From assembly GCA_021372295.1 (NCBI GenBank), contig JAJFUS010000035.1, forward strand, positions 1 to 64,000: DNA of 64,000 nucleotides, given 5' to 3'. The stretch is from a bacterium. GTDB taxonomy: Bacteria > Armatimonadota > UBA5829. The notes beneath the pieces are model-generated. The model made no database searches. It saw only the letters and a program-made list of their open reading frames with translations, and was not told where the DNA came from. Position numbers and translations under genes: made by a program. Shown in pieces: positions 1 through 64,000 of the stretch; the first letter of the stretch is position 1, and each line of letters begins with the position of its first letter.

Positions 1-1
1 A

Positions 2-349
2 AAAGGAGCCGAAATTCCTGTCCACCAGCCGTTTTATCGCGAGTTCGGCGGCAAAGCTCTCAACAGAATCATACAAATTCTAGCCATTCCAGGTATCAGA
101 GACACTCAATGCGGGTTCAAACTCTTCACTGGAGATGCAGCGAGAGAGATATTCTCAATGTGCTTCCTGAACGGATGGGGCTTCGACATCGAGGTTTTGT
201 ATCTTGCGCGGCGAATGGGTTACAGCGTAGCTGAGGTTCCGGTCAAATGGAGTCATGTTGAAGGTTCGAAAATTCATCCATTCCAGGCCGCGCTGCGAGT
301 AATTGCAGACATAATCTCGATGCGCTGCCACCATTATCCAAAAACATAA
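2..349 (+). CDS. glycosyltransferase family 2, C-terminal part (dolichyl-phosphate-glucose/mannose synthase type)
   Basis: The reading frame is open from base 2 to a TAA at 347-349, so the gene is cut by the left edge and only about 115 C-terminal residues remain. The motif DTQCGFKLF followed by GWGFDIEVLYLARR and VPVKWSHVEGSKI is the conserved acceptor-side block of GT2 enzymes that transfer glucose or mannose to polyprenyl phosphate. These enzymes act at the cytoplasmic face of the membrane and supply lipid-linked sugars for surface glycans. The N-terminal nucleotide-binding DxD part lies outside the window. The donor and acceptor cannot be told from this fragment. Confidence 0.85.
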   Translation, partial: KGAEIPVHQPFYREFGGKALNRIIQILAIPGIRDTQCGFKLFTGDAAREIFSMCFLNGWGFDIEVLYLARRMGYSVAEVPVKWSHVEGSKIHPFQAALRVIADIISMRCHHYPKT

Positions 350-427
350 CCCATCTATTGCCTGATGAAAATCAGCTGATAGGGGCTATACCCACCCTGC
401 CCGGTCGGCTAGCCACTTAACAAAACA

Positions 428-457
428 TTGACACTTCCACTTTGGACATGGTATAGT
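428..457 (+). promoter_or_regulatory. sigma-70-type promoter of the dtxR/feoA-feoB operon
   Basis: TTGACA at 428-433, an 18-base spacer and TATAGT at 452-457 make a near-consensus promoter ending 57 bases before the dtxR-feoA start. The -10 abuts and partly overlaps the palindromic operator that follows, so repressor binding would block polymerase. Confidence 0.75.
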
Positions 458-485
458 TAGGTATTGCTAACTTAGGCATACCTAA
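457..485 (+). promoter_or_regulatory. DtxR/MntR-type metal-repressor operator
   Basis: Perfect 7-base arms TTAGGTA (457-463) and TACCTAA (479-485) face each other. The right half, TTAGGCATACCTAA (472-485), is itself a 5+4+5 palindrome. It resembles the TTAGG...CCTAA operators known for DtxR-family repressors. It lies across the -10 and start-site region of the operon that encodes its own DtxR-family protein, which suggests metal-dependent autorepression. Confidence 0.7.
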
Positions 486-513
486 CAGCAGGACACGTAA
501 AGGGACTTACGTA

Positions 514-1269
514 ATGGCGAACAATTACGCTCAACTTTCCAGGTCGATGGAAGATTATCTGGAAGCTATATACAACCTCAAGATTAAAAGCCAGGTGGCG
601 CGTGTGAAGGACATTGCCCACGCGATGGGCGTCAAGATGCCGTCGGTCACCGAAGCGATCCGTTCGCTCGCTACAAAGGGGCTGGTTAAGCACGAGCCTT
701 ACGAAAATGTCGAGCTCACGCAGCAGGGTCTGGATGTGGCCCGAGACATAGCGCACCGGCATTGCGCAGTGAAAGATTTCCTGGTGGGCGTGCTGGGTCT
801 CAATGAAAACGACGCCGAGGATGAAGCATGCGGCATAGAGCATGCCATTGAGCCGGATACCCTCAACAGGCTTCTCCAGTTTGCGGATTTCGTAAGGGCT
901 TGCAAAGACGATCAGTCGCTGCGGCTGGCTCATTTCCAGCATTTCATGAAGCACGGATCATATCCCGATAATTGCGTAGTCAACACCAATCTCGAATTTT
1001 GCGGACGCGGACACCGGCACGGCCGCCGTCCGGAAGTCATCACCACGACCAAACTCAGCGAACTCTCACCAGGAACTAAAGGGCGAATCGCGTTTGTATC
1101 GGGTCACGGGCCCATCAGAAAGCGGCTCATGGAAATGGGCGTAACCTCAAACGCAACTTTTGAAGTGGTCCGCGCCGCTCCCTTTGGCGACCCTATCGAG
1201 ATCAAGATTCGAGGATACCACTTATCGCTGAGAAAGAGCGAAGCAGAAAACGTCGAAGTGCAATTATGA
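514..1269 (+). CDS. DtxR-family metal-dependent repressor fused to a FeoA domain
   Basis: 251 residues. Residues 8-66 form the winged helix (KDIAHAMGVKMPSVTEAIRS) and 67-145 the metal-binding/dimerisation domain. EACGIEHAI puts a cysteine (C106) where DtxR/IdeR has its Cys ligand, which favours iron over manganese sensing. Residues 176-251 are a full FeoA-type SH3 domain (LSELSPGTKG, RLMEMGV, APFGDPIEIKI). Between the two lies a Cys/His/Arg-rich linker, CGRGHRHGRR (163-172), that could bind metal. The ATG at 514 follows AAAGGGA at about 499-504. The gene overlaps feoB by ATGA at 1266-1269. No separate feoA gene is present, so this protein may both repress the operon and serve FeoB. That dual role is inference. 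Confidence 0.88.
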   Translation: MANNYAQLSRSMEDYLEAIYNLKIKSQVARVKDIAHAMGVKMPSVTEAIRSLATKGLVKHEPYENVELTQQGLDVARDIAHRHCAVKDFLVGVLGLNENDAEDEACGIEHAIEPDTLNRLLQFADFVRACKDDQSLRLAHFQHFMKHGSYPDNCVVNTNLEFCGRGHRHGRRPEVITTTKLSELSPGTKGRIAFVSGHGPIRKRLMEMGVTSNATFEVVRAAPFGDPIEIKIRGYHLSLRKSEAENVEVQL

Positions 1270-3314
1270 CGGATATTGCAGCAAAGAAGAAAAACGAAAT
1301 CGTAATAGCGCTTGCGGGCAACCCCAACTCGGGCAAAACCACCGTCTTTAACGAACTGACCGGCTCGCATCAGCATGTCGGAAACTGGCCTGGAGTCACC
1401 GTCGAGCACAAAGAGGGAACCCTGCGCAAGCTCGGTTATACGTTCAAGATAGTCGATCTGCCCGGCACGTACAGCCTGGCGGCGCGCTCGCAGGAAGAAA
1501 TTGTCGCGCGAGATTTTCTTATCTACAATCATGTGGACGTCATAGTCAACGTCGTCGACGCGGGCAACTTGGAACGAAACCTCTACCTCACCACACAGTT
1601 GCTCGAACTTGGCGTCCCGATGGTCGTCGCGCTAAATATGGTCGATATGGCCGAATGCCGCGGTCACAAGATCGACCTTGAAAAGTTTTCGGCATTCCTA
1701 GGCGCAGTCGTGGTCCCGACTGTCGCGCATAAAGGCGAGGGTTTAGATCATATCATCGAAAAAGCCGCCGAACTCGCCCAGTGCCATGTTTGCGACCCGC
1801 CAAGAAGCGCCCGCCACAATCCCGAAGTCGAATTAGAGATCGGCAAACTCCATGACAAACTCGCGATCAACCCAGTATCCAAGGTTCCGGTGCGATGGAT
1901 GCTCATTAAGGCTCTCGAAGGCGATCAGGTCGCAAAAGATCAAATCGCGAAATGTTCCGCCGATGGTCATGCGGCTGTTCTGGAAGTCGAGAATACGCGC
2001 CGCCACCTTGAAGCGCATTTCGGCGACGATCTCGAAGCCATAATTGCCGACGGCCGGTACGGCTTCATCGGCGGGCTTATGAGGGAAGCCGTCACGCACA
2101 CGGACAAGCACGACCGCGTCACGTGGACGGACAAAATCGACAATATCGTCCTGAACCGAGTCCTCGGCCTGCCGATCTTTCTCGTTCTAATGTGGCTGAC
2201 ATTCAAATTAACGTTCGACATCGGCGGCATATTCGCAAATGCCATCGACCACTGGGTCGGCGCGCTTTCTATTTGGGCCGCATCAGCGCTGCCGCCGGGG
2301 CCGCTGTCGTCGATGGTGGTGCACGGCGTGATCGCGGGCGTAGGCGGAGTCATAGTTTTTGTGCCGAATATAGTAGTGATATTCGTCATCATCTCGATCC
2401 TGGAAGGGTCGGGTTACATGGCGCGGGCGGCATTTCTGATGGACAGATCGATGCACGTTTTAGGGCTGCACGGCAAGTCGTTCATCCCGATGCTGATGGG
2501 TTTCGGATGCAACGTGCCCGCCGTTATGGCCGCTCGAACGCTGGAAACACACGAAGATCGCATCCTCACGATATTAATCAGCCCGCTGATGTCTTGCACT
2601 GCACGCCTGCCTATCTATATACTATTTACGGGAGCGTTCTTTTCGCAAAATGGCGCGTGGGTCATCTTCTCGATATACGCGCTCGGGGTAATACTAGCAG
2701 TCGTATCGGGCAAGTTGTTTAGAAAGACTTTGTTTCCAAAGTCTGTGTCGCCATTTGTAATGGAACTGCCACCGTACAGACTCCCAACCGTCAAGGGCAC
2801 GATCATACACGTCTGGGAACGAACGTCGCTGTTTCTGAGCAAGGCGGGCACGGTGGTGCTGGCGGCGTCGGTAATTATTTGGGCTATGGGGTCGCTGCCG
2901 TGGGGAGTGGAGTTCGGCAGCGCCAACAGTCTGGCCGGACATCTTGGTCGAACGCTGGAACCGTTAGTCAAACCATTGGGGCTCGACTGGCGGGCTGCGG
3001 TGGCGCTGATATTCGGCTTGGGAGCGAAAGAAGTGGTGGTCGGAACGCTGGGCGTGCTCTACGGCTTCGGGCACGGCGGGTTCGGCGAGAAAGGCCTGCA
3101 AAGCGCCATCGCAAGCGCATTTACGCCTTTGACCGCCTACACATTCATGATACTAAGCCTGATTTATATACCGTGCATAGCCACTATCGCGACGATCAAG
3201 CGCGAGACAAACTCCTGGAAATGGACGTTCTTCTCGATCGCATACTCGCTCGCGCTGGCGTATGTAATGGGGTTTGCCATATACAGGATCGGGCTTTTTA
3301 TGGGGTTCAAATGA
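1266..3314 (+). CDS. feoB: ferrous iron transporter FeoB
   Basis: 682 residues. The N-terminal G domain shows G1 GNPNSGKT (18-25), G3 DLPGTYS near residue 64 and G4 NMVD near 124. A helical GDI-like spacer follows, then a polytopic membrane half with two Gate (nucleoside-recognition-like) segments, including GSGYMARAAFLMDRSMHVLGLHG cut by TM helices and the GFGCNVPAVMAARTLE motif. FeoB imports Fe(II) across the inner membrane using GTP. It is translationally coupled to the upstream DtxR-FeoA gene (ATGA overlap) and to the small downstream gene (ATGA at 3311-3314). The length is slightly below the 700-770 residues common for FeoB. It is complete and appears functional. Confidence 0.97.
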   Translation: MTDIAAKKKNEIVIALAGNPNSGKTTVFNELTGSHQHVGNWPGVTVEHKEGTLRKLGYTFKIVDLPGTYSLAARSQEEIVARDFLIYNHVDVIVNVVDAGNLERNLYLTTQLLELGVPMVVALNMVDMAECRGHKIDLEKFSAFLGAVVVPTVAHKGEGLDHIIEKAAELAQCHVCDPPRSARHNPEVELEIGKLHDKLAINPVSKVPVRWMLIKALEGDQVAKDQIAKCSADGHAAVLEVENTRRHLEAHFGDDLEAIIADGRYGFIGGLMREAVTHTDKHDRVTWTDKIDNIVLNRVLGLPIFLVLMWLTFKLTFDIGGIFANAIDHWVGALSIWAASALPPGPLSSMVVHGVIAGVGGVIVFVPNIVVIFVIISILEGSGYMARAAFLMDRSMHVLGLHGKSFIPMLMGFGCNVPAVMAARTLETHEDRILTILISPLMSCTARLPIYILFTGAFFSQNGAWVIFSIYALGVILAVVSGKLFRKTLFPKSVSPFVMELPPYRLPTVKGTIIHVWERTSLFLSKAGTVVLAASVIIWAMGSLPWGVEFGSANSLAGHLGRTLEPLVKPLGLDWRAAVALIFGLGAKEVVVGTLGVLYGFGHGGFGEKGLQSAIASAFTPLTAYTFMILSLIYIPCIATIATIKRETNSWKWTFFSIAYSLALAYVMGFAIYRIGLFMGFK

Positions 3315-3493
3315 ACGAACTAATGCAGTGGATCATCGCAGGAATTGCAATATTGGCGGCGACGAGGTTTCTTGTCCGCCGAATGACCAAATCCGCAAAG
3401 GGCGATTGCCGGGCGTGCTGCAAATGCAAATCGGCGGATGGTCACACCGATTCAGATTGCGCCGCGTGCAAAACGCCGGATTGCAACGCATAA
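3311..3493 (+). CDS. FeoB-associated Cys-rich membrane protein
   Basis: 60 residues, starting with an ATG that overlaps the feoB stop codon. One N-terminal transmembrane helix (about residues 5-22) is followed by a basic stretch and a Cys-rich tail with CRACCKCK, DSDCAACK and DCNA. This matches the layout of the small FeoB-associated cysteine-rich proteins found downstream of feoB in many bacteria. Its exact function is unknown; a role in FeoB assembly or metal handling is inferred from the genetic linkage. It is real because of the coupling, the cysteine pattern and the TM segment, despite its size. Confidence 0.82.
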   Translation: MNELMQWIIAGIAILAATRFLVRRMTKSAKGDCRACCKCKSADGHTDSDCAACKTPDCNA

Positions 3494-3519
3494 CTTATTA
3501 TCTCTCACGGAGGAAAAAC

Positions 3520-4800
3520 ATGACTCTCGACGAAGCAGCGGTGGAACGAATAAGCGAAGAAACCGCGGAGAAATATCGAAAATACTTCAGCCCTGGACAA
3601 GCGAACATACTGAAATTCAGCGGTTTCGACGTGCCCGAAGACAGGGCCGAAGGGTGCTACATATACGACATATCCGGCAGGAAGTTTCTGGACTGCGTCG
3701 GCGGGTACGGCGCGTTCAGCCTGGGCCACAGGCATCCGAAAGTGGTCGAGGCGGTAAAGAAACAGCTTGACAAGGAAGCTCTGAAGAGCCACTTCTTTAT
3801 GTCGATCGAGCTAGCGGACGCATGCGAAGCGCTCGCGCAGGTGCTTCCCGGCGATATTAACTATTCGTTCCTGTGCAATTCCGGCACGGAAGCCGTCGAG
3901 GGCGCGCTGAAGGCCGCAAGAATACACACCGGCCGCCCGGAGTATATCAGCGCCGCCAACGGCTTTCACGGCAAGAGCTTCGGAAGCCTGTCGGTGTCCG
4001 GTCGAGAGGTCTATAAAGAGGGTTTCAAACCGCTTCTGCCGATCTCGCAGCAAGTCCCGTTTGGCGACGCCGACGCTCTCGTCAATACGATCAGCAACAA
4101 CACTGCCGCAGTAATCCTGGAAGTCGTGCAGGGCGAGGCTGGAGTAAACGTCGCCCCGGACGATTATTTCCCCAAAGTCCGCGAGATTTGCGACGCAAAC
4201 GGAACCCTGCTCATCCTCGACGAAGTCCGCACGGGCTTCGGCCGAACCGGCAAAATGTTCGCGTGCGAGCATTACGACGTGCAGCCGGACATCATCACAA
4301 TGGCGAAGGCACTCGGCGGCGGAGTAATGCCGGTGGGAGCATTTGCGGCCAACGCCGACATCTGGAATTCGCTGTTCGGAAAGAATCCGTATCTTCATTC
4401 GACGACATTCGGCGGCAACCCTCTGGCATGCGCGGCTGTCACCGCGGCCATTAAAACGACTATCGAGGAAGGCGTGGTCGAACGTTCATTCCGGCTCGGT
4501 AAGATGCTCCTTGAGGGGCTTCAATCGGTATATAAACTCTATCCCAACAGTATAAAGGAAGTGCGTGGAAAGGGTCTTTTGGCGGGCGTGGAATTCGACA
4601 GCGAGGACTTCGCCGCCCTGGTGATAGCGGGCTGCGGCCGCCGGGACGTGCTGGTCGCATACAGCCTGAACAACCCCAAGGTGATCCGAATTGAGCCGCC
4701 ACTTATCATCGAAGAGTCCGAACTCCAGCGCGCCATCGATACAGTCGGCGAAGCCATCGCCGAAACAGCCGAAATGCTCGAAGGCGTTATGAGCGAGTAA
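3520..4800 (+). CDS. class III PLP-dependent aminotransferase (putrescine/ornithine type)
   Basis: 426 residues from the ATG at 3520, which follows the strong site CACGGAGGAAAA; upstream in-frame codons lack one. Fold-type I features: CNSGTEAVEGALKAAR for the phosphate cup, LDEVRTGFGRTG (D234 pairs with the pyridine nitrogen) and AKALGGG with the PLP lysine at K263. The N-terminal pattern GGYGAFSLGHRHPKVVEAV and YSFLCNSGTE resemble putrescine/acyl-ornithine aminotransferases. DEVRTG has Arg237 where most family members have Gln, which may alter cofactor stacking or donor choice. The substrate is not settled by sequence. It follows the feo genes by 26 bases but has no obvious link to iron. Confidence 0.85.
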   Translation: MTLDEAAVERISEETAEKYRKYFSPGQANILKFSGFDVPEDRAEGCYIYDISGRKFLDCVGGYGAFSLGHRHPKVVEAVKKQLDKEALKSHFFMSIELADACEALAQVLPGDINYSFLCNSGTEAVEGALKAARIHTGRPEYISAANGFHGKSFGSLSVSGREVYKEGFKPLLPISQQVPFGDADALVNTISNNTAAVILEVVQGEAGVNVAPDDYFPKVREICDANGTLLILDEVRTGFGRTGKMFACEHYDVQPDIITMAKALGGGVMPVGAFAANADIWNSLFGKNPYLHSTTFGGNPLACAAVTAAIKTTIEEGVVERSFRLGKMLLEGLQSVYKLYPNSIKEVRGKGLLAGVEFDSEDFAALVIAGCGRRDVLVAYSLNNPKVIRIEPPLIIEESELQRAIDTVGEAIAETAEMLEGVMSE

Positions 4801-4829
4801 GTCTGCCGGAATCAGAGGCGCAGTGAAGT

Positions 4830-4863
4830 TTGAGGGTGGCGATATGGAGACCGCCACCCTCAA
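4830..4863. terminator. 12-bp perfect hairpin between convergent genes
   Basis: TTGAGGGTGGCG (4830-4841) and CGCCACCCTCAA (4852-4863) are perfectly complementary around a 10-base loop. It sits between the ends of the aminotransferase (+) and the GH36 gene (-). No T-tract follows on either strand, so it is a weak terminator or an mRNA 3'-end stabiliser. Confidence 0.55.
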
Positions 4864-4876
4864 CAAAGCTGTTCAA

Positions 4877-7066
4877 CTACAGCTTCTTGTATTCAATCAG
4901 CAGCGATCCCGGAGCGCCAGCAAGGTTTACACTATAATGTGCCAGCTCACTCCCCTTTACAGTCATCGGCGGTTTGGGATCATAGGACTCATATAGAGTT
5001 ATCCGATAGTTCGCCTGAGGATCAATGGCTTTCATACTGATCTGCATGCTCGAATATGGCGATGCCTCACGACGGAAGACAAACACCGCTCCCTCGCCCG
5101 TATCAGGCAGATCGTACTGCCACGCGCACCATGCATCCGCAGCATGGCCGGGGTTAAGCAGCGGATAGAAATCACCGAGGATATATTTCCGCAGCCGTTT
5201 GCATTCGGCAATTCCCTGCTTCAGCTTGTCTTTTGGATAACCGGAGACACGGCTGTCATCGTTGAACGAAAGCCCACCGTTGAATGCGCTGCGAATATAA
5301 TAAGGTTCGGCTCCCATCATACCGTTGGTTGATAACGGCACAAAGCGGTTCAAACTAAGATTGATGATCTGGCTCTGCACCGCATTCAACTCTCGAGAGC
5401 GCCAGCCGATCGTCCACACAGACCCATCGGTGCGCCAGAATGGGATACTGCGTGATAGGCTTTCCAGATCCAGTCGAGTTCCACCGCCGCAGCAGTTATC
5501 TATAATCAACCCGGGATTTCTCGCAATCAGGTCTTCGTAGAACTTATAAAGGCCTTCTGTACAGCGGATCTCACTGATACCCAGACGATTGGGATCGGTA
5601 TCCACTGACTGCAGTGATTGCAGGTTCATGCCGGCATCAACTCTATAGATACTTATTCCGAATTCTTTGATAGCCGCATCGAAGAAGTTGGTTGCATATT
5701 CCCGCGCCTGGGGGTCTCCGAAGTTGAATGAATAACAATAGTTATCATCCACCTCTGGTTTATCCTTGAGGCACCACTCAGGGTGCTCCTTCAGCATTGT
5801 CGTGCCGCTCCATATCCCTTCCGGCGCAAACCACATCAAAAACTTAGGTATTCCCAGAGAACGGGCGTAATCCGCGACGGCTTTTGGGCCATTTGGAAAA
5901 CGAACCGGGTCCCACATATTGCTCAACGGGAATGTCCAGTTGCCCATTCCCTTTGGATGCCCGCCTCTGGCCATATACCAGGCATCGAGCCAATAATACT
6001 CAAACCCAAGCCCACGGGCGGAATCGAGCCAGCCTTTTTCGATCTGCTCGTTTGTTCCATTGCATTCAAACTCGGATGAAGTCATATGTCCTATAGGCGG
6101 CATGCATACTTTTCCCTGGTATCTGGGAATTATGTGATTGATCATCGCCCTACGGAAATAATTGTAACCACGGCTGATATCATCGCCGGTCCACAACACC
6201 TGCATAATACGCGGGCTTCTGATCTCTTCACCGGGCAAAAGGAACGCGCGCAGGTCGGTCATGCCTGCAGCCACACGCACAGTTCCATCCTCGGCGGTAT
6301 CAGTCGAGGCGTCCCATTTGCCGGTCCAGCCGACACCGTAGATTGCGCCTCCGCCATCCCATGCAATATCAAAGAACGGGCTGACTTCAAACGATGAACT
6401 AAAACCGGTCTGGCCGAATTTAATACCATCTCCCGGGCGGAGTTTATCACTGATCGGCTGAAAATCATCCCAGGTGAAATGCACACATCCCTTGCTGCCA
6501 TTCATTCGATGCAACTCCGGCAACAAACAGTCGTCCGGGCGGGAGACATTATTGGTCATGAACACAAAATTAGCGACATCCTGCGGAGTCTTCGCAGTTT
6601 TCTTAACAGGATTAAGCGTAACATCCAGCGCACGAACGTTTTCGATTACCGGAGTAGGCGCATTACCACGGTTTGCGAAGTAAAGAGTCCACTCGACCGC
6701 CGAGCATTCCGGATATACCTTTCCGGTAAACCTGACCTCCAACCGCGTATCCGGGTCGGTCAGCTTGCGGACGTATTCGGTAATACCTCCATCTAGAGAC
6801 TTCCTCGAAACCTCACTCTTCCAGGTAGACAGAAACTCCCTGGAGCTTTTCCCACCATAGACGAAAGAAAATGGAAGCTGGGTGCTGACTTTGGCAACTG
6901 AGGCCTGGCTGTCGTCCTGCGCAGGCACACGACCTTCCCATACGGCAGCCGCCCAAACATCCGCATTCAACTTCTCGGAGTCACGAGGCATCACAATATA
7001 CTCAGCCGCACAAGCTGTGCCGCTCACGGCGAGTACAAGCACCAACAAAACAAGCACTTTATTCAC
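4877..7066 (-). CDS. secreted glycoside hydrolase family 36-like alpha-galactosidase
   Basis: 729 residues. GTG start at 7066 preceded by GAGAGGAT on the minus strand; no ATG is in frame nearby. Residues 1-20 form a signal peptide (hydrophobic core, ACA cleavage region). The N-terminal beta-sandwich is followed by the TIM barrel. YRVDAGMN supplies the likely nucleophile (D477) and FWRTDGSV the likely acid/base (D547), the GH36/melibiase pattern; CCGGGTRLD is also typical. It would release alpha-linked galactose or a related sugar outside the cytoplasm. It is divergent from an AraC regulator across an intergenic region with facing promoters, so sugar-responsive control is likely. Other GH36 specificities such as alpha-N-acetylgalactosaminidase are possible. 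Confidence 0.85.
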   Translation of the reverse strand: MNKVLVLLVLVLAVSGTACAAEYIVMPRDSEKLNADVWAAAVWEGRVPAQDDSQASVAKVSTQLPFSFVYGGKSSREFLSTWKSEVSRKSLDGGITEYVRKLTDPDTRLEVRFTGKVYPECSAVEWTLYFANRGNAPTPVIENVRALDVTLNPVKKTAKTPQDVANFVFMTNNVSRPDDCLLPELHRMNGSKGCVHFTWDDFQPISDKLRPGDGIKFGQTGFSSSFEVSPFFDIAWDGGGAIYGVGWTGKWDASTDTAEDGTVRVAAGMTDLRAFLLPGEEIRSPRIMQVLWTGDDISRGYNYFRRAMINHIIPRYQGKVCMPPIGHMTSSEFECNGTNEQIEKGWLDSARGLGFEYYWLDAWYMARGGHPKGMGNWTFPLSNMWDPVRFPNGPKAVADYARSLGIPKFLMWFAPEGIWSGTTMLKEHPEWCLKDKPEVDDNYCYSFNFGDPQAREYATNFFDAAIKEFGISIYRVDAGMNLQSLQSVDTDPNRLGISEIRCTEGLYKFYEDLIARNPGLIIDNCCGGGTRLDLESLSRSIPFWRTDGSVWTIGWRSRELNAVQSQIINLSLNRFVPLSTNGMMGAEPYYIRSAFNGGLSFNDDSRVSGYPKDKLKQGIAECKRLRKYILGDFYPLLNPGHAADAWCAWQYDLPDTGEGAVFVFRREASPYSSMQISMKAIDPQANYRITLYESYDPKPPMTVKGSELAHYSVNLAGAPGSLLIEYKKL

Positions 7067-7099
7067 TGACCATATCCTCTCTTCGCGATTGCTGATCGA

Positions 7100-7128
7100 A
7101 TGATAACACCGTCTTACGCACTAAGCAA
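7100..7128 (-). promoter_or_regulatory. promoter of the GH36 gene
   Basis: On the minus strand: TTGCTT (7123-7128), 17-base spacer, TATCAT (7100-7105), about 35 bases before the GTG start. It is back-to-back with the araC-type promoter. Confidence 0.5.
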
Positions 7129-7161
7129 TGTAGATAATCGTTGAGTATATGTCGCATTTCA

Positions 7162-7190
7162 TTGCGCCGGATAAGATGTCGCTATATAAT
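7162..7190 (+). promoter_or_regulatory. promoter of the AraC-family gene
   Basis: TTGCGC (7162-7167), 17-base spacer, TATAAT (7185-7190). Its position downstream of the ATGs at 7149 and 7176 argues that translation starts later, at 7215. Confidence 0.5.
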
Positions 7191-7214
7191 AGATTCTATA
7201 CAATGGAGTTGCTT

Positions 7215-8063
7215 ATGTCGACTATCACTTCTAACATTCTCGACCTGATAGCTGCGTCGCTCACTTTTACTATACACGATTGTGGAGTCGCTGAAGTCGG
7301 TCCCGACCATGACACAGACTGGCGCACACTGCCCAGTTTGCTGACAGCTTCCACATCGTATGCCGGAACGGTCTTGCTCTCCGACAACCAAATTCTCCAT
7401 TATCAGCCAAATGAAGGAGTCTGTATTCCATCAGGAGTTTTTCACAGGCTTTTTCCGACCAACGGCATGGTGGGTATCAGCAGATGGTCGCACATCGAAT
7501 ACCGAGTACTCGGTGGGTTGGATGTTTTTTCTCTGTTCACTCCGCCGTATCTGCTGGATAAGGATACCGCTGAAAGCATTGGAGCCATCAATGAGCAATT
7601 GGTTAATTTGAGCGCGAACACCGGCGCATCTCTGCATAATTCGATAAAGCGGGCATCTCTCGCTTTCGACCTCCTGGCGTTGATTGCCAAGGTTTCGGAA
7701 GAGCGTTCCGATTACTCCGACATCATCCCCGCAGTCCGCCGTCTCTATCCCGCTCTGCGCCATATAAACGAGAACTCCTCAGATTGTATGGATATTCGTG
7801 AACTGGCCGGCATGTGCAGCCTATCGCGATCCCGATTTGACTATGTATTCTCGCGAGTGGTTGGCGTCGCGCCGGGCACGTATATTCAAAGCCTGAGACT
7901 AAGAAAATCACAAGTGCTGCTAGCAACGTCGGACCTCTCTGTGCGAGCAATCGCGGAACAGGTCGGCTTCCAGGATGTTTTCCATTTCAGCCGTCTATTC
8001 AAGAAACGCACAGGTCTAAGCCCCAGCGCATACAGAAACAACATCAGGGATAACGTTATGTAG
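7215..8063 (+). CDS. AraC-family transcriptional regulator
   Basis: 282 residues from ATG 7215, chosen because GGAG lies 6 bases upstream and a TATAAT lies at 7185-7190, which excludes the earlier ATGs at 7149 and 7176. The N-terminal about 170 residues form a cupin-like sensor domain (HYQPNEGVCIPSGVFHRL). The C-terminal about 100 residues carry two HTH motifs: IRELAGMCSLSRSRFDYVFSRVVGVAP and VRAIAEQVGFQDVFHFSRLFKKRTGLSPSAYR, each recognisable as the AraC double helix-turn-helix. It is divergent from the secreted alpha-galactosidase, its probable target, sensing a galactoside or derived sugar (inference). Confidence 0.88.
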   Translation: MSTITSNILDLIAASLTFTIHDCGVAEVGPDHDTDWRTLPSLLTASTSYAGTVLLSDNQILHYQPNEGVCIPSGVFHRLFPTNGMVGISRWSHIEYRVLGGLDVFSLFTPPYLLDKDTAESIGAINEQLVNLSANTGASLHNSIKRASLAFDLLALIAKVSEERSDYSDIIPAVRRLYPALRHINENSSDCMDIRELAGMCSLSRSRFDYVFSRVVGVAPGTYIQSLRLRKSQVLLATSDLSVRAIAEQVGFQDVFHFSRLFKKRTGLSPSAYRNNIRDNVM

Positions 8064-8079
8064 GCTACAGATATTAATC

Positions 8080-8856
8080 CTAAAGTGCCCTGACCCTATA
8101 CAAGTCACTTCGACGGTCATAGTAATAGCCGGTTTCAGTACGCGATAGGTCGATTTCGGCAAATATCATCTCTTCCCGGTTCACTTCCGCCGACGCAAGA
8201 TCGAGTCCCAACGGGTCGCAGACTCGTGAAACAGCCATCTGCAGCGGGCCGGCTGCGTTAGCAGCAATGTGGAAATACGAGTTTTCGGCTGCACGGGTGC
8301 GAATAGCGGCCTCCATTACAGGCAATTTCCATGTGTCCGACCCGCAGGCGTTCAGGATCGTCACGATAAACTTCGCGCCGCTCTCACGCAGATAACGGTA
8401 AGGCTCGGGAAAGCGGACGTCGTAGCAAATCAAAACGCCGAACGGCATGCCGTCCATAGAAAACAGCCGCGCCCCATTGCCTGGCACAAAGTATTTTTTG
8501 TCCATCGGCATCAAATGCATCTTGTCATATCGACCCATCAACTCCCCACTGGACGATATCACCAGCGCCGAGTTCAACAAACCATTCTCGCCGGAGATGA
8601 TCGTTCCCACGACGACCCATATACCATTTTCGGCGGCGATAGCGCGCACACAGTCGTTAATTTCTGCTATTCGGGCGATGTCGATCTCGCGCGCGCTCTT
8701 ACAACACAAAGGCGGATACCCCGACACCGCGCACTCCGGCAGAGCGATCAGCCTCGCTCCCTCAGCCGATGCTCGTCCTATCGCCGATTCGATCCTGGAA
8801 AGATTACTCTCCAGATCGGAGTTCACGCTCATTTGACATGCCGCGACTTTGAACAT
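8080..8856 (-). CDS. carbon-nitrogen hydrolase (nitrilase superfamily)
   Basis: 258 residues, ATG at 8856 with GAGGA 9 bases upstream. The catalytic triad of the superfamily is complete: E41 in ALPECAVSGYPP, K112 in RYDKMHLMP and C144 in VLICYDVRFPE. These cytoplasmic enzymes hydrolyse or condense amides and nitriles such as omega-amides, N-carbamoyl amines and deaminated glutathione. The exact substrate is not predictable here. It converges on the AraC gene with only 16 bases between them. Confidence 0.85.
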   Translation of the reverse strand: MFKVAACQMSVNSDLESNLSRIESAIGRASAEGARLIALPECAVSGYPPLCCKSAREIDIARIAEINDCVRAIAAENGIWVVVGTIISGENGLLNSALVISSSGELMGRYDKMHLMPMDKKYFVPGNGARLFSMDGMPFGVLICYDVRFPEPYRYLRESGAKFIVTILNACGSDTWKLPVMEAAIRTRAAENSYFHIAANAAGPLQMAVSRVCDPLGLDLASAEVNREEMIFAEIDLSRTETGYYYDRRSDLYRVRAL

Positions 8857-8977
8857 TATTTTATCCTCATAAAACCCGCAAAAGTACGGGGATCAACCGG
8901 TCATACTACGTGGAAAACTCTTTGTGAGAGAAAATACAACACTCGTTTGCCGCTCAACTAAGGTGTGGAGGACGGCC

Positions 8978-9148
8978 ATGAGCAAAGACAGTATCTCAGT
9001 TGACTACCAAAGACATGCCGCTACGGCGGAGCAAAGAATATTAGCATTGCTCGATGCAGCCCTGCGGAGCGAGCCTTTGGCAGATCGCTCAAAGATTGGC
9101 CTCCCAAAATCTGCCCGATCGCGTCGGGGCCAAAAATCTTCGGGGTAG
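8978..9148 (+). CDS. small basic hypothetical protein
   Basis: 56 residues from an ATG preceded by GGTGTGGAGGAC, a good ribosome site. The N-terminal half is helical and neutral (YQRHAATAEQRILALLDAAL); the C-terminus is basic (KSARSRRGQK). No family is recognised. It ends just before a terminator hairpin, which supports a real short transcript. There are no neighbours on the same strand. Confidence 0.45.
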   Translation: MSKDSISVDYQRHAATAEQRILALLDAALRSEPLADRSKIGLPKSARSRRGQKSSG

Positions 9149-9182
9149 AAGAACACCCGGCTGAAGATATACGACGCGAATT

Positions 9183-9209
9183 GCCCGGGCCTTAACCGGT
9201 CCGGGCTTT
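9183..9209 (+). terminator. intrinsic terminator between convergent transcripts
   Basis: GCCCGGGCC (9183-9191) and GGTCCGGGC (9198-9206), one mismatch, followed by TTT. It ends the small gene at 9148 and lies just before the mutS2 stop at 9228. Confidence 0.6.
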
Positions 9210-9227
9210 CCCATATCTGCCGCCCAT

Positions 9228-11594
9228 TCAGCGCTTGATCTGCGCAATCGTCACGCCCGATCCGCCTTCGTCCTGTTCGCCGAGCCTATACGATTTCACT
9301 CCTTTGTGCGACCGCAAGTACTCCCAAACGGCCTGGCGCATCTGTCCCGTTCCCTTGCCGTGGACAATTCTGACCGAGTCCACTCCGGCAGCCATCGCAT
9401 CATCGATATATTTGTCCAGGTCGATCAACGCGGGCTCCACGCGCATCCCGCGCAAGTGTATTTCCGACTCAAACTCGCGCGCTTTTACCAGAGAGATGCT
9501 TTCTTGAATCTTTTGCGGGACAACCTCGTGCTCAGCTTTTCCGTGGGGCTTTCGCAGCGACGACAGAGGCACGCTCACACGCATAGCTCCCATCAAAACA
9601 ACGACCTTGCCGCCCTCTGGAGGCTCCACAATCTCGCCATTCTGATTGACCCCCGCAATCCCAACAATCGTCCCAGGCTCAAGCACGGCGTCCCTGTCGA
9701 GCTTCTCTTCCTTCTGCTCTTTGACCTCCACGCGCTTGACAGTCTGTTCCTCAAGCTGATCAATCAGCTTTTCAGCCTTTTTCTTAAGATCCTGCGCCCG
9801 CCTGGAGTCGGCCTTCTGCGCCGCGAGCTGTTCGAGCGTGTTTTCGAGCTTACGTGAATACGCCTCGATGATATTTTCGGCGCGCTGCTTAGTCTTACTT
9901 TCAACCCGGCTCTTCACGCTTTCGATGCCGCCAAGCTGCTGCTCATAGCGCTTACGCAGAATCTCAGCGTCGCGAGCGTTGCGCTCGGCAGCCCTGCGCT
10001 GCTCAGCCGCGATCTTATGGCTTTCCTCGATACGACGAATCAATTCATCACTTGCAACCTCGTGACCCGCGATGCTGTTTTGAGCCGAGTCGATGATCGA
10101 TGTATTCAACCCGAGCCGGCTCGCAATTGCAAAGGCATTGCTGCTGCCCGGAATCCCAATCATCAGCCGATATGTGGGTCGAAGACTGACAGGATCGAAC
10201 TCCACACTGGCATTCTCCACGCCATCGCGCATATATGCGTATTCCTTGAGCTCGCCATAATGCGTCGTCGCGATTATCCGCGCGCCTCGCTCCAGAAGAA
10301 AATCGACAATCGCCTTCGCAAGCGCCGCACCCTCGGCTGGGTCGGTTCCCGCACCGACTTCATCCATCAAAACGAGCGTGTTGCGAGTCGCGCCATTGGT
10401 GATCCGCACGATATTGTTGAGGTGGGATGAAAACGTCGAAAGCGACTGCTCGATGCTCTGCTCATCGCCGATATCGGCGTAGACGTTCTCAAAGATCGCC
10501 AGGCGAGTGCCGGGTTCGGCAGGCACATGCATTCCGCAGGCGGCCATAAGAGTGAGCAGCCCGACCGTCTTCAACGCAACGGTCTTACCGCCGGTATTGG
10601 GCCCGGTGACGAGCAGCGCATTGAAATCGCCGCCCAGGGTCATATCTATCGGCACGACATCGCCCTCCAGCAGCGGATGCCTTGCAGAAAGAAGCTCGAT
10701 TTTGCCGTGATCGTTCAAAAGCGGAGCCGTAGCGTCCTGATCCAGGCTGAGCTTGGCGCGAGCCGCGATTGCGTCGATCATACCGACCACGTTCAGCGTC
10801 GCAAGAATTCGAGTGCTGTCCTGCGCCACACAAGCGGTCAGCGCGGCAAGCACCTTTTCGACCTCCTCGCGCTCTTTCACCACAAGCTGTTTGCGCTTAT
10901 TGCCCAGTTCGACCACCGCCGCGGGCTCAATAAAAAGCGTTGCGCCGGACGCGCTGGCGTCGTGGACTATACCTGGGAATTGCCCTCTATGATCGGACTT
11001 GATCGGGATGCAATAGCGATCGCTGCGGATCGTAATGACCGGCTCCTGAATAATCGTCTTATAGGAGCCGCTCTGAAGATAAGAGTTCATCTTCTCCGTG
11101 AGGCGGGATTGCGTGGTACGAAGTTCACTGCGCGCCCGCGCAAGAGCCGCGCTGGCCGAGTCGAGAACGTCGCCGCTTTGCGCAATCGAGCCGGAAATTG
11201 CCCGTTCAATCGGTTCAAAAAGCTCTATTTCAGCACCCAAATCGGCCAAAATCGGATATTTCTCTCTCAATTTGCGCATAAAATGACCCAAACGAGCCGT
11301 GCCATGCAGCGTATTTAAGATCGAAAGCAGGTCACTTGGCTGTAATAACGCCTCCACCGACGCCCTCTCGACATGATGCCGGACATCCTCGATTCCGCCG
11401 AATGGTATATTGCCTTCGTACTGCAGGATCGAGCGAGCCTCGCTGGTTTCCTGCAGCTTTCGGACAGCGACATCCAGGTGTGTGGTGGGGTACGAAAGAC
11501 CGGCGACCTCCCGCCCAAGAGCGCAGGCCGCCTGACTCTGCAGCTTCGAAATTATCTTTTCGAACTCAAGAACTTTGAGTGTATGTTGCTCCAT
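9228..11594 (-). CDS. mutS2: MutS2, Smr-domain ribosome-collision/recombination ATPase
   Basis: 788 residues. Order: core/lever helices, MutS-type ATPase with Walker A GPNTGGKT (331-338), Walker B LVLMDEVGAGTDP, the long coiled coil and KOW-like segment typical of MutS2, and a C-terminal Smr domain (about 708-788) with HLRGMRVEPA and HGKGTGQMR. There is no mismatch-binding domain, so this is not MutS. MutS2 is known to suppress recombination and, in Bacillus, to split collided ribosomes for quality control. RqcH, its downstream partner in that pathway, is also in this window (54560). The ATG at 11594 has a weak upstream site (GATGGA). Confidence 0.95.
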   Translation of the reverse strand: MEQHTLKVLEFEKIISKLQSQAACALGREVAGLSYPTTHLDVAVRKLQETSEARSILQYEGNIPFGGIEDVRHHVERASVEALLQPSDLLSILNTLHGTARLGHFMRKLREKYPILADLGAEIELFEPIERAISGSIAQSGDVLDSASAALARARSELRTTQSRLTEKMNSYLQSGSYKTIIQEPVITIRSDRYCIPIKSDHRGQFPGIVHDASASGATLFIEPAAVVELGNKRKQLVVKEREEVEKVLAALTACVAQDSTRILATLNVVGMIDAIAARAKLSLDQDATAPLLNDHGKIELLSARHPLLEGDVVPIDMTLGGDFNALLVTGPNTGGKTVALKTVGLLTLMAACGMHVPAEPGTRLAIFENVYADIGDEQSIEQSLSTFSSHLNNIVRITNGATRNTLVLMDEVGAGTDPAEGAALAKAIVDFLLERGARIIATTHYGELKEYAYMRDGVENASVEFDPVSLRPTYRLMIGIPGSSNAFAIASRLGLNTSIIDSAQNSIAGHEVASDELIRRIEESHKIAAEQRRAAERNARDAEILRKRYEQQLGGIESVKSRVESKTKQRAENIIEAYSRKLENTLEQLAAQKADSRRAQDLKKKAEKLIDQLEEQTVKRVEVKEQKEEKLDRDAVLEPGTIVGIAGVNQNGEIVEPPEGGKVVVLMGAMRVSVPLSSLRKPHGKAEHEVVPQKIQESISLVKAREFESEIHLRGMRVEPALIDLDKYIDDAMAAGVDSVRIVHGKGTGQMRQAVWEYLRSHKGVKSYRLGEQDEGGSGVTIAQIKR

Positions 11595-11622
11595 TTTTCC
11601 ATCAATCGAGGTGTAATAAAAT

Positions 11623-11970
11623 GCGCGAGCGAGTCTGTAAGCCGGGTTTTGTCTAGTGTGATCATCTATCTAAGCACACGCATTGCTGCGCGGCTTTAGC
11701 GGCGATACCCGGGAGGTCTGCGGGCAGCATCTACCCTCCCCTATTCGGCCTTGCTCCAGGTGGGGTTTACCAAGCCTCCGCCTCACGACGGAGCTGGTGG
11801 TCTCTTACACCACCGTTTCAGCTTTCCCGGCAAGCCGGGGTTTTCTTTTCTGTGGCACTTTCCTTATCCCTGCGCGTGGGACAGTTGCCGCTGGCAACCA
11901 CCTTGCCCTGTGGAGCCCGGACTTTCCTCCCCGACCTTTATGGTCGAAGCGATCACCCGACTCGCTCACG
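11623..11970 (-). ncRNA. rnpB: RNase P RNA (type A-like)
   Basis: On the minus strand the 5' part has the universally conserved GAGGAAAGTCCGGGCTCC (about 11919-11936). The 3' part has AGACAAAACCCGGCTTACAG (about 11636-11655). ACAGAAA and GGTAAACCCC blocks lie between. The ends pair: GTGAGCGAGTC (11959-11969) with GACTCGCTCGCGC (11623-11635), giving helix P1 and setting the boundaries. About 348 nt, a normal length. It is the catalytic RNA that matures tRNA 5' ends. It fills the otherwise gene-free gap between mutS2 and the HEAT-repeat gene on the same strand. Confidence 0.96.
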
Positions 11971-12016
11971 TACATATTACCATTCCCAGGCAGGGGTTTC
12001 AAGCGTTACAACAAGA

Positions 12017-14005
12017 TTATGCCGCTTCAAAATGCGCATTCCTGATACGCTCGGCTGCCTGATGGGCGGCTTGGCGGATGGTCTCGAACTTGTTGCGGCC
12101 GAACAGCGGCTTGTGTGAGGCAATCTTTTCCAGATGCTTGAGCGCTTCATCGGTACCGATCTTGCCCAGCGCCTCGATCGCGGCTAGCTGCTCGGGAGTC
12201 TGGTCACCAACGAGTCCGTTATGCGTTGCCGCGCGCACGATCTGTGGCAGTGTAGATTGGTCGCCGAACTCACCGAGGGCTTCCAGCGCGGCACAGCGCA
12301 CCTCAACGGAATGATGCCCTATAGCCTCCACAAGAATCTCCGAAGTCATCGGAATACGCACTCTCGGAAGCAGTTTGAGAGCTTGCACGGCTAGCGGCGA
12401 GTCTTCGCCTTTGATGACTGTCGCGACTTCCTCCAGCGCCCAGGCTCGACCTATCTCTACGAGAGTCTCAAGCGCGGCCAGCTTGCCGGTAGGCGTTCCG
12501 CAATTTAGGAGGTTCGAGAGTGGAGTTGCCGCCGATGTGCCCGCTTTAATGATTGCTCTGCTAAATGCCGCTTTGAATTCCTCGGACGAATACGTTCCGA
12601 GCAGGCTTACCAGGTCGAGCGCAATCTCCGGGCACAAGTCGATCAGGGAAGCGGCTATTCGCCTGGCGTCATAACTGTTGGTTGCTAACGCCTGATCGAT
12701 CAGAGAAACAAGAGTCTCGGATTGCAATCCTATCAGCGCCGATTTGGCGTTCGAGCGTCGCCACCCAATATCTGTGTCGCTGTTTGCGTCTTCGATGAGA
12801 CTGCCCGCAAAGAGCAGAGCGGTGTCGAGATTATTGATCTCCAATGCGCGCAGCGCAAGTTCCGCCAGCGCATGCGCAATTCGACCGTGCTCGCAAGCGC
12901 TGCTTTCCCATCTCAACAGCGTTATTAAGGTAGTGCCGGTGGAGTTCATGACCGACTTCGGCTGCAGTTCATTGCGCCAAATTGACAGTGGGCCATAGGC
13001 TCGCGCGCCGAAGAGTCGCTCGAAGTTGGACGGCTCGGGCAAAACGCTGATTGGCACAGAATTCAGTTTATCCCACAGGAGATCGTCGACCATAGTCTCG
13101 ATGTCGCTAATTTCAGCTTTAGGTGCGCCGGTTTCGCTTGTCTGGTCGTCATCCTCGAATGTAAAACCGCTGAATGACGGCCGCATGTCTGCCGGCAGTT
13201 TGGAGATGGCCTTTCTGATTTGAGGCGTGGCTTTGTCCCATTCTTCTGAGTCTGTTCCAGCAAGCGATTTCAAGTCATGCAACACCTCGCCCGCTACTTC
13301 ACCGGACGTGTTGTCTCGCTTGAGGGCGTGGAGTTTCGTGACGGCCTCTCTAATCAGCTTAGCAGCCGAGTCGGGGTTGCTGAGTATTTGGGTTATGGGG
13401 AGTTTGGGCGGGTCGTCATCATCGTCCTTGTCCTGCCTGGCCAGCCATTCTATCGCGGATGCAACAGCGCGATCCTCGTTTTCGGGGTTCCATTCCAGTC
13501 GAGATTCGTTGGATTCGTCATCGCACGCTTCGCCTGAAGTGTAGACGGCTTCAGTCAGCGCTATTCGGCTTACGCCTTTCGATCTGAGATATGCGCTGGG
13601 ACTGCCGTTTGCGCGTATATCGCGCGGTTCGACGTTCAGGAATGCGGTGAACTCGCGCAGTTGGTCGACAGGCGGCGCTCCCACGAACGTGATCGCCATC
13701 ACTCCGCGGGCTCTGATGCGATGGAATATATCGATGCTATCGCGCGATATCGTGAAATTATGCTCGTTGACGATCACGGCGCTCTTGGTGAAGACGCATG
13801 TGGCGCGTTCGTAGCTTGCCACAAATTCACGAACGCATTCGGCCAATTCTTCTATGACTTCGCCCGAATTGGGATGATCCGCGCCGTACAGGCTGATCTG
13901 CCTGCGCGCCAGTTCGATTGCTTTGAGCATATCGTGAAGAGCGCGGGGCTGTTCTTGTTGTTCAAAAATTTCATCGCGCGATATATGTCGATTGTCTTCA
14001 GTCAT
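12017..14005 (-). CDS. HEAT-repeat protein of unknown function
   Basis: 662 residues, no signal peptide or membrane segment. The N-terminal 170 residues (helical, with LARRQISLYGADHPNS and IRARGVMAITFVGAP) look like a separate domain. A linker rich in Asp and Glu follows. The last about 250 residues are HEAT-like repeats (LKLLPRVRIPMTSEILVEAI, HSVEVRCAALEALGEFGD, AAIEALGKIGTDEALKHLEK). It would be a cytoplasmic scaffold. ATG at 14005, with AGAGGA about 12 bases upstream. It precedes rnpB on the same strand. Its partner and role are unknown. Confidence 0.75.
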   Translation of the reverse strand: MTEDNRHISRDEIFEQQEQPRALHDMLKAIELARRQISLYGADHPNSGEVIEELAECVREFVASYERATCVFTKSAVIVNEHNFTISRDSIDIFHRIRARGVMAITFVGAPPVDQLREFTAFLNVEPRDIRANGSPSAYLRSKGVSRIALTEAVYTSGEACDDESNESRLEWNPENEDRAVASAIEWLARQDKDDDDDPPKLPITQILSNPDSAAKLIREAVTKLHALKRDNTSGEVAGEVLHDLKSLAGTDSEEWDKATPQIRKAISKLPADMRPSFSGFTFEDDDQTSETGAPKAEISDIETMVDDLLWDKLNSVPISVLPEPSNFERLFGARAYGPLSIWRNELQPKSVMNSTGTTLITLLRWESSACEHGRIAHALAELALRALEINNLDTALLFAGSLIEDANSDTDIGWRRSNAKSALIGLQSETLVSLIDQALATNSYDARRIAASLIDLCPEIALDLVSLLGTYSSEEFKAAFSRAIIKAGTSAATPLSNLLNCGTPTGKLAALETLVEIGRAWALEEVATVIKGEDSPLAVQALKLLPRVRIPMTSEILVEAIGHHSVEVRCAALEALGEFGDQSTLPQIVRAATHNGLVGDQTPEQLAAIEALGKIGTDEALKHLEKIASHKPLFGRNKFETIRQAAHQAAERIRNAHFEAA

Positions 14006-14065
14006 CCGGCTGGTTGTCCTCTGATGCTGCTAAAGATTCTATTCCACAGTGGCGTGAATATGTGC

Positions 14066-14071
14066 TATAGT
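14066..14071 (+). promoter_or_regulatory. extended -10 immediately before a start codon
   Basis: TGTGCTATAGT places an extended -10 (TATAGT at 14066-14071) only 10 bases from the ATG at 14082, which would give a leaderless mRNA. Confidence 0.4.
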
Positions 14072-14081
14072 TGAAGATGCT

Positions 14082-14318
14082 ATGGAGAAATACGACAAGA
14101 AAGAAGCCTACGAATACTGCGAGATACGCGGCACGATGGTTCGGCTGGAAGTGATTCGGGTGACAGCGCTTATGCCGGATTACGTCCGATCAGAGATGAA
14201 TTTGATGCCGGTTGGGTGCAATCGGGCGGGCGACTGCAAGCGCGAGGGCATCAGGTGCATTGTTTTCGACCGAGACGGCCGCGACCCATGCCCGGAAGCC
14301 TGGCGGGGGGAATTTTGA
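14082..14318 (+). CDS. small Cys-containing hypothetical protein
   Basis: 78 residues. Cysteines occur in YCEIRG, GCNRAGDCKREGIRC and DPCPEAW, a spacing compatible with a small zinc or metal site, but no named family is recognised. The ATG lies 10 bases after an extended -10, so it is probably leaderless. It is divergent from the HEAT-repeat gene. The stop codon is inside the left arm of the AT-rich hairpin that follows. Confidence 0.6.
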   Translation: MEKYDKKEAYEYCEIRGTMVRLEVIRVTALMPDYVRSEMNLMPVGCNRAGDCKREGIRCIVFDRDGRDPCPEAWRGEF

Positions 14319-14362
14319 ATTCTGAGTTGGCAATGTGCTCCCATAACTCAAAATTCAAAATT
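14311..14362. repeat. AT-rich inverted repeat at the end of the small gene
   Basis: AATTTTGAATTCTGAGTT (14311-14328) and AACTCAAAATTCAAAATT (14345-14362) match in 17 of 18 positions around a 16-base loop. It lies between convergent genes and includes the stop codon of the small protein. It looks like a dispersed intergenic palindrome or bidirectional transcript end. Confidence 0.6.
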
Positions 14363-14368
14363 TAGACG

Positions 14369-14905
14369 TCATAATTCATGTATATATGGCGTGAGGCGTG
14401 GGATCAGCAGCGGGACGTTGCTTCGATATACGTCGTAGTCCTGGCCGAACCTTTTCGACAGCGCTTTTTCCTCGAATATTTTCAGGTACGGAATCATTAT
14501 CGCGACCACTATCGGCAGCATCGCCAGACCCGAGATCGACCTCTGAAGCAGCCCCACGCCAAGCAGCAGAAATAGTAGTCCGATCAGCATCGGGTTTCTT
14601 GTGTAGGCGTAGGGGCCGGTCGTGACCAGCACCTCCGTAGCGTGAAGGGCCGTGCCGAATGCTTCCAGTGGCAGCCCTTTTCCTACGAAGAACAGATATG
14701 TGTATGCCCACGACGCCCAGAATACCCCGACAAGGAACGAAAACGCCGCCAATATGAGCAGTATCTGACTGTCGCCGATTGGTTGGAAGCCGAAAGCGTG
14801 ATCTATTGCCGCCGCCGCGTACCAGTATGCCGTCGGCGCAGCGACTCCCACCAGGATCAGAGACAATACTATACCGAATATGGCCTTTCTTGCGCTGACT
14901 GTCAT
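14369..14905 (-). CDS. isoprenylcysteine carboxyl methyltransferase (ICMT)/NnrU-like membrane methyltransferase
   Basis: 178 residues from the ATG at 14905, chosen over 14935 because TTGGAGGAAT lies 7 bases upstream. Four or five TM helices are followed by the family signature: GPYAYTRNPM, then EEKALSKRFGQDYDVYRSNVP, which form the SAM and substrate site in ICMT/PEMT-like enzymes. It would methylate a lipid or isoprenoid-linked group at the membrane. The real substrate in bacteria is generally unknown. Confidence 0.8.
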   Translation of the reverse strand: MTVSARKAIFGIVLSLILVGVAAPTAYWYAAAAIDHAFGFQPIGDSQILLILAAFSFLVGVFWASWAYTYLFFVGKGLPLEAFGTALHATEVLVTTGPYAYTRNPMLIGLLFLLLGVGLLQRSISGLAMLPIVVAIMIPYLKIFEEKALSKRFGQDYDVYRSNVPLLIPRLTPYIHEL

Positions 14906-14967
14906 GTCGATTCCTCCAAGGGCTCCAACAGTCAATTACCCTGTGAAAGAATGAGGTCAAACGCCAC

Positions 14968-14996
14968 GTGACAATTTGCCCATGAAGTGCTAAACT
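14968..14996 (+). promoter_or_regulatory. promoter of the APC permease gene
   Basis: GTGACA (14968-14973), 17-base spacer and TAAACT (14991-14996) with the extended element TGC. The predicted start near 15003 is 4 bases before the terminator-like hairpin. Confidence 0.5.
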
Positions 14997-15006
14997 ATCG
15001 TGGTAT

Positions 15007-15042
15007 TCACCAGTGTTGGTTCCAGCCTGGTGATTATTTTTT
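15007..15042 (+). promoter_or_regulatory. terminator-like hairpin in the permease leader (possible attenuator)
   Basis: TCACCAG (15007-15013) pairs with CTGGTGA (15027-15033), with extra inner TGG/CCA pairing, and is followed by TTATTTTTT (15034-15042). It lies between the predicted promoter and the start codon at 15070, so full-length mRNA requires read-through. Confidence 0.5.
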
Positions 15043-15069
15043 GTTGTGTGGAATGGCGGAGGTACTATC

Positions 15070-16947
15070 TTGTTTGCTTTTCTTAAGCGGCTGCTTTTCG
15101 GCAGGCCATTGCCGACATCCAGGCAAAAGCATGAGCGTCTGCCGAAGTTTCTGGCGCTACCTGTGTTCGCTTCGGACGCATTGTCGTCGAATGCTTACGC
15201 TACAGAAGAAATTCTGCTGGCATTCGCACTGGCAGGCACCGGTGCGGTTGCCTGGAAGATGGCGCTTCCAATTACGATTGCTATTGTCGCTCTGCTTTGG
15301 ATAGTGGTGCTCTCATACCGGCAGACCATTTTTGCGTATCCACAGGGCGGCGGCAGCTATATAGTAACTAAGGAGAACCTCGGGATTTTGCCGGGGCTGT
15401 TTGCCGCGGCTTCTCTGCTGACCGATTATGTGCTGACTGTCGCTGTAAGTATATCATCCGGCGTGGCGGCTATCGTGTCGGCTTTTCCGCAGCTTAGGGA
15501 GGACAGCGTGGCGCTGGCGGTTTTGGCGGTGGCAGTCGTTGCGCTGGGAAACCTCAGAGGACTGCGAGAGTCGGGAGCACTATTTGCTGTGCCGACCTAC
15601 TCGTTCGTGTTGTCCGTGGGCGTTATGATTATTGTGGGTCTGACCCACGTTGCGACTGGCACTGTGCATCCTGTACACACACAATTCGGCGAGACAGTCA
15701 AACCGATTACAGGGGTTGCATTCTATTTCCTGGTGCTGCGCGCGTTTGCCGGAGGCTGCACCGCTATGACAGGAACCGAGGCGGTCGCTGACGGCATTCC
15801 GGCGTTTCGTCCGCCTGAGTCTAAAAACGCTGCCGCTACGCTGGTGATTATGGCCGCTATACTTGGATTTCTGTTTGTTGGGGTCAGCGTGCTTGCGCAG
15901 ACGTATCAGGCCGTGCCTTATGAGGGCGGCGTGCCATCGGTGATGTCACAAATAGCGCAAGGCGTTTTTGGACGAAGCACATTCTACGTGATTATCCAAA
16001 TGGCTACGGCTGCCATTCTAATCCTGGCGGCGAACACGGCCTATCAGGATTATCCTCGACTCAGCTCGATTCTAGCGAGAGACAGGTTCGCGCCAAGGCA
16101 ACTTGCGAATGTAGGCGACAGGCTTGTTTTCACTAACGGCATACTTGCTCTGAGCTTTTTCGCGGCTATGTTGATTGTGGTCTTTCACGCGCATACATCG
16201 GCACTGATCCCGTTGTACGCTGTGGGAGTCTTCGTTTCGTTTACTCTCTCACAATGGAGTATGAGTATAAGACTTATCAAGCTCAAACAACCTCATTGGA
16301 GGCTGTTTTCGAGCATCAGCCGCTTTGGTTCGGTGGTCACGGGCATTGTGGCCGTCGTGATCGGCGCTATGAAGCTCACTGCGGGGCCACGGGTTCACCT
16401 GGGACCGATTTCCCTGCCTACGGGATCGTATATAGTCCTGATGCTGATTCCGATCATCGTGTATATTCTGATGAAGATTCATCAGCACTACATGGATTTG
16501 GGCGAACAGCTCAGAATCACCGAGTTTGTGGAACCGGCTCCGGTGAAATCGACCGCAATCGTGCTTACGTCGGGAATCCACAAAGGGATTTTAGAGACGC
16601 TGGAATATGCAAGGACTCTCTCGCACGACTGCAGGGCGCTCTACATCGAAACCGATCCCAGTGAGACTCCATTGATCCGCGACAGGTGGGAGAAATTCGG
16701 GCTTGGCGTGCCGCTTGTGATATTGGAGTCGCCGTACAGGTCGGTGATCGGGCCGACGCTCAAGTATCTTGAAGAAGCGAAGAAAGAGCGTCCAGACCAC
16801 ATCGTGACGGTGGTTCTGCCGGAATTTGTCCCCAGAAAGTGGTGGCATAAGATTTTGCACAATCAGAGCGCGATATTTCTTAAGCTGGCGCTGATGTCGT
16901 TTGAAGGTATAGTGGTGACCAACGCGCGCTACTATCTCAGGAGGTAA
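15070..16947 (+). CDS. APC-superfamily amino acid/cation permease with a C-terminal cytoplasmic domain
   Basis: 625 residues from a TTG at 15070, which has GGCGGAGGT 7 bases upstream; the alternative GTG at 15046 has no ribosome site. About 12 TM helices; the N-terminal signature (LPVFASDALSSNAYATEEIL, then PQGGGSYIVTKENLG) is that of the APC-family K+/amino-acid permease subgroup. The last about 125 residues are soluble with a USP-like alternation (AIVLTSGIHKGILETLEYARTL, ALYIETDP). The following gene, 10 bases on, encodes a STAS-USP-USP protein, so the pair probably forms a regulated transporter. The substrate is unknown. Confidence 0.85.
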   Translation: MFAFLKRLLFGRPLPTSRQKHERLPKFLALPVFASDALSSNAYATEEILLAFALAGTGAVAWKMALPITIAIVALLWIVVLSYRQTIFAYPQGGGSYIVTKENLGILPGLFAAASLLTDYVLTVAVSISSGVAAIVSAFPQLREDSVALAVLAVAVVALGNLRGLRESGALFAVPTYSFVLSVGVMIIVGLTHVATGTVHPVHTQFGETVKPITGVAFYFLVLRAFAGGCTAMTGTEAVADGIPAFRPPESKNAAATLVIMAAILGFLFVGVSVLAQTYQAVPYEGGVPSVMSQIAQGVFGRSTFYVIIQMATAAILILAANTAYQDYPRLSSILARDRFAPRQLANVGDRLVFTNGILALSFFAAMLIVVFHAHTSALIPLYAVGVFVSFTLSQWSMSIRLIKLKQPHWRLFSSISRFGSVVTGIVAVVIGAMKLTAGPRVHLGPISLPTGSYIVLMLIPIIVYILMKIHQHYMDLGEQLRITEFVEPAPVKSTAIVLTSGIHKGILETLEYARTLSHDCRALYIETDPSETPLIRDRWEKFGLGVPLVILESPYRSVIGPTLKYLEEAKKERPDHIVTVVLPEFVPRKWWHKILHNQSAIFLKLALMSFEGIVVTNARYYLRR

Positions 16948-16957
16948 GTCTGCGAAT

Positions 16958-18151
16958 ATGATTATTGAAGCGCGAGAAGACACCATTACCCTCAGGGGTT
17001 CTATAAAAACCAATATATGGCCTGCAATCCAGGCTGCCGCTGCGCTGCTTTTGGAACATCATCCTACGGGCATAATAATAGACTGCTCGGCGGTCGATAA
17101 AATCACGGCAAAGGGAGCGGAAACGCTTGCCGACGCCTTTCGATATATTCAGGAGCGCAACGCCCGCATAGTGGTGGCAGCGCTCTCGCCGGAACTTCTG
17201 GAAATCGGGAAAGAAGTGCCGGGGGTGAGGTCGCAGGTGTCGATTGCGGCGACTGTGGACGAAGCAAGGGCATCGCTGGAGCTTGAAGAGGTTACCCCGG
17301 AGCGGGGAAAGGCAAGGCTGGCGGCGGTTGTACCGATGCTTGGCGAATGGCAAAGCGCGGTGGATCATGCATGCAGGCTGGCAATCGGACAGAGCACTGA
17401 GATACATCTCGTCGATCTCATAAAGGTTCCGAGAGCGTTGCCTATCGGTACGCCTCTGCCGGAACGGGAATCTGCAGGACAGCAGCGGCTGGAAACGGGT
17501 AAGGCGCTGGTCGCCGCGATGGGGTTCAAGGTTTTTGCGCATGTGGAAAGAGTGCGAGCCAAGTCTACGGGTCTGATTGACTTTGTGAAGCAGTTGGAAG
17601 CCGATTACGCGGTGGTGAGCATCGATCATGTTGATGCGAACACTCCACAAATTGAGGAGTCCGACGCGATGTCTTTGGCGGAAGCTGCGGATTTCGAGGT
17701 ATCTCTGGTCAAGGGAGCGACCACCGGTCATGAGATGCACGCGAGATATATAATAGTGCCGGCGGTAGGCTCGTGGAGCCATGCGCTCGAACATGCGTGC
17801 AAGTTGGGTCACAAGGACGGGGCTGCGATTAAGGTTGTTTCTCTGATTGTAGTGCCACGCACCGAAGCCATTAATGCGCCCAGACCCGATGCCGAGGCTG
17901 CCGCTGCCGATGCCGCAAAAGAATCGGCGCGAATTGGAAAGCAGTACGGCGCGAAAGTGGAGCATGTGGTCGAAAGAGTGCGTGACCCCATTATTGGGTT
18001 TATGAAAATGTTCGACGCCGGTGATATCGATCTGGCTGTGGTTGGCGTGATGCGCGAGACGACCGGCGACTATCACATCGCGCACGCTATAGCAGAGAGC
18101 CTTCTGCATGAACTGCCATGCGAGACGGTCTTCCTGCGCACGGGAGAATAA
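16958..18151 (+). CDS. STAS-like domain fused to two universal-stress-protein domains
   Basis: 397 residues. Residues 1-105 look like a STAS (anti-sigma-antagonist) fold: ITLRGSIKTN, IIIDCSAVDKITAKGAETLADAF, IVVAALSPELLEI. Residues 112-245 and 255-397 are two USP-like repeats (LAAVVPMLGEWQSAVDHACRLA and YIIVPAVGSWSHALEHACKLG), the second ending LAVVGVMRETTGDYHIAHAIAESLLHELPC. USP proteins bind ATP or other nucleotides. The exact Gly-rich loop is not clear here, so ligand binding is uncertain. The ribosome site CAGGAGGTAAG overlaps the stop of the permease gene, so both are co-translated. A regulatory subunit of the permease is the best guess. Confidence 0.7.
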   Translation: MIIEAREDTITLRGSIKTNIWPAIQAAAALLLEHHPTGIIIDCSAVDKITAKGAETLADAFRYIQERNARIVVAALSPELLEIGKEVPGVRSQVSIAATVDEARASLELEEVTPERGKARLAAVVPMLGEWQSAVDHACRLAIGQSTEIHLVDLIKVPRALPIGTPLPERESAGQQRLETGKALVAAMGFKVFAHVERVRAKSTGLIDFVKQLEADYAVVSIDHVDANTPQIEESDAMSLAEAADFEVSLVKGATTGHEMHARYIIVPAVGSWSHALEHACKLGHKDGAAIKVVSLIVVPRTEAINAPRPDAEAAAADAAKESARIGKQYGAKVEHVVERVRDPIIGFMKMFDAGDIDLAVVGVMRETTGDYHIAHAIAESLLHELPCETVFLRTGE

Positions 18152-18163
18152 CGCGAGGACGTA

Positions 18164-18952
18164 ATGACGCAAGATAGAATTCGCGACGAATGGACTAAAC
18201 TGGTCGAGACTGTGGAGAAACTTCGCGGGCCGGATGGCTGCCCATGGGATCGCCAGCAAACGCATGAGTCGCTGAAAAAATATGCAATCGAAGAGACTTA
18301 CGAGGTCGTGGAAGCTATCGAATGCGGCGACCCCGACAAGATTGAGGACGAACTGGGTGATATGCTTTTGCAGGTGCTGCTGCATGCTCAGATCGCAAAC
18401 GAAGCCGGGCAGTTTGATGTTGCCAATGTTTGTAAAAGAATTCGTGAAAAACTTTGGCGAAGGCATCCACATGTGTTCGCGGACACAGAGGTGTCAGGTG
18501 TCGACGATGTTCTGCACAACTGGGAACAGATCAAACGCGCAGAGCCTGGTTATGAGGATCGTAAGTCGGTGCTGGACGGCGTTCCGCAGAGCATGCCAGC
18601 TCTCATGCGCGCGGCCAAAATGAGCAAGAAAGCTGCGCGAACCGGTTTTGATTGGCCGGACGTACATGCTGTCTTCGGCAAGCTCGATGAAGAGACTCAT
18701 GAACTCAAAGAAGCCATTGCAGGCGGCGATAAGTCCAGGATTATGGACGAACTCGGGGATGTACTCTTTACGGTTGTGAATATCGCCAGATACGAGGAGA
18801 TTGACCCAGAAGAAGCGTTGCGCGCTATGCTGGATAAGTTCAGGGCTCGGTTCAGCCGCATCGAAGATCACGCCAGGCAGACTGGCCGGAGTATTCAAGA
18901 TATGTCTCTGGACGAAATGGACGGTATCTGGAACGAAGCGAAAGAAATATAG
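18164..18952 (+). CDS. mazG: nucleoside triphosphate pyrophosphohydrolase MazG
   Basis: 262 residues, with the two tandem MazG domains of the long bacterial form. Each has the metal-binding pattern: EETYEVVEAIECGDPDKIEDELGD and, in the second, EETHELKEAIAGGDKSRIMDELGD. The N-terminal LRGPDGCPWDRQQTHESL is diagnostic. It hydrolyses non-canonical and canonical NTPs to NMP and PPi in the cytoplasm, cleaning the nucleotide pool and possibly affecting ppGpp levels. It starts 12 bases after the STAS-USP-USP gene, in the same operon. Confidence 0.95.
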   Translation: MTQDRIRDEWTKLVETVEKLRGPDGCPWDRQQTHESLKKYAIEETYEVVEAIECGDPDKIEDELGDMLLQVLLHAQIANEAGQFDVANVCKRIREKLWRRHPHVFADTEVSGVDDVLHNWEQIKRAEPGYEDRKSVLDGVPQSMPALMRAAKMSKKAARTGFDWPDVHAVFGKLDEETHELKEAIAGGDKSRIMDELGDVLFTVVNIARYEEIDPEEALRAMLDKFRARFSRIEDHARQTGRSIQDMSLDEMDGIWNEAKEI

Positions 18953-19051
18953 CGGGTATTAGTCAAGGCTCGGTGAGTTTTGCGCAGCAAAATCAGGACC
19001 AGTAGATGATTAGAGCCAGTATATCTTCGGAGTGACAAAGCGCCCTCCCCC

Positions 19052-19075
19052 TACCCTCTCCACCAGAAGAGGGTA
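19052..19075. repeat. 8-bp hairpin downstream of mazG
   Basis: TACCCTCT (19052-19059) and AGAGGGTA (19068-19075) enclose an 8-base loop, 100 bases after mazG, with no T-run directly after. It lies in a 283-base gap that otherwise holds only the promoter and leader of the next gene. Confidence 0.45.
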
Positions 19076-19120
19076 CGCACTATTTTAGCACGATTGTCTT
19101 ACAATATGGACGTGTTTTGC

Positions 19121-19150
19121 TTGACTTCTTGTCACATGCAGATGTACAAT
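19121..19150 (+). promoter_or_regulatory. promoter of the E1 dehydrogenase gene
   Basis: TTGACT (19121-19126), 18-base spacer, TACAAT (19145-19150). Predicted start near 19157, giving a leader of about 80 nt. Confidence 0.6.
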
Positions 19151-19187
19151 GCTTTTTGGTTTGAGTTGATCCATACGTTTTTTTACA

Positions 19188-19218
19188 GTGACGCGGGCAC
19201 AAACCGCGTTACTTTTTT
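19188..19218 (+). promoter_or_regulatory. intrinsic terminator inside the E1 leader (possible attenuator)
   Basis: GTGACGCGG (19188-19196) pairs with CCGCGTTAC (19204-19212), one G-T, followed by six Ts (19213-19218) and then the ribosome site GAAGGAG. Upstream GGTTTG (19158-19163) can pair with CAAACC (19200-19205), overlapping the 3' arm, an alternative that would prevent termination. Confidence 0.5.
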
Positions 19219-19235
19219 GAAGGAGCTACTGCGAA

Positions 19236-21458
19236 ATGCCAAGAACATCCTCAGCCAAGACAACGTCGAAGAAATCCTCTAACCTGCCTTCCGAATCCAA
19301 GGAAGAACTTCTCGATTATTTGCGGCAAATGTATGAAATCCGCAACTTCGAGGACACTCTCTACAGGCTCTTGAGAGAAGGAGTCATCAAAGGAGCCAGC
19401 CACTTGTATGCCGGTCAGGAAGCCGTGGCGGTCGGATCGGTCGCGGTGATCGAAGACCGCGATGTGATCGCCAGCACCCACAGAGGGCACGGCCACTGCG
19501 GCGCGATAGGCAACAAGCACGCTAAGAGCGAAAAAGCTCGTCAGGAACACTGGAACAAGATGATGGCCGAGCTTATGGGCAAGGCCACCGGCTATTGTAA
19601 GGGCCGCGGCGGATCGATGCACATTGCCGACGTCGAAAAGGGCAACCTTGGGTCGACCGGAATCGTCGGCGGAAACATCCCCATCGCGACGGGCGCGGCG
19701 CTCGCCGAACAGATCAAAGGAACCGGCGCTGTCGTGCTCTGTTACTTCGGCGATGGAGCCACCAACACCGGATCGTTCCACGAAGCGCTCAATATGGGCA
19801 GCGCAATGCTGTGCGGACTGCCGGTCGTCTATATTTGCGAAAACAACCTTTACGGCATGAGCGTGCCGTTCCATGATAAATCGGTGCAGTGCGCCGGCCA
19901 GGCGTCCGCGGTCAAGGATGTCGCCGACAGAGCAGCAGCATACGGCATGCCCAGCGCCATCTGCGATGGTATGGACGTTCTGGAAGTCAAAAAAGCTGTC
20001 AGAGAGGCAGTCGAGCGAGCGCGCAGAGGCGACGGCCCGACATTAGTCGAATGCAAGACTTATAGATGGTACGGCCACTCGTCCAGCGACCAGAGAGCCT
20101 ACCGCACCCGCGACGAAGAGGCTCAGTGGAAAGAGCGCGACCCTCTCACGGTGCTGCGCAACAAACTTTTGAAGCTCGGGATCGCTACAGAAGCCGAACT
20201 GGATGCTGCTGAGAAGAAGGCCGTCAAAACTATCGAGGAAGCAACCAAGTTTGGAATCGACAGCCCGTACCCGGATGTCAGTGAACTCTATAACGATATT
20301 TACGTTCCTAAGAATCCGCAGGAACTGGCCTCCGAGATTAAGGCTGAGAAGAATTATCTGCCTAAGGTCAAAGAGATCGAGGCTGAGGTCAGAAAAGTCG
20401 CGAACGCTACTCTTCCCAAGGTCAAGGCGAGTGAAGTCAAGGCTCTCGAAGCTAAGTTCGGAATGCCCATCAAGACCTACGGCCAGGCTCTGGTCGATGC
20501 TCAGCGCGAAGAGATGGAGCGGGACGACACCGTCATAATCATGGGCGAAGATGTCGGCCTCTACGGCGGCGCTTATGCTGCGACTCGCGGTCTTTACGAC
20601 CAGTTCGGGCCGACTCGCGTGATCGACACCGCCATCAGCGAAGCGGCAATCGTCGGAGCTGCGGGTGGAGCCGCAATGCGCGGCCTGCGTCCAATCGCTG
20701 AGATCATGTATATCGACTTCCTGACTATTTCCTCCGATCAGCTGATCCACAATCTCAGCTACAACCGTTATATGTTCGGTGGAAAAACCAAGGTTCCGGC
20801 TGTCGTGAGGACAGAGGGCGGCGTCGGCAGATCAATTGCGGCGCACCACTCCGAGAACATGGAAGCGATGTTCATGAATGTCCCTGGGCTCTACATCGTG
20901 ATGCCGTCGACTCCGTATGACGCCAAGGGCTTGCTCAAGGCCGCCATCCGCGACGACAACCCGATTCTCTTCATCGAGCACAAGGTCATGTACTCGAGCG
21001 TAATGGGGCCGGTGCCGGATGACGATTACATCATCCCGCTGGGCGTCGCCGACGTGAAGCGCGAGGGAACTGACGCGACGATAGTGGCTTACTGCCGGAT
21101 GCTGCACTTCGCGATGGACGCTGCCGAGAAGCTGGCTGCTGAGGGAATCAACGTCGAGGTCATCGACCCACGCACCCTCAACCCGCTGGATGCGCCGTGT
21201 ATCGCCAAGTCGGTTCGCAAGACCGGCAAACTCATCACCGTTTCCGAGGGTTATCCGCGCTGCGGCGTTGCCGGAGAGATCGTGCGCCAGGTAATGGAGT
21301 ATAGGTTCGACGACAACACCACCGGCTTCGATTATTTCGACTGCCAGCCGGTTATGCTCAGCGGCAAGGATTGTCCGATTCCGATGAGCGAGCCTCTTGA
21401 AGACGCATGCGTGCCGACGGTGGAAGACATCGTGGCTGCGGTGAAGGCTATAGTCTGA
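19236..21458 (+). CDS. fused E1 alpha-beta subunit of a 2-oxo acid/acetoin dehydrogenase complex
   Basis: 740 residues. Residues 1-330 are the E1-alpha half with the thiamine-diphosphate motif GDGATNTGSFHEALN ending ICENN, plus ASTHRGHGHC and YRWYGHSSSDQRAYR. A Lys/Glu-rich linker (about 340-405) leads to the E1-beta half (YGQALVDAQREEMERDD, MGEDVGLYGGAY, DFLTISSDQLIHNLS). TPP-dependent E1 decarboxylates pyruvate, branched 2-oxo acids or acetoin and passes the acyl group to E2 lipoyl. No E2 or E3 gene is adjacent. The ATG at 19236 follows AAGGAG. The N-terminal 20 residues are Ser/Lys-rich and non-conserved. Confidence 0.9.
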   Translation: MPRTSSAKTTSKKSSNLPSESKEELLDYLRQMYEIRNFEDTLYRLLREGVIKGASHLYAGQEAVAVGSVAVIEDRDVIASTHRGHGHCGAIGNKHAKSEKARQEHWNKMMAELMGKATGYCKGRGGSMHIADVEKGNLGSTGIVGGNIPIATGAALAEQIKGTGAVVLCYFGDGATNTGSFHEALNMGSAMLCGLPVVYICENNLYGMSVPFHDKSVQCAGQASAVKDVADRAAAYGMPSAICDGMDVLEVKKAVREAVERARRGDGPTLVECKTYRWYGHSSSDQRAYRTRDEEAQWKERDPLTVLRNKLLKLGIATEAELDAAEKKAVKTIEEATKFGIDSPYPDVSELYNDIYVPKNPQELASEIKAEKNYLPKVKEIEAEVRKVANATLPKVKASEVKALEAKFGMPIKTYGQALVDAQREEMERDDTVIIMGEDVGLYGGAYAATRGLYDQFGPTRVIDTAISEAAIVGAAGGAAMRGLRPIAEIMYIDFLTISSDQLIHNLSYNRYMFGGKTKVPAVVRTEGGVGRSIAAHHSENMEAMFMNVPGLYIVMPSTPYDAKGLLKAAIRDDNPILFIEHKVMYSSVMGPVPDDDYIIPLGVADVKREGTDATIVAYCRMLHFAMDAAEKLAAEGINVEVIDPRTLNPLDAPCIAKSVRKTGKLITVSEGYPRCGVAGEIVRQVMEYRFDDNTTGFDYFDCQPVMLSGKDCPIPMSEPLEDACVPTVEDIVAAVKAIV

Positions 21459-21489
21459 GTTGACCGCATGTAACTGAGATAATGATAAC

Positions 21490-21527
21490 AAGACTTGCAT
21501 CGGGGTGACTCTCGGTGCAAGTCTTTT
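21490..21527 (+). terminator. intrinsic terminator after the E1 gene
   Basis: AAGACTTGCA (21490-21499) pairs perfectly with TGCAAGTCTT (21516-21525), followed by more Ts to 21529. Strong rho-independent terminator 31 bases after the stop codon. Confidence 0.88.
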
Positions 21528-21603
21528 TTGTCAGTTGCAGTAAATAGTCGAGTTGTGGTATTCTGCTTGTGCGATATAAACAATATTGGGGAGAGTGGAT
21601 GAT

Positions 21604-23094
21604 TTGGGTGCTACAGGAATAGCGATTATTATTGCTTATGTGCTCGTTATGATCGGGGTCGGCTACTGGTCGATGAAAAAGACCAAAAGCGTGGGAGATT
21701 TTTTCCTGGGAGGCAGATCCATCGGACCGTGGATGTCCGCTTTTGCTTACGGCACCACATATTTCTCCGCAGTACTTTTGATTGGGTATGCCGGTAAACT
21801 GGGTTGGGGGTTCGGCATTCACACAATGTGGATCGTGATCGGCAACGCAATTGTGGGAAGCCTTCTCGCGTGGTGGATATTGGGGTCGAGAACTAGGACT
21901 ATGACAGCCCGGCTCAACTCGATGACGATGCCCGATTTCCTTTCGGCGCGCTTCAACAGCAAACCGCTCAAGATGGTGGGCGCGTTAATAGTGTTTGTAT
22001 TCCTGGTGCCGTATTCGGCGTCGGTTTACACCGGCCTCAGTTACCTGTTCGGCACATGTTTTCACATACCTTATATGTATGCGCTTGGCTTTATGGCGCT
22101 TCTCACCGGCGTATATCTGATTATGGGCGGTTATTTTGCGCTGACCGTTACCGACTTGATCCGCGGCATCGTGGAACTGTTCGGCGTAACGATAATGGTA
22201 TACTTCCTGGCTTCCCATGTGGGCGGTTTCAGCGAAGCTACACATAACCTGCTTAAGCCCGAAAACGCTCCGGCCCTGTACAACCCGGCCAAACCCGGCG
22301 CTCCCGCCGGATGGATTACGTTGTGGTCACTTGTGCTCTTGACCAGCTTTGGCCCCTGGGGTCTGCCGCAGATGGTGCAGAAGTTTTACTCCATCAAGAG
22401 CAAGGATTATATCAAGAGCGCGATGATCGTGTGCACTCTCTTTTCATTATTGATGGCGTTCGGCGGGTATTACACCGGCGCACTCACACATCTTTACGCG
22501 CCTAAAGACCCGGCTATGATGGAAGTCTTGAAAACCAACAATATCGACAACCTGATGCCGACATTCCTCTCCAACCATACACCGGCTTCAATCTCGATTG
22601 TCATTATACTGCTGGTATTCTCGGCGTCGATGTCCAGTTTGTCATCGCTGGTGCTGGTATCGAGTTCGGCAATTGCGATGGATCTCTACGCGGGCATCAT
22701 CAGGCCGAAAGCTTCCAAAGAGACAACTATGCTGCTGATGCGGGTTTTGTGCGCGGTGTTTGTGGCGGTGTCGTTGTATATAGCGCTCAGGAGGCCGTTG
22801 TTTATCGTTGACCTGATGGCGCTTGCCTGGGGGGCGCTCGCGGGATCATTTGCCGCGCCATATATCTACGGCTTGTTCTGGCGAAGGACAACCGCCGCAG
22901 GAGCCAGCGCGGGCATGTTGACCGGACTTTTGATAACGGTCGGGTTTTACATGCTCAAGGGTCAGCCGTGGATTGCTCCGGCTGGAGCGCTGGCGATTGT
23001 GGTGCCGTTTATAGTGGTGCCGGTGGTCAGCTTGATGACCCAGCCGCCGTCCAAAGAGATCGTCTCTAAGGCGTTTTCAGACGGCAAGGCCTAA
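21604..23094 (+). CDS. sodium:solute symporter (SSS family)
   Basis: About 496 residues from TTG 21604, 8 bases after GGGGAGAG; TTG 21586 and GTG 21595 are alternatives but sit on or inside that ribosome site. About 13 TM helices. GVGYWSMKKTKSVGDFFLGGRSIGPWMSAFA is cut across the first loop and is diagnostic of SSS transporters. FGPWGLPQMVQKFYSIKS marks the middle and ASMSSLSSLVLVSSSAIAMDLYAG the sodium-site region. It imports a sugar, amino acid or organic anion with Na+. The substrate is not resolved. It stands alone between a terminator and the galE promoter. Confidence 0.88.
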   Translation: MGATGIAIIIAYVLVMIGVGYWSMKKTKSVGDFFLGGRSIGPWMSAFAYGTTYFSAVLLIGYAGKLGWGFGIHTMWIVIGNAIVGSLLAWWILGSRTRTMTARLNSMTMPDFLSARFNSKPLKMVGALIVFVFLVPYSASVYTGLSYLFGTCFHIPYMYALGFMALLTGVYLIMGGYFALTVTDLIRGIVELFGVTIMVYFLASHVGGFSEATHNLLKPENAPALYNPAKPGAPAGWITLWSLVLLTSFGPWGLPQMVQKFYSIKSKDYIKSAMIVCTLFSLLMAFGGYYTGALTHLYAPKDPAMMEVLKTNNIDNLMPTFLSNHTPASISIVIILLVFSASMSSLSSLVLVSSSAIAMDLYAGIIRPKASKETTMLLMRVLCAVFVAVSLYIALRRPLFIVDLMALAWGALAGSFAAPYIYGLFWRRTTAAGASAGMLTGLLITVGFYMLKGQPWIAPAGALAIVVPFIVVPVVSLMTQPPSKEIVSKAFSDGKA

Positions 23095-23147
23095 CTAGGT
23101 ATGCTTTCTGAAACCGAGCGGGCAAATCAATGGCAGGCATGAGCGAG

Positions 23148-23177
23148 TTGCTATCTTTTTCCGCGAAGTGTTATAAT
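23148..23177 (+). promoter_or_regulatory. promoter of galE-thrS
   Basis: TTGCTA (23148-23153), 18-base spacer, consensus TATAAT (23172-23177). Predicted start near 23184. Confidence 0.6.
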
Positions 23178-23187
23178 AAACACAGTG

Positions 23188-23212
23188 ACTGGTAGAGTTA
23201 GGCTCTACCAGT
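23188..23212 (+). promoter_or_regulatory. 5'-leader stem-loop of galE
   Basis: ACTGGTAGAG (23188-23197) and CTCTACCAGT (23203-23212) form a perfect 10-bp stem with the 5-base loop TTAGG, starting about 4 bases after the predicted transcription start. No T-run follows, so it is more likely an mRNA 5' stabiliser than a terminator. Confidence 0.55.
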
Positions 23213-23251
23213 TTGTGTTATGTACCGATAATTGACCTCGGGGGATGACTA

Positions 23252-24241
23252 ATGGCGGTTTTGGTTACGGGCGGACTGGGATATGTCGGCAGTCACGCCG
23301 TGAAGATGCTGGTTGAACGCGGCGAGAGCGTCATAAGCTTTGATGACCTGGCTTTCGGCCACACGCAGGCCGCTTCCGGCAGCAAGGTAGTAATAGGCGA
23401 TATCGGCGACAAAAACCTGCTCAAAAAGGTGTTTTCCACTCATGATATAGACTCCGTGATGCACTTTGCGGCGTTTGCCGACGTAGGCGAATCGGTGGCC
23501 GACCCGCAGAAATATTACATAACAAATATCTCCAAGAGCCTTGCCCTGCTCGAAGTGATGCTGGAGTTCGGCGTTAAGCAGATGATTTTTTCTTCCAGCG
23601 CCGCCACTTTCGGCGAGCCGGAAGAAGTCCCGATCCCCGAGGATCATCCTAAGAACCCGACCAACCCGTACGGCCGCTCGAAGTTGATGCTGGAAGAGAT
23701 TCTAAAGGAATACGAGCATGCTTATGGCTTGCGGTCGATCTCATTCAGATATTTCAACGCATCCGGCGCTGACCCGTCCGGACTCATCGGCGAGGACCAC
23801 AAGCCAGAGCATCATATAATCCCGCTGGTGCTGCAGGTCGCGCTTGGGCAGCGTGATAAATTCAGTATATTCGGCACAGATTGGCCGACACCCGACGGCA
23901 CATGCGTTCGAGATTACGTCCATGTGACCGATCTCGCGCAGGCGCATGTGTTGGGGTTGGGGGCTCTTCGAAAAGGCAAGGCGACCACCGCGTATAACCT
24001 CGGCAACGGCAACGGTTACTCCGTGCGCGAAGTGATCGCGATGGCGGAGGAAGTAAGCGGCAAGAAGATTGCGGCGGTGGAAACCGACAGGCGTCCCGGC
24101 GACCCTGCGGTTCTGGTGGCAAGCTCTAAGAAGATTATCGAGGAACTGGGTTGGAAGCCCGCGTATCCCGAACTTAAGACTATTATCGAAACGGCATGGA
24201 ACTGGCACAGCCAGCATCCAAATGGTTATGACGGCAGGTGA
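23252..24241 (+). CDS. galE: UDP-glucose 4-epimerase
   Basis: 329 residues. The N-terminal Rossmann motif TGGLGYVGSH binds NAD. SSSAATFG supplies the catalytic Ser, and Y140-X3-K144 (NPYGRSKLM) is the SDR dyad. ASGADPSGLIGEDH and GTCVRDYVHVTDLAQAH are typical of GalE. It interconverts UDP-glucose and UDP-galactose in the cytoplasm, for galactose use and surface glycans; the alpha-galactosidase at 4.9 kb could feed the same pathway. It is followed by thrS with a TGATG overlap, so the two are co-translated although unrelated. Confidence 0.95.
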   Translation: MAVLVTGGLGYVGSHAVKMLVERGESVISFDDLAFGHTQAASGSKVVIGDIGDKNLLKKVFSTHDIDSVMHFAAFADVGESVADPQKYYITNISKSLALLEVMLEFGVKQMIFSSSAATFGEPEEVPIPEDHPKNPTNPYGRSKLMLEEILKEYEHAYGLRSISFRYFNASGADPSGLIGEDHKPEHHIIPLVLQVALGQRDKFSIFGTDWPTPDGTCVRDYVHVTDLAQAHVLGLGALRKGKATTAYNLGNGNGYSVREVIAMAEEVSGKKIAAVETDRRPGDPAVLVASSKKIIEELGWKPAYPELKTIIETAWNWHSQHPNGYDGR

Positions 24242-25950
24242 TGGACATGGAACTATCTACGCTCAGACACAGCGCCTCACATGTGATGGCGCACGCAGTA
24301 AAAAATCTGTTCCCGGACGCGAAAATTGCGATTGGCCCGTCGATTGAGGACGGCTTCTATTACGACTTTGACGTGAAGACTCCGTTCACTCCAGAAGACA
24401 TCGAACGCATCTCCGGTGAGATGGCGAAGATAATCAAAGGCAAGACCGAGTTCATTCGCAAGGAAGTTTCTCGCGATGAAGCTCTGAAACTCTTCGCCGA
24501 TGAACCGTACAAAACAGAGCTGATAAATGAACTCCCCGAGGGCGAGACGATCAGCGTCTATGAGGAAAACGGTTTTCTCGATCTTTGCAGAGGGCCGCAC
24601 ATCGCTAATACGGGTGAAGTCAAGGCATACAGGCTTCTGAGCGCGGCCGGCGCGTACTGGCGCGGCGACGAGAAAAATCAGATGCTTCAGCGTATATACG
24701 GCACCGCGTTCGAGACGCAGGAAGAACTCGACGCACATATGCTGCGCCTGGAAGAGGCTGAAAAGCGCGATCATCGCAAGCTGGGCCGCGAGCTGGATTT
24801 GTTCTCAATTCAGGAGGAAGCCGGGCCAGGGCTGGTCTTCTGGCATCCAAAAGGTGCGCTGGTTCGCAAACTCATAGAAGATTACTGGCGCAGCGAGCAC
24901 TATGCCAACGGCTACGAGCTTGTTATGACGCCTCACATCGCGCGTCAGGAGCTTTGGAAAGTAAGCGGTCACCTGGATTTCTACTCTGAAAACATGTATC
25001 AGCCGATGGAAGTCGAGGGACAGCCGTATCTCGTCAAGCCGATGAACTGTCCGTTTCATATGCTCATATACAAGTCCAAGGTCAGAAGCTACAGAGAGCT
25101 GCCGATCCGATGGGCTGAGCTTGGCACGGTTTATCGCTACGAGCGGTCGGGCGTGCTGCACGGTCTGATGCGTGTGCGGGGGTTCACTCAGGACGATGCC
25201 CACATAATCTGCACCCGTGAGCAGCTCGATTCCGAAACCAAACGTGTTATGGAATTCGTCCTCATGATATTAAAGCGCTTCGGTTTCAGTGAATATGAGG
25301 TCTACGTTTCAACGAGGCCGGAGCACTCGGTCGGCGAGGATGATGTCTGGGAGCAGGCGACCGACTCGCTGAAGGCCGCGTTGGACTCCATCGGACTCGG
25401 ATATAAGATTGACGAAGGCGGCGGCGCGTTTTACGGCCCCAAGATCGACGTCAAGATCAAGGACGCCATTGGTCGAGTGTGGCAATGCAGCACCATTCAG
25501 GTCGACTTCAACGAACCTGAGCGGTTCGACATCACTTACGTCGGCCAGGACAATCAGCAGCACCGGCCGATTATGATCCATCGCGCGCTGTTCGGTTCGC
25601 TGGAGCGCTTTATGGGCGTGTTGATTGAGCACTACGCCGGTGCGTTCCCTCTGTGGCTGGCACCCGTGCAGGCTATGGTGATTCCGATTGCCGACAGACA
25701 CGTCGAGTACGCGCAGACTGTTGTCGACAAGCTCAAGGCCGAAGGCTTCAGAGCGGAAGTGGACGACCGCAATGAAAAGACTGGCTATAAGATTCGTGAA
25801 GCACAGATGCAGAAGATTCCGTATATGCTCGTAGTGGGCGATCGTGAGGCCGAAGCAGGCGCTGTTTCGGTGCGATCCCGCGTTGAGGGCGACAAGGGCG
25901 CGGTGGCGCTTGACGAGCTGATTGGGCAGTTGAAGACGGAATTGGCATAA
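24241..25950 (+). CDS. thrS: threonyl-tRNA synthetase lacking the N-terminal TGS domain
   Basis: 569 residues from ATG 24241, which overlaps the galE stop codon (TGATG). It begins directly with the editing/SAD domain (LRHSASHVMAHAVKNLFPD, then DGFYYDFD); the about 60-residue TGS domain present in E. coli ThrRS is missing. Catalytic core motifs follow: MNCPFHMLIYKSKVRSYRELPIR in motif 2 context with zinc ligand Cys, YERSGVLHGLMRVRGFTQDDAHI, and motif 3 HRALFGSLERFMGVLIEHYAG. The C-terminal anticodon-binding domain is complete. TGS-less ThrRS occurs in several bacterial lineages and is active, so the gene is taken as functional. Confidence 0.96.
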   Translation: MDMELSTLRHSASHVMAHAVKNLFPDAKIAIGPSIEDGFYYDFDVKTPFTPEDIERISGEMAKIIKGKTEFIRKEVSRDEALKLFADEPYKTELINELPEGETISVYEENGFLDLCRGPHIANTGEVKAYRLLSAAGAYWRGDEKNQMLQRIYGTAFETQEELDAHMLRLEEAEKRDHRKLGRELDLFSIQEEAGPGLVFWHPKGALVRKLIEDYWRSEHYANGYELVMTPHIARQELWKVSGHLDFYSENMYQPMEVEGQPYLVKPMNCPFHMLIYKSKVRSYRELPIRWAELGTVYRYERSGVLHGLMRVRGFTQDDAHIICTREQLDSETKRVMEFVLMILKRFGFSEYEVYVSTRPEHSVGEDDVWEQATDSLKAALDSIGLGYKIDEGGGAFYGPKIDVKIKDAIGRVWQCSTIQVDFNEPERFDITYVGQDNQQHRPIMIHRALFGSLERFMGVLIEHYAGAFPLWLAPVQAMVIPIADRHVEYAQTVVDKLKAEGFRAEVDDRNEKTGYKIREAQMQKIPYMLVVGDREAEAGAVSVRSRVEGDKGAVALDELIGQLKTELA

Positions 25951-25965
25951 CCTGTAGTTTTGGGC

Positions 25966-25994
25966 TTGACAACATACCGGTATTTCGCTATACT
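25966..25994 (+). promoter_or_regulatory. promoter of the infC-rpmI-rplT operon
   Basis: TTGACA (25966-25971), 17-base spacer and TATACT (25989-25994), close to consensus, giving a leader of about 60 nt before the infC start. Confidence 0.75.
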
Positions 25995-26061
25995 ATTTTC
26001 GGCCTGTCGGCTGGCAGATTGTACGCATGGTCGGCAGAGACTCATAAGAGGTGATGTAGTT

Positions 26062-26601
26062 ATACAGAAGGACCTCAGGGTAAATGAGCGCATTCGTGCG
26101 CGGGAAGTAAGACTGATCGACGAGAACGGCGCCCAGGTTGGGGTTGTACCGTTCCGTGAGGGGTTGGCTTACGCCAGAGAGCGGGGCTTGGACCTGATTG
26201 AGGTCGCTGGAAACGCGAACCCGCCTGTGTGCCGTGTTATGGACTACGGGAAATACAGGTACGAGCAGGGCAAGCGTGACCGCGATGCTCAGAAGAAGCA
26301 GAAGATGACCGAACTCAAGGGCATCCGCATGCGTCCGGGCATCGACGAGCACGACTTCCAGTTCAAGCTCAGAAACGCGATCAAGTTCCTTAAAGCGGGA
26401 CATAAGGTCAAGATTACTGTAATTTTCCGCAGCAGGGAATTTACACATCCGGAGTTTGCCAGAAATTCGCTTAACCGGATGGCGGATATCGTTAAAGAAG
26501 AAGGCGCGGGAACGGTCGAAAGGCCGGCAATCATGGAAGGTAGAACTATGACCTTGATCCTTGCGCCGCTTGCGGAGATTCCTGTAACTGACAAAAAATA
26601 A
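26062..26601 (+). CDS. infC: translation initiation factor IF-3, probable AUA start
   Basis: 179 residues when started at ATA 26062, matching the length of E. coli IF-3 (180). The N-terminal core begins at KDLRVNERIRAREVRLIDENG, so the start must be just before it. The in-frame codons there are GTA, GTT and ATA, and no ATG, GTG or TTG exists. AGAGGTGAT (26048-26055) is correctly spaced for the ATA. infC is known to use rare start codons (AUU, AUC, AUA) because IF-3 itself rejects them, giving autoregulation. A longer upstream reading from 25960 would run back through the promoter and is rejected. It heads the infC-rpmI-rplT operon. Confidence 0.93.
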   Translation: MQKDLRVNERIRAREVRLIDENGAQVGVVPFREGLAYARERGLDLIEVAGNANPPVCRVMDYGKYRYEQGKRDRDAQKKQKMTELKGIRMRPGIDEHDFQFKLRNAIKFLKAGHKVKITVIFRSREFTHPEFARNSLNRMADIVKEEGAGTVERPAIMEGRTMTLILAPLAEIPVTDKK

Positions 26602-26624
26602 GGCGATTCAGAATTGGGGACACA

Positions 26625-26665
26625 GGTTGGGGTTTTAACCTTTAACTTTTAACCTCCAACTTCTG
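26625..26665 (+). repeat. dispersed intergenic repeat copy A
   Basis: GTTGGGGTT (26626-26634) and AACCTCCAAC (26651-26660) form imperfect inverted arms around a low-complexity TTAACCTTTAACTTTT core between infC and rpmI. A copy with the same arms lies at 62097-62121. Confidence 0.45.
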
Positions 26666-26683
26666 TTTTCAGGAGGTATATTA

Positions 26684-26881
26684 GTGCCGAAGATTAAGAC
26701 CAGAAAAACAGCGGCAAAACGTTACGAGGTTACCGCTAACGGTAAGATTCGACACGGCAGCACGGGTATGAACCACTTGAAGTTGAAGAAGTCGTCAAGT
26801 GCAAAGCGCCGTCTATCGATAAAATCCGGGGTTACCAACGGGCAGAAGCGAGTCATCAGAAGACTGATGCCGGGGATCTAA
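26684..26881 (+). CDS. rpmI: 50S ribosomal protein L35
   Basis: 65 residues, normal length. PKIKTRKTAAKRYEVTANGKI and KKSSSAKRRLS are the L35 signature. The start is GTG at 26684 preceded by AGGAGGTAT. It lies between infC and rplT, the conserved order. Confidence 0.97.
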   Translation: MPKIKTRKTAAKRYEVTANGKIRHGSTGMNHLKLKKSSSAKRRLSIKSGVTNGQKRVIRRLMPGI

Positions 26882-26926
26882 TCTCATACTTCTAACCGAT
26901 ATTTTCTAGATAAGGGGAATTGAAAT

Positions 26927-27289
26927 ATGCCACGCGTGAAACGCGGCACGATGACACATAAGCGTCATGCTAAGATATTAAAACTAGCCAGCGGCTACTG
27001 GGGCGGAAAGAGTCGGCTCTTCAAGACTGCTAAAGAGCAGGTAATGAAGTCTGGCAACTATGCTTTCCGTGACCGAAGAGCCAAAAAGCGTGATTTCCGA
27101 AGGTTGTGGATCACGCGAATCAGCGCGGGCTGCCGGATGAATGGCATGCCTTATGGACGGTTTATCGAGGCCTTGAACAAGGCCGGAATAGATTTAGACC
27201 GTAAGGTACTTGCAGAGATGGCGGTTTCAGACGCGCAGGGCTTCGCATCACTTGTGGAGAGAGCGAAAACCCAATTGGCGACAGCTTAA
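26927..27289 (+). CDS. rplT: 50S ribosomal protein L20
   Basis: 120 residues. [22 protein letters not shown], then [21 protein letters not shown], are the L20 signatures. In many bacteria L20 represses its own operon by binding leader RNA. No mimic of the rRNA site was identified in the 60-nt infC leader here. The ribosome site is AAGGGGAATTG. Confidence 0.97.
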
Positions 27290-27316
27290 AGAATTAAAAC
27301 AAACTTACAATTATCG

Positions 27317-27371
27317 CCCAGCGTCCAATGCTTGAGCCTCGAGCTTCTGCAATTGGACGCTGGGTGTTTTT
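27317..27371 (+). terminator. strong intrinsic terminator between rplT and pheS
   Basis: CCCAGCGTCCAAT (27317-27329) and ATTGGACGCTGGG (27352-27364) pair perfectly over 13 bp, followed by TGTTTTT. Only 29 bases separate it from the pheS ATG at 27401, too few for a full promoter, so pheS depends on read-through or on a weak -10 (TACAAT at 27306-27311) just in front of the stem. Confidence 0.8.
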
Positions 27372-27400
27372 GTAGTGATACCGACAAGGGCGGTTTTGCA

Positions 27401-28426
27401 ATGAGTGAAAATGATGAACTGATCGTTATACGAAATGCTGCTTTGGGGAAAGTGCGGGCGTCATCGTCGAGCGCTGATCTGGATGCGGTGGAAACCGAAT
27501 ACCTCGGGCGAAAGGGCGAGCTAACCCTGCAGCTCAGGAGAATCGGGTCGCTTGCGCCAGAGACTCGGAAAGATTTTGGTCAGGCCGTTAACGACATTAA
27601 AAACGAGCTTGCCGAGGCTATTGAAGCCAGGCGAAGCGAGCTGACTGCGGGCGAATCAGAAGTTGCTCTTGCGCGTGAAGCGGTGGATGTCACGCTGCCG
27701 GGGCGGTTTTATCAGACGGGTCGATCCCATATTCTGGTAGAAACGCTCAACAAGGTCAAAAACATATTCATCGGCCTGGGTTACGAGATGTTTGAAGCTC
27801 CCGAAGTCGAGGAGTATGCCTACAATTTCCAGGCGCTCAATTATCCTGAGGATCACCCCGCGATCGACGAGCAAATGTCGTTCTACATAAACGACAGAAA
27901 TCTTTTGCGCACCCACACCACGGCGTATCAACACCGCGTCATGAAGGGTCGAAAGCCTCCGATGCGGGTTTGCACCACGGGCAAGTGTTATCGCGTGGAT
28001 GCAGTCGATGCCACGCACGGGCATACGTTCCACCAAGTCGACTGCTTTACCATCGACAAGGGTATCACGATGGCCGACCTCAAGGGCACGATGCATCAGT
28101 TCGCGGTCGAGATGTTTGGCAAAGACGTTGACGTGCGCTTCCGACCGGATTTCTTCCCGTTCGTGGAACCGGGCGCGGAGGTGGCAGTGACATGCACGAT
28201 ATGCGGCGGTTCGGGCTGCAACGTGTGCAAGGGCACCGGCTGGCTGGAACTCGCGGGGGCCGGGATGATCCATCCGAACATATTGGAAGGCGCCGGAATA
28301 GACTCGGAAGTGTATACGGGGTTTGCGTTCGGGTTTGGCATTGAACGAATGCCGATGCTGATGCATGACATCGGCGACCTGCGATTGTTCATGGAAAACG
28401 ACCTGCGATTTCTCAGGCAGTTCTGA
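27401..28426 (+). CDS. pheS: phenylalanyl-tRNA synthetase alpha subunit
   Basis: 341 residues from ATG 27401, after the terminator stem; the upstream in-frame TTG at 27332 lies inside that stem. The N-terminal coiled coil (VRASSSSADLDAVETEYLGRKGELT) is followed by the class II core: HPAIDEQMSFYI, LLRTHTTAYQHRVM, GKCYRVDAVDATHGHTFHQVDCF, and FAFGFGIERMPMLMH. A CTICGGSGCNVCKGTGW knuckle, seen in many PheS proteins, may bind zinc. It charges tRNA-Phe as an alpha2-beta2 enzyme with PheT, 213 bases downstream. Confidence 0.97.
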   Translation: MSENDELIVIRNAALGKVRASSSSADLDAVETEYLGRKGELTLQLRRIGSLAPETRKDFGQAVNDIKNELAEAIEARRSELTAGESEVALAREAVDVTLPGRFYQTGRSHILVETLNKVKNIFIGLGYEMFEAPEVEEYAYNFQALNYPEDHPAIDEQMSFYINDRNLLRTHTTAYQHRVMKGRKPPMRVCTTGKCYRVDAVDATHGHTFHQVDCFTIDKGITMADLKGTMHQFAVEMFGKDVDVRFRPDFFPFVEPGAEVAVTCTICGGSGCNVCKGTGWLELAGAGMIHPNILEGAGIDSEVYTGFAFGFGIERMPMLMHDIGDLRLFMENDLRFLRQF

Positions 28427-28621
28427 GGGTTTCACCCTCAGACTTCCACCAAGGGCTCTGCCCTTGGAACCCGCCAGGAGCCGAGTGGCCCCTGGACCCC
28501 CGTTCCAGAGTTGAATGATCCCTTGAGGGATCATACAACTCTGAGTCAGAAGGTCAAGGAAACCAGGTTTCCTTGCAGAGTCCAGAGACAGAGTCTCTGG
28601 CGGGGTTTGGAGCAGAGCCCC
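28424..28621 (+). repeat. array of seven consecutive palindromes between pheS and pheT
   Basis: Stems: TGAGGGT/ACCCTCA (28424-28440); CCAAGGGC/GCCCTTGG (28449-28467); CCAGGAGCC/GGCCCCTGG with one mismatch (28474-28495); CAGAGTTG-ATGATCCC with its partner GGGATCAT-CAACTCTG (28506-28543, one A-A mismatch); CAAGGAAAC/GTTTCCTTG (28555-28575); CCAGAGAC/GTCTCTGG (28582-28600); a weaker GGGGTT/AGCCCC (28602-28621). Four have 3-base loops. The stem sequences differ from one another, so this is neither a tandem repeat nor a CRISPR. It fills the whole intergenic region, and the pheS stop codon lies in the first stem. Confidence 0.85.
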
Positions 28622-28639
28622 AAAACAGAGTGAGGACTT

Positions 28640-30724
28640 ATGAAACTATCTACAAATTGGCTTAAAGAATATATTGACATAAACTGTCCGCTGGACGAGC
28701 TGGCGCAGCGGCTCACGATGGCCGGGCTTGAAGTCGAAGAGACCATCCCAATAAGCAAAGAGGCTTTCGCGAAGGCGGGCGGCAGCGGCACGACCGATGA
28801 CGTGGTCTGGGATGTAAAAGTCACACCTAACCGTGGAGACTGGCTGTCGGTGTTGGGCGCGGCCAGAGAGTGCGCGCCTCTTGTGGGCGGCAAGGCGAAA
28901 ACTCCGAACGTTGAAATAGGTGGCTGCGATCCGTCGACAGCCGAATCGATTAAAATTCGCATCGACGACCCGGATCTGTGCAAGCGATATGTCGGCGTGG
29001 TGGTCAGAAACGTGAAAGTGGCCGAGTCGCCGGGCTGGCTCAAAGATCGACTGATAGCATCGGGCATGCGCCCGATAAATAACATTGTGGATGTGACCAA
29101 CTTCGTAATGATGGAGTTGGGCCAACCGCTGCATGCGTTCGACTATAAATTGCTGCATGGCTCGCAGATAATTGTCCGGCGCGCAAAGCCCGGAGAGACC
29201 ATGGCCACACTCGACGGCGAAGAGCGCAAACTCGAAAATGATATGCTTGTTATCGCCGATGCTGACCGTCCGGTGGCACTTGCGGGCGTAATGGGAGGAT
29301 TATATTCAGAAATTAGCGAGCAGACGCAGGAAATTTTAATAGAGTCGGCTAACTTTAACTCAGTAAGCATTCGGCGCACTTCAAAGCGCCTGGGGTTGGT
29401 AACAGAATCTTCATATAGATACGAGCGCACAGTCGATCCCTCGATTGCTCCGGTGGCGGCAATGAGAGCTGCGCAATTGATCAGCGAGTTGGCCGGTGGA
29501 GAAATCGCGAGGGGACTGGTAGACGAGTATCCGGTTCCAGTGGAGCCTCTGGAGTTGAAAGTGCGCCCGGAGCGCGTAAATGCGATTCTGGGCACGGCTA
29601 TCGATACTGAATCGATGGCAAAGTACCTTGACAGTCTTGAGATCGAGACCTCGGTGGTGGATGGCCTGTTGGCGTGCAGAATCCCTACGTTCAGATCGGA
29701 CATAACCCGCGAGATTGAAGTTGTCGAGGAGGTCGGTCGGGCCTACGGCTACGAGAATTTCGCGATGACTCTGCCAAAATCGTCTCTTCAGGGCAAAGAT
29801 AGTCCCGAGGGACAGCTTCGAGATAGGATTCGCCGGTCTCTAATGATGTGCGGTTGCCAGGAAGCGCTCACGCACAGCCTGGTCGACAGCAAGTTGGCCG
29901 ACATGACGGACACATCGGACATCTGCGTTAAGGTTCGCAATCCGCTCAGCGAAGAGCTTGATGGCATGCGGACGATGCTGGCTCCGAACCTGCTGCAAGT
30001 CATCGGGAGAAACCAGTCTTACGGGATGAACGATGTCTCGGTGTTCGAGGTAGGGAAAGTCTACTTCCAGAACTCCGATGGCGTGCCGGGAGAAAGGCTC
30101 GCGGTGGCGGGAGCGCTGGTCGGGAATATGTGGCGCAGCGGTTGGAGCCTGCCCGAAGAGGCTTTGCAGGTCGATTTCTTTACTTGCAAGGCGGTAGTCG
30201 AGAACTTGCTGGACGCTTTGGGAATCAAAGGCGCAACTTATACGGCAGGGCAGCATCCGTTGATGCATGCGACTCGCACGGCGAAAGTTTTTGTTGGTGA
30301 CAAAGAGGTCGGCATTTTGGGAGAAACGGCTCCAAGTGTAAGGGGCTTGCTCGACCTAAGAGGGAGACCTTGCGTTTTCGAGCTTGATTTTCAGGCTTTG
30401 ATGGCGCTTGCTCCTGAAGTAATAAAATACAAGGAGCCGGGCCGGTATCCGGCGCTGCACCGACATATAGCGGTGGTGGTATCCGATTCTGTAGAGTATG
30501 CTCGACTTGATGCCCTCGTGCGCGAGGCGGGCGGAGAACTTGTCGAAGACGTCAATCTGCTGGACATATACAAAGGCGAGCAGGTAGGAGATGGACGTCG
30601 CAGTGTGACTATATCGGTCGTGTTTCGGTCTAGGGAGAAGACCCTCACGGACGATGAAGTAAATTTTGTTCTGGCCAACATCAAAGAAGTATTGAAATCG
30701 AAATTGGAAGCGTCTTTCCGATAA
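28640..30724 (+). CDS. pheT: phenylalanyl-tRNA synthetase beta subunit lacking the EMAPII-like tRNA-binding domain
   Basis: 694 residues, about 100 fewer than E. coli PheT. The N-terminal MKLSTNWLKEYIDINCPLDE is followed by MAGLEVEE, a short Gly-rich linker, and then VTPNRGDWLSVLGAARE. The OB-fold tRNA-binding insertion that normally sits between these blocks is absent. B3/B4 editing domain (RPINNIVDVTNFVMMELGQPLHAFD), B5, the degenerate catalytic core and the C-terminal ferredoxin-like anticodon-binding domain (YPALHRHIAVVVSDSVEYARL, GRRSVTISVVFRSREKTLTDDEV) are intact. The ATG at 28640 follows GTGAGGAC. Expected to be functional with PheS. Confidence 0.95.
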   Translation: MKLSTNWLKEYIDINCPLDELAQRLTMAGLEVEETIPISKEAFAKAGGSGTTDDVVWDVKVTPNRGDWLSVLGAARECAPLVGGKAKTPNVEIGGCDPSTAESIKIRIDDPDLCKRYVGVVVRNVKVAESPGWLKDRLIASGMRPINNIVDVTNFVMMELGQPLHAFDYKLLHGSQIIVRRAKPGETMATLDGEERKLENDMLVIADADRPVALAGVMGGLYSEISEQTQEILIESANFNSVSIRRTSKRLGLVTESSYRYERTVDPSIAPVAAMRAAQLISELAGGEIARGLVDEYPVPVEPLELKVRPERVNAILGTAIDTESMAKYLDSLEIETSVVDGLLACRIPTFRSDITREIEVVEEVGRAYGYENFAMTLPKSSLQGKDSPEGQLRDRIRRSLMMCGCQEALTHSLVDSKLADMTDTSDICVKVRNPLSEELDGMRTMLAPNLLQVIGRNQSYGMNDVSVFEVGKVYFQNSDGVPGERLAVAGALVGNMWRSGWSLPEEALQVDFFTCKAVVENLLDALGIKGATYTAGQHPLMHATRTAKVFVGDKEVGILGETAPSVRGLLDLRGRPCVFELDFQALMALAPEVIKYKEPGRYPALHRHIAVVVSDSVEYARLDALVREAGGELVEDVNLLDIYKGEQVGDGRRSVTISVVFRSREKTLTDDEVNFVLANIKEVLKSKLEASFR

Positions 30725-30793
30725 CCCGAAGAGGTTAGGATCGTAATATTCCCAAAAAGAGATAGAGGAAAATCAAGGAAGGAGGCCGGCAAA

Positions 30794-31438
30794 ATGGTAG
30801 TTGAAAGACAAGCCAATGTCAGCGACATTGAGTCTATCATATGCAGGCTCAGAGACGTAATTGCAGTGAGCGTGGTAACGGATGCCCTGGGAGATATATC
30901 GGAAGTCCACGTGCTCACAAGTTCAGAAAGACCCCCTAAACAAGTTGTAAGAGACGTGGAGTCCGCAGTTATGGCCCGATTGGGTATAGCTTTGGACCAC
31001 AAAAAGATCAGTATCGCCCAGGTGGCGGACGGATCACCTCGTTTCGATCACTCCAGACTGAAGTTTGCTGATGTATCCATTTCCCTCAATGGAAGTAGAA
31101 CCGAAGCCACGGTTCGCATGACCAAGGACGGCATAATGTGCTCCGGTTCGGCAAGCGGAACAGGCTCGCCCAGCGGGCAAATGAAACTTATCGCAGGGGC
31201 AACACTTCGCGCAGTAGAAGATTCCGAGCTGACAACCGACAGCTTCGTGCTGGAGGACGTTGCGGAAACGCTCATTGGTGGTCGAAAGGCCGCCGTCGTG
31301 CTTGTAAATGTAATTACCAACCGCGGCGAAGATTTGTTGACCGGATGCGCTCTCATAAAGCAGGATGTTTGGAAGGGCGTGGTGAATGCTACACTGGATG
31401 CAATCAACCGCAGACTGTGCGCATCATCAGATAGATAA
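30794..31438 (+). CDS. uncharacterised conserved-looking protein next to the HD-GYP locus
   Basis: 214 residues, ATG at 30794 with AAGGAAGGAGG upstream. No signal peptide or membrane segment. The N-terminal half (IAVSVVTDALGDISEVHVLTSSERPPKQVVRDVESAVMARLG in two parts, then LDHKKISIAQV) alternates beta strand and helix like a small regulatory fold. The second half holds VSISLNGSRTEATVRMT, a Gly/Ser-rich loop CSGSASGTGSPSGQM, and AAVVLVNVITNRGEDLLTGCALI. I do not recognise a named function. It precedes the peptide and HD-GYP genes on the same strand with no terminator in between, so it may belong to the same unit. Confidence 0.75.
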   Translation: MVVERQANVSDIESIICRLRDVIAVSVVTDALGDISEVHVLTSSERPPKQVVRDVESAVMARLGIALDHKKISIAQVADGSPRFDHSRLKFADVSISLNGSRTEATVRMTKDGIMCSGSASGTGSPSGQMKLIAGATLRAVEDSELTTDSFVLEDVAETLIGGRKAAVVLVNVITNRGEDLLTGCALIKQDVWKGVVNATLDAINRRLCASSDR

Positions 31439-31461
31439 GTCAAGTTAAAAGTATTGCATTT

Positions 31462-31732
31462 TGAGCCAACGGTTAAAGCGAAAGGCAGTGAGCGAGAAAG
31501 TCAACCCGAGCGAAGCGGTTTTATGGCGGCCTGTTAAGCGATACGGGCTAGCACTAAACCGAAAGGGGTTGAATAGCATGAGTCGCTTATTCAAGGTTCT
31601 GCTTGGTCTGGCTGCTCTGGCCATGACAGCGGGCGCACCGTGGGGCATTATGCCAACATTGCCGCCCAAACCGTAGACTAGGCTTATGGCAGGTGAGAAT
31701 ACATACTGCTGTTTTTGCCAACCGTTGGCTCA
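31462..31732 (+). repeat. 13-base complementary arms enclosing the small peptide gene
   Basis: TGAGCCAACGGTT (31462-31474) is the exact reverse complement of AACCGTTGGCTCA (31720-31732). The 245 bases between contain further stems: GGCCTGT/ACGGGCT around 31528-31549, and AACC-GAAA-GGGGTT (31557-31570), which holds the peptide's ribosome site, flanked by GCTA/TAGC. The transcript could fold as one domain closed by the long arms. Alternatively it is a small mobile palindromic unit. Confidence 0.6.
31578..31676 (+). CDS. 32-residue hydrophobic peptide, weakly AgrD-like
   Basis: ATG at 31578 with AAAGGGG about 10 bases upstream. The peptide has a basic N-terminus (MSRLFK), a hydrophobic helix (about 7-17), then a turn-rich tail APWGIMPTLPPKP. 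The layout of amphipathic leader, aromatic/Gly turn and Pro-Lys C-terminus resembles cyclic-lactone autoinducer precursors (AgrD type), but the cyclising Cys or Ser is missing and no AgrB protease is nearby. It sits directly upstream of two membrane HD-GYP genes. It might be a secreted signal, a membrane micro-peptide, or a leader peptide. In-frame codons continue upstream to a TTG at 31461, a less likely start. Confidence 0.5.
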   Translation: MSRLFKVLLGLAALAMTAGAPWGIMPTLPPKP

Positions 31733-31762
31733 TTCAAAGTTGCAATATCCCTGGTACCTCCC

Positions 31763-33331
31763 ATGAATTATAGGCTAAAGTCATACATTGTCCTGTGTGT
31801 GGCATCATTTTTGTGTGCTGCAGGCGTGACGCTCTTCGTTTGGCAACAAGTGCCTGCGTCAGCAAGTATCTGGCTGGAAGTCAAATGGTTTATCCTGATA
31901 GCTCTTCCGGCCGAGTTAATGGCAGTGTACGTTGATCGGGAGGGTGGATGCTTCATCTCTCCGGCTTATGCCATATACTGGGCTGCCGCCTGCGTTTTAG
32001 GACCAATGCCTGCAATTGTGTGCGTTGCTGTGACAGGTTCTCTGGCGACAGTTATCAGGTTTGTATCATTTTTGATCCTAAGACGTATAGACTCGGCTCT
32101 TAAATCTGATACCGTATCTGTTAATAATGGAACAACCGGACGATGCTTTGCTGCGCTGTCTGGATGGTTCACAAACCAGATGCGTATTGCAGCCAGTGTG
32201 TGGCCACCGCATACATCTGACTGGACTGTGGTTTTTATTCTCCTGCAGTGTATCAGCGGTCTGGTTTTGTTTGTGGGCCCAGCGGGGCTTGCGTATCATT
32301 ATGTCGGTGGCAATTATCTTCTATCGCCCAGCCCTCATTTTAATGTCCTGACCAACTTCGTTCTGCCGTTTATAGCGCTCGTAACAGTTTCCATATTGAT
32401 GGACTTGTTGGGCATTATTGTGGCGTTAACTGTGATAACCATATCCGAAAATGCGTCAATTCGCGAAGTAATCTTAAAGGCCAGGCTCTCCGCTGTGGAA
32501 ATGTTTCTGCCTTTGGTAAAGCCCCAGTTGTTCTCAGTGGTGGTGGGGATATCTTTGGCTTATCTATATGCCCAACTGCATCTTCTCGGATTCGCTATTG
32601 CGGTGGCGCCGGTGATCGCGCTCAGAGACTTCTTTAATCAGTGGGTGGCCGAGCGAGACGCTTATGTGGACACCATCACCACCCTTGCGACTTACATGCA
32701 GCATTATCATCCATATACAAGGGGGCATCTTAAGCGGGTTGCGGACATGTCCGAACGGCTGGCGCGCGAGTTGAGACTGCCGGTGGAAAGCATCAGGTTC
32801 ATCGGCACCGCCGGGCTGCTGCATGATATAGGCAAAATCGGTGTAAGCGAGGAAATTCTGGACAAAACAAGCAAACTCAGCGACGAAGAATGGGCAAAAA
32901 TCAGAGAACACCCCGTTAAGGGAGCAGAAATCATCAGCCATCTCGAATTCCTGGAAGGTATCGTGGACTGGATCAGATACCACCACAAGTGGTACGATGG
33001 CAGCGGTTACCCGGACACAAAAGGCAATGCAACCATTCCTATGGAAGCGCTGATTATTGCGACAGTCGACGCATTTGACGCGATGACCGACGACCGTGAA
33101 CTGACGCTGGGATGGAAGTGCGACTCGTGCGGATACGTGCCCGAAGGAGACTCGCGTCCCGAGTTCTGCCCGATCTGCGGCGCCGAAAAACGCAGGCGCT
33201 ACAGAGAACCAAAAAGCCTCGATGAAGCGATAGACGAGTTGAGACGCGGCGCCGGAAGTCAATTCCACCCGATGGTGGTAAAGGCGTTTCTTACCATGAT
33301 CGAACGCGACGGAGTGCATGCAAATGTCTAA
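31763..33331 (+). CDS. membrane HD-GYP phosphodiesterase with inserted four-Cys ribbon
   Basis: 522 residues from ATG 31763; the upstream in-frame TTG at 31715 lies in the palindromic arm region and no good ribosome site supports it. Residues 1-290 are mostly membrane (about 8 helices) and look like a sensor domain. The HD-GYP domain has HD at 354-355 (LLHDIGKIG) and GYP at 415-417 (HHKWYDGSGYP), so it is probably an active cyclic-di-GMP phosphodiesterase. After VDAFDAMTDDRE there is an insertion with CDSCGY and FCPICGA (C453, C456, C469, C472), a rubredoxin/zinc-ribbon-like knuckle not part of normal HD-GYP domains. It overlaps the next gene by 8 bases. Confidence 0.88.
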   Translation: MNYRLKSYIVLCVASFLCAAGVTLFVWQQVPASASIWLEVKWFILIALPAELMAVYVDREGGCFISPAYAIYWAAACVLGPMPAIVCVAVTGSLATVIRFVSFLILRRIDSALKSDTVSVNNGTTGRCFAALSGWFTNQMRIAASVWPPHTSDWTVVFILLQCISGLVLFVGPAGLAYHYVGGNYLLSPSPHFNVLTNFVLPFIALVTVSILMDLLGIIVALTVITISENASIREVILKARLSAVEMFLPLVKPQLFSVVVGISLAYLYAQLHLLGFAIAVAPVIALRDFFNQWVAERDAYVDTITTLATYMQHYHPYTRGHLKRVADMSERLARELRLPVESIRFIGTAGLLHDIGKIGVSEEILDKTSKLSDEEWAKIREHPVKGAEIISHLEFLEGIVDWIRYHHKWYDGSGYPDTKGNATIPMEALIIATVDAFDAMTDDRELTLGWKCDSCGYVPEGDSRPEFCPICGAEKRRRYREPKSLDEAIDELRRGAGSQFHPMVVKAFLTMIERDGVHANV

Positions 33332-34010
33332 TATAAACCTTACTCCCGGCGTGTTGTTTTTCGTATTCATATCACTGAGCATATCCGTAATGAGCCTGTA
33401 TGTGTCGAGGCGCTATCTGCCTACCAAGATGAAAAGCGCCTATCTCAAGTCCATCACCGCTCTTGCGGCAGCCGTGGAGACAAAAGACTCCGGCACTGTA
33501 GGACATGCTCAGCGCGTGGCTCAGCTAGCGGTGGCGGTCGCGCGCAGGCTCGACCTGCAAGGTCATATACTGGAAAGAATCGAATATGCGGCTCTCCTGA
33601 TGGACATCGGCAAAGCGAATGTTCCGCAGGCTATCCTGAACAAGAAGAATCCTTTAACTGAGGCTGAGTGGATGATGATCCAGAGTCACTCCGGGCTTGG
33701 ATCGGAAATGGTAGCCGCGGTGCCCTTTCTTGCCGATTTGCAGGGATATATTCTTCATCACCACGAGTACTGGGACGGCAGCGGTTACCCTGAGGGATTG
33801 CAGGGCGAAGACATACCTCTGCCGAGCAGAATTCTGGCTGTTGCGGCAGACTACGACGCAATGATTTCCCAAAGGCCATATCATCCGCACCCGATGACGC
33901 ATACCGAGGCTATAAATGAGATAAAACGTTATTTGGGCACGAAATACGACCCGAATGTCGGCAAGGCGTTTGTCGAGATGATGTCGGAAAGCTCGATGAT
34001 GGACAAATGA
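33324..34010 (+). CDS. membrane-anchored degenerate HD-GYP protein
   Basis: 228 residues from ATG 33324 (GGAG 9 bases upstream), overlapping the end of the preceding HD-GYP gene. One TM helix (about 8-28) is followed by the HD-GYP domain. The HD dyad is changed to MD (AALLMDIGKANVP, M93-D94), while HHHEYWDGSGYP and the preceding GHAQRV are kept. Loss of the His that ligates the catalytic metals predicts weak or no phosphodiesterase activity, so it may be a nucleotide-binding or heterodimer partner of the upstream enzyme. The stop codon overlaps the hemC start (ATGA). Confidence 0.87.
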   Translation: MSNINLTPGVLFFVFISLSISVMSLYVSRRYLPTKMKSAYLKSITALAAAVETKDSGTVGHAQRVAQLAVAVARRLDLQGHILERIEYAALLMDIGKANVPQAILNKKNPLTEAEWMMIQSHSGLGSEMVAAVPFLADLQGYILHHHEYWDGSGYPEGLQGEDIPLPSRILAVAADYDAMISQRPYHPHPMTHTEAINEIKRYLGTKYDPNVGKAFVEMMSESSMMDK

Positions 34011-34954
34011 TGGCAGAGCTGGTCATTGGATCACGAGGAAGCGAACTGGCGCTGTGGCAGGCGCGATGGGTTGTTAGTCGGATCATTGAAACGAACCCGG
34101 GTATGAGTTGTCGCATCGAGATTATCACGACAACCGGCGACCGTCAAACGGACGCCCCACTCGCGAAGATCGGCGACAAGGGACTGTTCGTGAAGGAGAT
34201 CGAGCTTGCTCTGCTGAACGGACAGATAGACGTTGCGGTTCACAGCGCAAAGGACTTGCCCTCGGAGATGGACGGCAGCCTGTATATAGCCGCCTTTCCA
34301 AAACGGGAAGACCCCCGCGACGCGCTTGTATCCAAGGCGGGCAAATTGAACGAATTGCCGAAGGAAGCCGTCATAGGCACGAGCAGCGTGAGGCGTCGGG
34401 CGCAGATCATGGCCGTTCGTCCCGATGTGAAAATTGTCGATCTGCGGGGTAATCTCGATACCCGGCTGCGCAAGTTGTGCGGTTCGGAATACGACGCGAT
34501 CATTCTCGCCTGCGCGGGACTTCGCCGCATGAGCCTTGAATGCCGGATTACTGAGGCGCTACCGATTGAGGTATCGCTTCCCGCAGCGGGACAGGGCGCG
34601 CTCGCGGTGCAGTGTCGCCGAGGCGATCCGGCAGCCGATATTGTGTCGAACCTGGACGATGCCCTGACACGTCGATGCGTGAGCGCAGAACGCGCTGTGC
34701 TCGCGGCGCTGGGAGCTGGATGTCAAACTCCGGTTGGGGCGCATGCGCGGGAAATTGACGGGCGGCTTGTGCTCGACGCGTTGGTCGCCGGTTTGGACGG
34801 CTCGCGGATTGTGCGAAAAAGTATCAGCGGCGAGCTCGATGAGTGGAACGATCTGGGCATACGTCTGGCCGGGAGCCTGCTCGAATCGGGCGCGAGAGAT
34901 CTGCTGGAAGATGCAAGGCGCAGTGAGGCGTCTGGAAATATTGGAGCGGCTTGA
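34007..34954 (+). CDS. hemC: hydroxymethylbilane synthase (porphobilinogen deaminase)
   Basis: 315 residues. GSRGSELALWQARWV, TTGDRQTDAPLAKIGDKGLFVKE (in two parts), VHSAKDLPSEM and GTSSVRRRAQ are the catalytic blocks. C239 in LGAGCQTPVGAHA carries the dipyrromethane cofactor. It polymerises four porphobilinogens into hydroxymethylbilane in the cytoplasm. The start at 34007 overlaps the HD-GYP stop; a second ATG at 34010 is out of frame with nothing gained. Its product is used by the HemD half of the protein at 36586. Confidence 0.96.
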   Translation: MMAELVIGSRGSELALWQARWVVSRIIETNPGMSCRIEIITTTGDRQTDAPLAKIGDKGLFVKEIELALLNGQIDVAVHSAKDLPSEMDGSLYIAAFPKREDPRDALVSKAGKLNELPKEAVIGTSSVRRRAQIMAVRPDVKIVDLRGNLDTRLRKLCGSEYDAIILACAGLRRMSLECRITEALPIEVSLPAAGQGALAVQCRRGDPAADIVSNLDDALTRRCVSAERAVLAALGAGCQTPVGAHAREIDGRLVLDALVAGLDGSRIVRKSISGELDEWNDLGIRLAGSLLESGARDLLEDARRSEASGNIGAA

Positions 34955-34957
34955 TAA

Positions 34958-36589
34958 TTGTTAATTGATGTAGATGTATTGGTGTTGGGAACGGGAATCG
35001 CTGGTCTGAGCTTTGCCCTGCGGGCGTCGGAGTCGGGACGGGTCGCGCTGGTCACCAAAAAGAGCGACACGGAATCGAACACAAACTACGCTCAAGGCGG
35101 AATCGCTGCCGTGATGGACCCCAACGACACTTTCGACGCCCACATACGCGACACTCATGTCGCCGGCGCGTATATCTGTCATAAAGACGCCGTCGATATC
35201 CTTGTGCAGGAAGGGCCGGATCGAATACGTGAACTTGTGGAGTTCGGAGTGCGGTTCACGCGAAGTTCGTCCTCGCCCGAGCCTACTCGTCTCGACCTTG
35301 GTCGTGAAGGCGGTCACTCGACAAGGCGGATCGTCCACGCAGCCGATCTTACGGGCCGCGAAATCGAGCGAGCGCTGGTCTCGCAGGTCAAGCGCAACTA
35401 CGACATCAGGGTCTTTGAGCACGACCATGCGATCGACCTTATCACGGAGCGTACCGGCGACAAAATTGTCTGCCGCGGAGCGCATGTGCTGGACTCCGAA
35501 ACGGGCGATGTGATGAGTTTCCGCGCCAAAGTGACAATGCTCGCCACGGGCGGCCTGAGCAGGGTTTATCTGCACACCACAAACCCCGAAATCGCGACTG
35601 GCGACGGCGTCGCGATGGCGTATCGGGCGGGCGCTGTGATCGCGAATATGGAGTTCATTCAGTTCCACCCAACCACTCTTTACGTCAAAGAACACGAGCC
35701 GGGAGCGCGCTCGTTCCTGATATCCGAAGCTGTGAGGGGCGAAGGCGGAATCCTGCGGCTTGCAAACGGCGAAACTTTTATGGAGAAGTATCACGAGATG
35801 GGGTGTCTGGCGCCGCGCGATATCGTGGCGCGCGCTATCGACTCCGAACTCAAAGCAAGCGGCGACGAATGCGTTTATCTCGATGTAACTCATCTCGACG
35901 CAGAGATGATAACCGGACACTTCCCGCACATCTATGAGACGTGTCTTGCCGCCGGGATCGACATCACAAAAGAATGGATTCCAATCGTCCCGGCTGCGCA
36001 TTACTCGTGCGGCGGCGCGGTGGTCGACTCCAACGGCTGCACGTCCATCGAAAACCTGTATGCATGCGGCGAAGTCTCGTGCACGGGCGTCCACGGCGCA
36101 AATCGACTTGCCAGCAACTCGCTTTTGGAGGCTATTGTGTTCGCAAGAAGGGCCGCTGCAGACGTCGAAAAGAGGATTCGCTCGATCGATTATGCCGATG
36201 TCGCCGAATATCCGCTCGACAAGCACACTGAGAGCATCGAATCCGGCCTTATCGACGATCTAATCACCCGGTTGCAGACAGTAATGTGGAAGTACGTCGG
36301 CATAGTGCGAACCAACGAACGGCTGGCAAAAGCGCTTGCAGAGATTCGCGATATTGCCCAACAAGCGGAGACGCTTTATGCAAACGGGAAGCTGTCGGCA
36401 AGGCTGCTGGAAGTGCGAAATATGGCGCTTACGTCCGAGCTGATAATCCTTTCCGCGCAGTGGCGTAAAGAGAGTCGCGGCCTGCACTACAATCTGGACT
36501 ACCCCAATCTGGACGACGATAACTTCAAACGAGACACGATTTTGGTAAAAAACGGGCAAAACATGCCTGAAATGGCGTCTGTCGGATGA
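34958..36589 (+). CDS. nadB: L-aspartate oxidase
   Basis: 543 residues from TTG 34958; TTGGAGC lies about 12 bases upstream and no ATG is available before the FAD motif. VLGTGIAGLSFALRA binds FAD. NYAQGGIAAVMDPNDT, GREGGHSTRRIVHA, FIQFHPTTLY and HYSCGGAVVDSNG are NadB blocks; GANRLASNSLLEA closes the substrate site. NadB converts aspartate to iminoaspartate for NAD synthesis, together with NadA, not seen here. It is embedded in a tetrapyrrole cluster, an unusual neighbour, and overlaps the next gene by ATGA. Confidence 0.96.
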   Translation: MLIDVDVLVLGTGIAGLSFALRASESGRVALVTKKSDTESNTNYAQGGIAAVMDPNDTFDAHIRDTHVAGAYICHKDAVDILVQEGPDRIRELVEFGVRFTRSSSSPEPTRLDLGREGGHSTRRIVHAADLTGREIERALVSQVKRNYDIRVFEHDHAIDLITERTGDKIVCRGAHVLDSETGDVMSFRAKVTMLATGGLSRVYLHTTNPEIATGDGVAMAYRAGAVIANMEFIQFHPTTLYVKEHEPGARSFLISEAVRGEGGILRLANGETFMEKYHEMGCLAPRDIVARAIDSELKASGDECVYLDVTHLDAEMITGHFPHIYETCLAAGIDITKEWIPIVPAAHYSCGGAVVDSNGCTSIENLYACGEVSCTGVHGANRLASNSLLEAIVFARRAAADVEKRIRSIDYADVAEYPLDKHTESIESGLIDDLITRLQTVMWKYVGIVRTNERLAKALAEIRDIAQQAETLYANGKLSARLLEVRNMALTSELIILSAQWRKESRGLHYNLDYPNLDDDNFKRDTILVKNGQNMPEMASVG

Positions 36590-38106
36590 AACATGAACGG
36601 GCAGGAATGGTCTATCTGATCGGAGCCGGGCCCGGCGACCCCGGACTGATAACCGTTCGCGGCGCGCATCTGCTCGCGAGAGCGGATGTGGTGGTCACGG
36701 ATAGGCTTGCGAACCCCACCCTGCTCGAATCCGCGCGCGCCGACGCCGAAATTGTATACGCCGGAAAGTCTTCTTGCGACCATTACCTCACTCAAGATGA
36801 GATTATAGCCGTGTTGATCGACCGCGCGCAGCAGGGCAAGGTCGTCGCTCGACTCAAGGGAGGCGACCCGTTTGTCTTCGGGCGAGGCGGCGAAGAGGCT
36901 GTCGCGCTTGCAGAAGTTGGAATCCGGTTCGAGGTCGTGCCGGGGATCAGTTCATCCGTCGCCGTGCCTGCATACGCCGGGATTCCCGTCACACATCGGT
37001 TTGATGCGGCATCGTTTGCAATCATAACAGGCCATGAAGCGCCGGATAAGTCCAATTCCGACATCAAATGGGACAAAATCTCAACCGCAGTGGATACCCT
37101 TGTCTTCCTGATGGGGGTTGAAAACTTGGAAAATATCATCGAGCAGTTGGTCGCAAATGACCGTCCAGCCAATACGCCGGTCGCGGTAATCCGATGGGGA
37201 ACACACCCGTCGCAGCAAACCGTAGTTGGAACTCTGAGCGATATCGTCGCCCGATGTGAAACTGCCGGGGTCAAACCGCCTGCGGTCACAATTGTCGGCG
37301 AAGTGGTGAAGCTCCGCGAGACTATCTCCTGGTTTGAGACCAAGCTCTTGTTCGGCAAACGCGTGCTCGTCACTCGGGCGAGCCATCAAGCAAGTGCTCT
37401 CACGAATGAACTTCGCGAACTGGGCGCAGACGTAATCGAAATCCCGGTCATCAAATTCGTTCCGCCGGACGATTATGATATTGTCGACGCCGCAATCATG
37501 CGTTCCGAGGGCTTTGACTGGGTTCTATTTACCAGCGCTAACGGCGTGGATTGGTTCGTTAAGCGCCTGTTTGAGCTCGGTTTGGACATTCGAGCGATGG
37601 GTAAGGCCAAAATTGGCGCGATTGGGCCGAAAACCGCGTCCGCGCTGGAGAATCTCAGGCTGAAGGTCGATTATGTGCCGTCAGAATACATCGCCGAAGC
37701 GGTACTGAACGAGTTTCCAGAAGATGTCGGGAGCAAGGCCATACTGATCCCAAGAGCATCCGAGGCGCGCGACGAACTTCCCGACGGATTGCGTGCAAAA
37801 GGGGCGGAAGTAGTAGTTGCACCGGTGTATAAGACTGTGGCCGATGAGTCGCAAAGAGACACACTGCGTGATACACTTTGCGGCGGAAACTTGGACATAA
37901 TTACATTCACCAGCGCGTCTACCGTGACGAATTTCCTGTCTCTGGCGGAAGATATAAAGGTTCCAAAAAGTATGTCGATTGCGTGTATTGGCCCTATTAC
38001 AGCCGACGCCGCTCGCGCTGGTGGGCTTGAGCCTGCTATCATCGCCGAAGAGTATACAATCGAGGGTCTTGTGCAGGAAATCGCCTCAAACCTAAACAAA
38101 CGTTGA
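36586..38106 (+). CDS. cobA-hemD: fused uroporphyrinogen-III C-methyltransferase and uroporphyrinogen-III synthase
   Basis: 506 residues. Residues 8-250 are the SUMT/CobA domain (YLIGAGPGDPGLITVRG, VTDRLANP, RLKGGDPFVFGRGGEE, PGISSSVAVPAYAGIPVTHR). Residues 255-506 are HemD (GKRVLVTRASHQASALTNEL, LFTSANGVDWF, IGPKTASALE, TFTSASTVTNFL). HemD cyclises hydroxymethylbilane to uroporphyrinogen III, and CobA methylates it to precorrin-2, the branch to sirohaem and cobalamin. The ATG overlaps the nadB stop. HemC just upstream makes the substrate. Confidence 0.96.
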   Translation: MKHERAGMVYLIGAGPGDPGLITVRGAHLLARADVVVTDRLANPTLLESARADAEIVYAGKSSCDHYLTQDEIIAVLIDRAQQGKVVARLKGGDPFVFGRGGEEAVALAEVGIRFEVVPGISSSVAVPAYAGIPVTHRFDAASFAIITGHEAPDKSNSDIKWDKISTAVDTLVFLMGVENLENIIEQLVANDRPANTPVAVIRWGTHPSQQTVVGTLSDIVARCETAGVKPPAVTIVGEVVKLRETISWFETKLLFGKRVLVTRASHQASALTNELRELGADVIEIPVIKFVPPDDYDIVDAAIMRSEGFDWVLFTSANGVDWFVKRLFELGLDIRAMGKAKIGAIGPKTASALENLRLKVDYVPSEYIAEAVLNEFPEDVGSKAILIPRASEARDELPDGLRAKGAEVVVAPVYKTVADESQRDTLRDTLCGGNLDIITFTSASTVTNFLSLAEDIKVPKSMSIACIGPITADAARAGGLEPAIIAEEYTIEGLVQEIASNLNKR

Positions 38107-38108
38107 TT

Positions 38109-38936
38109 TCACAGCACTCTTTCACCCAGCAGGCGCTCTGCATTTCGATAAAGTATCAGTTCCAACTCGTTGTCGGTGAGCCCGAGTTCCATCAGCCGCT
38201 GTGCTTCGGCGGAGGGTCGCGCAAGGGGCAAATCGGTAGCAAAAAGAATGTGATCGGCCCCATGTCTGCGGATCATTGATAGCATCCGTCCATCAGGCAT
38301 ATATTCACGGAAGCACGCAGACGTGTCTAGATATAGATCCCTGCCGATAAGATGTTCCTCACACTCGTCCCACATCATCCAACCGCCCATGTGAGCCGCG
38401 TTTATGGTCAAATTGGGGAAGTTCTCGTGCACAATGCGCAGGCGTTCGGGCGTGGCTCTTTGCGGGTCGAACGGAGTCGGCTCTTCACCAGCGTGAAACG
38501 TGATAATCAGCCGGCCCTGCGCGGCCTCGTAGATGGGAAACATTATCGGGTCATCTGCATAAACGCCCTGCCAGTTCGCGTGAATCTTGATGCCTGGAAT
38601 GCCCAGCGAGATCATTCTCTCGATTTCAGCAGCAGGGTCGTTCCATTCCGGGTGCATTCCGCCGAATGAGAGAATCCTGGGATCGGTGTGAGACGCCGCG
38701 AAGTCGTTTATGCCTTTGACCTGGCTTGCTTTGGTCGCCACGGGCTGGATTACGGCAAAATCCACGCCCTCCTGCTCTATCAGGCTTATGAGACCCGATA
38801 TTGTGCCGTCGTAGACCGGTTTCATCTTGTTGATGGTGTACAAAACCTCAATAGCGCGGTCGGCCACTTTGTCGGGGAACGCGTGCACGTGAAAATCAAT
38901 TATTTTTCCGAACTTGCCTGATTTTTCTGCTATCAT
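38109..38936 (-). CDS. TIM-barrel amidohydrolase (amidohydrolase-2 family)
   Basis: 275 residues. The metal-binding pattern is complete: DFHVHAF near residue 14, ITFHAG, NAAHMGGW and FATDLPLARP. These cytoplasmic enzymes hydrolyse or decarboxylate small aromatic or cyclic compounds; the substrate is unknown. The ATG at 38936 has no ribosome site but lies 10 bases after TGATACAAT, an extended -10, so it is probably leaderless. It converges with cobA-hemD with 2 bases between the stop codons. Confidence 0.85.
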   Translation of the reverse strand: MIAEKSGKFGKIIDFHVHAFPDKVADRAIEVLYTINKMKPVYDGTISGLISLIEQEGVDFAVIQPVATKASQVKGINDFAASHTDPRILSFGGMHPEWNDPAAEIERMISLGIPGIKIHANWQGVYADDPIMFPIYEAAQGRLIITFHAGEEPTPFDPQRATPERLRIVHENFPNLTINAAHMGGWMMWDECEEHLIGRDLYLDTSACFREYMPDGRMLSMIRRHGADHILFATDLPLARPSAEAQRLMELGLTDNELELILYRNAERLLGERVL

Positions 38937-39004
38937 AGAAATATTGTATCATACTCAAGAAGGATAATGCTTGGCCGACATATAACTTTTACCCAGCAGG
39001 GACG

Positions 39005-39010
39005 TATAAT
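39005..39010 (+). promoter_or_regulatory. -10 element before the small gene at 39028
   Basis: TATAAT at 39005-39010 with no clear -35 upstream. It is placed so that transcription would begin about 11 bases before the chosen TTG start. Confidence 0.4.
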
Positions 39011-39027
39011 GGTTGCGGGAGGAAGCC

Positions 39028-39261
39028 TTGGTAGTAGATATTTCAGACATTGCGGCGCGACTGGACGCCGATGAAAAGCTCAAATTGACTTACCGCTTTC
39101 CTGTTCGCTCGGCAAGTGGACAAGTTGAATACGAAACCAGAGACGGCAAGCTGCTCGACGTCGCAGAGGAAGCCAGCATACTGTATGTCTCGCACAACGG
39201 CGATGTTATTTGGGTGAAGCCGGAGGAAGTCGTGGCGCTCACCGCCGATGACGACGCATAG
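39028..39261 (+). CDS. small acidic hypothetical protein
   Basis: 77 residues from TTG 39028, which follows GGGAGGAA by 3-4 bases; an earlier TTG at 39013 lies ahead of that site. Content is beta-rich and acidic (LKLTYRFPVRSASGQVEYETRDGK, ILYVSHNGDVIWVKPEEVV split by a helix), like a small beta-barrel. No family is recognised. It stands alone between a divergent amidohydrolase and the phosphodiester-glycosidase-like gene. Confidence 0.6.
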   Translation: MVVDISDIAARLDADEKLKLTYRFPVRSASGQVEYETRDGKLLDVAEEASILYVSHNGDVIWVKPEEVVALTADDDA

Positions 39262-39355
39262 CCTGGGCTTCGTGGTCTTGTTTCAGTTTTCTCCAGTTAT
39301 CGGCCCCTCATATCCTGGAAAACAGTGGTGTTTTACACGGCACTTGCACAGAGTT

Positions 39356-39385
39356 AGTTCACAAATAATTCTCTAAATGTGAACT
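39356..39385 (+). promoter_or_regulatory. inverted repeat upstream of the 39438 gene
   Basis: AGTTCACA (39356-39363) and TGTGAACT (39378-39385) are perfect arms around 14 bases, followed by TTTTCA. It lies about 20 bases before a possible -10 (TATATACA near 39406-39413), so it may be an operator. The rest of the 176-base gap shows nothing else. Confidence 0.4.
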
Positions 39386-39437
39386 TTTCACCCATCAAAC
39401 TCGTCTATATACATGTAAGGCGTGGGAGGTGGGAACT

Positions 39438-40568
39438 ATGAAAACACGATGGTTCTTCACTTTTATGCTGATTCTTCCGGCAATGCTTACGATGGCGTCG
39501 CATTCAGATACGATCAGCAGCGTCAATCTGGAAAAGCGGAGAGTTCGCGGAGCTTACACGCACGTCATTACGGTAAATCTCAATGACCCCACGATAGAGG
39601 TCAAAATTGGCCTCCCGACAAAAGGAATCCCCGCAAGCGAACCGTTCATAAGCATGGTGAGGCGGCATTCGCCCGTTGCCGCCGTTACCGGAACTTACTT
39701 CGATACACGCACGCTTTACCCAGTTGGATCGATTGTAATTGACGGCAATGTCGCACACGAGAGCGCGATAGGTTCGGCGGTATGCTTCGTAAGATCGAAC
39801 GGCATCACATGTAGTGCTGCGGGTTCTGTCGCTCCATCGGGATACAGGGTCACGATAAGCCCCACAAAGAAAGGTGAACGGTTCGACTGGACAGGCGTGG
39901 GGTTGGGCTTGCGAACAGGCCCACTACTGCTCGCCGAAGGGCATTACACTCTCAATCCCCGCCGCGAAGGGTTCAGAGACCCCGGGCTTTTTGGCTGCCG
40001 CACCAGGATGGCGATGGGGATCACATCTTACAACAAGATGCTGTTGGTATCGGTAAGTACGCCTATTACGTTTGGTCAGCTGGCAAGCGTTATGAAGAAT
40101 CTTGGGGCAATTGATGCGGTTTGCCTGGACGGCGGGACGTCGTCGGCAATGTATTATCGCGGAAGAATAGTTCGCAGCCCCGGCAGGAGGCTGACTAACA
40201 TCATCGAGGTGCACAGGCGGGCTCGCCCAATTGTTATACCAGCCGAGCAACCGTGGGTAGCCGAATTAGGTCACACATTGTTTGCCGATTCCACGGCGAA
40301 CACCAACACCGCCCCAGCATGGGACAATGTTTATATGCCGGTTCATGACGAACTGACTCAACGACCTACGCAATATGTTCCGTGCAGCATAGATCCTCGC
40401 GATTTCAACGAGATCGTCGGGCCGCCCGCTCTAGCCTTTACCCAGGGTCGGGGTTCCCTCGTTCCAATCGACAGGGCACAACTCCCCCGTCTGAAGGGCC
40501 TTAATAACCCTAAGGACTTCGTCCACATTGCGGCCAATGTTAAGATCGTGCACCACCTGGTATCGTAA
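39438..40568 (+). CDS. secreted phosphodiester glycosidase (NAGPA-like) family protein
   Basis: 376 residues from ATG 39438, after GGGAGGTGGG. A signal peptide (about 1-21) precedes the domain. HVITVNLNDPTIEVKIGLP, VAAVTGTYFDTRTLYPVGSIV, GCRTRMAMGIT and VCLDGGTSSAMYYRGRIV match the NAGPA/exopolysaccharide phosphodiester glycosidase fold, whose last motif carries the catalytic region. It probably acts on cell-envelope or exopolysaccharide sugars. The domain ends near residue 265; the last about 110 residues are lineage-specific, and the final 46 codons overlap the peroxiredoxin gene on the other strand by 138 bases. Confidence 0.82.
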   Translation: MKTRWFFTFMLILPAMLTMASHSDTISSVNLEKRRVRGAYTHVITVNLNDPTIEVKIGLPTKGIPASEPFISMVRRHSPVAAVTGTYFDTRTLYPVGSIVIDGNVAHESAIGSAVCFVRSNGITCSAAGSVAPSGYRVTISPTKKGERFDWTGVGLGLRTGPLLLAEGHYTLNPRREGFRDPGLFGCRTRMAMGITSYNKMLLVSVSTPITFGQLASVMKNLGAIDAVCLDGGTSSAMYYRGRIVRSPGRRLTNIIEVHRRARPIVIPAEQPWVAELGHTLFADSTANTNTAPAWDNVYMPVHDELTQRPTQYVPCSIDPRDFNEIVGPPALAFTQGRGSLVPIDRAQLPRLKGLNNPKDFVHIAANVKIVHHLVS

Positions 40569-40949
40569 TACGCCGTCGGGGTCGATTATAAACAACCCGC
40601 GAAGCGCTATTCCCTGGTCTTCTATCAAAACTCCGTATTCGCGGCTCACCGTCTTGGTAATGTCAGACAGCATCGGGTAATTGACCGACCCGATCTGTCC
40701 AACCCAGGCGAGGTGAGTGAATGTGCTGTCGATGCTGGCTCCCAACACTACAGCGTCCAGCGCCTTGAACTCGTCGATGCGCTTGCTGAACGCCGTGACC
40801 TCGGTCGGGCAGACGAACGTAAAATCGAGCGGCCAAAAAAACAACACGACCCACTTGCCACGATAATCACTGAGCATTACCTTTTCATATTTTCCGCCGA
40901 CCATCGCATCCAATGTGAAGTCGGGAGCGCTTTGTCCTACTTGTATCAT
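40431..40949 (-). CDS. 2-Cys peroxiredoxin (AhpC/TSA family)
   Basis: 172 residues from ATG 40949, chosen because CCGGAGGAAA lies upstream; ATG 41000 has no such site. The peroxidatic Cys is C47 in FTFVCPTEVTAF and the resolving Cys C158 in GELCPVDW. It reduces hydrogen peroxide and organic peroxides in the cytoplasm, using a thioredoxin- or AhpF-type reductase not present here. It follows phoU on the minus strand by 57 bases, possibly in the same transcript. Its 3' end overlaps the convergent glycosidase-like gene. Confidence 0.94.
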   Translation of the reverse strand: MIQVGQSAPDFTLDAMVGGKYEKVMLSDYRGKWVVLFFWPLDFTFVCPTEVTAFSKRIDEFKALDAVVLGASIDSTFTHLAWVGQIGSVNYPMLSDITKTVSREYGVLIEDQGIALRGLFIIDPDGVLRYQVVHDLNIGRNVDEVLRVIKALQTGELCPVDWNEGTPTLGKG

Positions 40950-41006
40950 GCTGGGTTTCCTCCGGTCTGCAATTCTGGAGTTTATATACCCAGACAGCAA
41001 GCTCAG

Positions 41007-41693
41007 CTAATCATGATTATCCGTCGCGTCATCAAAAACTTCGGGCTGGTGACGGACTATCTCGCCTTCCACCATGTATATCACATCCTCGGCGATATTG
41101 GTAGCCTGATCGGCGATTCGTTCGAGGTGTCGCGAAGCAGAAAGCAGGTGCATAGCTTCGGTCACTCTGGACGGATTGTCCCTTATATAGTCTTCCAACA
41201 GAGTATACATATGCCGGTTCATGGCGTCAACCTCATCATCAGACGCGCGAACCTGCCTGGCAAGGTTCGTATCCGTGTTCACGAGTGCGTCGAGGCTGCG
41301 CTTGACCATCAACTGAGCCAGTTCGGCCATGCCACGGAAATCCAGAGGCAGGTCGATAGGCGCGTGCGAAGCCAGATAGCCGGCTCGTTCAGCAATGTTC
41401 ACGCCGAGGTCACCGATGCGTTCCAGGTCATTGTTGATCTTCAAGACGGCGATTACGTACCTCAGGTCGATCGCGACGGGCTGGTGCAGGGCAAGAATCT
41501 TGAGGCATTCCTCTTCGATCTCGACCTCGAGCTGATCCATGTCTTCGTCACTAGCGATTACCTGCTCGGCCAGTGCCTTGTTGCGCATAATGAGCGAATC
41601 GACGGCCTTGCGAAGGCTGTCTTCCACTTCCGCTCCCATAAACAGCGTCTTCTTTTTGAGTTTTTCGATTTCTCGCTGCAGGTGAGTGGTCAT
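41007..41693 (-). CDS. phoU: phosphate transport regulator PhoU
   Basis: 228 residues, two three-helix bundles. The repeated E-x-x-D-x-x-D type metal patterns are visible (SDEDMDQLEVEIEEECLKILALHQPVA in parts, RASDDEVDAMNRHMYTLL), with DLERIGDLGVNIAERA and HLERIADQATNIAEDVIYM. PhoU links PstSCAB activity to PhoR. It lies 3 bases after pstB in the operon. The C-terminal tail adds VEGEIVRHQPEVFDDATDNHD. Confidence 0.96.
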   Translation of the reverse strand: MTTHLQREIEKLKKKTLFMGAEVEDSLRKAVDSLIMRNKALAEQVIASDEDMDQLEVEIEEECLKILALHQPVAIDLRYVIAVLKINNDLERIGDLGVNIAERAGYLASHAPIDLPLDFRGMAELAQLMVKRSLDALVNTDTNLARQVRASDDEVDAMNRHMYTLLEDYIRDNPSRVTEAMHLLSASRHLERIADQATNIAEDVIYMVEGEIVRHQPEVFDDATDNHD

Positions 41694-41696
41694 CTA

Positions 41697-42461
41697 CTAT
41701 CCGAACCTCCCGGTGATGTAATCTTCAGTTTGCTGTTTTTGTGGCCGGGTAAACATCTCACGTGTCTCGCCGAACTCCACGATCTCGCCCTCAAAGAAGA
41801 ACGCCGTGTAGTCTGATATTCGCGCAGCCTGCTGCATGTTGTGTGTGACGATCACGATGGTATAGAGTTCCTTTAGTTCAGCGATGAGTTCTTCGATCTT
41901 TACCGTCCCGACCGGGTCGATTGCCGATGCGGGTTCATCCATTAGCAGCACTTCGGGCTCGACCGCAACAGCCCTCGCAATACACAACCTCTGTTGCTGA
42001 CCACCTGATAGATGCGTGCCGGGCTCGTGGAGCTTGTCCTCGACTTCGTTCCAAAGCGCAGCTTTGCGCAACGCCTGCTCGACGCGGCTGTCGAGCTCGC
42101 TCTTGCCCGTCTTGCCTTGCAGCCTCAGGCCGTAGGCGACATTATTGTAGATCGACATCGGGAACGGGCTCGGCCTCTGAAAGATCATTCCGACGCGCAT
42201 GCGCAGCTCGATCTGGTCGACCGACGGGTCAAGCAGATTTTGGCCATCGAGGATGATCTCACCCGTCGCAGACTGGCCTTTATATAGCTCGTATATGCGA
42301 TTATAGCAACGGATATGAGTTGATTTGCCGCAGCCCGACGGCCCGATTATAGCCGTGACCCGGTTTGCCGCTATATCCAGGCTGTTATCTTTCAGCGCCC
42401 GGTGGCCGTCGTAATAGAAGTTCAGATTGCGCACTGATATTTTCGGCTTGATCTCGTTCAT
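41697..42461 (-). CDS. pstB: phosphate ABC transporter ATP-binding protein
   Basis: 254 residues from ATG 42461, which overlaps the pstA stop (ATGA) and has AAAGGCG upstream; the longer ORF is not supported. Walker [11 protein letters not shown]-loop [18 protein letters not shown], signature LSGGQQQR, Walker [12 protein letters not shown] and switch THNMQQA are intact. The D-loop reads PASAIDP rather than the usual PTSALDP. It couples ATP hydrolysis to phosphate import. Confidence 0.97.
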
Positions 42462-43309
42462 CGGCGCGCCTTTCTGTCTTTCGCTATGAAGCGAGCTGTG
42501 AGCGTCATCAGCAGCACGCCTGCCGTTATCAATAGTGAGGCTCCCCATGCTTTTGCCTGCCAATCCGCGTATGGTGACATCGCGTAGTTGAATATCGTTA
42601 CGGTGAGGTTGCCCATCGGTTTGTCCATTGACAAGCTCCAGTACGGGCTGTTGAGCGTAGTAAATAGTAGCGGGGCGGTCTCGCCGCTGACCCTCGCTAC
42701 CGCCAGCATTACACCGGTGATGAGTCCGCTTTTAGCCGCTCTGAAAACAATCTGGAATATCATTTTGTGCTCAGGCGCGCCTAATGCTAACGCCGATTCT
42801 CTGAGCGAATTTGGCACTAGTTTGAGCATATCCTCGGTAGTGCGAGTGATGATGGGCAGCATTATGATGGCCAATGCGATCGATCCAGCGAACCCAGAAA
42901 ACCCGCCAATCGGGATTACGACGAGTGTATATACGAACACACCGATCACAATCGACGGCGCGCCCATTAGAATATTCGCGACGAACCGCACAGTGGTCGC
43001 GAACCGGCTGTCCTGCCCGAACTCGGCCAGATATATTCCCGCCAGCATGCCGACGGGCACCCCGATTACAGCTGCGAGGATCGTAATCATGATCGTGCCG
43101 ACTATGGCGTTGGCGAGTCCCCCACCCTGCGAACCAGGCGGAGTGGGCATGCTCGTGAAGAACGACCAGTTGATGGCCGCGATTCCGCGCGTGGTAATGG
43201 TAAGCAGTATCCACAACAGCATAAACAGGCCGAGCGCCGCCGCCGAACCGGCGATTATCGTGACGGCGAAGTTCGTCATTTTGCGAGATGTCACGCTACG
43301 CATTTTCAT
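42458..43309 (-). CDS. pstA: phosphate ABC transporter permease PstA
   Basis: 283 residues, six TM helices, with the cytoplasmic EAA loop [41 protein letters not shown] and [11 protein letters not shown] are typical of PstA. The start overlaps the pstC stop (ATGA at 43306-43309). Confidence 0.96.
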
Positions 43310-44274
43310 GCCGCCCCACCTTTACCTTTCGCCGCATATTTCAGCCAAAGCTGCGCCACAATCTGGAATATCGCGGTAATCAAGAACAGCACCAGACCCA
43401 ATTCGATGAGCGCGCTCAAGTATATAGGCTCGGACGCCTCGGTGAACTCGTTGGCGAGGGTTGAGGCTATCGTATTGCCGCTGGCGAAAAGTGATGTCGC
43501 GAGTTTGTGGTCGTTACCGATCACGAATGTGACTGCCATCGTCTCACCTATTGCCCGGCCAAGCCCCAGGAATATCGCGCCGACCATCCCGCGCAGGCCA
43601 TAAGGCATCGAGACATCTTTGGTGACTTCCCATGTGGTTGCGCCGAGGCCGTAAGCCGATTCTTTCATCACCGGCGGGACCATCTGCAACACGTCGCGCA
43701 TCACGGACGATATGAACGGCAAAATCATCAGCGCAAGTATCATGCCCGCCGTGAGCATTCCGATTCCCATCGGTGGCCCCTGAAACAGCGGGCTTGCGCC
43801 CAGATACTTACCCAGCCACGGCTGGACGTGATCTGCCATAAACGGCGCGAACACGAAAAGCCCCCACATGCCGTATATGATACTCGGGATTGCAGCCAAC
43901 AGCTCGATTGCAGTCCCGAAGAACCCGCTCAATCTCTTGGGTGCCAATTCGACAAGAAACAGCGCTACAACCAGGCTCATCGGGGTCGCAATGATCAGAG
44001 CGATGAGCGTGGAGACCACTGTCCCGTATATGCTGCTCAGTGCGCCGAACTCGCCCGTTACGGGGTTCCATACGGTGGACGTCAGGAACCCCGGCCCGAA
44101 TTTGTGGATCGCCATCTGCGAGTTTCGCCACAGCTCGAATATTATCCCGACCGCAAGCAGCAGAAGCGTGGCCGCGCATGCGGCAGCGATGCTCCTGAAC
44201 AGCTTATTGGCCGTTCGTTTGCGCGGCGGCGCAGGTTCTATATTAGGTCTTGTTATGTCTATGTCTATAGCCAT
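43306..44274 (-). CDS. pstC: phosphate ABC transporter permease PstC
   Basis: 322 residues, six TM helices. KFGPGFLTSTVWNPVTGEFGALSSIYGT (in two parts) and the EAA loop MKESAYGLGATTWEVTKDVSMP identify PstC. It pairs with PstA in the membrane and starts 20 bases after pstS. Confidence 0.96.
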   Translation of the reverse strand: MAIDIDITRPNIEPAPPRKRTANKLFRSIAAACAATLLLLAVGIIFELWRNSQMAIHKFGPGFLTSTVWNPVTGEFGALSSIYGTVVSTLIALIIATPMSLVVALFLVELAPKRLSGFFGTAIELLAAIPSIIYGMWGLFVFAPFMADHVQPWLGKYLGASPLFQGPPMGIGMLTAGMILALMILPFISSVMRDVLQMVPPVMKESAYGLGATTWEVTKDVSMPYGLRGMVGAIFLGLGRAIGETMAVTFVIGNDHKLATSLFASGNTIASTLANEFTEASEPIYLSALIELGLVLFLITAIFQIVAQLWLKYAAKGKGGAA

Positions 44275-44294
44275 GGTTAGTCAGATCAAGGTTC

Positions 44295-45362
44295 TCACTC
44301 AGAGATTTCGGTTTGCCACTTGTCCCGAACCATCTTTATGACGTTCTCCGGCATCGGGACGTAAGCCAGTTTCGTGGCCATATCACCGCCGTGCTGATAG
44401 CTCCAGCCGAAGAACCCGAGCATTGCGTCGGTGATCTTCTTGTCCTTTTGCTTCTTGTGGACGATGATGTACGATGCGCCGGTGATCGGCCAACTGTCTT
44501 CACCAGGCTGATTCGTCAGCACGACATAGTAGCCCGGCGCGTTCGCCCAATCGGCATTTGCGGCGGCTGCCTGGAATGTTTCGGTGGACGGCGCGACACA
44601 CTTTCCGGCCTTGTTTTTGAGCTTGACGAACGTCATCTTGCTCTGAAGAGCATAAGCATACTCGACGTATCCGATCGATCCCTGCAGCCTCTGCACATAA
44701 GCCGCCACTCCCTCGTTGCCCTTGCCTCTCACGCCGACAGGCCAGTTTACAGCCTTGCCGAAACCGATTTTGTCATGCCAGGGCTTTGAGACTTTGTCGA
44801 GGTAGTTAGTGAATATCCAGCTTGTGCCGGAACCGTCGGCTCGGCTGACGACTGTGATATCCTTGTTCGGAAGCATGAGCTTGGGATTATCTTTCGCGAT
44901 CAACGGATCGTTCCATTTTTTGATCTTGCCGAGGTATATGCTGGAAATCGTCTCAGGTGAGAGGCACAGCGCGCCCGGCTTAACGCCCTCGATATTGACC
45001 ACGGGCACAACTCCGCCCATAATCATCGGAAACTGGGTAAGACCGGCCTTATCGAGTTCGTCGGCGGTCAGAGGAGCGTCAGACGCGCCAAAATCGACTG
45101 TCCCAGCTTTGATCTGCTGCACGCCTCCGCCCGATCCTATGGACTGATAATTGATCTTGACGCCCGTTACCTGGTTATACTTGTCCGCCCAAACGGCGTA
45201 GACAGGATAAGGGAACGTCGCGCCGGCGCCGTTTATCGTCACGCTCGATTTTGGCTTGGGCTCGCCCTTCATCGAGACCGGCTCTGTGCTCTTGCCACAT
45301 CCTCCGATCATGACCGATGTCAGCGCCGCGCATAAAACGACTTGCAAAGTGTTTCGGTTCAT
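44295..45362 (-). CDS. pstS: phosphate-binding lipoprotein PstS
   Basis: 355 residues from ATG 45362, with AAAGGG 9 bases upstream; GTG 45371 sits on that site. Lipobox MIGGC at about 21-25 predicts a membrane-anchored lipoprotein. INGAGATFPYPVYAVWADKYN, INYQSIGSGGGVQQIKAGTVDFGASDAPL in parts, and VSRADGSGTSWIFTNYL are the phosphate-site motifs. It delivers phosphate to PstCA. It heads the pst operon, 97 bases after phoR, and expression is expected to depend on PhoB. Confidence 0.96.
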   Translation of the reverse strand: MNRNTLQVVLCAALTSVMIGGCGKSTEPVSMKGEPKPKSSVTINGAGATFPYPVYAVWADKYNQVTGVKINYQSIGSGGGVQQIKAGTVDFGASDAPLTADELDKAGLTQFPMIMGGVVPVVNIEGVKPGALCLSPETISSIYLGKIKKWNDPLIAKDNPKLMLPNKDITVVSRADGSGTSWIFTNYLDKVSKPWHDKIGFGKAVNWPVGVRGKGNEGVAAYVQRLQGSIGYVEYAYALQSKMTFVKLKNKAGKCVAPSTETFQAAAANADWANAPGYYVVLTNQPGEDSWPITGASYIIVHKKQKDKKITDAMLGFFGWSYQHGGDMATKLAYVPMPENVIKMVRDKWQTEISE

Positions 45363-45387
45363 TCCAATCACCCTTTCTAGTTAGAAT

Positions 45388-45407
45388 ATCTCTTCCTAGA
45401 TAGAGAT
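45388..45407 (-). promoter_or_regulatory. inverted repeat in front of pstS
   Basis: ATCTCT (45388-45393) and AGAGAT (45402-45407) enclose 8 bases, about 26 bases upstream of the pstS start. It could be a leader hairpin or part of a regulator site. A classical Pho box was not recognised here. Confidence 0.35.
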
Positions 45408-45459
45408 TACTGCCCGATTATTAAGATTGTGCAAGGACGCTGTCAGTATTGCGCAAACT

Positions 45460-47232
45460 TTAGCCCTCCGGCAGAATTATCGAGAATGTACTGCCCTTTC
45501 CGGGGCTGGTTTCAACCTCGGTTCTGCCGTGATGAGCCTGCACGATGTGCTTCACAATTGCCAGACCAAGCCCCGTTCCGCCCATTTTTCGGCTCCTGGC
45601 CTTATCGACACGGTAAAACCGCTCGAACAGCCTCGGGATATGTTCCGGCTCGATCCCTGCGCCGGTGTCGATCACCCTTATCGCGATTTCACGATCCGGC
45701 AGGCGCTCTGCCTTGACCATAACGCTCCCGCCGGGGCTGTATTTCACTGCATTATCGACCAGATTCGTCACGGCCTGCTCCAAAAGAGGCGCATTGATGA
45801 CGGCAGCAATGTCGCCGTCGCACTCGATTGCGACGCTGACGTTCTGCTCCACAGCCTTCGGCTGAACATTTGCCACAGCGGCATTCAAGATGCCTCTGAT
45901 GTGCCCCGATACCATCTCGATGCCGCGCGTGCCTGCCTGCTGTTCGATCCGGGATAGCGCGAGCAGGTCATCGATAATGGCGTCGAGTCTCTCGGCCTGC
46001 CTTGCGACAATCTCCAGAAAATCACGCGCTTTTTCTGGATCGTTGATTGCGCCCTCGCGAAGTGTCTCGACAAACCCCTTGATCGACGTAATTGGCGTCT
46101 TCAACTCGTGCGAAACGTTCGCCACGAAATCCTTGCGCATGTTCTCAAGGTTTCGCGTCTGGGTGATGTCGTTCAAGACGACCAGTACGCCTATTTTCTT
46201 TTCGTCCAAGCCCACGAGCGCGGTTCCCATGGCCTGCATGAGAGTTTCGGCGGGAGTGCGAAACACAATTTCGTCGGTTGTGGGAGCTTGGCTGATATGA
46301 GTCTTCTCGAAAAAGCGCTGCAGGTCTGGATTGCGCACGGCCTCTTGAATGGTCTTGCCCTTCACGGATTCCAGCTTGACTCCCAGCAGTCGCTCGGCCG
46401 TCGGGTTGAGAATGAGCATGCGGTCGTCGTTATCAATCGCGATGACTGCCTCCTTCATGCTCGAAAGGATGGCCTGCCGCTCGCCTGACTGCTGAGTTAT
46501 GGTGCGAAGCTGAGTATCCAACTGCGACGCCATGCCGTTGAGAGTCTCAGCGAGGCTGGCGAACTCATCCGTGTCTGAGAGTGGAGCGCGCGTGCGGAAG
46601 TCACCGTCGGCGAAACGTCCGGCCGCTTCTTTAATCTTTTGAAGAGGATTGCTTATCCGTCTGACCGCGAGCAGGCTGGCAAGAACCGCAAACGCCGCAA
46701 TGAGCAGCGCGCCGATAAATATGTGATGATAAGTGGCTAAAGGAGCCGAATCGAGCGCGGTCGCAGGCTGCGCGGTTCTCAGTACCGCGACTACGCGGCC
46801 ATCGTGCTTAATGGGAATCGCCAGATAGACCATCGTAAAGCGAAGGGTCGGGCTGACGCGCCTCGCCCTGCCCACTTCACCGGCAAGCGCGCGACGAAAC
46901 TCTGGGCGGTCGGAATGATTCTCCATCTTTCTCGGGTTGGTCTGGGAATCCGCGATCACGTTTCCGGTCGGCGAAATGATAGTGACCCGAGCCTGGGACA
47001 TATCGGCCAGGCTCCTCACCGTGGCGGCGAGTGTTTTGTCGCTGGGGTTCAGTCGAGCACCCTCTATGTCCTTGCCGACGAGCCTTGTCCTGACCTCTAG
47101 ATCGGCCTCGACCTGAGAATAATAGAACTCCTTGAGCGCGCTGGACGCAAATACCGCGAAGATCAGCACGGAGATCACGGTGATTGCAAAATATATCGGA
47201 AAGAGCTGCCATACGAGCGGTTTTCGACGCAT
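45460..47232 (-). CDS. phoR: phosphate sensor histidine kinase
   Basis: 590 residues. TM helix at 8-30, an extracytoplasmic sensor of about 130 residues, a second TM near 170-190, HAMP (RRISNPLQKIKEAAGRFADGDF), PAS (ILSSMKEAVIAIDNDDRMLILNPTAERLLG in parts), H-box FVANVSHELKTPITSI and ATPase motifs NLVDNAVKYSPGG, DTGAGI, GGTGLGLAIVKH. It phosphorylates PhoB when phosphate is low. It starts 4 bases after phoB, so both are co-translated. The larger periplasmic domain is like PhoR of Gram-positive or deep-branching lineages rather than E. coli. Confidence 0.93.
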   Translation of the reverse strand: MRRKPLVWQLFPIYFAITVISVLIFAVFASSALKEFYYSQVEADLEVRTRLVGKDIEGARLNPSDKTLAATVRSLADMSQARVTIISPTGNVIADSQTNPRKMENHSDRPEFRRALAGEVGRARRVSPTLRFTMVYLAIPIKHDGRVVAVLRTAQPATALDSAPLATYHHIFIGALLIAAFAVLASLLAVRRISNPLQKIKEAAGRFADGDFRTRAPLSDTDEFASLAETLNGMASQLDTQLRTITQQSGERQAILSSMKEAVIAIDNDDRMLILNPTAERLLGVKLESVKGKTIQEAVRNPDLQRFFEKTHISQAPTTDEIVFRTPAETLMQAMGTALVGLDEKKIGVLVVLNDITQTRNLENMRKDFVANVSHELKTPITSIKGFVETLREGAINDPEKARDFLEIVARQAERLDAIIDDLLALSRIEQQAGTRGIEMVSGHIRGILNAAVANVQPKAVEQNVSVAIECDGDIAAVINAPLLEQAVTNLVDNAVKYSPGGSVMVKAERLPDREIAIRVIDTGAGIEPEHIPRLFERFYRVDKARSRKMGGTGLGLAIVKHIVQAHHGRTEVETSPGKGSTFSIILPEG

Positions 47233-47236
47233 GAAT

Positions 47237-47923
47237 CTACTCCTTGAACCTGTAGCCGACTCCTCGCACGGTATCTATATTTGCGCCCGCGTCCCCCAGT
47301 TTTCTGCGCAGCGAGACAATATGCACGTCCACCGAACGGTCGGTCACTTCAGAGTCCTCCCCTCTGGAGCACTCGACGATCTGATAACGAGTAAATACCC
47401 ATCCGGGCCTTCGAGCCAGCGCATGGAGTATGCGAAATTCGGTAAGAGTGAGGTCTATGGGCTGATCGTCCACCTCTACGCGATGCCTGTGTGGGTCGAT
47501 GCGAATGCCATGGATCGTGATGACATCCGACTCGCTCGCGGGCTGGGTCTTGTCTCTGCGGAGAACGGCCTTGACTCGCGCAACAAGGACTCTGGGGCTG
47601 AAAGGTTTTGTGATGTAATCGTCCGCGCCGAGTTCCAGGCCGGTCACTATATCGGCCTCTTCGCCCTTTGCGGTCAGCATTACGATGGGAATCGTCCGGG
47701 TGGATGGGTCGGAACGAAGGATTCTGCACACATCCAGACCATCGACCCCCGGCAGCATCAGGTCGAGCAAAATCAAGTCGGGCGAGCCAGATCTGGCCTC
47801 GATAAGCGCCTGTTCGCCCGAGTTGACCGTGCCAACTCGATAGCCCTCTTTGGCGAGGTTATAATCTACGAGCTTGAGGATGTCCTCTTCGTCATCGACA
47901 ACGAGTATTTTCTCTTTAGCCAT
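47237..47923 (-). CDS. phoB: phosphate response regulator, OmpR/PhoB family
   Basis: 228 residues from ATG 47923, which has GAAGGAG upstream; the longer ORF from 47944 lacks one. The receiver domain shows VVDDEEDILKLVDYNLAKEG, phospho-acceptor D54 in LLDLMLPGVDG and K107. The C-terminal winged helix is of OmpR type (VDLTLTEFRILHALARRPGWVFTRYQIVE, in two parts, then TVRGVGYRFKE). It activates pst genes when phosphorylated by PhoR. It is the first gene of phoB-phoR and lies directly ahead of pst. Confidence 0.94.
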   Translation of the reverse strand: MAKEKILVVDDEEDILKLVDYNLAKEGYRVGTVNSGEQALIEARSGSPDLILLDLMLPGVDGLDVCRILRSDPSTRTIPIVMLTAKGEEADIVTGLELGADDYITKPFSPRVLVARVKAVLRRDKTQPASESDVITIHGIRIDPHRHRVEVDDQPIDLTLTEFRILHALARRPGWVFTRYQIVECSRGEDSEVTDRSVDVHIVSLRRKLGDAGANIDTVRGVGYRFKE

Positions 47924-48012
47924 AGAAACTCCTTCACGACACAAGTATATGCAATCACATTAATGTTAGGATTGTGTGAGTTTACATTAAGGAATATTCT
48001 ATGGCTTTCAGG

Positions 48013-48444
48013 CTAATAGTCGACCAGCGCGCAGGTCAGAACGCCCCGGCAGACGAGATCGCCCTCAACGCGCGATTCGGCCTTGATCTTCCATATACCG
48101 CGCCTGCCTGAGAGAAGCTCGACCTTGGTGACGACAGTGTCGCCCGGAATAGCGTTGCGCTTGAAACGGACATCGTCTATAGCGGCGAAATACGCCAGCT
48201 TGCCTTTAGCCTCCGGTTTGACCATCAGAAGATAGCATCCGACCTGAGCCATGTGCTCCACCAACAGAGCGCCGGGAAATATCGCCTGACCGGGAAGATG
48301 ACCCTGGAGAATCTTTTCGTTTGCGGTTATGTTTTTGATGCCGGTGCACGCCGTGCCTTCCTCATTGACCTCAATGATCCGGTCTATAAGCAAAAATGGG
48401 TAACGGTGCGGAATTGTGTCTCGTATTTGTTCGATATCTATCAT
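48013..48444 (-). CDS. fabZ: 3-hydroxyacyl-ACP dehydratase
   Basis: 143 residues. IPHRYPFLLIDRI, GHLPGQAIFPGALLVEHMAQ with H49 and E63 as catalytic pair, and RFKRNAIPGD are the FabZ signatures of the hot-dog fold. It dehydrates 3-hydroxyacyl-ACP in the fatty-acid cycle. The pocket reads GHLPG-FPGALLVEHM rather than GHFPG-MPGVLIVEAM, a mild variation. The gene stands alone, without lpxA or other fab genes, so a lipid A link is not suggested. Confidence 0.93.
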   Translation of the reverse strand: MIDIEQIRDTIPHRYPFLLIDRIIEVNEEGTACTGIKNITANEKILQGHLPGQAIFPGALLVEHMAQVGCYLLMVKPEAKGKLAYFAAIDDVRFKRNAIPGDTVVTKVELLSGRRGIWKIKAESRVEGDLVCRGVLTCALVDY

Positions 48445-48478
48445 TATGACCTCGGTTGTAGGTTAAGTTGCAGAGCAA

Positions 48479-48859
48479 TTAACTGCCCATATATTCGTAA
48501 AGTTCTTGCTCAAGCAGGTATGTGTCGTTCTGGATGCGCTTTAAAATCTCGGCATGCTCATCGAGATATTGAAAGCCCTCGGAGCCCACATCCATAGACA
48601 TCATCGCCGATTCCGCCTTGGCTGAACGTTCGGCCTGATCGTCAGGTATAAACCCGGCAAGTTTGGGATAAAAGTGCCTGAGCTGGTGATATGTGTCCGA
48701 ACCCTCGGGCACTTCCTTAAGATACAGCTTGATCGCTTCCTTAATCATTTCTTTGTCGCAGGGCAACCGTGATTCGGGTATACCCGCGACAATCGCTTCA
48801 GTCTCGGCAAGCGCCTTTGCGTATCGCTGGATAATCTCTTTGGCTGTTTCTTTGTCCAT
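48479..48859 (-). CDS. hypothetical helical protein
   Basis: 126 residues from ATG 48859; upstream residues to 48934 are Cys/Ile-rich and non-protein-like. Almost entirely helical and acidic: KETAKEIIQRYAKALAETEA, CDKEMIKEAIKLYLKEVPEGSD, RIQNDTYLLEQELYEYMGS. No domain is recognised. It is 34 bases upstream of fabZ on the same strand, so it may be co-transcribed with it. Confidence 0.6.
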   Translation of the reverse strand: MDKETAKEIIQRYAKALAETEAIVAGIPESRLPCDKEMIKEAIKLYLKEVPEGSDTYHQLRHFYPKLAGFIPDDQAERSAKAESAMMSMDVGSEGFQYLDEHAEILKRIQNDTYLLEQELYEYMGS

Positions 48860-49055
48860 GATGATACTCTTGTTTCTGCCAATAATTATGGTATAGCAGA
48901 TTATACTGCACCCAGCAGTTTGTAGCAATAGCAAATAACCTCAAAAATGGGGTTTCATTATTGGACAGTTTATGCAATAATAATACACTCGGCTGGAACC
49001 TGACTGCCAGGCCAGACGTCAATAACTATACAATCGTGGAAGGGAGGCGATTATA

Positions 49056-49319
49056 ATGACAGATGATAATGTCGAGATGATCGAAACTCCCGAAACCTGC
49101 GACGTGACAACCGAATACGACAACCGGATTGAAGACGATTTCGAGACCGAACCCGAGGAAGTAGAGCAAGAGGACATTGAGTCCGGCGGCAAGAGGGAAG
49201 AGATCGAGCAGCAGTTTGCCCGGTATGAGCGGAACTACAGGTCTCGCAGGATAAGGGAGTTAACGCTTGCCCCCATCAAGCGAAAGAGGGGCAGACCATC
49301 AAACAAAATGGCAGCGTGA
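49056..49319 (+). CDS. small protein with acidic N-terminus and AT-hook-like basic tail
   Basis: 87 residues from ATG 49056, after GGAAGGGAGGCG. Residues 1-50 are highly acidic (DFETEPEEVEQEDIESGG). Residues 51-70 are Arg-rich and helical (QQFARYERNYRSRRIREL). The tail KRKRGRPSNK matches the AT-hook core GRP flanked by basic residues, which binds the minor groove of AT-rich DNA. A small nucleoid-associated or DNA-binding factor is plausible; no family is recognised. It is followed by a strong bidirectional terminator. Confidence 0.65.
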   Translation: MTDDNVEMIETPETCDVTTEYDNRIEDDFETEPEEVEQEDIESGGKREEIEQQFARYERNYRSRRIRELTLAPIKRKRGRPSNKMAA

Positions 49320-49325
49320 CCCATT

Positions 49326-49361
49326 AAAAACGAGTCGGATATATGTCCGGCTCGTTTTTTT
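49326..49361. terminator. bidirectional intrinsic terminator
   Basis: AACGAGTCGGA (49329-49339) pairs with TCCGGCTCGTT (49346-49356) with one G-T, has an A-run on the left and seven Ts on the right. It ends both convergent genes. Confidence 0.88.
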
Positions 49362-49364
49362 CAA

Positions 49365-50402
49365 TTATCCGCTTTTGAGCAGCCTGCGAAGCCTATATGC
49401 GTCCTTCTGGCGGACGACGATCTCATCAAGGGTCAAAAACCGGTTCCGCCTGGAATCGAAGCGCGACACTTCCAGTACTTCGTCGAGCAGATGGCTCTTT
49501 GGAGTGCCTGCAAAGAACTGATTTCTGCGCTGATAATCCCGCCAGCCAAGTCTGCCTTTAACATAAAGCATCGCGGCAAGCATCTGCGCCAGTTCGCTCC
49601 GGCTCTTGGACTCCAGTTCCTCGCGAGTGAATATGTGCTCGGAGAGGTATTCGTATTCAGGCTTATATGGCGGCTCGTCATGAAACGCCTCGGCAAGAAG
49701 AGTAGCTGCGCGCCAGTTGAGAATGGTCTTGCGCCCGTTGGCCGTGTAGAAGATCTTGATTTCGGCGTCGTATACTTCGGTCTCTATGCCTTCGGTCGTC
49801 AGAACCTTGAACTTCTTCAGCGTGCGATACAACCTCGGCTGGCCCGGCTTGGAATCGGCGTTCTCGATGCCCGCGATATCAGACGGCTCCACACTGATTA
49901 TCTTGGCATAGTGATTGTGTACCGGCTCGCTTTCCTTGCGCAGGTCTCCGCGCAGCCGGACGTAATCAGCTGCCGAAACGGGCAGGTTGACGCCCTCCTC
50001 AGACGCTCGCAGAGCCTGGTTTTCTCTATGCATCAGGTCTCTGAGAGTGGAACTGAGCATTCTGGCGCGATCTGGACTGATAAGCGCCTTCGCGATCATT
50101 TCGGCCAACGCTCTGTCTTCCGATCTCCGCTCGGCAACCTTATGACCGGTCTTCTTCCAGTATCGACCTACAGCCGTGGCGAACTTGATATGGTCTTCAT
50201 CCACCTTGATGGTCTCCTGGTTGCGCACATTTCGCAAAGTATAGACCCAGTGCGGCTCAGGTGTAGGGGCTATGTCGACATCAAGCACTTCCCCGACAGT
50301 TCTGTCGGAGCCGTGATGGCCGTAGCTTTGTTTTGGAAGCTTAGGTTCGGTGTGTCTATAGACGACGAGCCGTCCTATGCTATACTTGTAATCATCAAGC
50401 AT
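49365..50402 (-). CDS. uncharacterised protein with an N-terminal beta-barrel-like domain
   Basis: 345 residues from ATG 50402, with AGAGAGGG upstream and a promoter (TTGACG 50447-50452, TATAAT 50425-50430) just before. The extra 63 upstream residues of the longer ORF would lie before the promoter. The N-terminal about 75 residues (YSIGRLVVYRHTEPKL, GEVLDVDIAP, WVYTLRNVRNQETIKVDEDHI) look like a small SH3/Tudor-type barrel. The rest is helical and basic with LLAEAFHDEPPYKPEYEYL. No family is recognised. The opposite-strand ORF at 49491-50528 is rejected for lack of promoter, ribosome site and plausible composition. Confidence 0.7.
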   Translation of the reverse strand: MLDDYKYSIGRLVVYRHTEPKLPKQSYGHHGSDRTVGEVLDVDIAPTPEPHWVYTLRNVRNQETIKVDEDHIKFATAVGRYWKKTGHKVAERRSEDRALAEMIAKALISPDRARMLSSTLRDLMHRENQALRASEEGVNLPVSAADYVRLRGDLRKESEPVHNHYAKIISVEPSDIAGIENADSKPGQPRLYRTLKKFKVLTTEGIETEVYDAEIKIFYTANGRKTILNWRAATLLAEAFHDEPPYKPEYEYLSEHIFTREELESKSRSELAQMLAAMLYVKGRLGWRDYQRRNQFFAGTPKSHLLDEVLEVSRFDSRRNRFLTLDEIVVRQKDAYRLRRLLKSG

Positions 50403-50424
50403 GTTCGTGGCCCTCTCTGTTTCT

Positions 50425-50452
50425 ATTATACTCCAAAGGCGTCCCACGTCAA
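50425..50452 (-). promoter_or_regulatory. promoter of the 345-residue unknown gene
   Basis: On the minus strand: TTGACG (50447-50452), 16-base spacer, TATAAT (50425-50430). Confidence 0.6.
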
Positions 50453-50568
50453 CGGTATTTGCGCATTGCGTGAAACAAAAGTTTGCAGGGTGAGCACCTA
50501 TAAAGTTTCTACATTGCTTTGCCGATAATATATAATGATTCGTGTAGCCTTTTCGGGAGGTGATGCCG

Positions 50569-50859
50569 GTGGTACCAGACGCGCTGAACATAGTGTCGTC
50601 GCTGGCAAAGTCGACTGAAGTCGACAGGTCGCCCGGCGCTACTCAAAGAGCCAGTGATGTTAGTCAGGAGCAAATAGCCGGAGAAGAAGCTGCGGCCCTC
50701 TCGCAAAAAAGGACCGACGCTATGGAACAGCTTCGCCGGGACAAGATCAGACAGGATCGTGAACGCCGCCGGCATGAGCTTGAGCGGCACGGCATTGACT
50801 CGTCTGACGATGAACCCGACCAGGAAGACGGCGAATCACATTTGGACGTGGTGGCATAG
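50569..50859 (+). CDS. small hydrophilic hypothetical protein
   Basis: 96 residues from GTG 50569 (8 bases after GGGAGG); the ATG at 50563 is only 2 bases from that site, so either start is possible. The N-terminus PDALNIVSSLAKSTEVDRS is followed by a long charged helix (RTDAMEQLRRDKIRQDRERRR) and an acidic tail. No domain is recognised. It is followed by a membrane-anchored gene 6 bases later, which suggests a two-gene unit. Confidence 0.6.
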   Translation: MVPDALNIVSSLAKSTEVDRSPGATQRASDVSQEQIAGEEAAALSQKRTDAMEQLRRDKIRQDRERRRHELERHGIDSSDDEPDQEDGESHLDVVA

Positions 50860-50865
50860 AAATCT

Positions 50866-51234
50866 ATGGACACATTTTTTTCTATTTTAGTGGTAATAGG
50901 TATCTGTTACGGCGCATATAGAGGATTGAAATGGATGCTTCGAGCCGGTCAGGTTCAGACGCGCAAGGATCCTCCTCTTTCTCCTGCCGACCTCAAGATA
51001 TTGGAAGAGAGCGCGGCGAGGCTCATGGCTGACCTCAGAGCGGTTACGGACGAGTGCGTCGCGCGAATTGAATGCGCATGTGCTGACGCCGAACGCAGGA
51101 TGTGCTCGATTGAGCCAAAGAGCATTCTGGTGAGTGATGTGTCGGTCGAACAGGATGATCATCCAAGCGAGACAAATCTCACTAACGGCGAGATCGAACT
51201 GCTCAAGGGCCTTAAAGCTATCGGAATGGAATAA
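50866..51234 (+). CDS. membrane-anchored coiled-coil hypothetical protein
   Basis: 122 residues: one TM helix at 3-24 (FFSILVVIGICYGAYRGLKW), then a helical stretch DLKILEESAARLMADLRAVTD and CVARIECACADAERRMCSIE with four cysteines, and an acidic tail. Short, anchored, with a predicted coiled coil. Function unknown; probably acts with the upstream 96-residue protein. Confidence 0.6.
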   Translation: MDTFFSILVVIGICYGAYRGLKWMLRAGQVQTRKDPPLSPADLKILEESAARLMADLRAVTDECVARIECACADAERRMCSIEPKSILVSDVSVEQDDHPSETNLTNGEIELLKGLKAIGME

Positions 51235-51240
51235 CGTATT

Positions 51241-51275
51241 AATCACGGCAGATGCATTGAGCACCTGCCGTGATT
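51241..51275. terminator. 11-bp perfect hairpin between convergent genes
   Basis: AATCACGGCAG (51241-51251) and CTGCCGTGATT (51265-51275) with inner TGC/GCA. A short T-stretch follows on the plus strand. Confidence 0.75.
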
Positions 51276-51283
51276 TGCATTAC

Positions 51284-52420
51284 TTACTGGAATATCACCG
51301 AAGTGGCTGGCCCTGTCCAACTCTGGCCTATGTATGATGTGGACGTCTTCACCGCGCAGCAGAAAGGCCTCATAACCACTTTGCCGGGCGCAAAATAGAA
51401 CCTGAATGTCTGGCTCGCGCCGGGCTTGAGGATCGTTGAGAATCGCTTGAACTCAGTGCAGCACAAGTCCGTACCGGTCATAAATAATCCCTGATCCTTG
51501 TTGGACATATTGCGCACTGTAATATCGTAAAGGCCAAACGGGGCGGTGCCGACTGTTTTGTTGATTCCGCTGCTGGTCAGATTGACTAGCAGCGAGCCGA
51601 CGACTCCTTCCGGCCCCTTGCCCATAGGCGTAGCAAGCGTTTCACGAACCGTAATATTCTCACGCTGGATATCATACTGTGCCGTCGGCCAGTATATGTA
51701 GAACCCACCGTTCGGGAAACCCGGTACGCCGGCCACACCCTCCGCAAACGAGCCGGGAACTATAAGGTGCATTTCTTTCCGGCTGGAATCGGCCTGAGCC
51801 AACAGCCTGTGCGAATCGTCGTGAATAGCCTGGGTAATAGCGACGACTGCCGGTTGATTGCTCGCGATTACATTGTTGTCCTTGGTGATTGTCGCAATCC
51901 CCAACATGGCGACGTACGCAACCGTGGGCGGCAGATCAAGGCTAAATAGCTGAGTATCACCGAAGATTGACCGCTCGAACACTATGCCCCCGAACGGCGT
52001 GTTGAACTGCCCGGCTGAAGCAAGACTCATGAAGTTGACCATATAGGTCGATCCGTTTGCCGGATAGCAGAATGTCGCCACCACGTTGGCTCTGTCGTTG
52101 AACTTGACCGGCGTATCGCCGACAGGGCCCACCGTAGCCGTGGCCTGAATCAGACCGCTTACTGCCATGGGAGCGCATTTTGTCGGCGAGGACGTGTATA
52201 TCCACGCGCAGCTGCCTGCGCTGGATGCACTCAAATTTGTGACGGTGACTGTGGTCGGCCCCCTGCCCATTACCGCTGGTTGGGATACCGACTTGTGCGT
52301 CGGCGACACTTTCGGCATTTTCTTCTCGCCATTGGCCCATGCGGCCACGGATATCAAGATCAGTGCCGCAATGAATGCCAATGCCGCTGCGAATTGCCAG
52401 GTGCGATATCGGGATTTCAT
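51284..52420 (-). CDS. secreted hypothetical protein, Cys-rich C-terminus
   Basis: 378 residues. Signal peptide at 1-29, then Lys/Pro-rich linker and beta-rich sequence (TTVTVTNLSASSAGSC, GGIVFERSIFGDTQLF, GLYDITVRNMSNKDQGLF). The C-terminal 55 residues hold CCTEFK and FCCAVKTS, two Cys pairs, with a sandwich-like region FRFYFAPGKVV. No known family is evident; surface or periplasmic location is likely. ATG at 52420 after AGGAGGGAG. Confidence 0.7.
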   Translation of the reverse strand: MKSRYRTWQFAAALAFIAALILISVAAWANGEKKMPKVSPTHKSVSQPAVMGRGPTTVTVTNLSASSAGSCAWIYTSSPTKCAPMAVSGLIQATATVGPVGDTPVKFNDRANVVATFCYPANGSTYMVNFMSLASAGQFNTPFGGIVFERSIFGDTQLFSLDLPPTVAYVAMLGIATITKDNNVIASNQPAVVAITQAIHDDSHRLLAQADSSRKEMHLIVPGSFAEGVAGVPGFPNGGFYIYWPTAQYDIQRENITVRETLATPMGKGPEGVVGSLLVNLTSSGINKTVGTAPFGLYDITVRNMSNKDQGLFMTGTDLCCTEFKRFSTILKPGASQTFRFYFAPGKVVMRPFCCAVKTSTSYIGQSWTGPATSVIFQ

Positions 52421-52546
52421 CTGATTTACTCCCTCCTGTGTTGGCGCTGGTTTGCAAGCTTTTCGCTCTAGAAACCATACTACCCTGCCGCGAAAATAAG
52501 CAAACAGTTTGACGGAGAGATCAGATTTGATGGCCGATGAACACAG

Positions 52547-53413
52547 CTACTTTCTAAGTCGATCGCGCTCGATGGACTTCATATAAGATATGCCTTCGGC
52601 GAGCTTGGTCTTGGTATCGCCTGGGGAGAAATCCTCAAGTGACAACCATCCCTTATAACCGATCTTGTCCAGTACAGACATTACCAGCCACCACGGTACG
52701 AGGCCTTCCTTCATCGGAGTGGCGACGTTTCTCCAACGTTTTTCCTGGGTCGCATGATCATCATCCGCGACCCAGGCCGTGTTCTTTACGTGAACATGAG
52801 AGAGATAAGGGCCAAGCAATTCCAGCCCAAGCTGCCAGCTTTCGTATCCCTCGCAGACCATATTGGCCGGATCGTACACAACACCGACGTAATCCGGGTC
52901 GAAATTCGACACAAACCGATACGCAAGGCTTGCGCTGCTGCAGATGTTGCTCGGATGCACCTCAATGGTCGCTCTGACTCCATACTGCTTGGCCAGACTT
53001 TCGACCTTGGCATAACCATCAACCGCCTCTTCATAGAGATCGTTGTAATTTACCAGGCCGGTATATTTGGGGGTCGACACGCGAATGGACGGGGCGTCCA
53101 TCAACTTTGCGGCTTCCATGCATTTTTTTACGTCATCCAGAAATTTGTAGCTCAGGTAGGTGCCCAAACCGACAATCTCCAACTCGTTGTCTTCGCACAA
53201 GGCGCGGATCCACTCGGCGTTCTTTACAACCGATTCCATGTCCATAGACGGTTTGCCAGCATGGGTAGGATCGGCCTTCTCCGCAAACAACCCGGCAATT
53301 GCGTCCACGCGCCACTCGACGCCATCGTAGCCCAGTTCCTTGAGAAGAGACACAGCCTCTTCGGGTCGAAACTCCGGCATCATAACGGTGAATCCTGCAT
53401 ACCTGAAAGCCAT
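52547..53413 (-). CDS. sugar phosphate isomerase/epimerase (xylose-isomerase-like TIM barrel)
   Basis: 288 residues, ATG at 53413 after AGAGGT. AP-endonuclease-2 type barrel: LLKELGYDGVEWRV, VRATIEVHPSNICSS, VGVVYDPANMV, HVHVKNTAW-type LSHVHVKNTAWV and DFSPG near the end carry the metal ligands (Glu, Asp, His, Glu). Members are metal-dependent sugar or polyol isomerases and epimerases; the substrate is unknown. It is separate from neighbouring genes. Confidence 0.85.
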   Translation of the reverse strand: MAFRYAGFTVMMPEFRPEEAVSLLKELGYDGVEWRVDAIAGLFAEKADPTHAGKPSMDMESVVKNAEWIRALCEDNELEIVGLGTYLSYKFLDDVKKCMEAAKLMDAPSIRVSTPKYTGLVNYNDLYEEAVDGYAKVESLAKQYGVRATIEVHPSNICSSASLAYRFVSNFDPDYVGVVYDPANMVCEGYESWQLGLELLGPYLSHVHVKNTAWVADDDHATQEKRWRNVATPMKEGLVPWWLVMSVLDKIGYKGWLSLEDFSPGDTKTKLAEGISYMKSIERDRLRK

Positions 53414-53427
53414 AGTAATGTTACCTC

Positions 53428-54381
53428 TTATTTGACCGGAGTAATTGTGACCCCGGAACCGAGCGGCCTGATAGAATCAAGAATGTTCGCAAAAAGCTCT
53501 TCAGTCGCACCCGCAGGTACGCCGGTGGTATCGATGCAATTCGCCATCCAAGCGTAGCCATCCTTTATGAATATCGCTCGATGCACCACACGCTTGCTTT
53601 CGGGTTTTCCGTCGGTGGTGACGAACGCCGGGCTGTCGGCGACCGCTTTGCGAACCCATTTCTGTACGTAAGGATTATATTTGGCAAAGACCTCTGCGTT
53701 GGTGCCAGGATCGAGCTTCGTGCGATGAATGTTGACCACAACAGGCGGCGCTCCGAAAACCAGCCAGAAACCGTTCGACGATTTCGGCTTCATTGTGGAG
53801 GTTTCGTCTTTTGCAGTCCAACCCGCCGGGTACTTCATCGAGAACCCGTATCTCTTATTGGAATAAGTATTTTCCAAATCTGGAACCTGAAAGGTGGGCG
53901 GCAGAGACTGTTCGATCACGGGAGGACTTGGAACCATTTCGCCTGCCTCGCTCGGATCAGCCGGAGCCAGGGGGACATTGTCCTCAGCGTTTTCTACGAG
54001 AACCTTTGCCGATGCAGACCACACTTCTTTGCCGTCACTTCCGCGACCTACGGCTTTCACGACATGCTCTCCAGCGGCGGCAGATGAACAATCATATTCG
54101 ACCCTGAAAGGCTTGATGCTTGCAGTACCGACGGACTTACCGTCAAAGAAAATCTCCACCGAGACTGCGCTCACCTCTCTGGATACGTTTGCTAATATAA
54201 CCAGTTTTCCATTCACGGATTTCGGAGCGCCGGAAGAATCCTTCGGACCCACAACCAGCGTACGCGCTCCCGGTCTGAAATTCGCGGCTGGCGCAGAGGG
54301 CATTCTCGGAGGTTCCCCAGCGACAACTTCCACACACAACACTGAGAGCGCAATCAGTAAAACCGACTTAAATATTCTCAT
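53428..54381 (-). CDS. secreted protein with Ig-like and PsbP/lipoprotein-like domains
   Basis: 317 residues from ATG 54381; a TTG at 54387 is closer in spacing to GGGAGC and adds two residues. Signal peptide at 1-21. Residues about 50-125 resemble a bacterial Ig-like or carbohydrate-binding sandwich (VEIFFDGKSVGTASIKPFRV, HVVKAVGRGSDGKEVW). A proline-rich linker follows. The C-terminal about 150 residues (YSNKRYGFSMKYPAGWTAKD, then WMANCIDTTGVPAGATEELFANIL) resemble the PsbP-like family. Precise role unknown. It is 14 bases upstream of the TIM-barrel gene on the same strand. Confidence 0.65.
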   Translation of the reverse strand: MRIFKSVLLIALSVLCVEVVAGEPPRMPSAPAANFRPGARTLVVGPKDSSGAPKSVNGKLVILANVSREVSAVSVEIFFDGKSVGTASIKPFRVEYDCSSAAAGEHVVKAVGRGSDGKEVWSASAKVLVENAEDNVPLAPADPSEAGEMVPSPPVIEQSLPPTFQVPDLENTYSNKRYGFSMKYPAGWTAKDETSTMKPKSSNGFWLVFGAPPVVVNIHRTKLDPGTNAEVFAKYNPYVQKWVRKAVADSPAFVTTDGKPESKRVVHRAIFIKDGYAWMANCIDTTGVPAGATEELFANILDSIRPLGSGVTITPVK

Positions 54382-54521
54382 AATCAAGTGTCTGCTCCCT
54401 TTTTGAAACGACAATAGAATCATTCCCTACTTGAGCAAAGATTTACCGCTTCGTCCAGCACTATTATAATGGACGACTCAAGTGGATTCAAGTTCCCGCC
54501 CAATGTGTTCGGGACAAATGT

Positions 54522-54550
54522 TTCGACGCATGACAGTTTTCTGCTATACT
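54522..54550 (+). promoter_or_regulatory. promoter of rqcH, giving a leaderless transcript
   Basis: TTCGAC (54522-54527), 17-base spacer and TATACT (54545-54550) with extended TGC. The ATG lies 10 bases later at 54560, and no ribosome site exists. Confidence 0.55.
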
Positions 54551-54559
54551 ATATCTGTC

Positions 54560-56281
54560 ATGACCTACGATGGATTCACTCTCGCGGCGGTAATCGCGGA
54601 GCTTAACCATAGAATTAAAGGCGGACGCATACAAAAAATCCGCCAGCATAATGACACGGACATCACCTTAGAAATACGCGCGCCCGGGTTCACGTATATG
54701 CTGTTTTTCTCAGTAGATGCCCGTTTCTCGCGCGTATATTTGACATCGTCCCTGCAGCCCGTCCCAAAAGAAGCGCCCAACTTCTGCATGCTGATGCGCA
54801 AGCACGCGCAGGGCGCATTCATTGAAGGAATTGAGCAGGTGGGCATGGATCGTGTCATGCAAACTACCCTGGGTTACCCCGACGGCACTCGCCTCAATTT
54901 GATTTTTGAAATAATGGGCAAACACTCCAACCTGATCCTTGTGAGTTCCGAGGGCAAGATTCTGGGCGCGGCGAAACACATAGGGTCGACCGTCAGCCGT
55001 TACCGCCAAGTGCTGCCTGGTCGAGATTACGTGCCGCCGCCCGGCGATCCAAAAGTCGACCCGAAATCGCTCGATGCGACAGCGTTCGACTCACTATGGC
55101 TTTCGCCACTAAGGCAGGAATCGGACGACGCAGCCATCAAGAAGTGGTTGATGAACACATTCAGCGGGTTCGGGCCGTTTCTTGCTGAGGAGATTGTTGC
55201 AAGATCGTCAAAAGACGGCGAAATTTCGGTCGACATGCTCAGTGACGAAATGCTCGGACTTGGAGATATGGTTCGGACTGAATCGTACGAGCCTGTTTTC
55301 ATATCCGATGCGACCGGGCGTGGGTTGATGGCCTACCCGATGCCGACGGTACAATTTCCGCCTGACCGGCAACATCCGAGACCGTCGATAAACGAGTCGC
55401 TGGACGCGTTGTACAGGTCGCTTGTCAGCCGGTCGCAGCTTGACGACGAGCGCACCCAGACACTCACGGCCATCAGGCGGTCGATTGCGTCGAGGAAGCA
55501 GATTTTGAAATCAATCGAGCGCACTGTCGCTGAAGCTGAGAACGCCGACAGATACAGGAAAACCGGCGAGCTCATACTCGGCAGCCTGCATGCAATTGAG
55601 AAAGGGGCGAAATCGGCTCATCTTACGGACTATTTCGACCCGAATATGCCCGAAATAGCGATAGAACTCGACGAAAAGCTCAATGCCCAGCAAAATGCCG
55701 ACCGGTATTTCAAGCGCTATCAAAAGGCCCGTGACGCCGTCACTACCGCTCAAGCGCGAAGAGCGATAACTCAGCACTCCATTGATACCCTCGAATCGGC
55801 GCGCCAGGAGGCTGAGTCGGCGAAAACCGTAGAATCGCTCAAAAGCCTTCGCAAGATGCTCATCGAGCAGGATTTGCTGCGGTCTGAAGTTCCTCAGCAG
55901 AAGCATATTGAGGAGTTCGGGGGGGAGCGCATCAGGCGATTTCTGACCCCCGAGGGCTGGGAAATACTCTACGGCGAAAATTCAAAAGCCAACGATTATC
56001 TGACCCAGCGCGTCGCCCGGCCAAACGATGTGTGGCTGCACGCCAGGTCGATTACGGGCGCACACGTAGTAATCAGGACGGCGGGTCACACAGGCAGCCT
56101 GCCGAGACCGGTACTCATACAGGCCGCAAAGATAGCTGCGCAAAACTCGGACGCAAAGCATTCGTCTCTTGTGCCGATAGATCACACAATGCGCAAATAT
56201 GTCCGCAAGCCTCGCGGCTCCGCGCCGGGTTATGTGATCTATCGAAATGAGAAGACCATCGACATCAATCCCAAGGTATAG
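54560..56281 (+). CDS. rqcH: RqcH, NFACT-family ribosome quality control factor
   Basis: 573 residues from ATG 54560; the upstream ORF part to 54482 is not conserved. Order: NFACT-N with the DR dyad D97-R98 (GMDRVM), at the same numbers as the Bacillus protein, HhH segment, coiled coil (about 300-430) and NFACT-R at the C-terminus (YGENSKANDYLTQRVARPNDVWLHARSITGAHVVI in parts). RqcH binds stalled 50S-peptidyl-tRNA complexes and recruits tRNA-Ala to add C-terminal alanine tails as degradation signals. In the same pathway, MutS2 at 9228 splits collided ribosomes. The leaderless promoter may keep it expressed under translation stress (inference). Confidence 0.93.
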   Translation: MTYDGFTLAAVIAELNHRIKGGRIQKIRQHNDTDITLEIRAPGFTYMLFFSVDARFSRVYLTSSLQPVPKEAPNFCMLMRKHAQGAFIEGIEQVGMDRVMQTTLGYPDGTRLNLIFEIMGKHSNLILVSSEGKILGAAKHIGSTVSRYRQVLPGRDYVPPPGDPKVDPKSLDATAFDSLWLSPLRQESDDAAIKKWLMNTFSGFGPFLAEEIVARSSKDGEISVDMLSDEMLGLGDMVRTESYEPVFISDATGRGLMAYPMPTVQFPPDRQHPRPSINESLDALYRSLVSRSQLDDERTQTLTAIRRSIASRKQILKSIERTVAEAENADRYRKTGELILGSLHAIEKGAKSAHLTDYFDPNMPEIAIELDEKLNAQQNADRYFKRYQKARDAVTTAQARRAITQHSIDTLESARQEAESAKTVESLKSLRKMLIEQDLLRSEVPQQKHIEEFGGERIRRFLTPEGWEILYGENSKANDYLTQRVARPNDVWLHARSITGAHVVIRTAGHTGSLPRPVLIQAAKIAAQNSDAKHSSLVPIDHTMRKYVRKPRGSAPGYVIYRNEKTIDINPKV

Positions 56282-56292
56282 GCAGCATAAAT

Positions 56293-58044
56293 ATGAAGAG
56301 ACTTTTTGTAATCTTATTGGCAGTTATTTCGCTTGTATCGGGTGCGATTGCGTCGACGCCCGAGATTTGGTTCGACGCCATCGCCGCACCTATAAGCCTG
56401 TCCAGTCAGGATCAGCAGGCTATGATGAAGGTATTGGCCGACTGCACGCTTGGCGATATTAAGGCGTCGCATGAGCCGTTTCCGAGCGCGGTCTCAGAAG
56501 ATCGCGGCGGGCGGATCGTGTTTGTGTCGCTTTCAGACGGCAAATCGAAGGCGAACGTATTTCGAGGAGAAGGGTTGGGACTTGGCAGCGCAATCGACTG
56601 CGCCCTGACGAAAATCGCCGGTCCATCGAATGGATCGAAATGGACTGCGATCAGACTGGATATCGTGGAGTCATATCGACCCCTGGGAGACAAAGCGAAA
56701 CTTCCCAGCGCACTCTTCGCGCCCGGGTTGGACGGCCTCGCGACCATCTCCGACCACGCCATCGCCCTGCTGCCGGACGAACTGGTCGCCGGACGATGTA
56801 TACGCGAGACCAGCAAAATGCGATGGGATACCCTGGCCGAAATTGTGGAACCGCTGGGCCTGAAAATCCTCGATAAGAGCACAAATGTGTTTGATCTGTC
56901 CGCATTCGCATATACATTCACCACCCAGAGCTTCTACACCGACGGCAAAACCATACTGCCGATCTACCGGGGGCACATGGCGGACATGCCGGTCACACAG
57001 ACGATGCTGATGCGCGCAATTCGCGCTGGCGGCGACTATTTGAAGCAGGCTGTAGGCTCGGATGGGCGTTTCGCTTACAATTACTTTCCGGGCGACGATG
57101 AAGTGGGCAAGGATTACAATTATGTGCGTCACGCGGGCACAATATATTCGATGTGCGAGGTCTACCAGATAACTCGCGACCCCGATCTGCTGGCCTCGAT
57201 CCGCCGCGCTGTCGGCTATATGCTGAGGCAGAAAAGACCCAGCGGCGCATCGGCTTATATATTGAGCGATCCGTCGGTCACCTCGCTTGGAGTAAACGCG
57301 CTGGCGGCGCTGGCGCTGGCCAAGTACACGGAGGTCACTAACGACCGGCAATATGTGCCGTTAATGATCAAACTTGGGCGATGGATGGAGCAACATCTCA
57401 AAAAAGACGGATCATTTGATCATATAATCGACACAAGCACGGGTAAAGCCTCCTCGAAAACCTGCGATTATTATCCCGGCGAAGCGGCTTTTGCGTTTAT
57501 ACGCATTGCTCGGATCGATAAGCAGGCTCACTGGCTAAACTCGGCTGAGAAGGCTGCGAAACACAAAATCAAGACCCAGTCCAAACTTGAAGACGCCAAG
57601 CTGCCCAATGACCAATGGCTTCTCTACGCTCTGAACGAACTCTACCGCGTCAGGCCGAAGCCCGAATACATGAAGCATACTCAACGGCTCGCCAAGGGAG
57701 AAATGATCGGACAGGTGTTAAGCGCCGGTCATCCCGACGAGATCGGGCGATTGCGCGGCAAACTGCAGTCCAACATCACGGCGGTCGAAGGGCTTGACGC
57801 CGCATGCGCTCTAATGCGGGACTTCGGCTCGAAAAAGGAAGCCATCGCTATAAGGCAATCGCTGCAGAAGGCCGTGCAATATCAGATGCAGATACAGTTT
57901 CAGCCGGAATCGGTGATTTACTATCCGAACCCGCAGAGGGCTGTCGGGGGTGTGCCAAAAGGTTTTGCCAATAATATAGTCCGCATAGACAGCGTGCAGC
58001 ACTTTTTGTCGGGATGTATCATGTATTATCGGATAATAAATTAA
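56293..58044 (+). CDS. secreted protein with (alpha/alpha)-barrel-like C-terminal domain
   Basis: 583 residues, signal peptide at about 1-20. The N-terminal about 215 residues form a beta/alpha domain of unknown type. Residues 235-580 contain helical repeats like a six-hairpin barrel: TQTMLMRAIRAGGDYLKQAV, YVRHAGTIYSMCEVYQIT, LASIRRAVGYMLRQKRPSG, SLGVNALAALALAKYTEV, DYYPGEAAFAFIRIARI, LLYALNELYRVRPKPEYM. This layout occurs in glycosidases and in some lyases; a specific family was not recognised. It begins 11 bases after rqcH. The convergent relA gene ends just beyond it. Confidence 0.75.
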   Translation: MKRLFVILLAVISLVSGAIASTPEIWFDAIAAPISLSSQDQQAMMKVLADCTLGDIKASHEPFPSAVSEDRGGRIVFVSLSDGKSKANVFRGEGLGLGSAIDCALTKIAGPSNGSKWTAIRLDIVESYRPLGDKAKLPSALFAPGLDGLATISDHAIALLPDELVAGRCIRETSKMRWDTLAEIVEPLGLKILDKSTNVFDLSAFAYTFTTQSFYTDGKTILPIYRGHMADMPVTQTMLMRAIRAGGDYLKQAVGSDGRFAYNYFPGDDEVGKDYNYVRHAGTIYSMCEVYQITRDPDLLASIRRAVGYMLRQKRPSGASAYILSDPSVTSLGVNALAALALAKYTEVTNDRQYVPLMIKLGRWMEQHLKKDGSFDHIIDTSTGKASSKTCDYYPGEAAFAFIRIARIDKQAHWLNSAEKAAKHKIKTQSKLEDAKLPNDQWLLYALNELYRVRPKPEYMKHTQRLAKGEMIGQVLSAGHPDEIGRLRGKLQSNITAVEGLDAACALMRDFGSKKEAIAIRQSLQKAVQYQMQIQFQPESVIYYPNPQRAVGGVPKGFANNIVRIDSVQHFLSGCIMYYRIIN

Positions 58045-58072
58045 ACGGCGCGACGCAGCACAGTTTGTTTGT

Positions 58073-60286
58073 CTACTTGCTCTTGCGCGGTCTGTGCGCC
58101 GATACTCTCTCGATCTTCAACACGTCGGGCAGGCTGCCTACTTTCAAAATCAGCTCTTCAAAAACCCGCACGTTCGGCAGGTCTACAGTAAGGTCGATGT
58201 TGGCCGTTTTATCGGGCTGGGTCTTGACCTTTGCACCGGTGATATTGGCTTTGACTTCGGAGAACATCGCGGTGATATCGCTGAGCAGACCGACTCGATT
58301 CAGAGCCTTGATGGCAATATCGGTCGGATATCTCTCGCCGTCGGATTCGGTCCAGTTAATATCGACCAGGCGCTCGGGTTCGCTGATCTTATATGCGGCG
58401 ACATTGGGACACGCCACAGAGTGCAGCGCCACACCCTTACCCCGAGACACGTAACCGACAACATCCTCGCCCGGCAGCGGAGCGCAGCACTTGGCTCGGG
58501 TTATCATGAGGTTTTTGACACCGTCGAGCGTAACGGCAAGCCGCTTCTTGCCCGTCTGCTTTGGGGCCTCGACGACCATTGTCTCGGTCTTCGGCGGCTC
58601 TGCAATCTTCAGTTTATTTGCAACCGCTCCGGCAGTGACATGGCCATCGCCGATAGCCGCGTATAGGTCGTCCTCATTATGCAGGTTCAGTGATTTCGCG
58701 ACAGATACAATGTCGCCGGTCTTGATTATTTCCTTGAGTTCGTGACCAAGGCGCTCGAGTTCCCGCTCGAGCAGTTCACGGCCCCTCGCAATACTCTCCG
58801 GCATGTGAGCTTTGCGGAAGAAGCTCTTGATACGATTGCGCGCGTGGGAGGTCTTCACGAACGTCAGCCAGTCGCGGCTCGGCTGGGCGTTGGATCGAGA
58901 TATGACCTCGACTATATCGCCGTTGTTGAACTTATACGTAAGCGGCACGATCCGACCATTGACCTTGCCGCCTACACAGTGGTTCCCGACATCGCTGTGA
59001 ATGCGATATGCGAAGTCCACAGGGGTCGAGCCGGCCGGCAAGTCGATGACGTCGCCGCGGGGAGTGAACACGAAAACCTGATCGGTAAACAAATCGTTGA
59101 TGACACTGTGCAAAAACTCGCCCGCGTCCTTGCTGTCGGACTGCCAATCGAAAAGCTGCTGTCTGAGCCACGAGAGCTTGCGCTCGAACTCGTCTCCCGA
59201 GCGCATCCGTTCTTTATACTGCCAGTGCGCGGCCACACCGAAGTCGGCGACACGATGCATGTCCCACGTCCGAATCTGCACTTCCAGCGGTTCGCCCCTC
59301 GGGCCAATCACCTTTGTGTGCAGTGACTGATACATATTCGACTTGGGTTTGGCGATGTAGTCGGAGAATCGCTCAGGGATCGGCATCCACAGGTCGTGCA
59401 CAAGACCCAGCGCGTGATAGCAGTCCCCTACTCTGTTTACGATCACGCGGACGGCGGAGAGGTCGTATATCTCCGAAAAGTCGACTTTCTCGCGCAGCAT
59501 CTTCTGATAAATGCTCCAAAGGTGCTTTGGTCTGGCTTGAATGTGCGCTTCGATACCGTCTTTCGCAAGGTGTCGCTGGATCATATCGACCGCTTCGGCA
59601 AGGTCGTCCTCGCGGTCGCCCCGCGTCCGCGCCACCATCTCCATAACCCGCTCATAAGCTTCCGGCTCGATATATTTGAACGCGAGGTCTTCAAGCTCCC
59701 ACTTGATCTTCCAAATCCCGAGCCTGTGCGCCAGCGGGCCATAAATCTGCATCGTTTCCTGCGCGATTTTCTTCTGCCTGTCCGGGGGCTGCGCATTCAA
59801 GCTGCGCATATTGTGCAGTCTGTCGGCGAGCTTGATGACCATTACCCGCAGGTCTTTGGCCATCGCCAGGAAGATTTTACGAAGATTTTCGGCGCTTCGC
59901 TTAAACTCCACGCGGCGCTTCTTGGGGACTTCGTGACGTTCTTCAGGCTCGTCCTCCACCTCGAAGTCAGCGAGTTTGAGCTTTGTGACGCCGTCCACCA
60001 ATCCCGCGATCTCGTCACCGAACGCCTGCTTTATGTCGTCAATGGAATAGTCCTGATCCTCCACCACGTCGTGAAGCAGCGCGGCGGCTATGCTGGCGGT
60101 GTCCATTTCAAGGTCGGCGAGGATTTCCGCGGTGGCAAGTGGATGCGTGATGTAAGGCTCGCCGGTAAGGCGTTTTTGATCCTTGTGCGCCTCGGCGGCG
60201 AATTCATACGCACGCCGGATGAGGTCAGTGTCCGCCGCATCATTGTAATCAAGCACTTTGCGTATGATGAGTTCTATGTCAGCCAT
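58073..60286 (-). CDS. relA: bifunctional (p)ppGpp synthetase/hydrolase (RSH)
   Basis: 737 residues from ATG 60286, which overlaps the recJ stop codon; the longer ORF enters recJ. The HD domain has LLHDVVED near residue 73 with VDGVTKLKL, so hydrolase function is expected. The synthetase domain has RPKHLWSIYQKM and PKSNMYQSLHTKVIGP. TGS (FVFTPRGDVIDLPAGSTPVDFAYRIHSDVG in parts), helical and ACT domains (TDIAIKALNRVGLLSDITAMFSE) follow. It is the sole RSH in the window, most likely a Rel-type enzyme that both makes and removes (p)ppGpp. It is co-translated with recJ. Confidence 0.96.
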   Translation of the reverse strand: MADIELIIRKVLDYNDAADTDLIRRAYEFAAEAHKDQKRLTGEPYITHPLATAEILADLEMDTASIAAALLHDVVEDQDYSIDDIKQAFGDEIAGLVDGVTKLKLADFEVEDEPEERHEVPKKRRVEFKRSAENLRKIFLAMAKDLRVMVIKLADRLHNMRSLNAQPPDRQKKIAQETMQIYGPLAHRLGIWKIKWELEDLAFKYIEPEAYERVMEMVARTRGDREDDLAEAVDMIQRHLAKDGIEAHIQARPKHLWSIYQKMLREKVDFSEIYDLSAVRVIVNRVGDCYHALGLVHDLWMPIPERFSDYIAKPKSNMYQSLHTKVIGPRGEPLEVQIRTWDMHRVADFGVAAHWQYKERMRSGDEFERKLSWLRQQLFDWQSDSKDAGEFLHSVINDLFTDQVFVFTPRGDVIDLPAGSTPVDFAYRIHSDVGNHCVGGKVNGRIVPLTYKFNNGDIVEVISRSNAQPSRDWLTFVKTSHARNRIKSFFRKAHMPESIARGRELLERELERLGHELKEIIKTGDIVSVAKSLNLHNEDDLYAAIGDGHVTAGAVANKLKIAEPPKTETMVVEAPKQTGKKRLAVTLDGVKNLMITRAKCCAPLPGEDVVGYVSRGKGVALHSVACPNVAAYKISEPERLVDINWTESDGERYPTDIAIKALNRVGLLSDITAMFSEVKANITGAKVKTQPDKTANIDLTVDLPNVRVFEELILKVGSLPDVLKIERVSAHRPRKSK

Positions 60287-62000
60287 CTGAACTGCCAATT
60301 TTAATCGCCTTGCCGACCAGTTGCACCGACTCAACACCATTGTACGTATTGAGTCTAATATTGTAACACAGATCGACACTCCCGCCAAGTTCGAGCCGGT
60401 CGGCCATATCGCCCATCCGGAACGCAATGCAGTCTATGGGCGCACCTTGCCAGCCCTGCACTTTCAGTTTAAGGTGACTGCCGTCTCCCACCCTCTGATA
60501 ATTCAAAACCTTGAAATTGCGGGTGATGAACATCGGCTCCAGGTTTCCCTCGCCGAACGGCTCCATCTTCAGCAGCGAGTTCGCCAGTTCGCGGGTAATA
60601 TCCTGCGGGACAAGCTCAACATCGGCGCGAATGCGCGGGGCAAGCTCCTCATCGGAAATAGTATCGATAGCGTGGGCACTGATTCTCTCCTCAAAAGCAG
60701 AGATGTTCTCCAGCGGAATCGTAAATCCTGCCGCCAGAGCGTGGCCGCCGAAATGCGTGAACAGGTCAGAACACCGAGCGAGGGCGTCGCGCATGTGGAA
60801 AGCGTCAATGCTGCGCGCCGACCCGACACCCATCCCCGACGCCTCGTCACGAGCGATGAGTATTGTCGGCCTGCAGTGGGTCTCACAAATCCTACCCGCC
60901 ACAATGCCTATTACTCCGGGATTCCACCCGTCGCTGGAGAGCACCAGAATTCGGCTGGATGCGAGGTCTATACTCTCAAGTTGACCCGACGTCTCCGCCA
61001 GTATTCTCTCCTGCTCGACCTTTCGATCCGAGTTGTGGCGTTCCATCGTCTCCGCAAGAATGCGCGCCTCGTTTTCGTCCTTTGTGAGAAAGAGTTTGAG
61101 TGCCGTATGGGCATCGTCCATTCTGCCCACGGCATTGATCCTCGGGCCAAGGATATACCCCACGTAATGAGTGGTGATGGCCTTTCCGTCAAGACCTGTG
61201 GTCCTTAAGATCGTCTTCAGACCGACTTTCTTGCTTTTTGGCATCAAATCAAGGCCGAATTTCACGATAGCGCGGTTCTCGTCCAAAAGTGGAACCACAT
61301 CAGCCACCGTCCCCAGCGCCGCAAGATCGACGAATCGCGACAGGAATGATTCCTCGTCATGCCCAAGCAGCCGAACCAACGCCTGCGCCACTTTCAGCGC
61401 CACACCCACACCCGCCAGCTCCACAAACGGATAATTGGAGTCACGTCGCTTAGGATTAATCACCGCGACGGCGTTGGGCAATTCCGCTCCAGGCTCGTGA
61501 TGATCGGTAATAATGAGATCGATTCCAAGCTCACGCGCGCGGTCTGCAGTCGAACAGGCGTTGATTCCACAGTCACAGGTCACCACAAGAGTGCAGCCGC
61601 TCTCAGCCGCGGCATCTATGGCTGGAGGTTTGATATCGTAGCCGTCGCGCTGACGATGTGGAAGTCGATACTCGACATTCGCCTTGAGAGCGCGCAGGGT
61701 TCGCACCAAAAGCGCAGTGCTGGTGACTCCGTCCACGTCATAGTCGCCGTATACGCAAATCTTTTCACCAGAGACTATCGCGTCGGCAATTCGCTCAACG
61801 CCTTCTTCGACGTCGGGAAGCAGATAGGGGTCGTGCAGTCCGGCCAGAGACGGGTCGAGGAACATTTTCAGGTCAGAGGCGGTCTTCACACCACGATTTA
61901 CAAGCAGCCTGCTCATCACCGGACTCACACCGGCATCCATGCTTAGAGCCTGAGCTGCCGCCTCATCGCAATCCATTACTTTCCAGACCGTCTGATCCAC
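60279..62000 (-). CDS. recJ: single-stranded-DNA exonuclease RecJ
   Basis: 573 residues. DHH phosphoesterase motifs: YGDYDVDGVTST with D86 and D88, DCGINA, ITDHHEPGAELPNA with D166-H167-H168. The DHHA1 domain (GGHALAAGFTIP) and the OB-like C-terminal domain follow. It degrades single-stranded DNA 5' to 3' in repair. It overlaps relA by 8 bases and lies downstream of secDF, beyond a hairpin terminator. Confidence 0.96.
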   Translation of the reverse strand: MDQTVWKVMDCDEAAAQALSMDAGVSPVMSRLLVNRGVKTASDLKMFLDPSLAGLHDPYLLPDVEEGVERIADAIVSGEKICVYGDYDVDGVTSTALLVRTLRALKANVEYRLPHRQRDGYDIKPPAIDAAAESGCTLVVTCDCGINACSTADRARELGIDLIITDHHEPGAELPNAVAVINPKRRDSNYPFVELAGVGVALKVAQALVRLLGHDEESFLSRFVDLAALGTVADVVPLLDENRAIVKFGLDLMPKSKKVGLKTILRTTGLDGKAITTHYVGYILGPRINAVGRMDDAHTALKLFLTKDENEARILAETMERHNSDRKVEQERILAETSGQLESIDLASSRILVLSSDGWNPGVIGIVAGRICETHCRPTILIARDEASGMGVGSARSIDAFHMRDALARCSDLFTHFGGHALAAGFTIPLENISAFEERISAHAIDTISDEELAPRIRADVELVPQDITRELANSLLKMEPFGEGNLEPMFITRNFKVLNYQRVGDGSHLKLKVQGWQGAPIDCIAFRMGDMADRLELGGSVDLCYNIRLNTYNGVESVQLVGKAIKIGSSDG

Positions 62001-62028
62001 TCCCCGACTCCAAATCGACTAATAAAGA

Positions 62029-62066
62029 AAGGCTCGCGCCCCCACACAATGGAGTTCACGAGCCTT
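62029..62066 (-). terminator. intrinsic terminator between secDF and recJ
   Basis: On the minus strand AAGGCTCG (62059-62066) pairs with CGAGCCTT (62029-62036), followed by TTTCTTTATTAG. It lies 29 bases before the recJ start, so recJ either starts inside or depends on read-through. Confidence 0.55.
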
Positions 62067-62096
62067 GCATAAATCAATTACACGCATTGGGTGAAC

Positions 62097-62121
62097 TTGG
62101 GGTTAACATACAACCTCCAAC
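62097..62121. repeat. dispersed intergenic repeat copy B
   Basis: TTGGGGTT (62097-62104) and AACCTCCAAC (62112-62121) match the arms of the repeat at 26625-26665, with a shorter centre. Confidence 0.45.
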
Positions 62122-62135
62122 ATCCAACCTCAAAA

Positions 62136-64000
62136 TCAGTATCTCTTTTTCTTAGTGGTCTTCCTCTTGATGCGAGCAGCCTGAGCGCCTGCTTCAACCG
62201 ATTCGTCGGCTTTCGCAATTTGCTCACCAGCTTCACCCGGTATTTCGCTGACGCCGGCAATCGGCTTCTCGACAAGAGCCTTGTCCTCGAAGGTCTTCTT
62301 TTTCGGCTCGGCGCCGGTCTTTGACGCGATATTTTCCCATACGATTACAAGTGGGGTCGCGTTGAAGATCGAGGAATAGGTTCCGATGATAATACCGGCA
62401 AGGAGCGCTATATAGAAGTGCCTCAGCAGAGGTCCGCCAAGAACGATCAACGCCGCAAGGGTCATAACAACCGTCATAGATGTATTGATCGACCGCGAAA
62501 GTGTCTGCAGAATGCTTTTGTTAGCAAGCTGCTCGAAGCTCTCGCCGCGCTCTCTGTGGCGCAGGTTCTCGCGGATTCGGTCGAAGACGACGATGGTGTC
62601 GTGAACGCTGAACCCGATAATGGTTAGAATAGCCGTAACAAACAGGCTGTCTACCTCCCAACCCGCGAATTTCCCGAGGATCGCGAAAAGCCCGAGAATA
62701 AACGCCGAGTCGTGAATAAGAGCAAGGACCGCGCAGACGCCGTATTTTAGCCCTGCCGAAAGCCCACCAATAGCGAACCTGCCTGTCAGATACAGAACAA
62801 TACCAAGCGACGCAATTAGCACAGCCCAAAAGGCGTTTACAGTTAGTTCCCTACTGATTGTAGGCTCGACACTGCTCACGGAGCTGAATTTGCCATCGGT
62901 CAGCCCGAGGGTATTGTTCAGATCGTTGCGCAGTGCAGTTTCTTTCGCCTCGTTTAGGGGCAGCGTAACTATATAGGCAACATCCTTGCTCTTATTGAGC
63001 TGAACTTCATTTGCCTCGGAATACTTGCTTACAATATCGCGAACCTGCGCAAGTTCGACTTTTTGAGTAAATGACGCCTGCACCGATGTTCCAGACTTGA
63101 ACTCGATTCCGGGCTTCAGGCCATACATCCCAAGTACCACGAGACCGGGAATAATCAGAATGGCACTGAGAGCGAAGAAGTAGTTTCGCTTACCGACGAT
63201 ATTGGCATTCACTCTATGCAGCCAGCTTGTGCCAAGGCCGTAAAGGTTAGGGTTCTGCGCCCATTCAGCTCCAACAAGCATGTGCAGGAATGTTCTGGTC
63301 ACCGTGATTGCAGTAAACATACTGATCACAACACCAACGAGCAATGTAAGCGCAAAACTCTGCACCGACGAACTGCCATACCACATCAGAATAGCACAGG
63401 TGATTGCCGTACACATGTTGGAGTCGAAGATGGCCGTAAACGCCCTGTTGAACCCGGCGTCTATGGAAGCGCGAAGTGTTTTGCCGCTCCGAAGCTCTTC
63501 TTTAAGACGCTCGAATATAAGGATATTGGCGTCGACCGCCATACCAATGGATATAATCAACGCGGCGACACCAGCCAGGGACATCGTCGCGCCAAGAAGC
63601 TTAAATACCGCAATTACAAACAGCGCATACAAGCCGAGGGCAATACTTGCGATAATGCCAGGCAGCTTGTAGTAGACGATCATAAACAGGACTACCAGAA
63701 TCAGACCGGCAATGCCGGCAAATACGACCTTGTGCACCGTCTCCATACCCAGTGTCGGTTCGACGGTGTCCTTTGCGATCACCTTCAGAGGAACCGGCAG
63801 AGCGCCCGCGTTAAGGAACTCAGCGGTACGCTTGGCTTCACCAAGGCTCTGGAAACCGGACACCTCGGCTTTGCCCGAAGGAATTGCTTCGTTGATCTTG
63901 GGAGCGGTAAGCAGCTTACCGTCGAAGAAGACAGCCAGAAAATCGTCAACATGCGATCTGGTAAACGTGGCGAACTTCTCGCGACCGACTTTGTTGAACT
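62136..64000 (-). CDS. secDF: fused protein-export membrane protein SecD-SecF, 5'-truncated by the window edge
   Basis: The frame is open from the right edge down to the TAG-type stop at 62136; the apparent ATG at 63863 is internal because SecD P1 sequence (VDDFLAVFFDGKLLTAPKINEAI) continues before it. SecD TM region: AGIAGLILVVLFMIVYYKLPG, GMAVDANILIFERLKEELRSG. The SecF half starts near YGLGTSWLHRVNANIVGKRNYFF and has GFSVHDTIVVFDRIRENLRH. SecDF uses the proton-motive force to pull exported proteins through SecYEG. The last about 60 residues form a charged tail ending RKTTKKKRY. The N-terminus, including the first TM and most of P1, is outside the window. Confidence 0.95.
   Translation of the reverse strand, partial: FNKVGREKFATFTRSHVDDFLAVFFDGKLLTAPKINEAIPSGKAEVSGFQSLGEAKRTAEFLNAGALPVPLKVIAKDTVEPTLGMETVHKVVFAGIAGLILVVLFMIVYYKLPGIIASIALGLYALFVIAVFKLLGATMSLAGVAALIISIGMAVDANILIFERLKEELRSGKTLRASIDAGFNRAFTAIFDSNMCTAITCAILMWYGSSSVQSFALTLLVGVVISMFTAITVTRTFLHMLVGAEWAQNPNLYGLGTSWLHRVNANIVGKRNYFFALSAILIIPGLVVLGMYGLKPGIEFKSGTSVQASFTQKVELAQVRDIVSKYSEANEVQLNKSKDVAYIVTLPLNEAKETALRNDLNNTLGLTDGKFSSVSSVEPTISRELTVNAFWAVLIASLGIVLYLTGRFAIGGLSAGLKYGVCAVLALIHDSAFILGLFAILGKFAGWEVDSLFVTAILTIIGFSVHDTIVVFDRIRENLRHRERGESFEQLANKSILQTLSRSINTSMTVVMTLAALIVLGGPLLRHFYIALLAGIIIGTYSSIFNATPLVIVWENIASKTGAEPKKKTFEDKALVEKPIAGVSEIPGEAGEQIAKADESVEAGAQAARIKRKTTKKKRY

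Follow-up and report, generated by a model that had tools for sequence, protein, structure and literature searches.

The locus lies on the forward strand of the window, that is, the whole 64,000-nucleotide stretch of DNA that was analyzed, and comprises an about 270-base predicted folded RNA with a peptide frame inside it and, in Armatimonadota, one conserved gene on each side. Upstream of the RNA is lua (30794-31438, with the start at either 30770 or 30794), which encodes a LeuA-dimer-like protein. It scored 20.4 bits against PF08502, below the cut-off of 24.9, and is thus not assigned to that family; its relatives are called "hypothetical protein" wherever a source names them. Downstream of the RNA, HD1 (31763-33331, ATG at 31763) and HD2 (33318-34010) overlap by 14 bases. 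The first-pass annotation had described them as a multi-transmembrane HD-GYP protein followed by a one-helix HD-GYP protein with a degenerate dyad, and this description holds. HD1 has many predicted N-terminal helices, and its motifs H354-D355, H407-H408 and G415-Y416-P417 are invariant among 34 aligned proteins. These are the motifs by which HD-GYP phosphodiesterases are recognized, and hydrolysis of cyclic-di-GMP is at most predicted for HD1. A rubredoxin-like insert (residues 451-476, 33113-33190) lies inside the HD-GYP domain, and is found in HD1 of four families of the window's class (hereafter the class), and a MASE9 domain scored above its cut-off in three of four HD1 relatives from other classes. 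HD2 has MD in place of the HD dyad, which is absent from all 19 class proteins or fragments (MD in 5, RD in 7, QD in 1, AD in 2, ED in 1 and no motif in 3). The gene after HD2 in the window (34007-34954) encodes porphobilinogen deaminase; a linkage of this hemC gene to the unit was rejected, as hemC had no match in the loci of 20 relatives.

The microprotein frame (31578-31676) starts with ATG, is preceded by the Shine-Dalgarno sequence AAAGGGG (31562-31568) and encodes 32 residues (MSRLFKVLLGLAALAMTAGAPWGIMPTLPPKP). Profile search, substitution ratios and alignment all indicate that this frame, already proposed in the first-pass annotation, is under selection at the protein level. The pN/pS of codons 2-24 was 0.21, 0.40 and 0.27 in three groups that together take in 14 of the 18 peptide-bearing class genomes, versus 0.91-4.3 for the same DNA in the two other frames. 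A search of 201 genomes of the phylum with the peptide profile matched 40, each with a single copy; 34 of these were the set from which the profile was built and 6 were new. Candidate peptides in G075 and G137 were weak, had neither an AGCG hairpin nor a profile match, and were excluded from the profile. Across relatives the peptide is hydrophobic, conserved and 25 to 41 residues long, and from Met1 to Pro26 it aligns almost without gaps across families, so that its register is nearly fixed. A fortuitous frame within a stretch conserved only as DNA or RNA is very improbable, being opposed by the pN/pS contrast with the other frames by the fixed start, Shine-Dalgarno sequence and stop, and by the register kept across families.

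The peptides share one plan, in which a basic start and a hydrophobic stretch lead to Gly19-Ala20, an aromatic residue at 25, Pro26 and a variable tail. The first-pass annotation had suggested checking the conservation of Trp, Gly and Pro in the tail: Pro26 is kept in 34/34 peptides, Gly19 and Ala20 in 32/34 each, and an aromatic residue at 25 in 31/34 (Trp in 24; the window's peptide has Met). Beyond the invariant Pro26 the tail varies from 0 to 16 residues. The best 15-residue hydropathy is at least 1.49, and the net charge of the start at least +1, in 33/34 peptides each. For a membrane-spanning helix, however, the hydrophobic part is short. The G005 peptide has a degraded hydrophobic half (hydropathy 1.01) and has kept TWGIWPPR, which favors a tail-centered role.

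These features could also belong to an exported signal. Residues 1-20 would then serve as a signal peptide ending in a small-Gly-Ala site, and the next 5-20 residues would be set free and detected by HD1 through its membrane domain. In most peptides an n-region precedes the hydrophobic region and positions 18-20 hold small residues, and a membrane sensor, which matches MASE9 in three of the four relatives compared outside the class, adjoins the frame. However, five peptides of the class, the window's among them, have Pro right after Ala20, and Pro after a cleavage site should block signal peptidase I, so cleavage should be blocked there. In addition, HD1 does not lie beside the peptide in G080 and no exporter was found. 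The weak likeness to AgrD precursors noted earlier did not stand, since a whole-genome search found no AgrB and Cys18 occurs in just 6/16 class peptides; that the window's peptide lacks Cys and an AgrB partner had been recognized correctly. We regard an exported signal as unlikely.

The frame sits within a predicted structured element (31462-31732, forward strand), in which a long-range helix, P1, formed by arms at 31462-31474 and 31720-31732, would enclose the whole frame. Neither this RNA nor lua had been noticed in the first-pass annotation. Between the 5' arm and the start codon, the predicted helices are P3 (TCAACCC at 31501-31507 with GGGTTGA at 31566-31572), P4 (31516-31521 with 31556-31561) and the hairpin P5 (31528-31549), which carries an AGCG loop at 31537-31540. 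An internal loop, GAGCGRAG (31508-31515), varies at a single position (A/G) among 16 aligned sequences of the class. The Shine-Dalgarno sequence lies partly within P3, which in the class is predicted to occupy part of the ribosome-binding site, and its predicted pairing is partial (unpaired 0.26-0.61).

In the class, 92.3% of P1 cells are paired, against a shuffled mean of 79.8% and at most 42.3% for slid versions, and P5 reaches 97.4% (shuffled mean 69.9%; 0/2000 shuffles), in tests whose arms were picked by eye and which therefore favor pairing. Compensatory changes with both sides altered occur in 12 of the 13 P1 pairs of the class, and the count of pair types is no higher than in shuffles (247/500). 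The AGCG-loop hairpin lies 37-49 nt 5' of the start codon in 31/34 genomes, at no more than 5/200 dinucleotide shuffles in each. As duplex energies over long flanks were too diffuse for P1, an ungapped helix search was used instead; in it, P1 of G020 did not exceed chance (130/200 shuffles) and the top helix of G001 was other than P1. Outside the class, 11/18 loci gave frame-enclosing helices at 2/100 shuffles or fewer, and 7/18 gave no clear P1. The 5' domain on its own folded no better than shuffles (z -1.0; 39/200 as good), and RNAalifold gave it a covariation term of just -0.34; the P3 pairs are almost invariant, and P3 gains little covariation support because it varies so little.

A known riboswitch or other Rfam RNA was rejected, as a search of Rfam with 31400-31800 gave nothing at an E limit of 10, the window reached the gathering score with RNase P alone, outside this element, and the best match for the loci of seven relatives fell far under its gathering score. 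An RNA model, R1, built from 14 class sequences, matched 15/28 class genomes, one of them new (G027). It did not pick up G019 and G021, in which divergent elements were located by their position, nor G005, which has lost P3 to P5. Further R1 matches in G086, G124 and, as a second match, G003 (24-26 bits) lie away from the peptide and are probably due to chance; no peptide frame was found in the sequence examined at those of G003 and G086.

The occurrence of the peptide follows lua. Of 44 genomes that match lua strongly (E < 1e-20), 40 carry it, against 0 of the other 157, and all 40 peptides lie within 300 nt of lua. Every class genome with full lua (18/18) retains the frame, with the hydrophobic half degraded in G005, so the check suggested earlier, whether orthologous loci have lost the frame, did not refute the peptide gene. 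Two genomes, G127 and G153, have lua without the peptide. In nine genomes (G044, G030, G068, G100, G190, G071, G124, G108 and G080) pheT had no match in the 1.7-2.3 kb upstream of lua, indicating that the lua-peptide unit also exists away from pheT. The gene after the peptide was HD1 in 29 of the 34 loci inspected, a contig edge in 4 and another gene in 1 (G080, where lua and the peptide are followed by a DUF5317 gene in place of HD1), and two genomes of one genus (G007 and G011) keep HD1-HD2 without lua, peptide or RNA. The order of peptide and membrane HD-GYP gene noted earlier is constant where HD1 follows, but the presence of the peptide is tied more closely to lua than to HD1. Since HD1 occurs without the peptide, and the peptide once without HD1, a partnership between the two is at most plausible.

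Its place also bears on whether the RNA is itself the working molecule, or the frame a type I-like toxin with a self-folding mRNA, the peptide being secondary or toxic. The predicted end-to-end pairing and partly buried ribosome-binding site resemble hok- and aapA-type mRNAs. But a single copy at a fixed place by lua in 40/40 genomes, with strong protein conservation across the phylum, would be unusual for a toxin, and we consider this explanation distinctly unlikely.

Comparison across relatives shows selection on the frame, a nearly fixed Met1-Pro26 register and, in the class, a predicted closing helix with compensatory changes, and it places the predicted GAGCGRAG and AGCG loops ahead of the ribosome-binding site. 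The reading that we prefer, at a probability of roughly 0.4, is that the locus encodes a microprotein that is gated by its RNA and directed to the membrane, where it is predicted to act on HD1, the HD-GYP sensor encoded next to it. The RNA would be made and folded in the cell as predicted, a ligand or protein would read its loops, and the opening of P3 would turn on translation of the peptide, so that the fold likely gates its timing. The basic-hydrophobic N-terminus may then carry the peptide into or across the membrane, where the aromatic-Pro tail may contact HD1 (or the lua product).

The main rival is ribosome arrest, in which the nascent chain would stall its ribosome at aromatic-Pro(-Pro) or Pro-stop, thereby controlling the following gene or the RNA; 30/34 peptides have Pro-Pro or a terminal Pro, like stalling sequences from E. 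coli. WPP occurs in 12 peptides and IWPP in 6 (G001, G005, G006, G010, G016 and G017), with WAIWPPKP in G001 and WLIWPPP in G017, Pro26 is invariant while the tail varies, and G005 has kept GIWPP while its N-terminal half decays. Moreover, the frame is a short, protein-conserved one upstream of a candidate regulated gene, HD1 in 29/34 loci. According to a review, Pro-stop, Pro-Pro and WPP are the stalling classes selected in E. coli, with FXXYXIWPP as the strong motif (PMC13410324), and another paper reports that WPPP alone stalls to a degree (PMC11669330). However, our peptides have Gly19 where that motif has Phe, just 14/34 have an aromatic residue where it has Tyr, three peptides end in WPR, WPT or WPK and one in PKLPA. 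Judged from geometry, a ribosome halted at codon 26 would cover none of P1 to P5, the spacing between the 3' arm and HD1 is variable, and leader peptides do not require a basic-hydrophobic start. An arrest leader is therefore possible, on balance doubtful.

We propose tentatively that the locus represents a new RNA-gene class in Armatimonadota that carries its own microprotein. The end-to-end helix and the aptamer-like AGCG-loop domain would sense a signal and free the start of the membrane-directed peptide of 25-41 residues. The aromatic-Pro-Pro tail of this peptide would be nature's equivalent of the IWPP staller selected in the laboratory and would couple its translation to a cyclic-di-GMP enzyme in the membrane. 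Should the peptide act on HD1, a small protein would control a cyclic-di-GMP enzyme; should it stall ribosomes, the peptides would form a natural family near a motif known from random libraries. Being single-copy, at a fixed place and spread over several families of the phylum, the unit also offers a clean case of co-evolution of RNA structure and peptide.

Among known systems, the stallers selected in E. coli from random libraries (FXXYXIWPP(P) and Pro-stop; PMC13410324, PMC7897499, PMC11669330) share with our peptides an aromatic-Pro-Pro or terminal Pro ending a short chain, with IWPP in the six natural peptides. At the Phe and Tyr positions of the motif, our peptides show no conservation, and stalling is a candidate function for them. 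No earlier description of the RNA or the peptide appeared among the matches listed for open-licence PMC articles, judged by titles and the beginnings of abstracts, and our searches yielded no described family to which the unit belongs. Like cyclic-di-GMP riboswitches, and as with other Rfam families compared, a structured element lies beside a cyclic-di-GMP-type gene, but its sequence has no match to them. HD1 shares HD, HH and GYP with HD-GYP proteins bearing MASE9 domains, and in four class families adds the rubredoxin-like insert. Frames shorter than 40 codons are seldom annotated, and to our knowledge a structured RNA enclosing a conserved frame is rare. The leader peptides TnaC and ErmCL are about 25 residues long, are encoded ahead of a gene and have Pro at or near the end. 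Frame size, place and Pro are alike here, but a predicted helix encloses the whole frame and no helix was found under the expected stall site. CydX and KdpF are small single-pass operon proteins of about 30 residues, hydrophobic and encoded beside a membrane protein gene; our peptide is akin to them in size, hydrophobicity and neighbor, but its frame sits inside a conserved, predicted structured RNA.

The window belongs to an Armatimonadota MAG of 2.65 Mb in 56 contigs, and re-reading it confirmed the coordinates, gene overlap and motifs from which the first-pass annotation had proposed a signalling module of a 32-residue peptide and two tandem HD-GYP proteins. The gene for the phenylalanyl-tRNA synthetase beta chain (pheT, 28640-30724) is followed by lua (30794-31438), encoding a LeuA-dimer-like protein with a weak, below-cut-off match to PF08502 (LeuA_dimer), the peptide frame (31578-31676), the genes for the membrane HD-GYP protein HD1 (31763-33331) and the one-helix HD-GYP protein HD2 (33318-34010), porphobilinogen deaminase (34007-34954), a probable NadB flavoprotein and, beyond these, a tetrapyrrole methylase-HemD fusion. 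For the standalone lua product 332 relatives were found; of the 120 listed, those with a name are annotated as hypothetical proteins. Eleven PF13487 matches, including HD1 and HD2, were found in the genome, and the window also carries a bacterial RNase P class A RNA (11622-11968, minus strand).

Comparison of the lua-to-HD1 gaps excised from relatives of the same taxonomic class revealed a same-pattern frame of 28-32 codons in all 16 class loci with lua compared, and in 18 of 18 class genomes with full lua once G027 and G005 were added. The frame begins with GTG in G016 and TTG in G018, at the same Shine-Dalgarno distance as in the ATG genomes. Over codons 2-24, pN/pS was 0.21, 0.40 and 0.27 in groups of seven, four and three genomes, respectively, and 0.91-4.3 in the two alternative frames of the same DNA, as raw distances with no saturation correction and with G005, G019, G021 and G027 excluded. 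Locus L111 of G005 represents a natural deletion after lua, in which the RNA helices P3-P5 are absent and the hydrophobic half of the peptide has decayed; the Shine-Dalgarno sequence and the tail TWGIWPPR are retained, followed by tandem repeats.

Among 201 genomes of the phylum, lua matched strongly (E below 1e-20) in 44 and weakly in 4 more. Of 20 other-class loci, 16 contained clear frames in the same place, such as MGKWTSALLALLSLILAGGARLAWP, MARLYKLIAAALGFLLLGGAQSVFWPR and MKYWLTMLLLLVVWATTYGAKLEIYPPPKPPPPPSATY, two contained weak frames (G075, G137), and G127 and G153 had lua without the peptide. The 34 peptides (18 class, 16 other) align almost gap-free up to residue 26, with Pro26 in 34/34, an aromatic residue 25 in 31/34 (Trp in 24/34), Gly19 and Ala20 each in 32/34, and tails of 0-16 residues beyond. 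Their profile gave a single match per genome in 40 of 201 genomes, six of them outside the building set (G048, G057, G077, G086, G093, G106). By eye, none of the 40 matches is more than 300 nt away from lua, and each shares its contig; in G057 the peptide adjoins a lua fragment located where the contig ends. The peptide thus occurs in 40 of the 44 strong-lua genomes and in none of the other 157, the two samples being taken as identical because their handles agree and the counts coming from related, non-independent genomes. The initial observation of the peptide is confirmed and extended, and we regard it as virtually certain to be a real, conserved microprotein.

The DNA 5' of the frame is conserved above the level expected of a spacer, in the segments TTTGAGCCAACGG and CAACCCGAGCGAAGCGG, an AGCG-loop hairpin and CGAAAGGGGTTGA. 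Since the first segment reappears as its reverse complement 3' of the stop codon, a helix, P1 (31462-31474 with 31720-31732), would close around the frame. Among 14 typed constructs (13 distinct; 17 genomes), with arms chosen by eye and the G019 row misplaced by the aligner, 92.3% of P1 cells were paired versus a shuffled mean of 79.8% (0/500 as high), slid versions reached at most 42.3%, and 12 of 13 pairs were changed on both sides; pair types showed no excess over shuffles (247/500). When ungapped helices were sought without guidance, the best one outscored at least 191 of 200 shuffles in 15 of 16 class genomes and showed no excess in G020 (130/200 shuffles as good); the top helix in G001 differed from P1. 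Whole elements cut at P1, ends that favour this helix, retained 9-13 P1 pairs in all 16 predicted folds. Helix P5 was 97.4% paired versus 69.9% in shuffles (0/2000; 17 genomes, 13 distinct rows), with 23 doubly changed cells versus 5.6 in shuffles and double changes in 6/6 pairs, a figure reached by 80/2000 shuffles. P3 and P4 were predicted by folding, and the innermost P3 pairs prove little because they hardly vary (covariation term -0.34). Taken by itself, the 5' part showed no unusual stability (z -1.0). The structured RNA element in the class is, in our judgement, very probably real.

Outside the class, the layout recurs in different letters. Of 34 loci (16 class, 18 other), 31 have an AGCG-loop hairpin of at least six pairs 37-49 nt ahead of the start codon; at each of these, no more than 5 of 200 dinucleotide shuffles did as well. 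The hairpin was absent in G190, G075 and G137. A helix enclosing the frame was found in 11 of 18 other-class loci (at most 2/100 shuffles as good), including helices of 23-25 bases in four genomes of one family, and no clear one in the other seven. The R1 model built from class sequences gave no strong match outside the class; the claim for the whole family is therefore based on the layout and the hairpin, not on R1. Rfam searches returned no match for the element across the window, nothing beyond one chance-level match in 31400-31800 up to E 10, and, in the loci of seven relatives, none reaching the gathering score; two weak matches there (E 0.025 and 0.77) fell far below theirs.

HD1 directly follows the peptide in 29 of 34 loci inspected (class 17/18, others 12/16), counting G108, where the next gene was assigned from 79% identity over the first 267 residues of its product to the HD1 of G034. 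A contig edge follows the peptide in G005, G066, G061 and G102, and a DUF5317 gene occupies the usual place of HD1 in G080 (L144). The proposed order of peptide and HD1 holds in this direction but not in reverse: in G007 and G011, pheT-HD1-HD2 is retained and lua, the RNA and the peptide are all missing. The initial signalling interpretation is supported in part. pheT lies 5' of lua in class loci that reach that far, as well as in G040, G053 and G066; it was not found in nine other-family loci with 1.7-2.3 kb upstream covered, so the unit is no mere passenger of pheT. HD1 relatives carry a MASE9 membrane domain. Within the HD-GYP domain of HD1, residues 451-476 (33113-33190) form a rubredoxin-like CxxC...CxxC insertion (PF21349, 36.7 bits), present in 117 of the 118 proteins that could be anchored out of the 120 best relatives and in HD1 of four class families, and absent in G020, G022, G026, G027 and the other-class HD1 proteins read; titles and opening lines of abstracts yielded no prior description of this combination. 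The His of the HD dyad is absent in all 19 HD2 class proteins or fragments (MD, RD, QD, AD, ED or no motif). HD1 keeps the dyad and HD2 does not, a pattern of residues consistent with an active-plus-degenerate pair.

In the most economical reading, which we infer beyond the sequence patterns themselves, P3 would hold part of the ribosome-binding site paired, the invariant loops would serve as a contact surface for a ligand or protein, and the peptide would be directed to the membrane, the location of the protein encoded by the following gene. We assign a probability of roughly 0.4 to such an RNA-gated membrane microprotein acting with HD1. A signal-peptide reading of the peptide is possible. 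In the 5' part (31475-31542 and relatives) there are as many as five copies of AGCG(A/G), several of them within predicted loops, a pattern that would suit a repeated protein-binding site. The peptide tail suggests a rival reading, a ribosome-arrest peptide, which we rate as somewhat less likely than the RNA-gated microprotein. The stalling classes selected in E. coli are listed as Pro-stop, Pro-Pro and WPP (PMC13410324), and WPPP is reported to stall to a degree by itself (PMC11669330); here, PP or a terminal Pro occurs in 30 of 34 peptides and IWPP in six. The remaining motif positions do not match, however, and none of the helices found is placed for a stalled ribosome to act on it.
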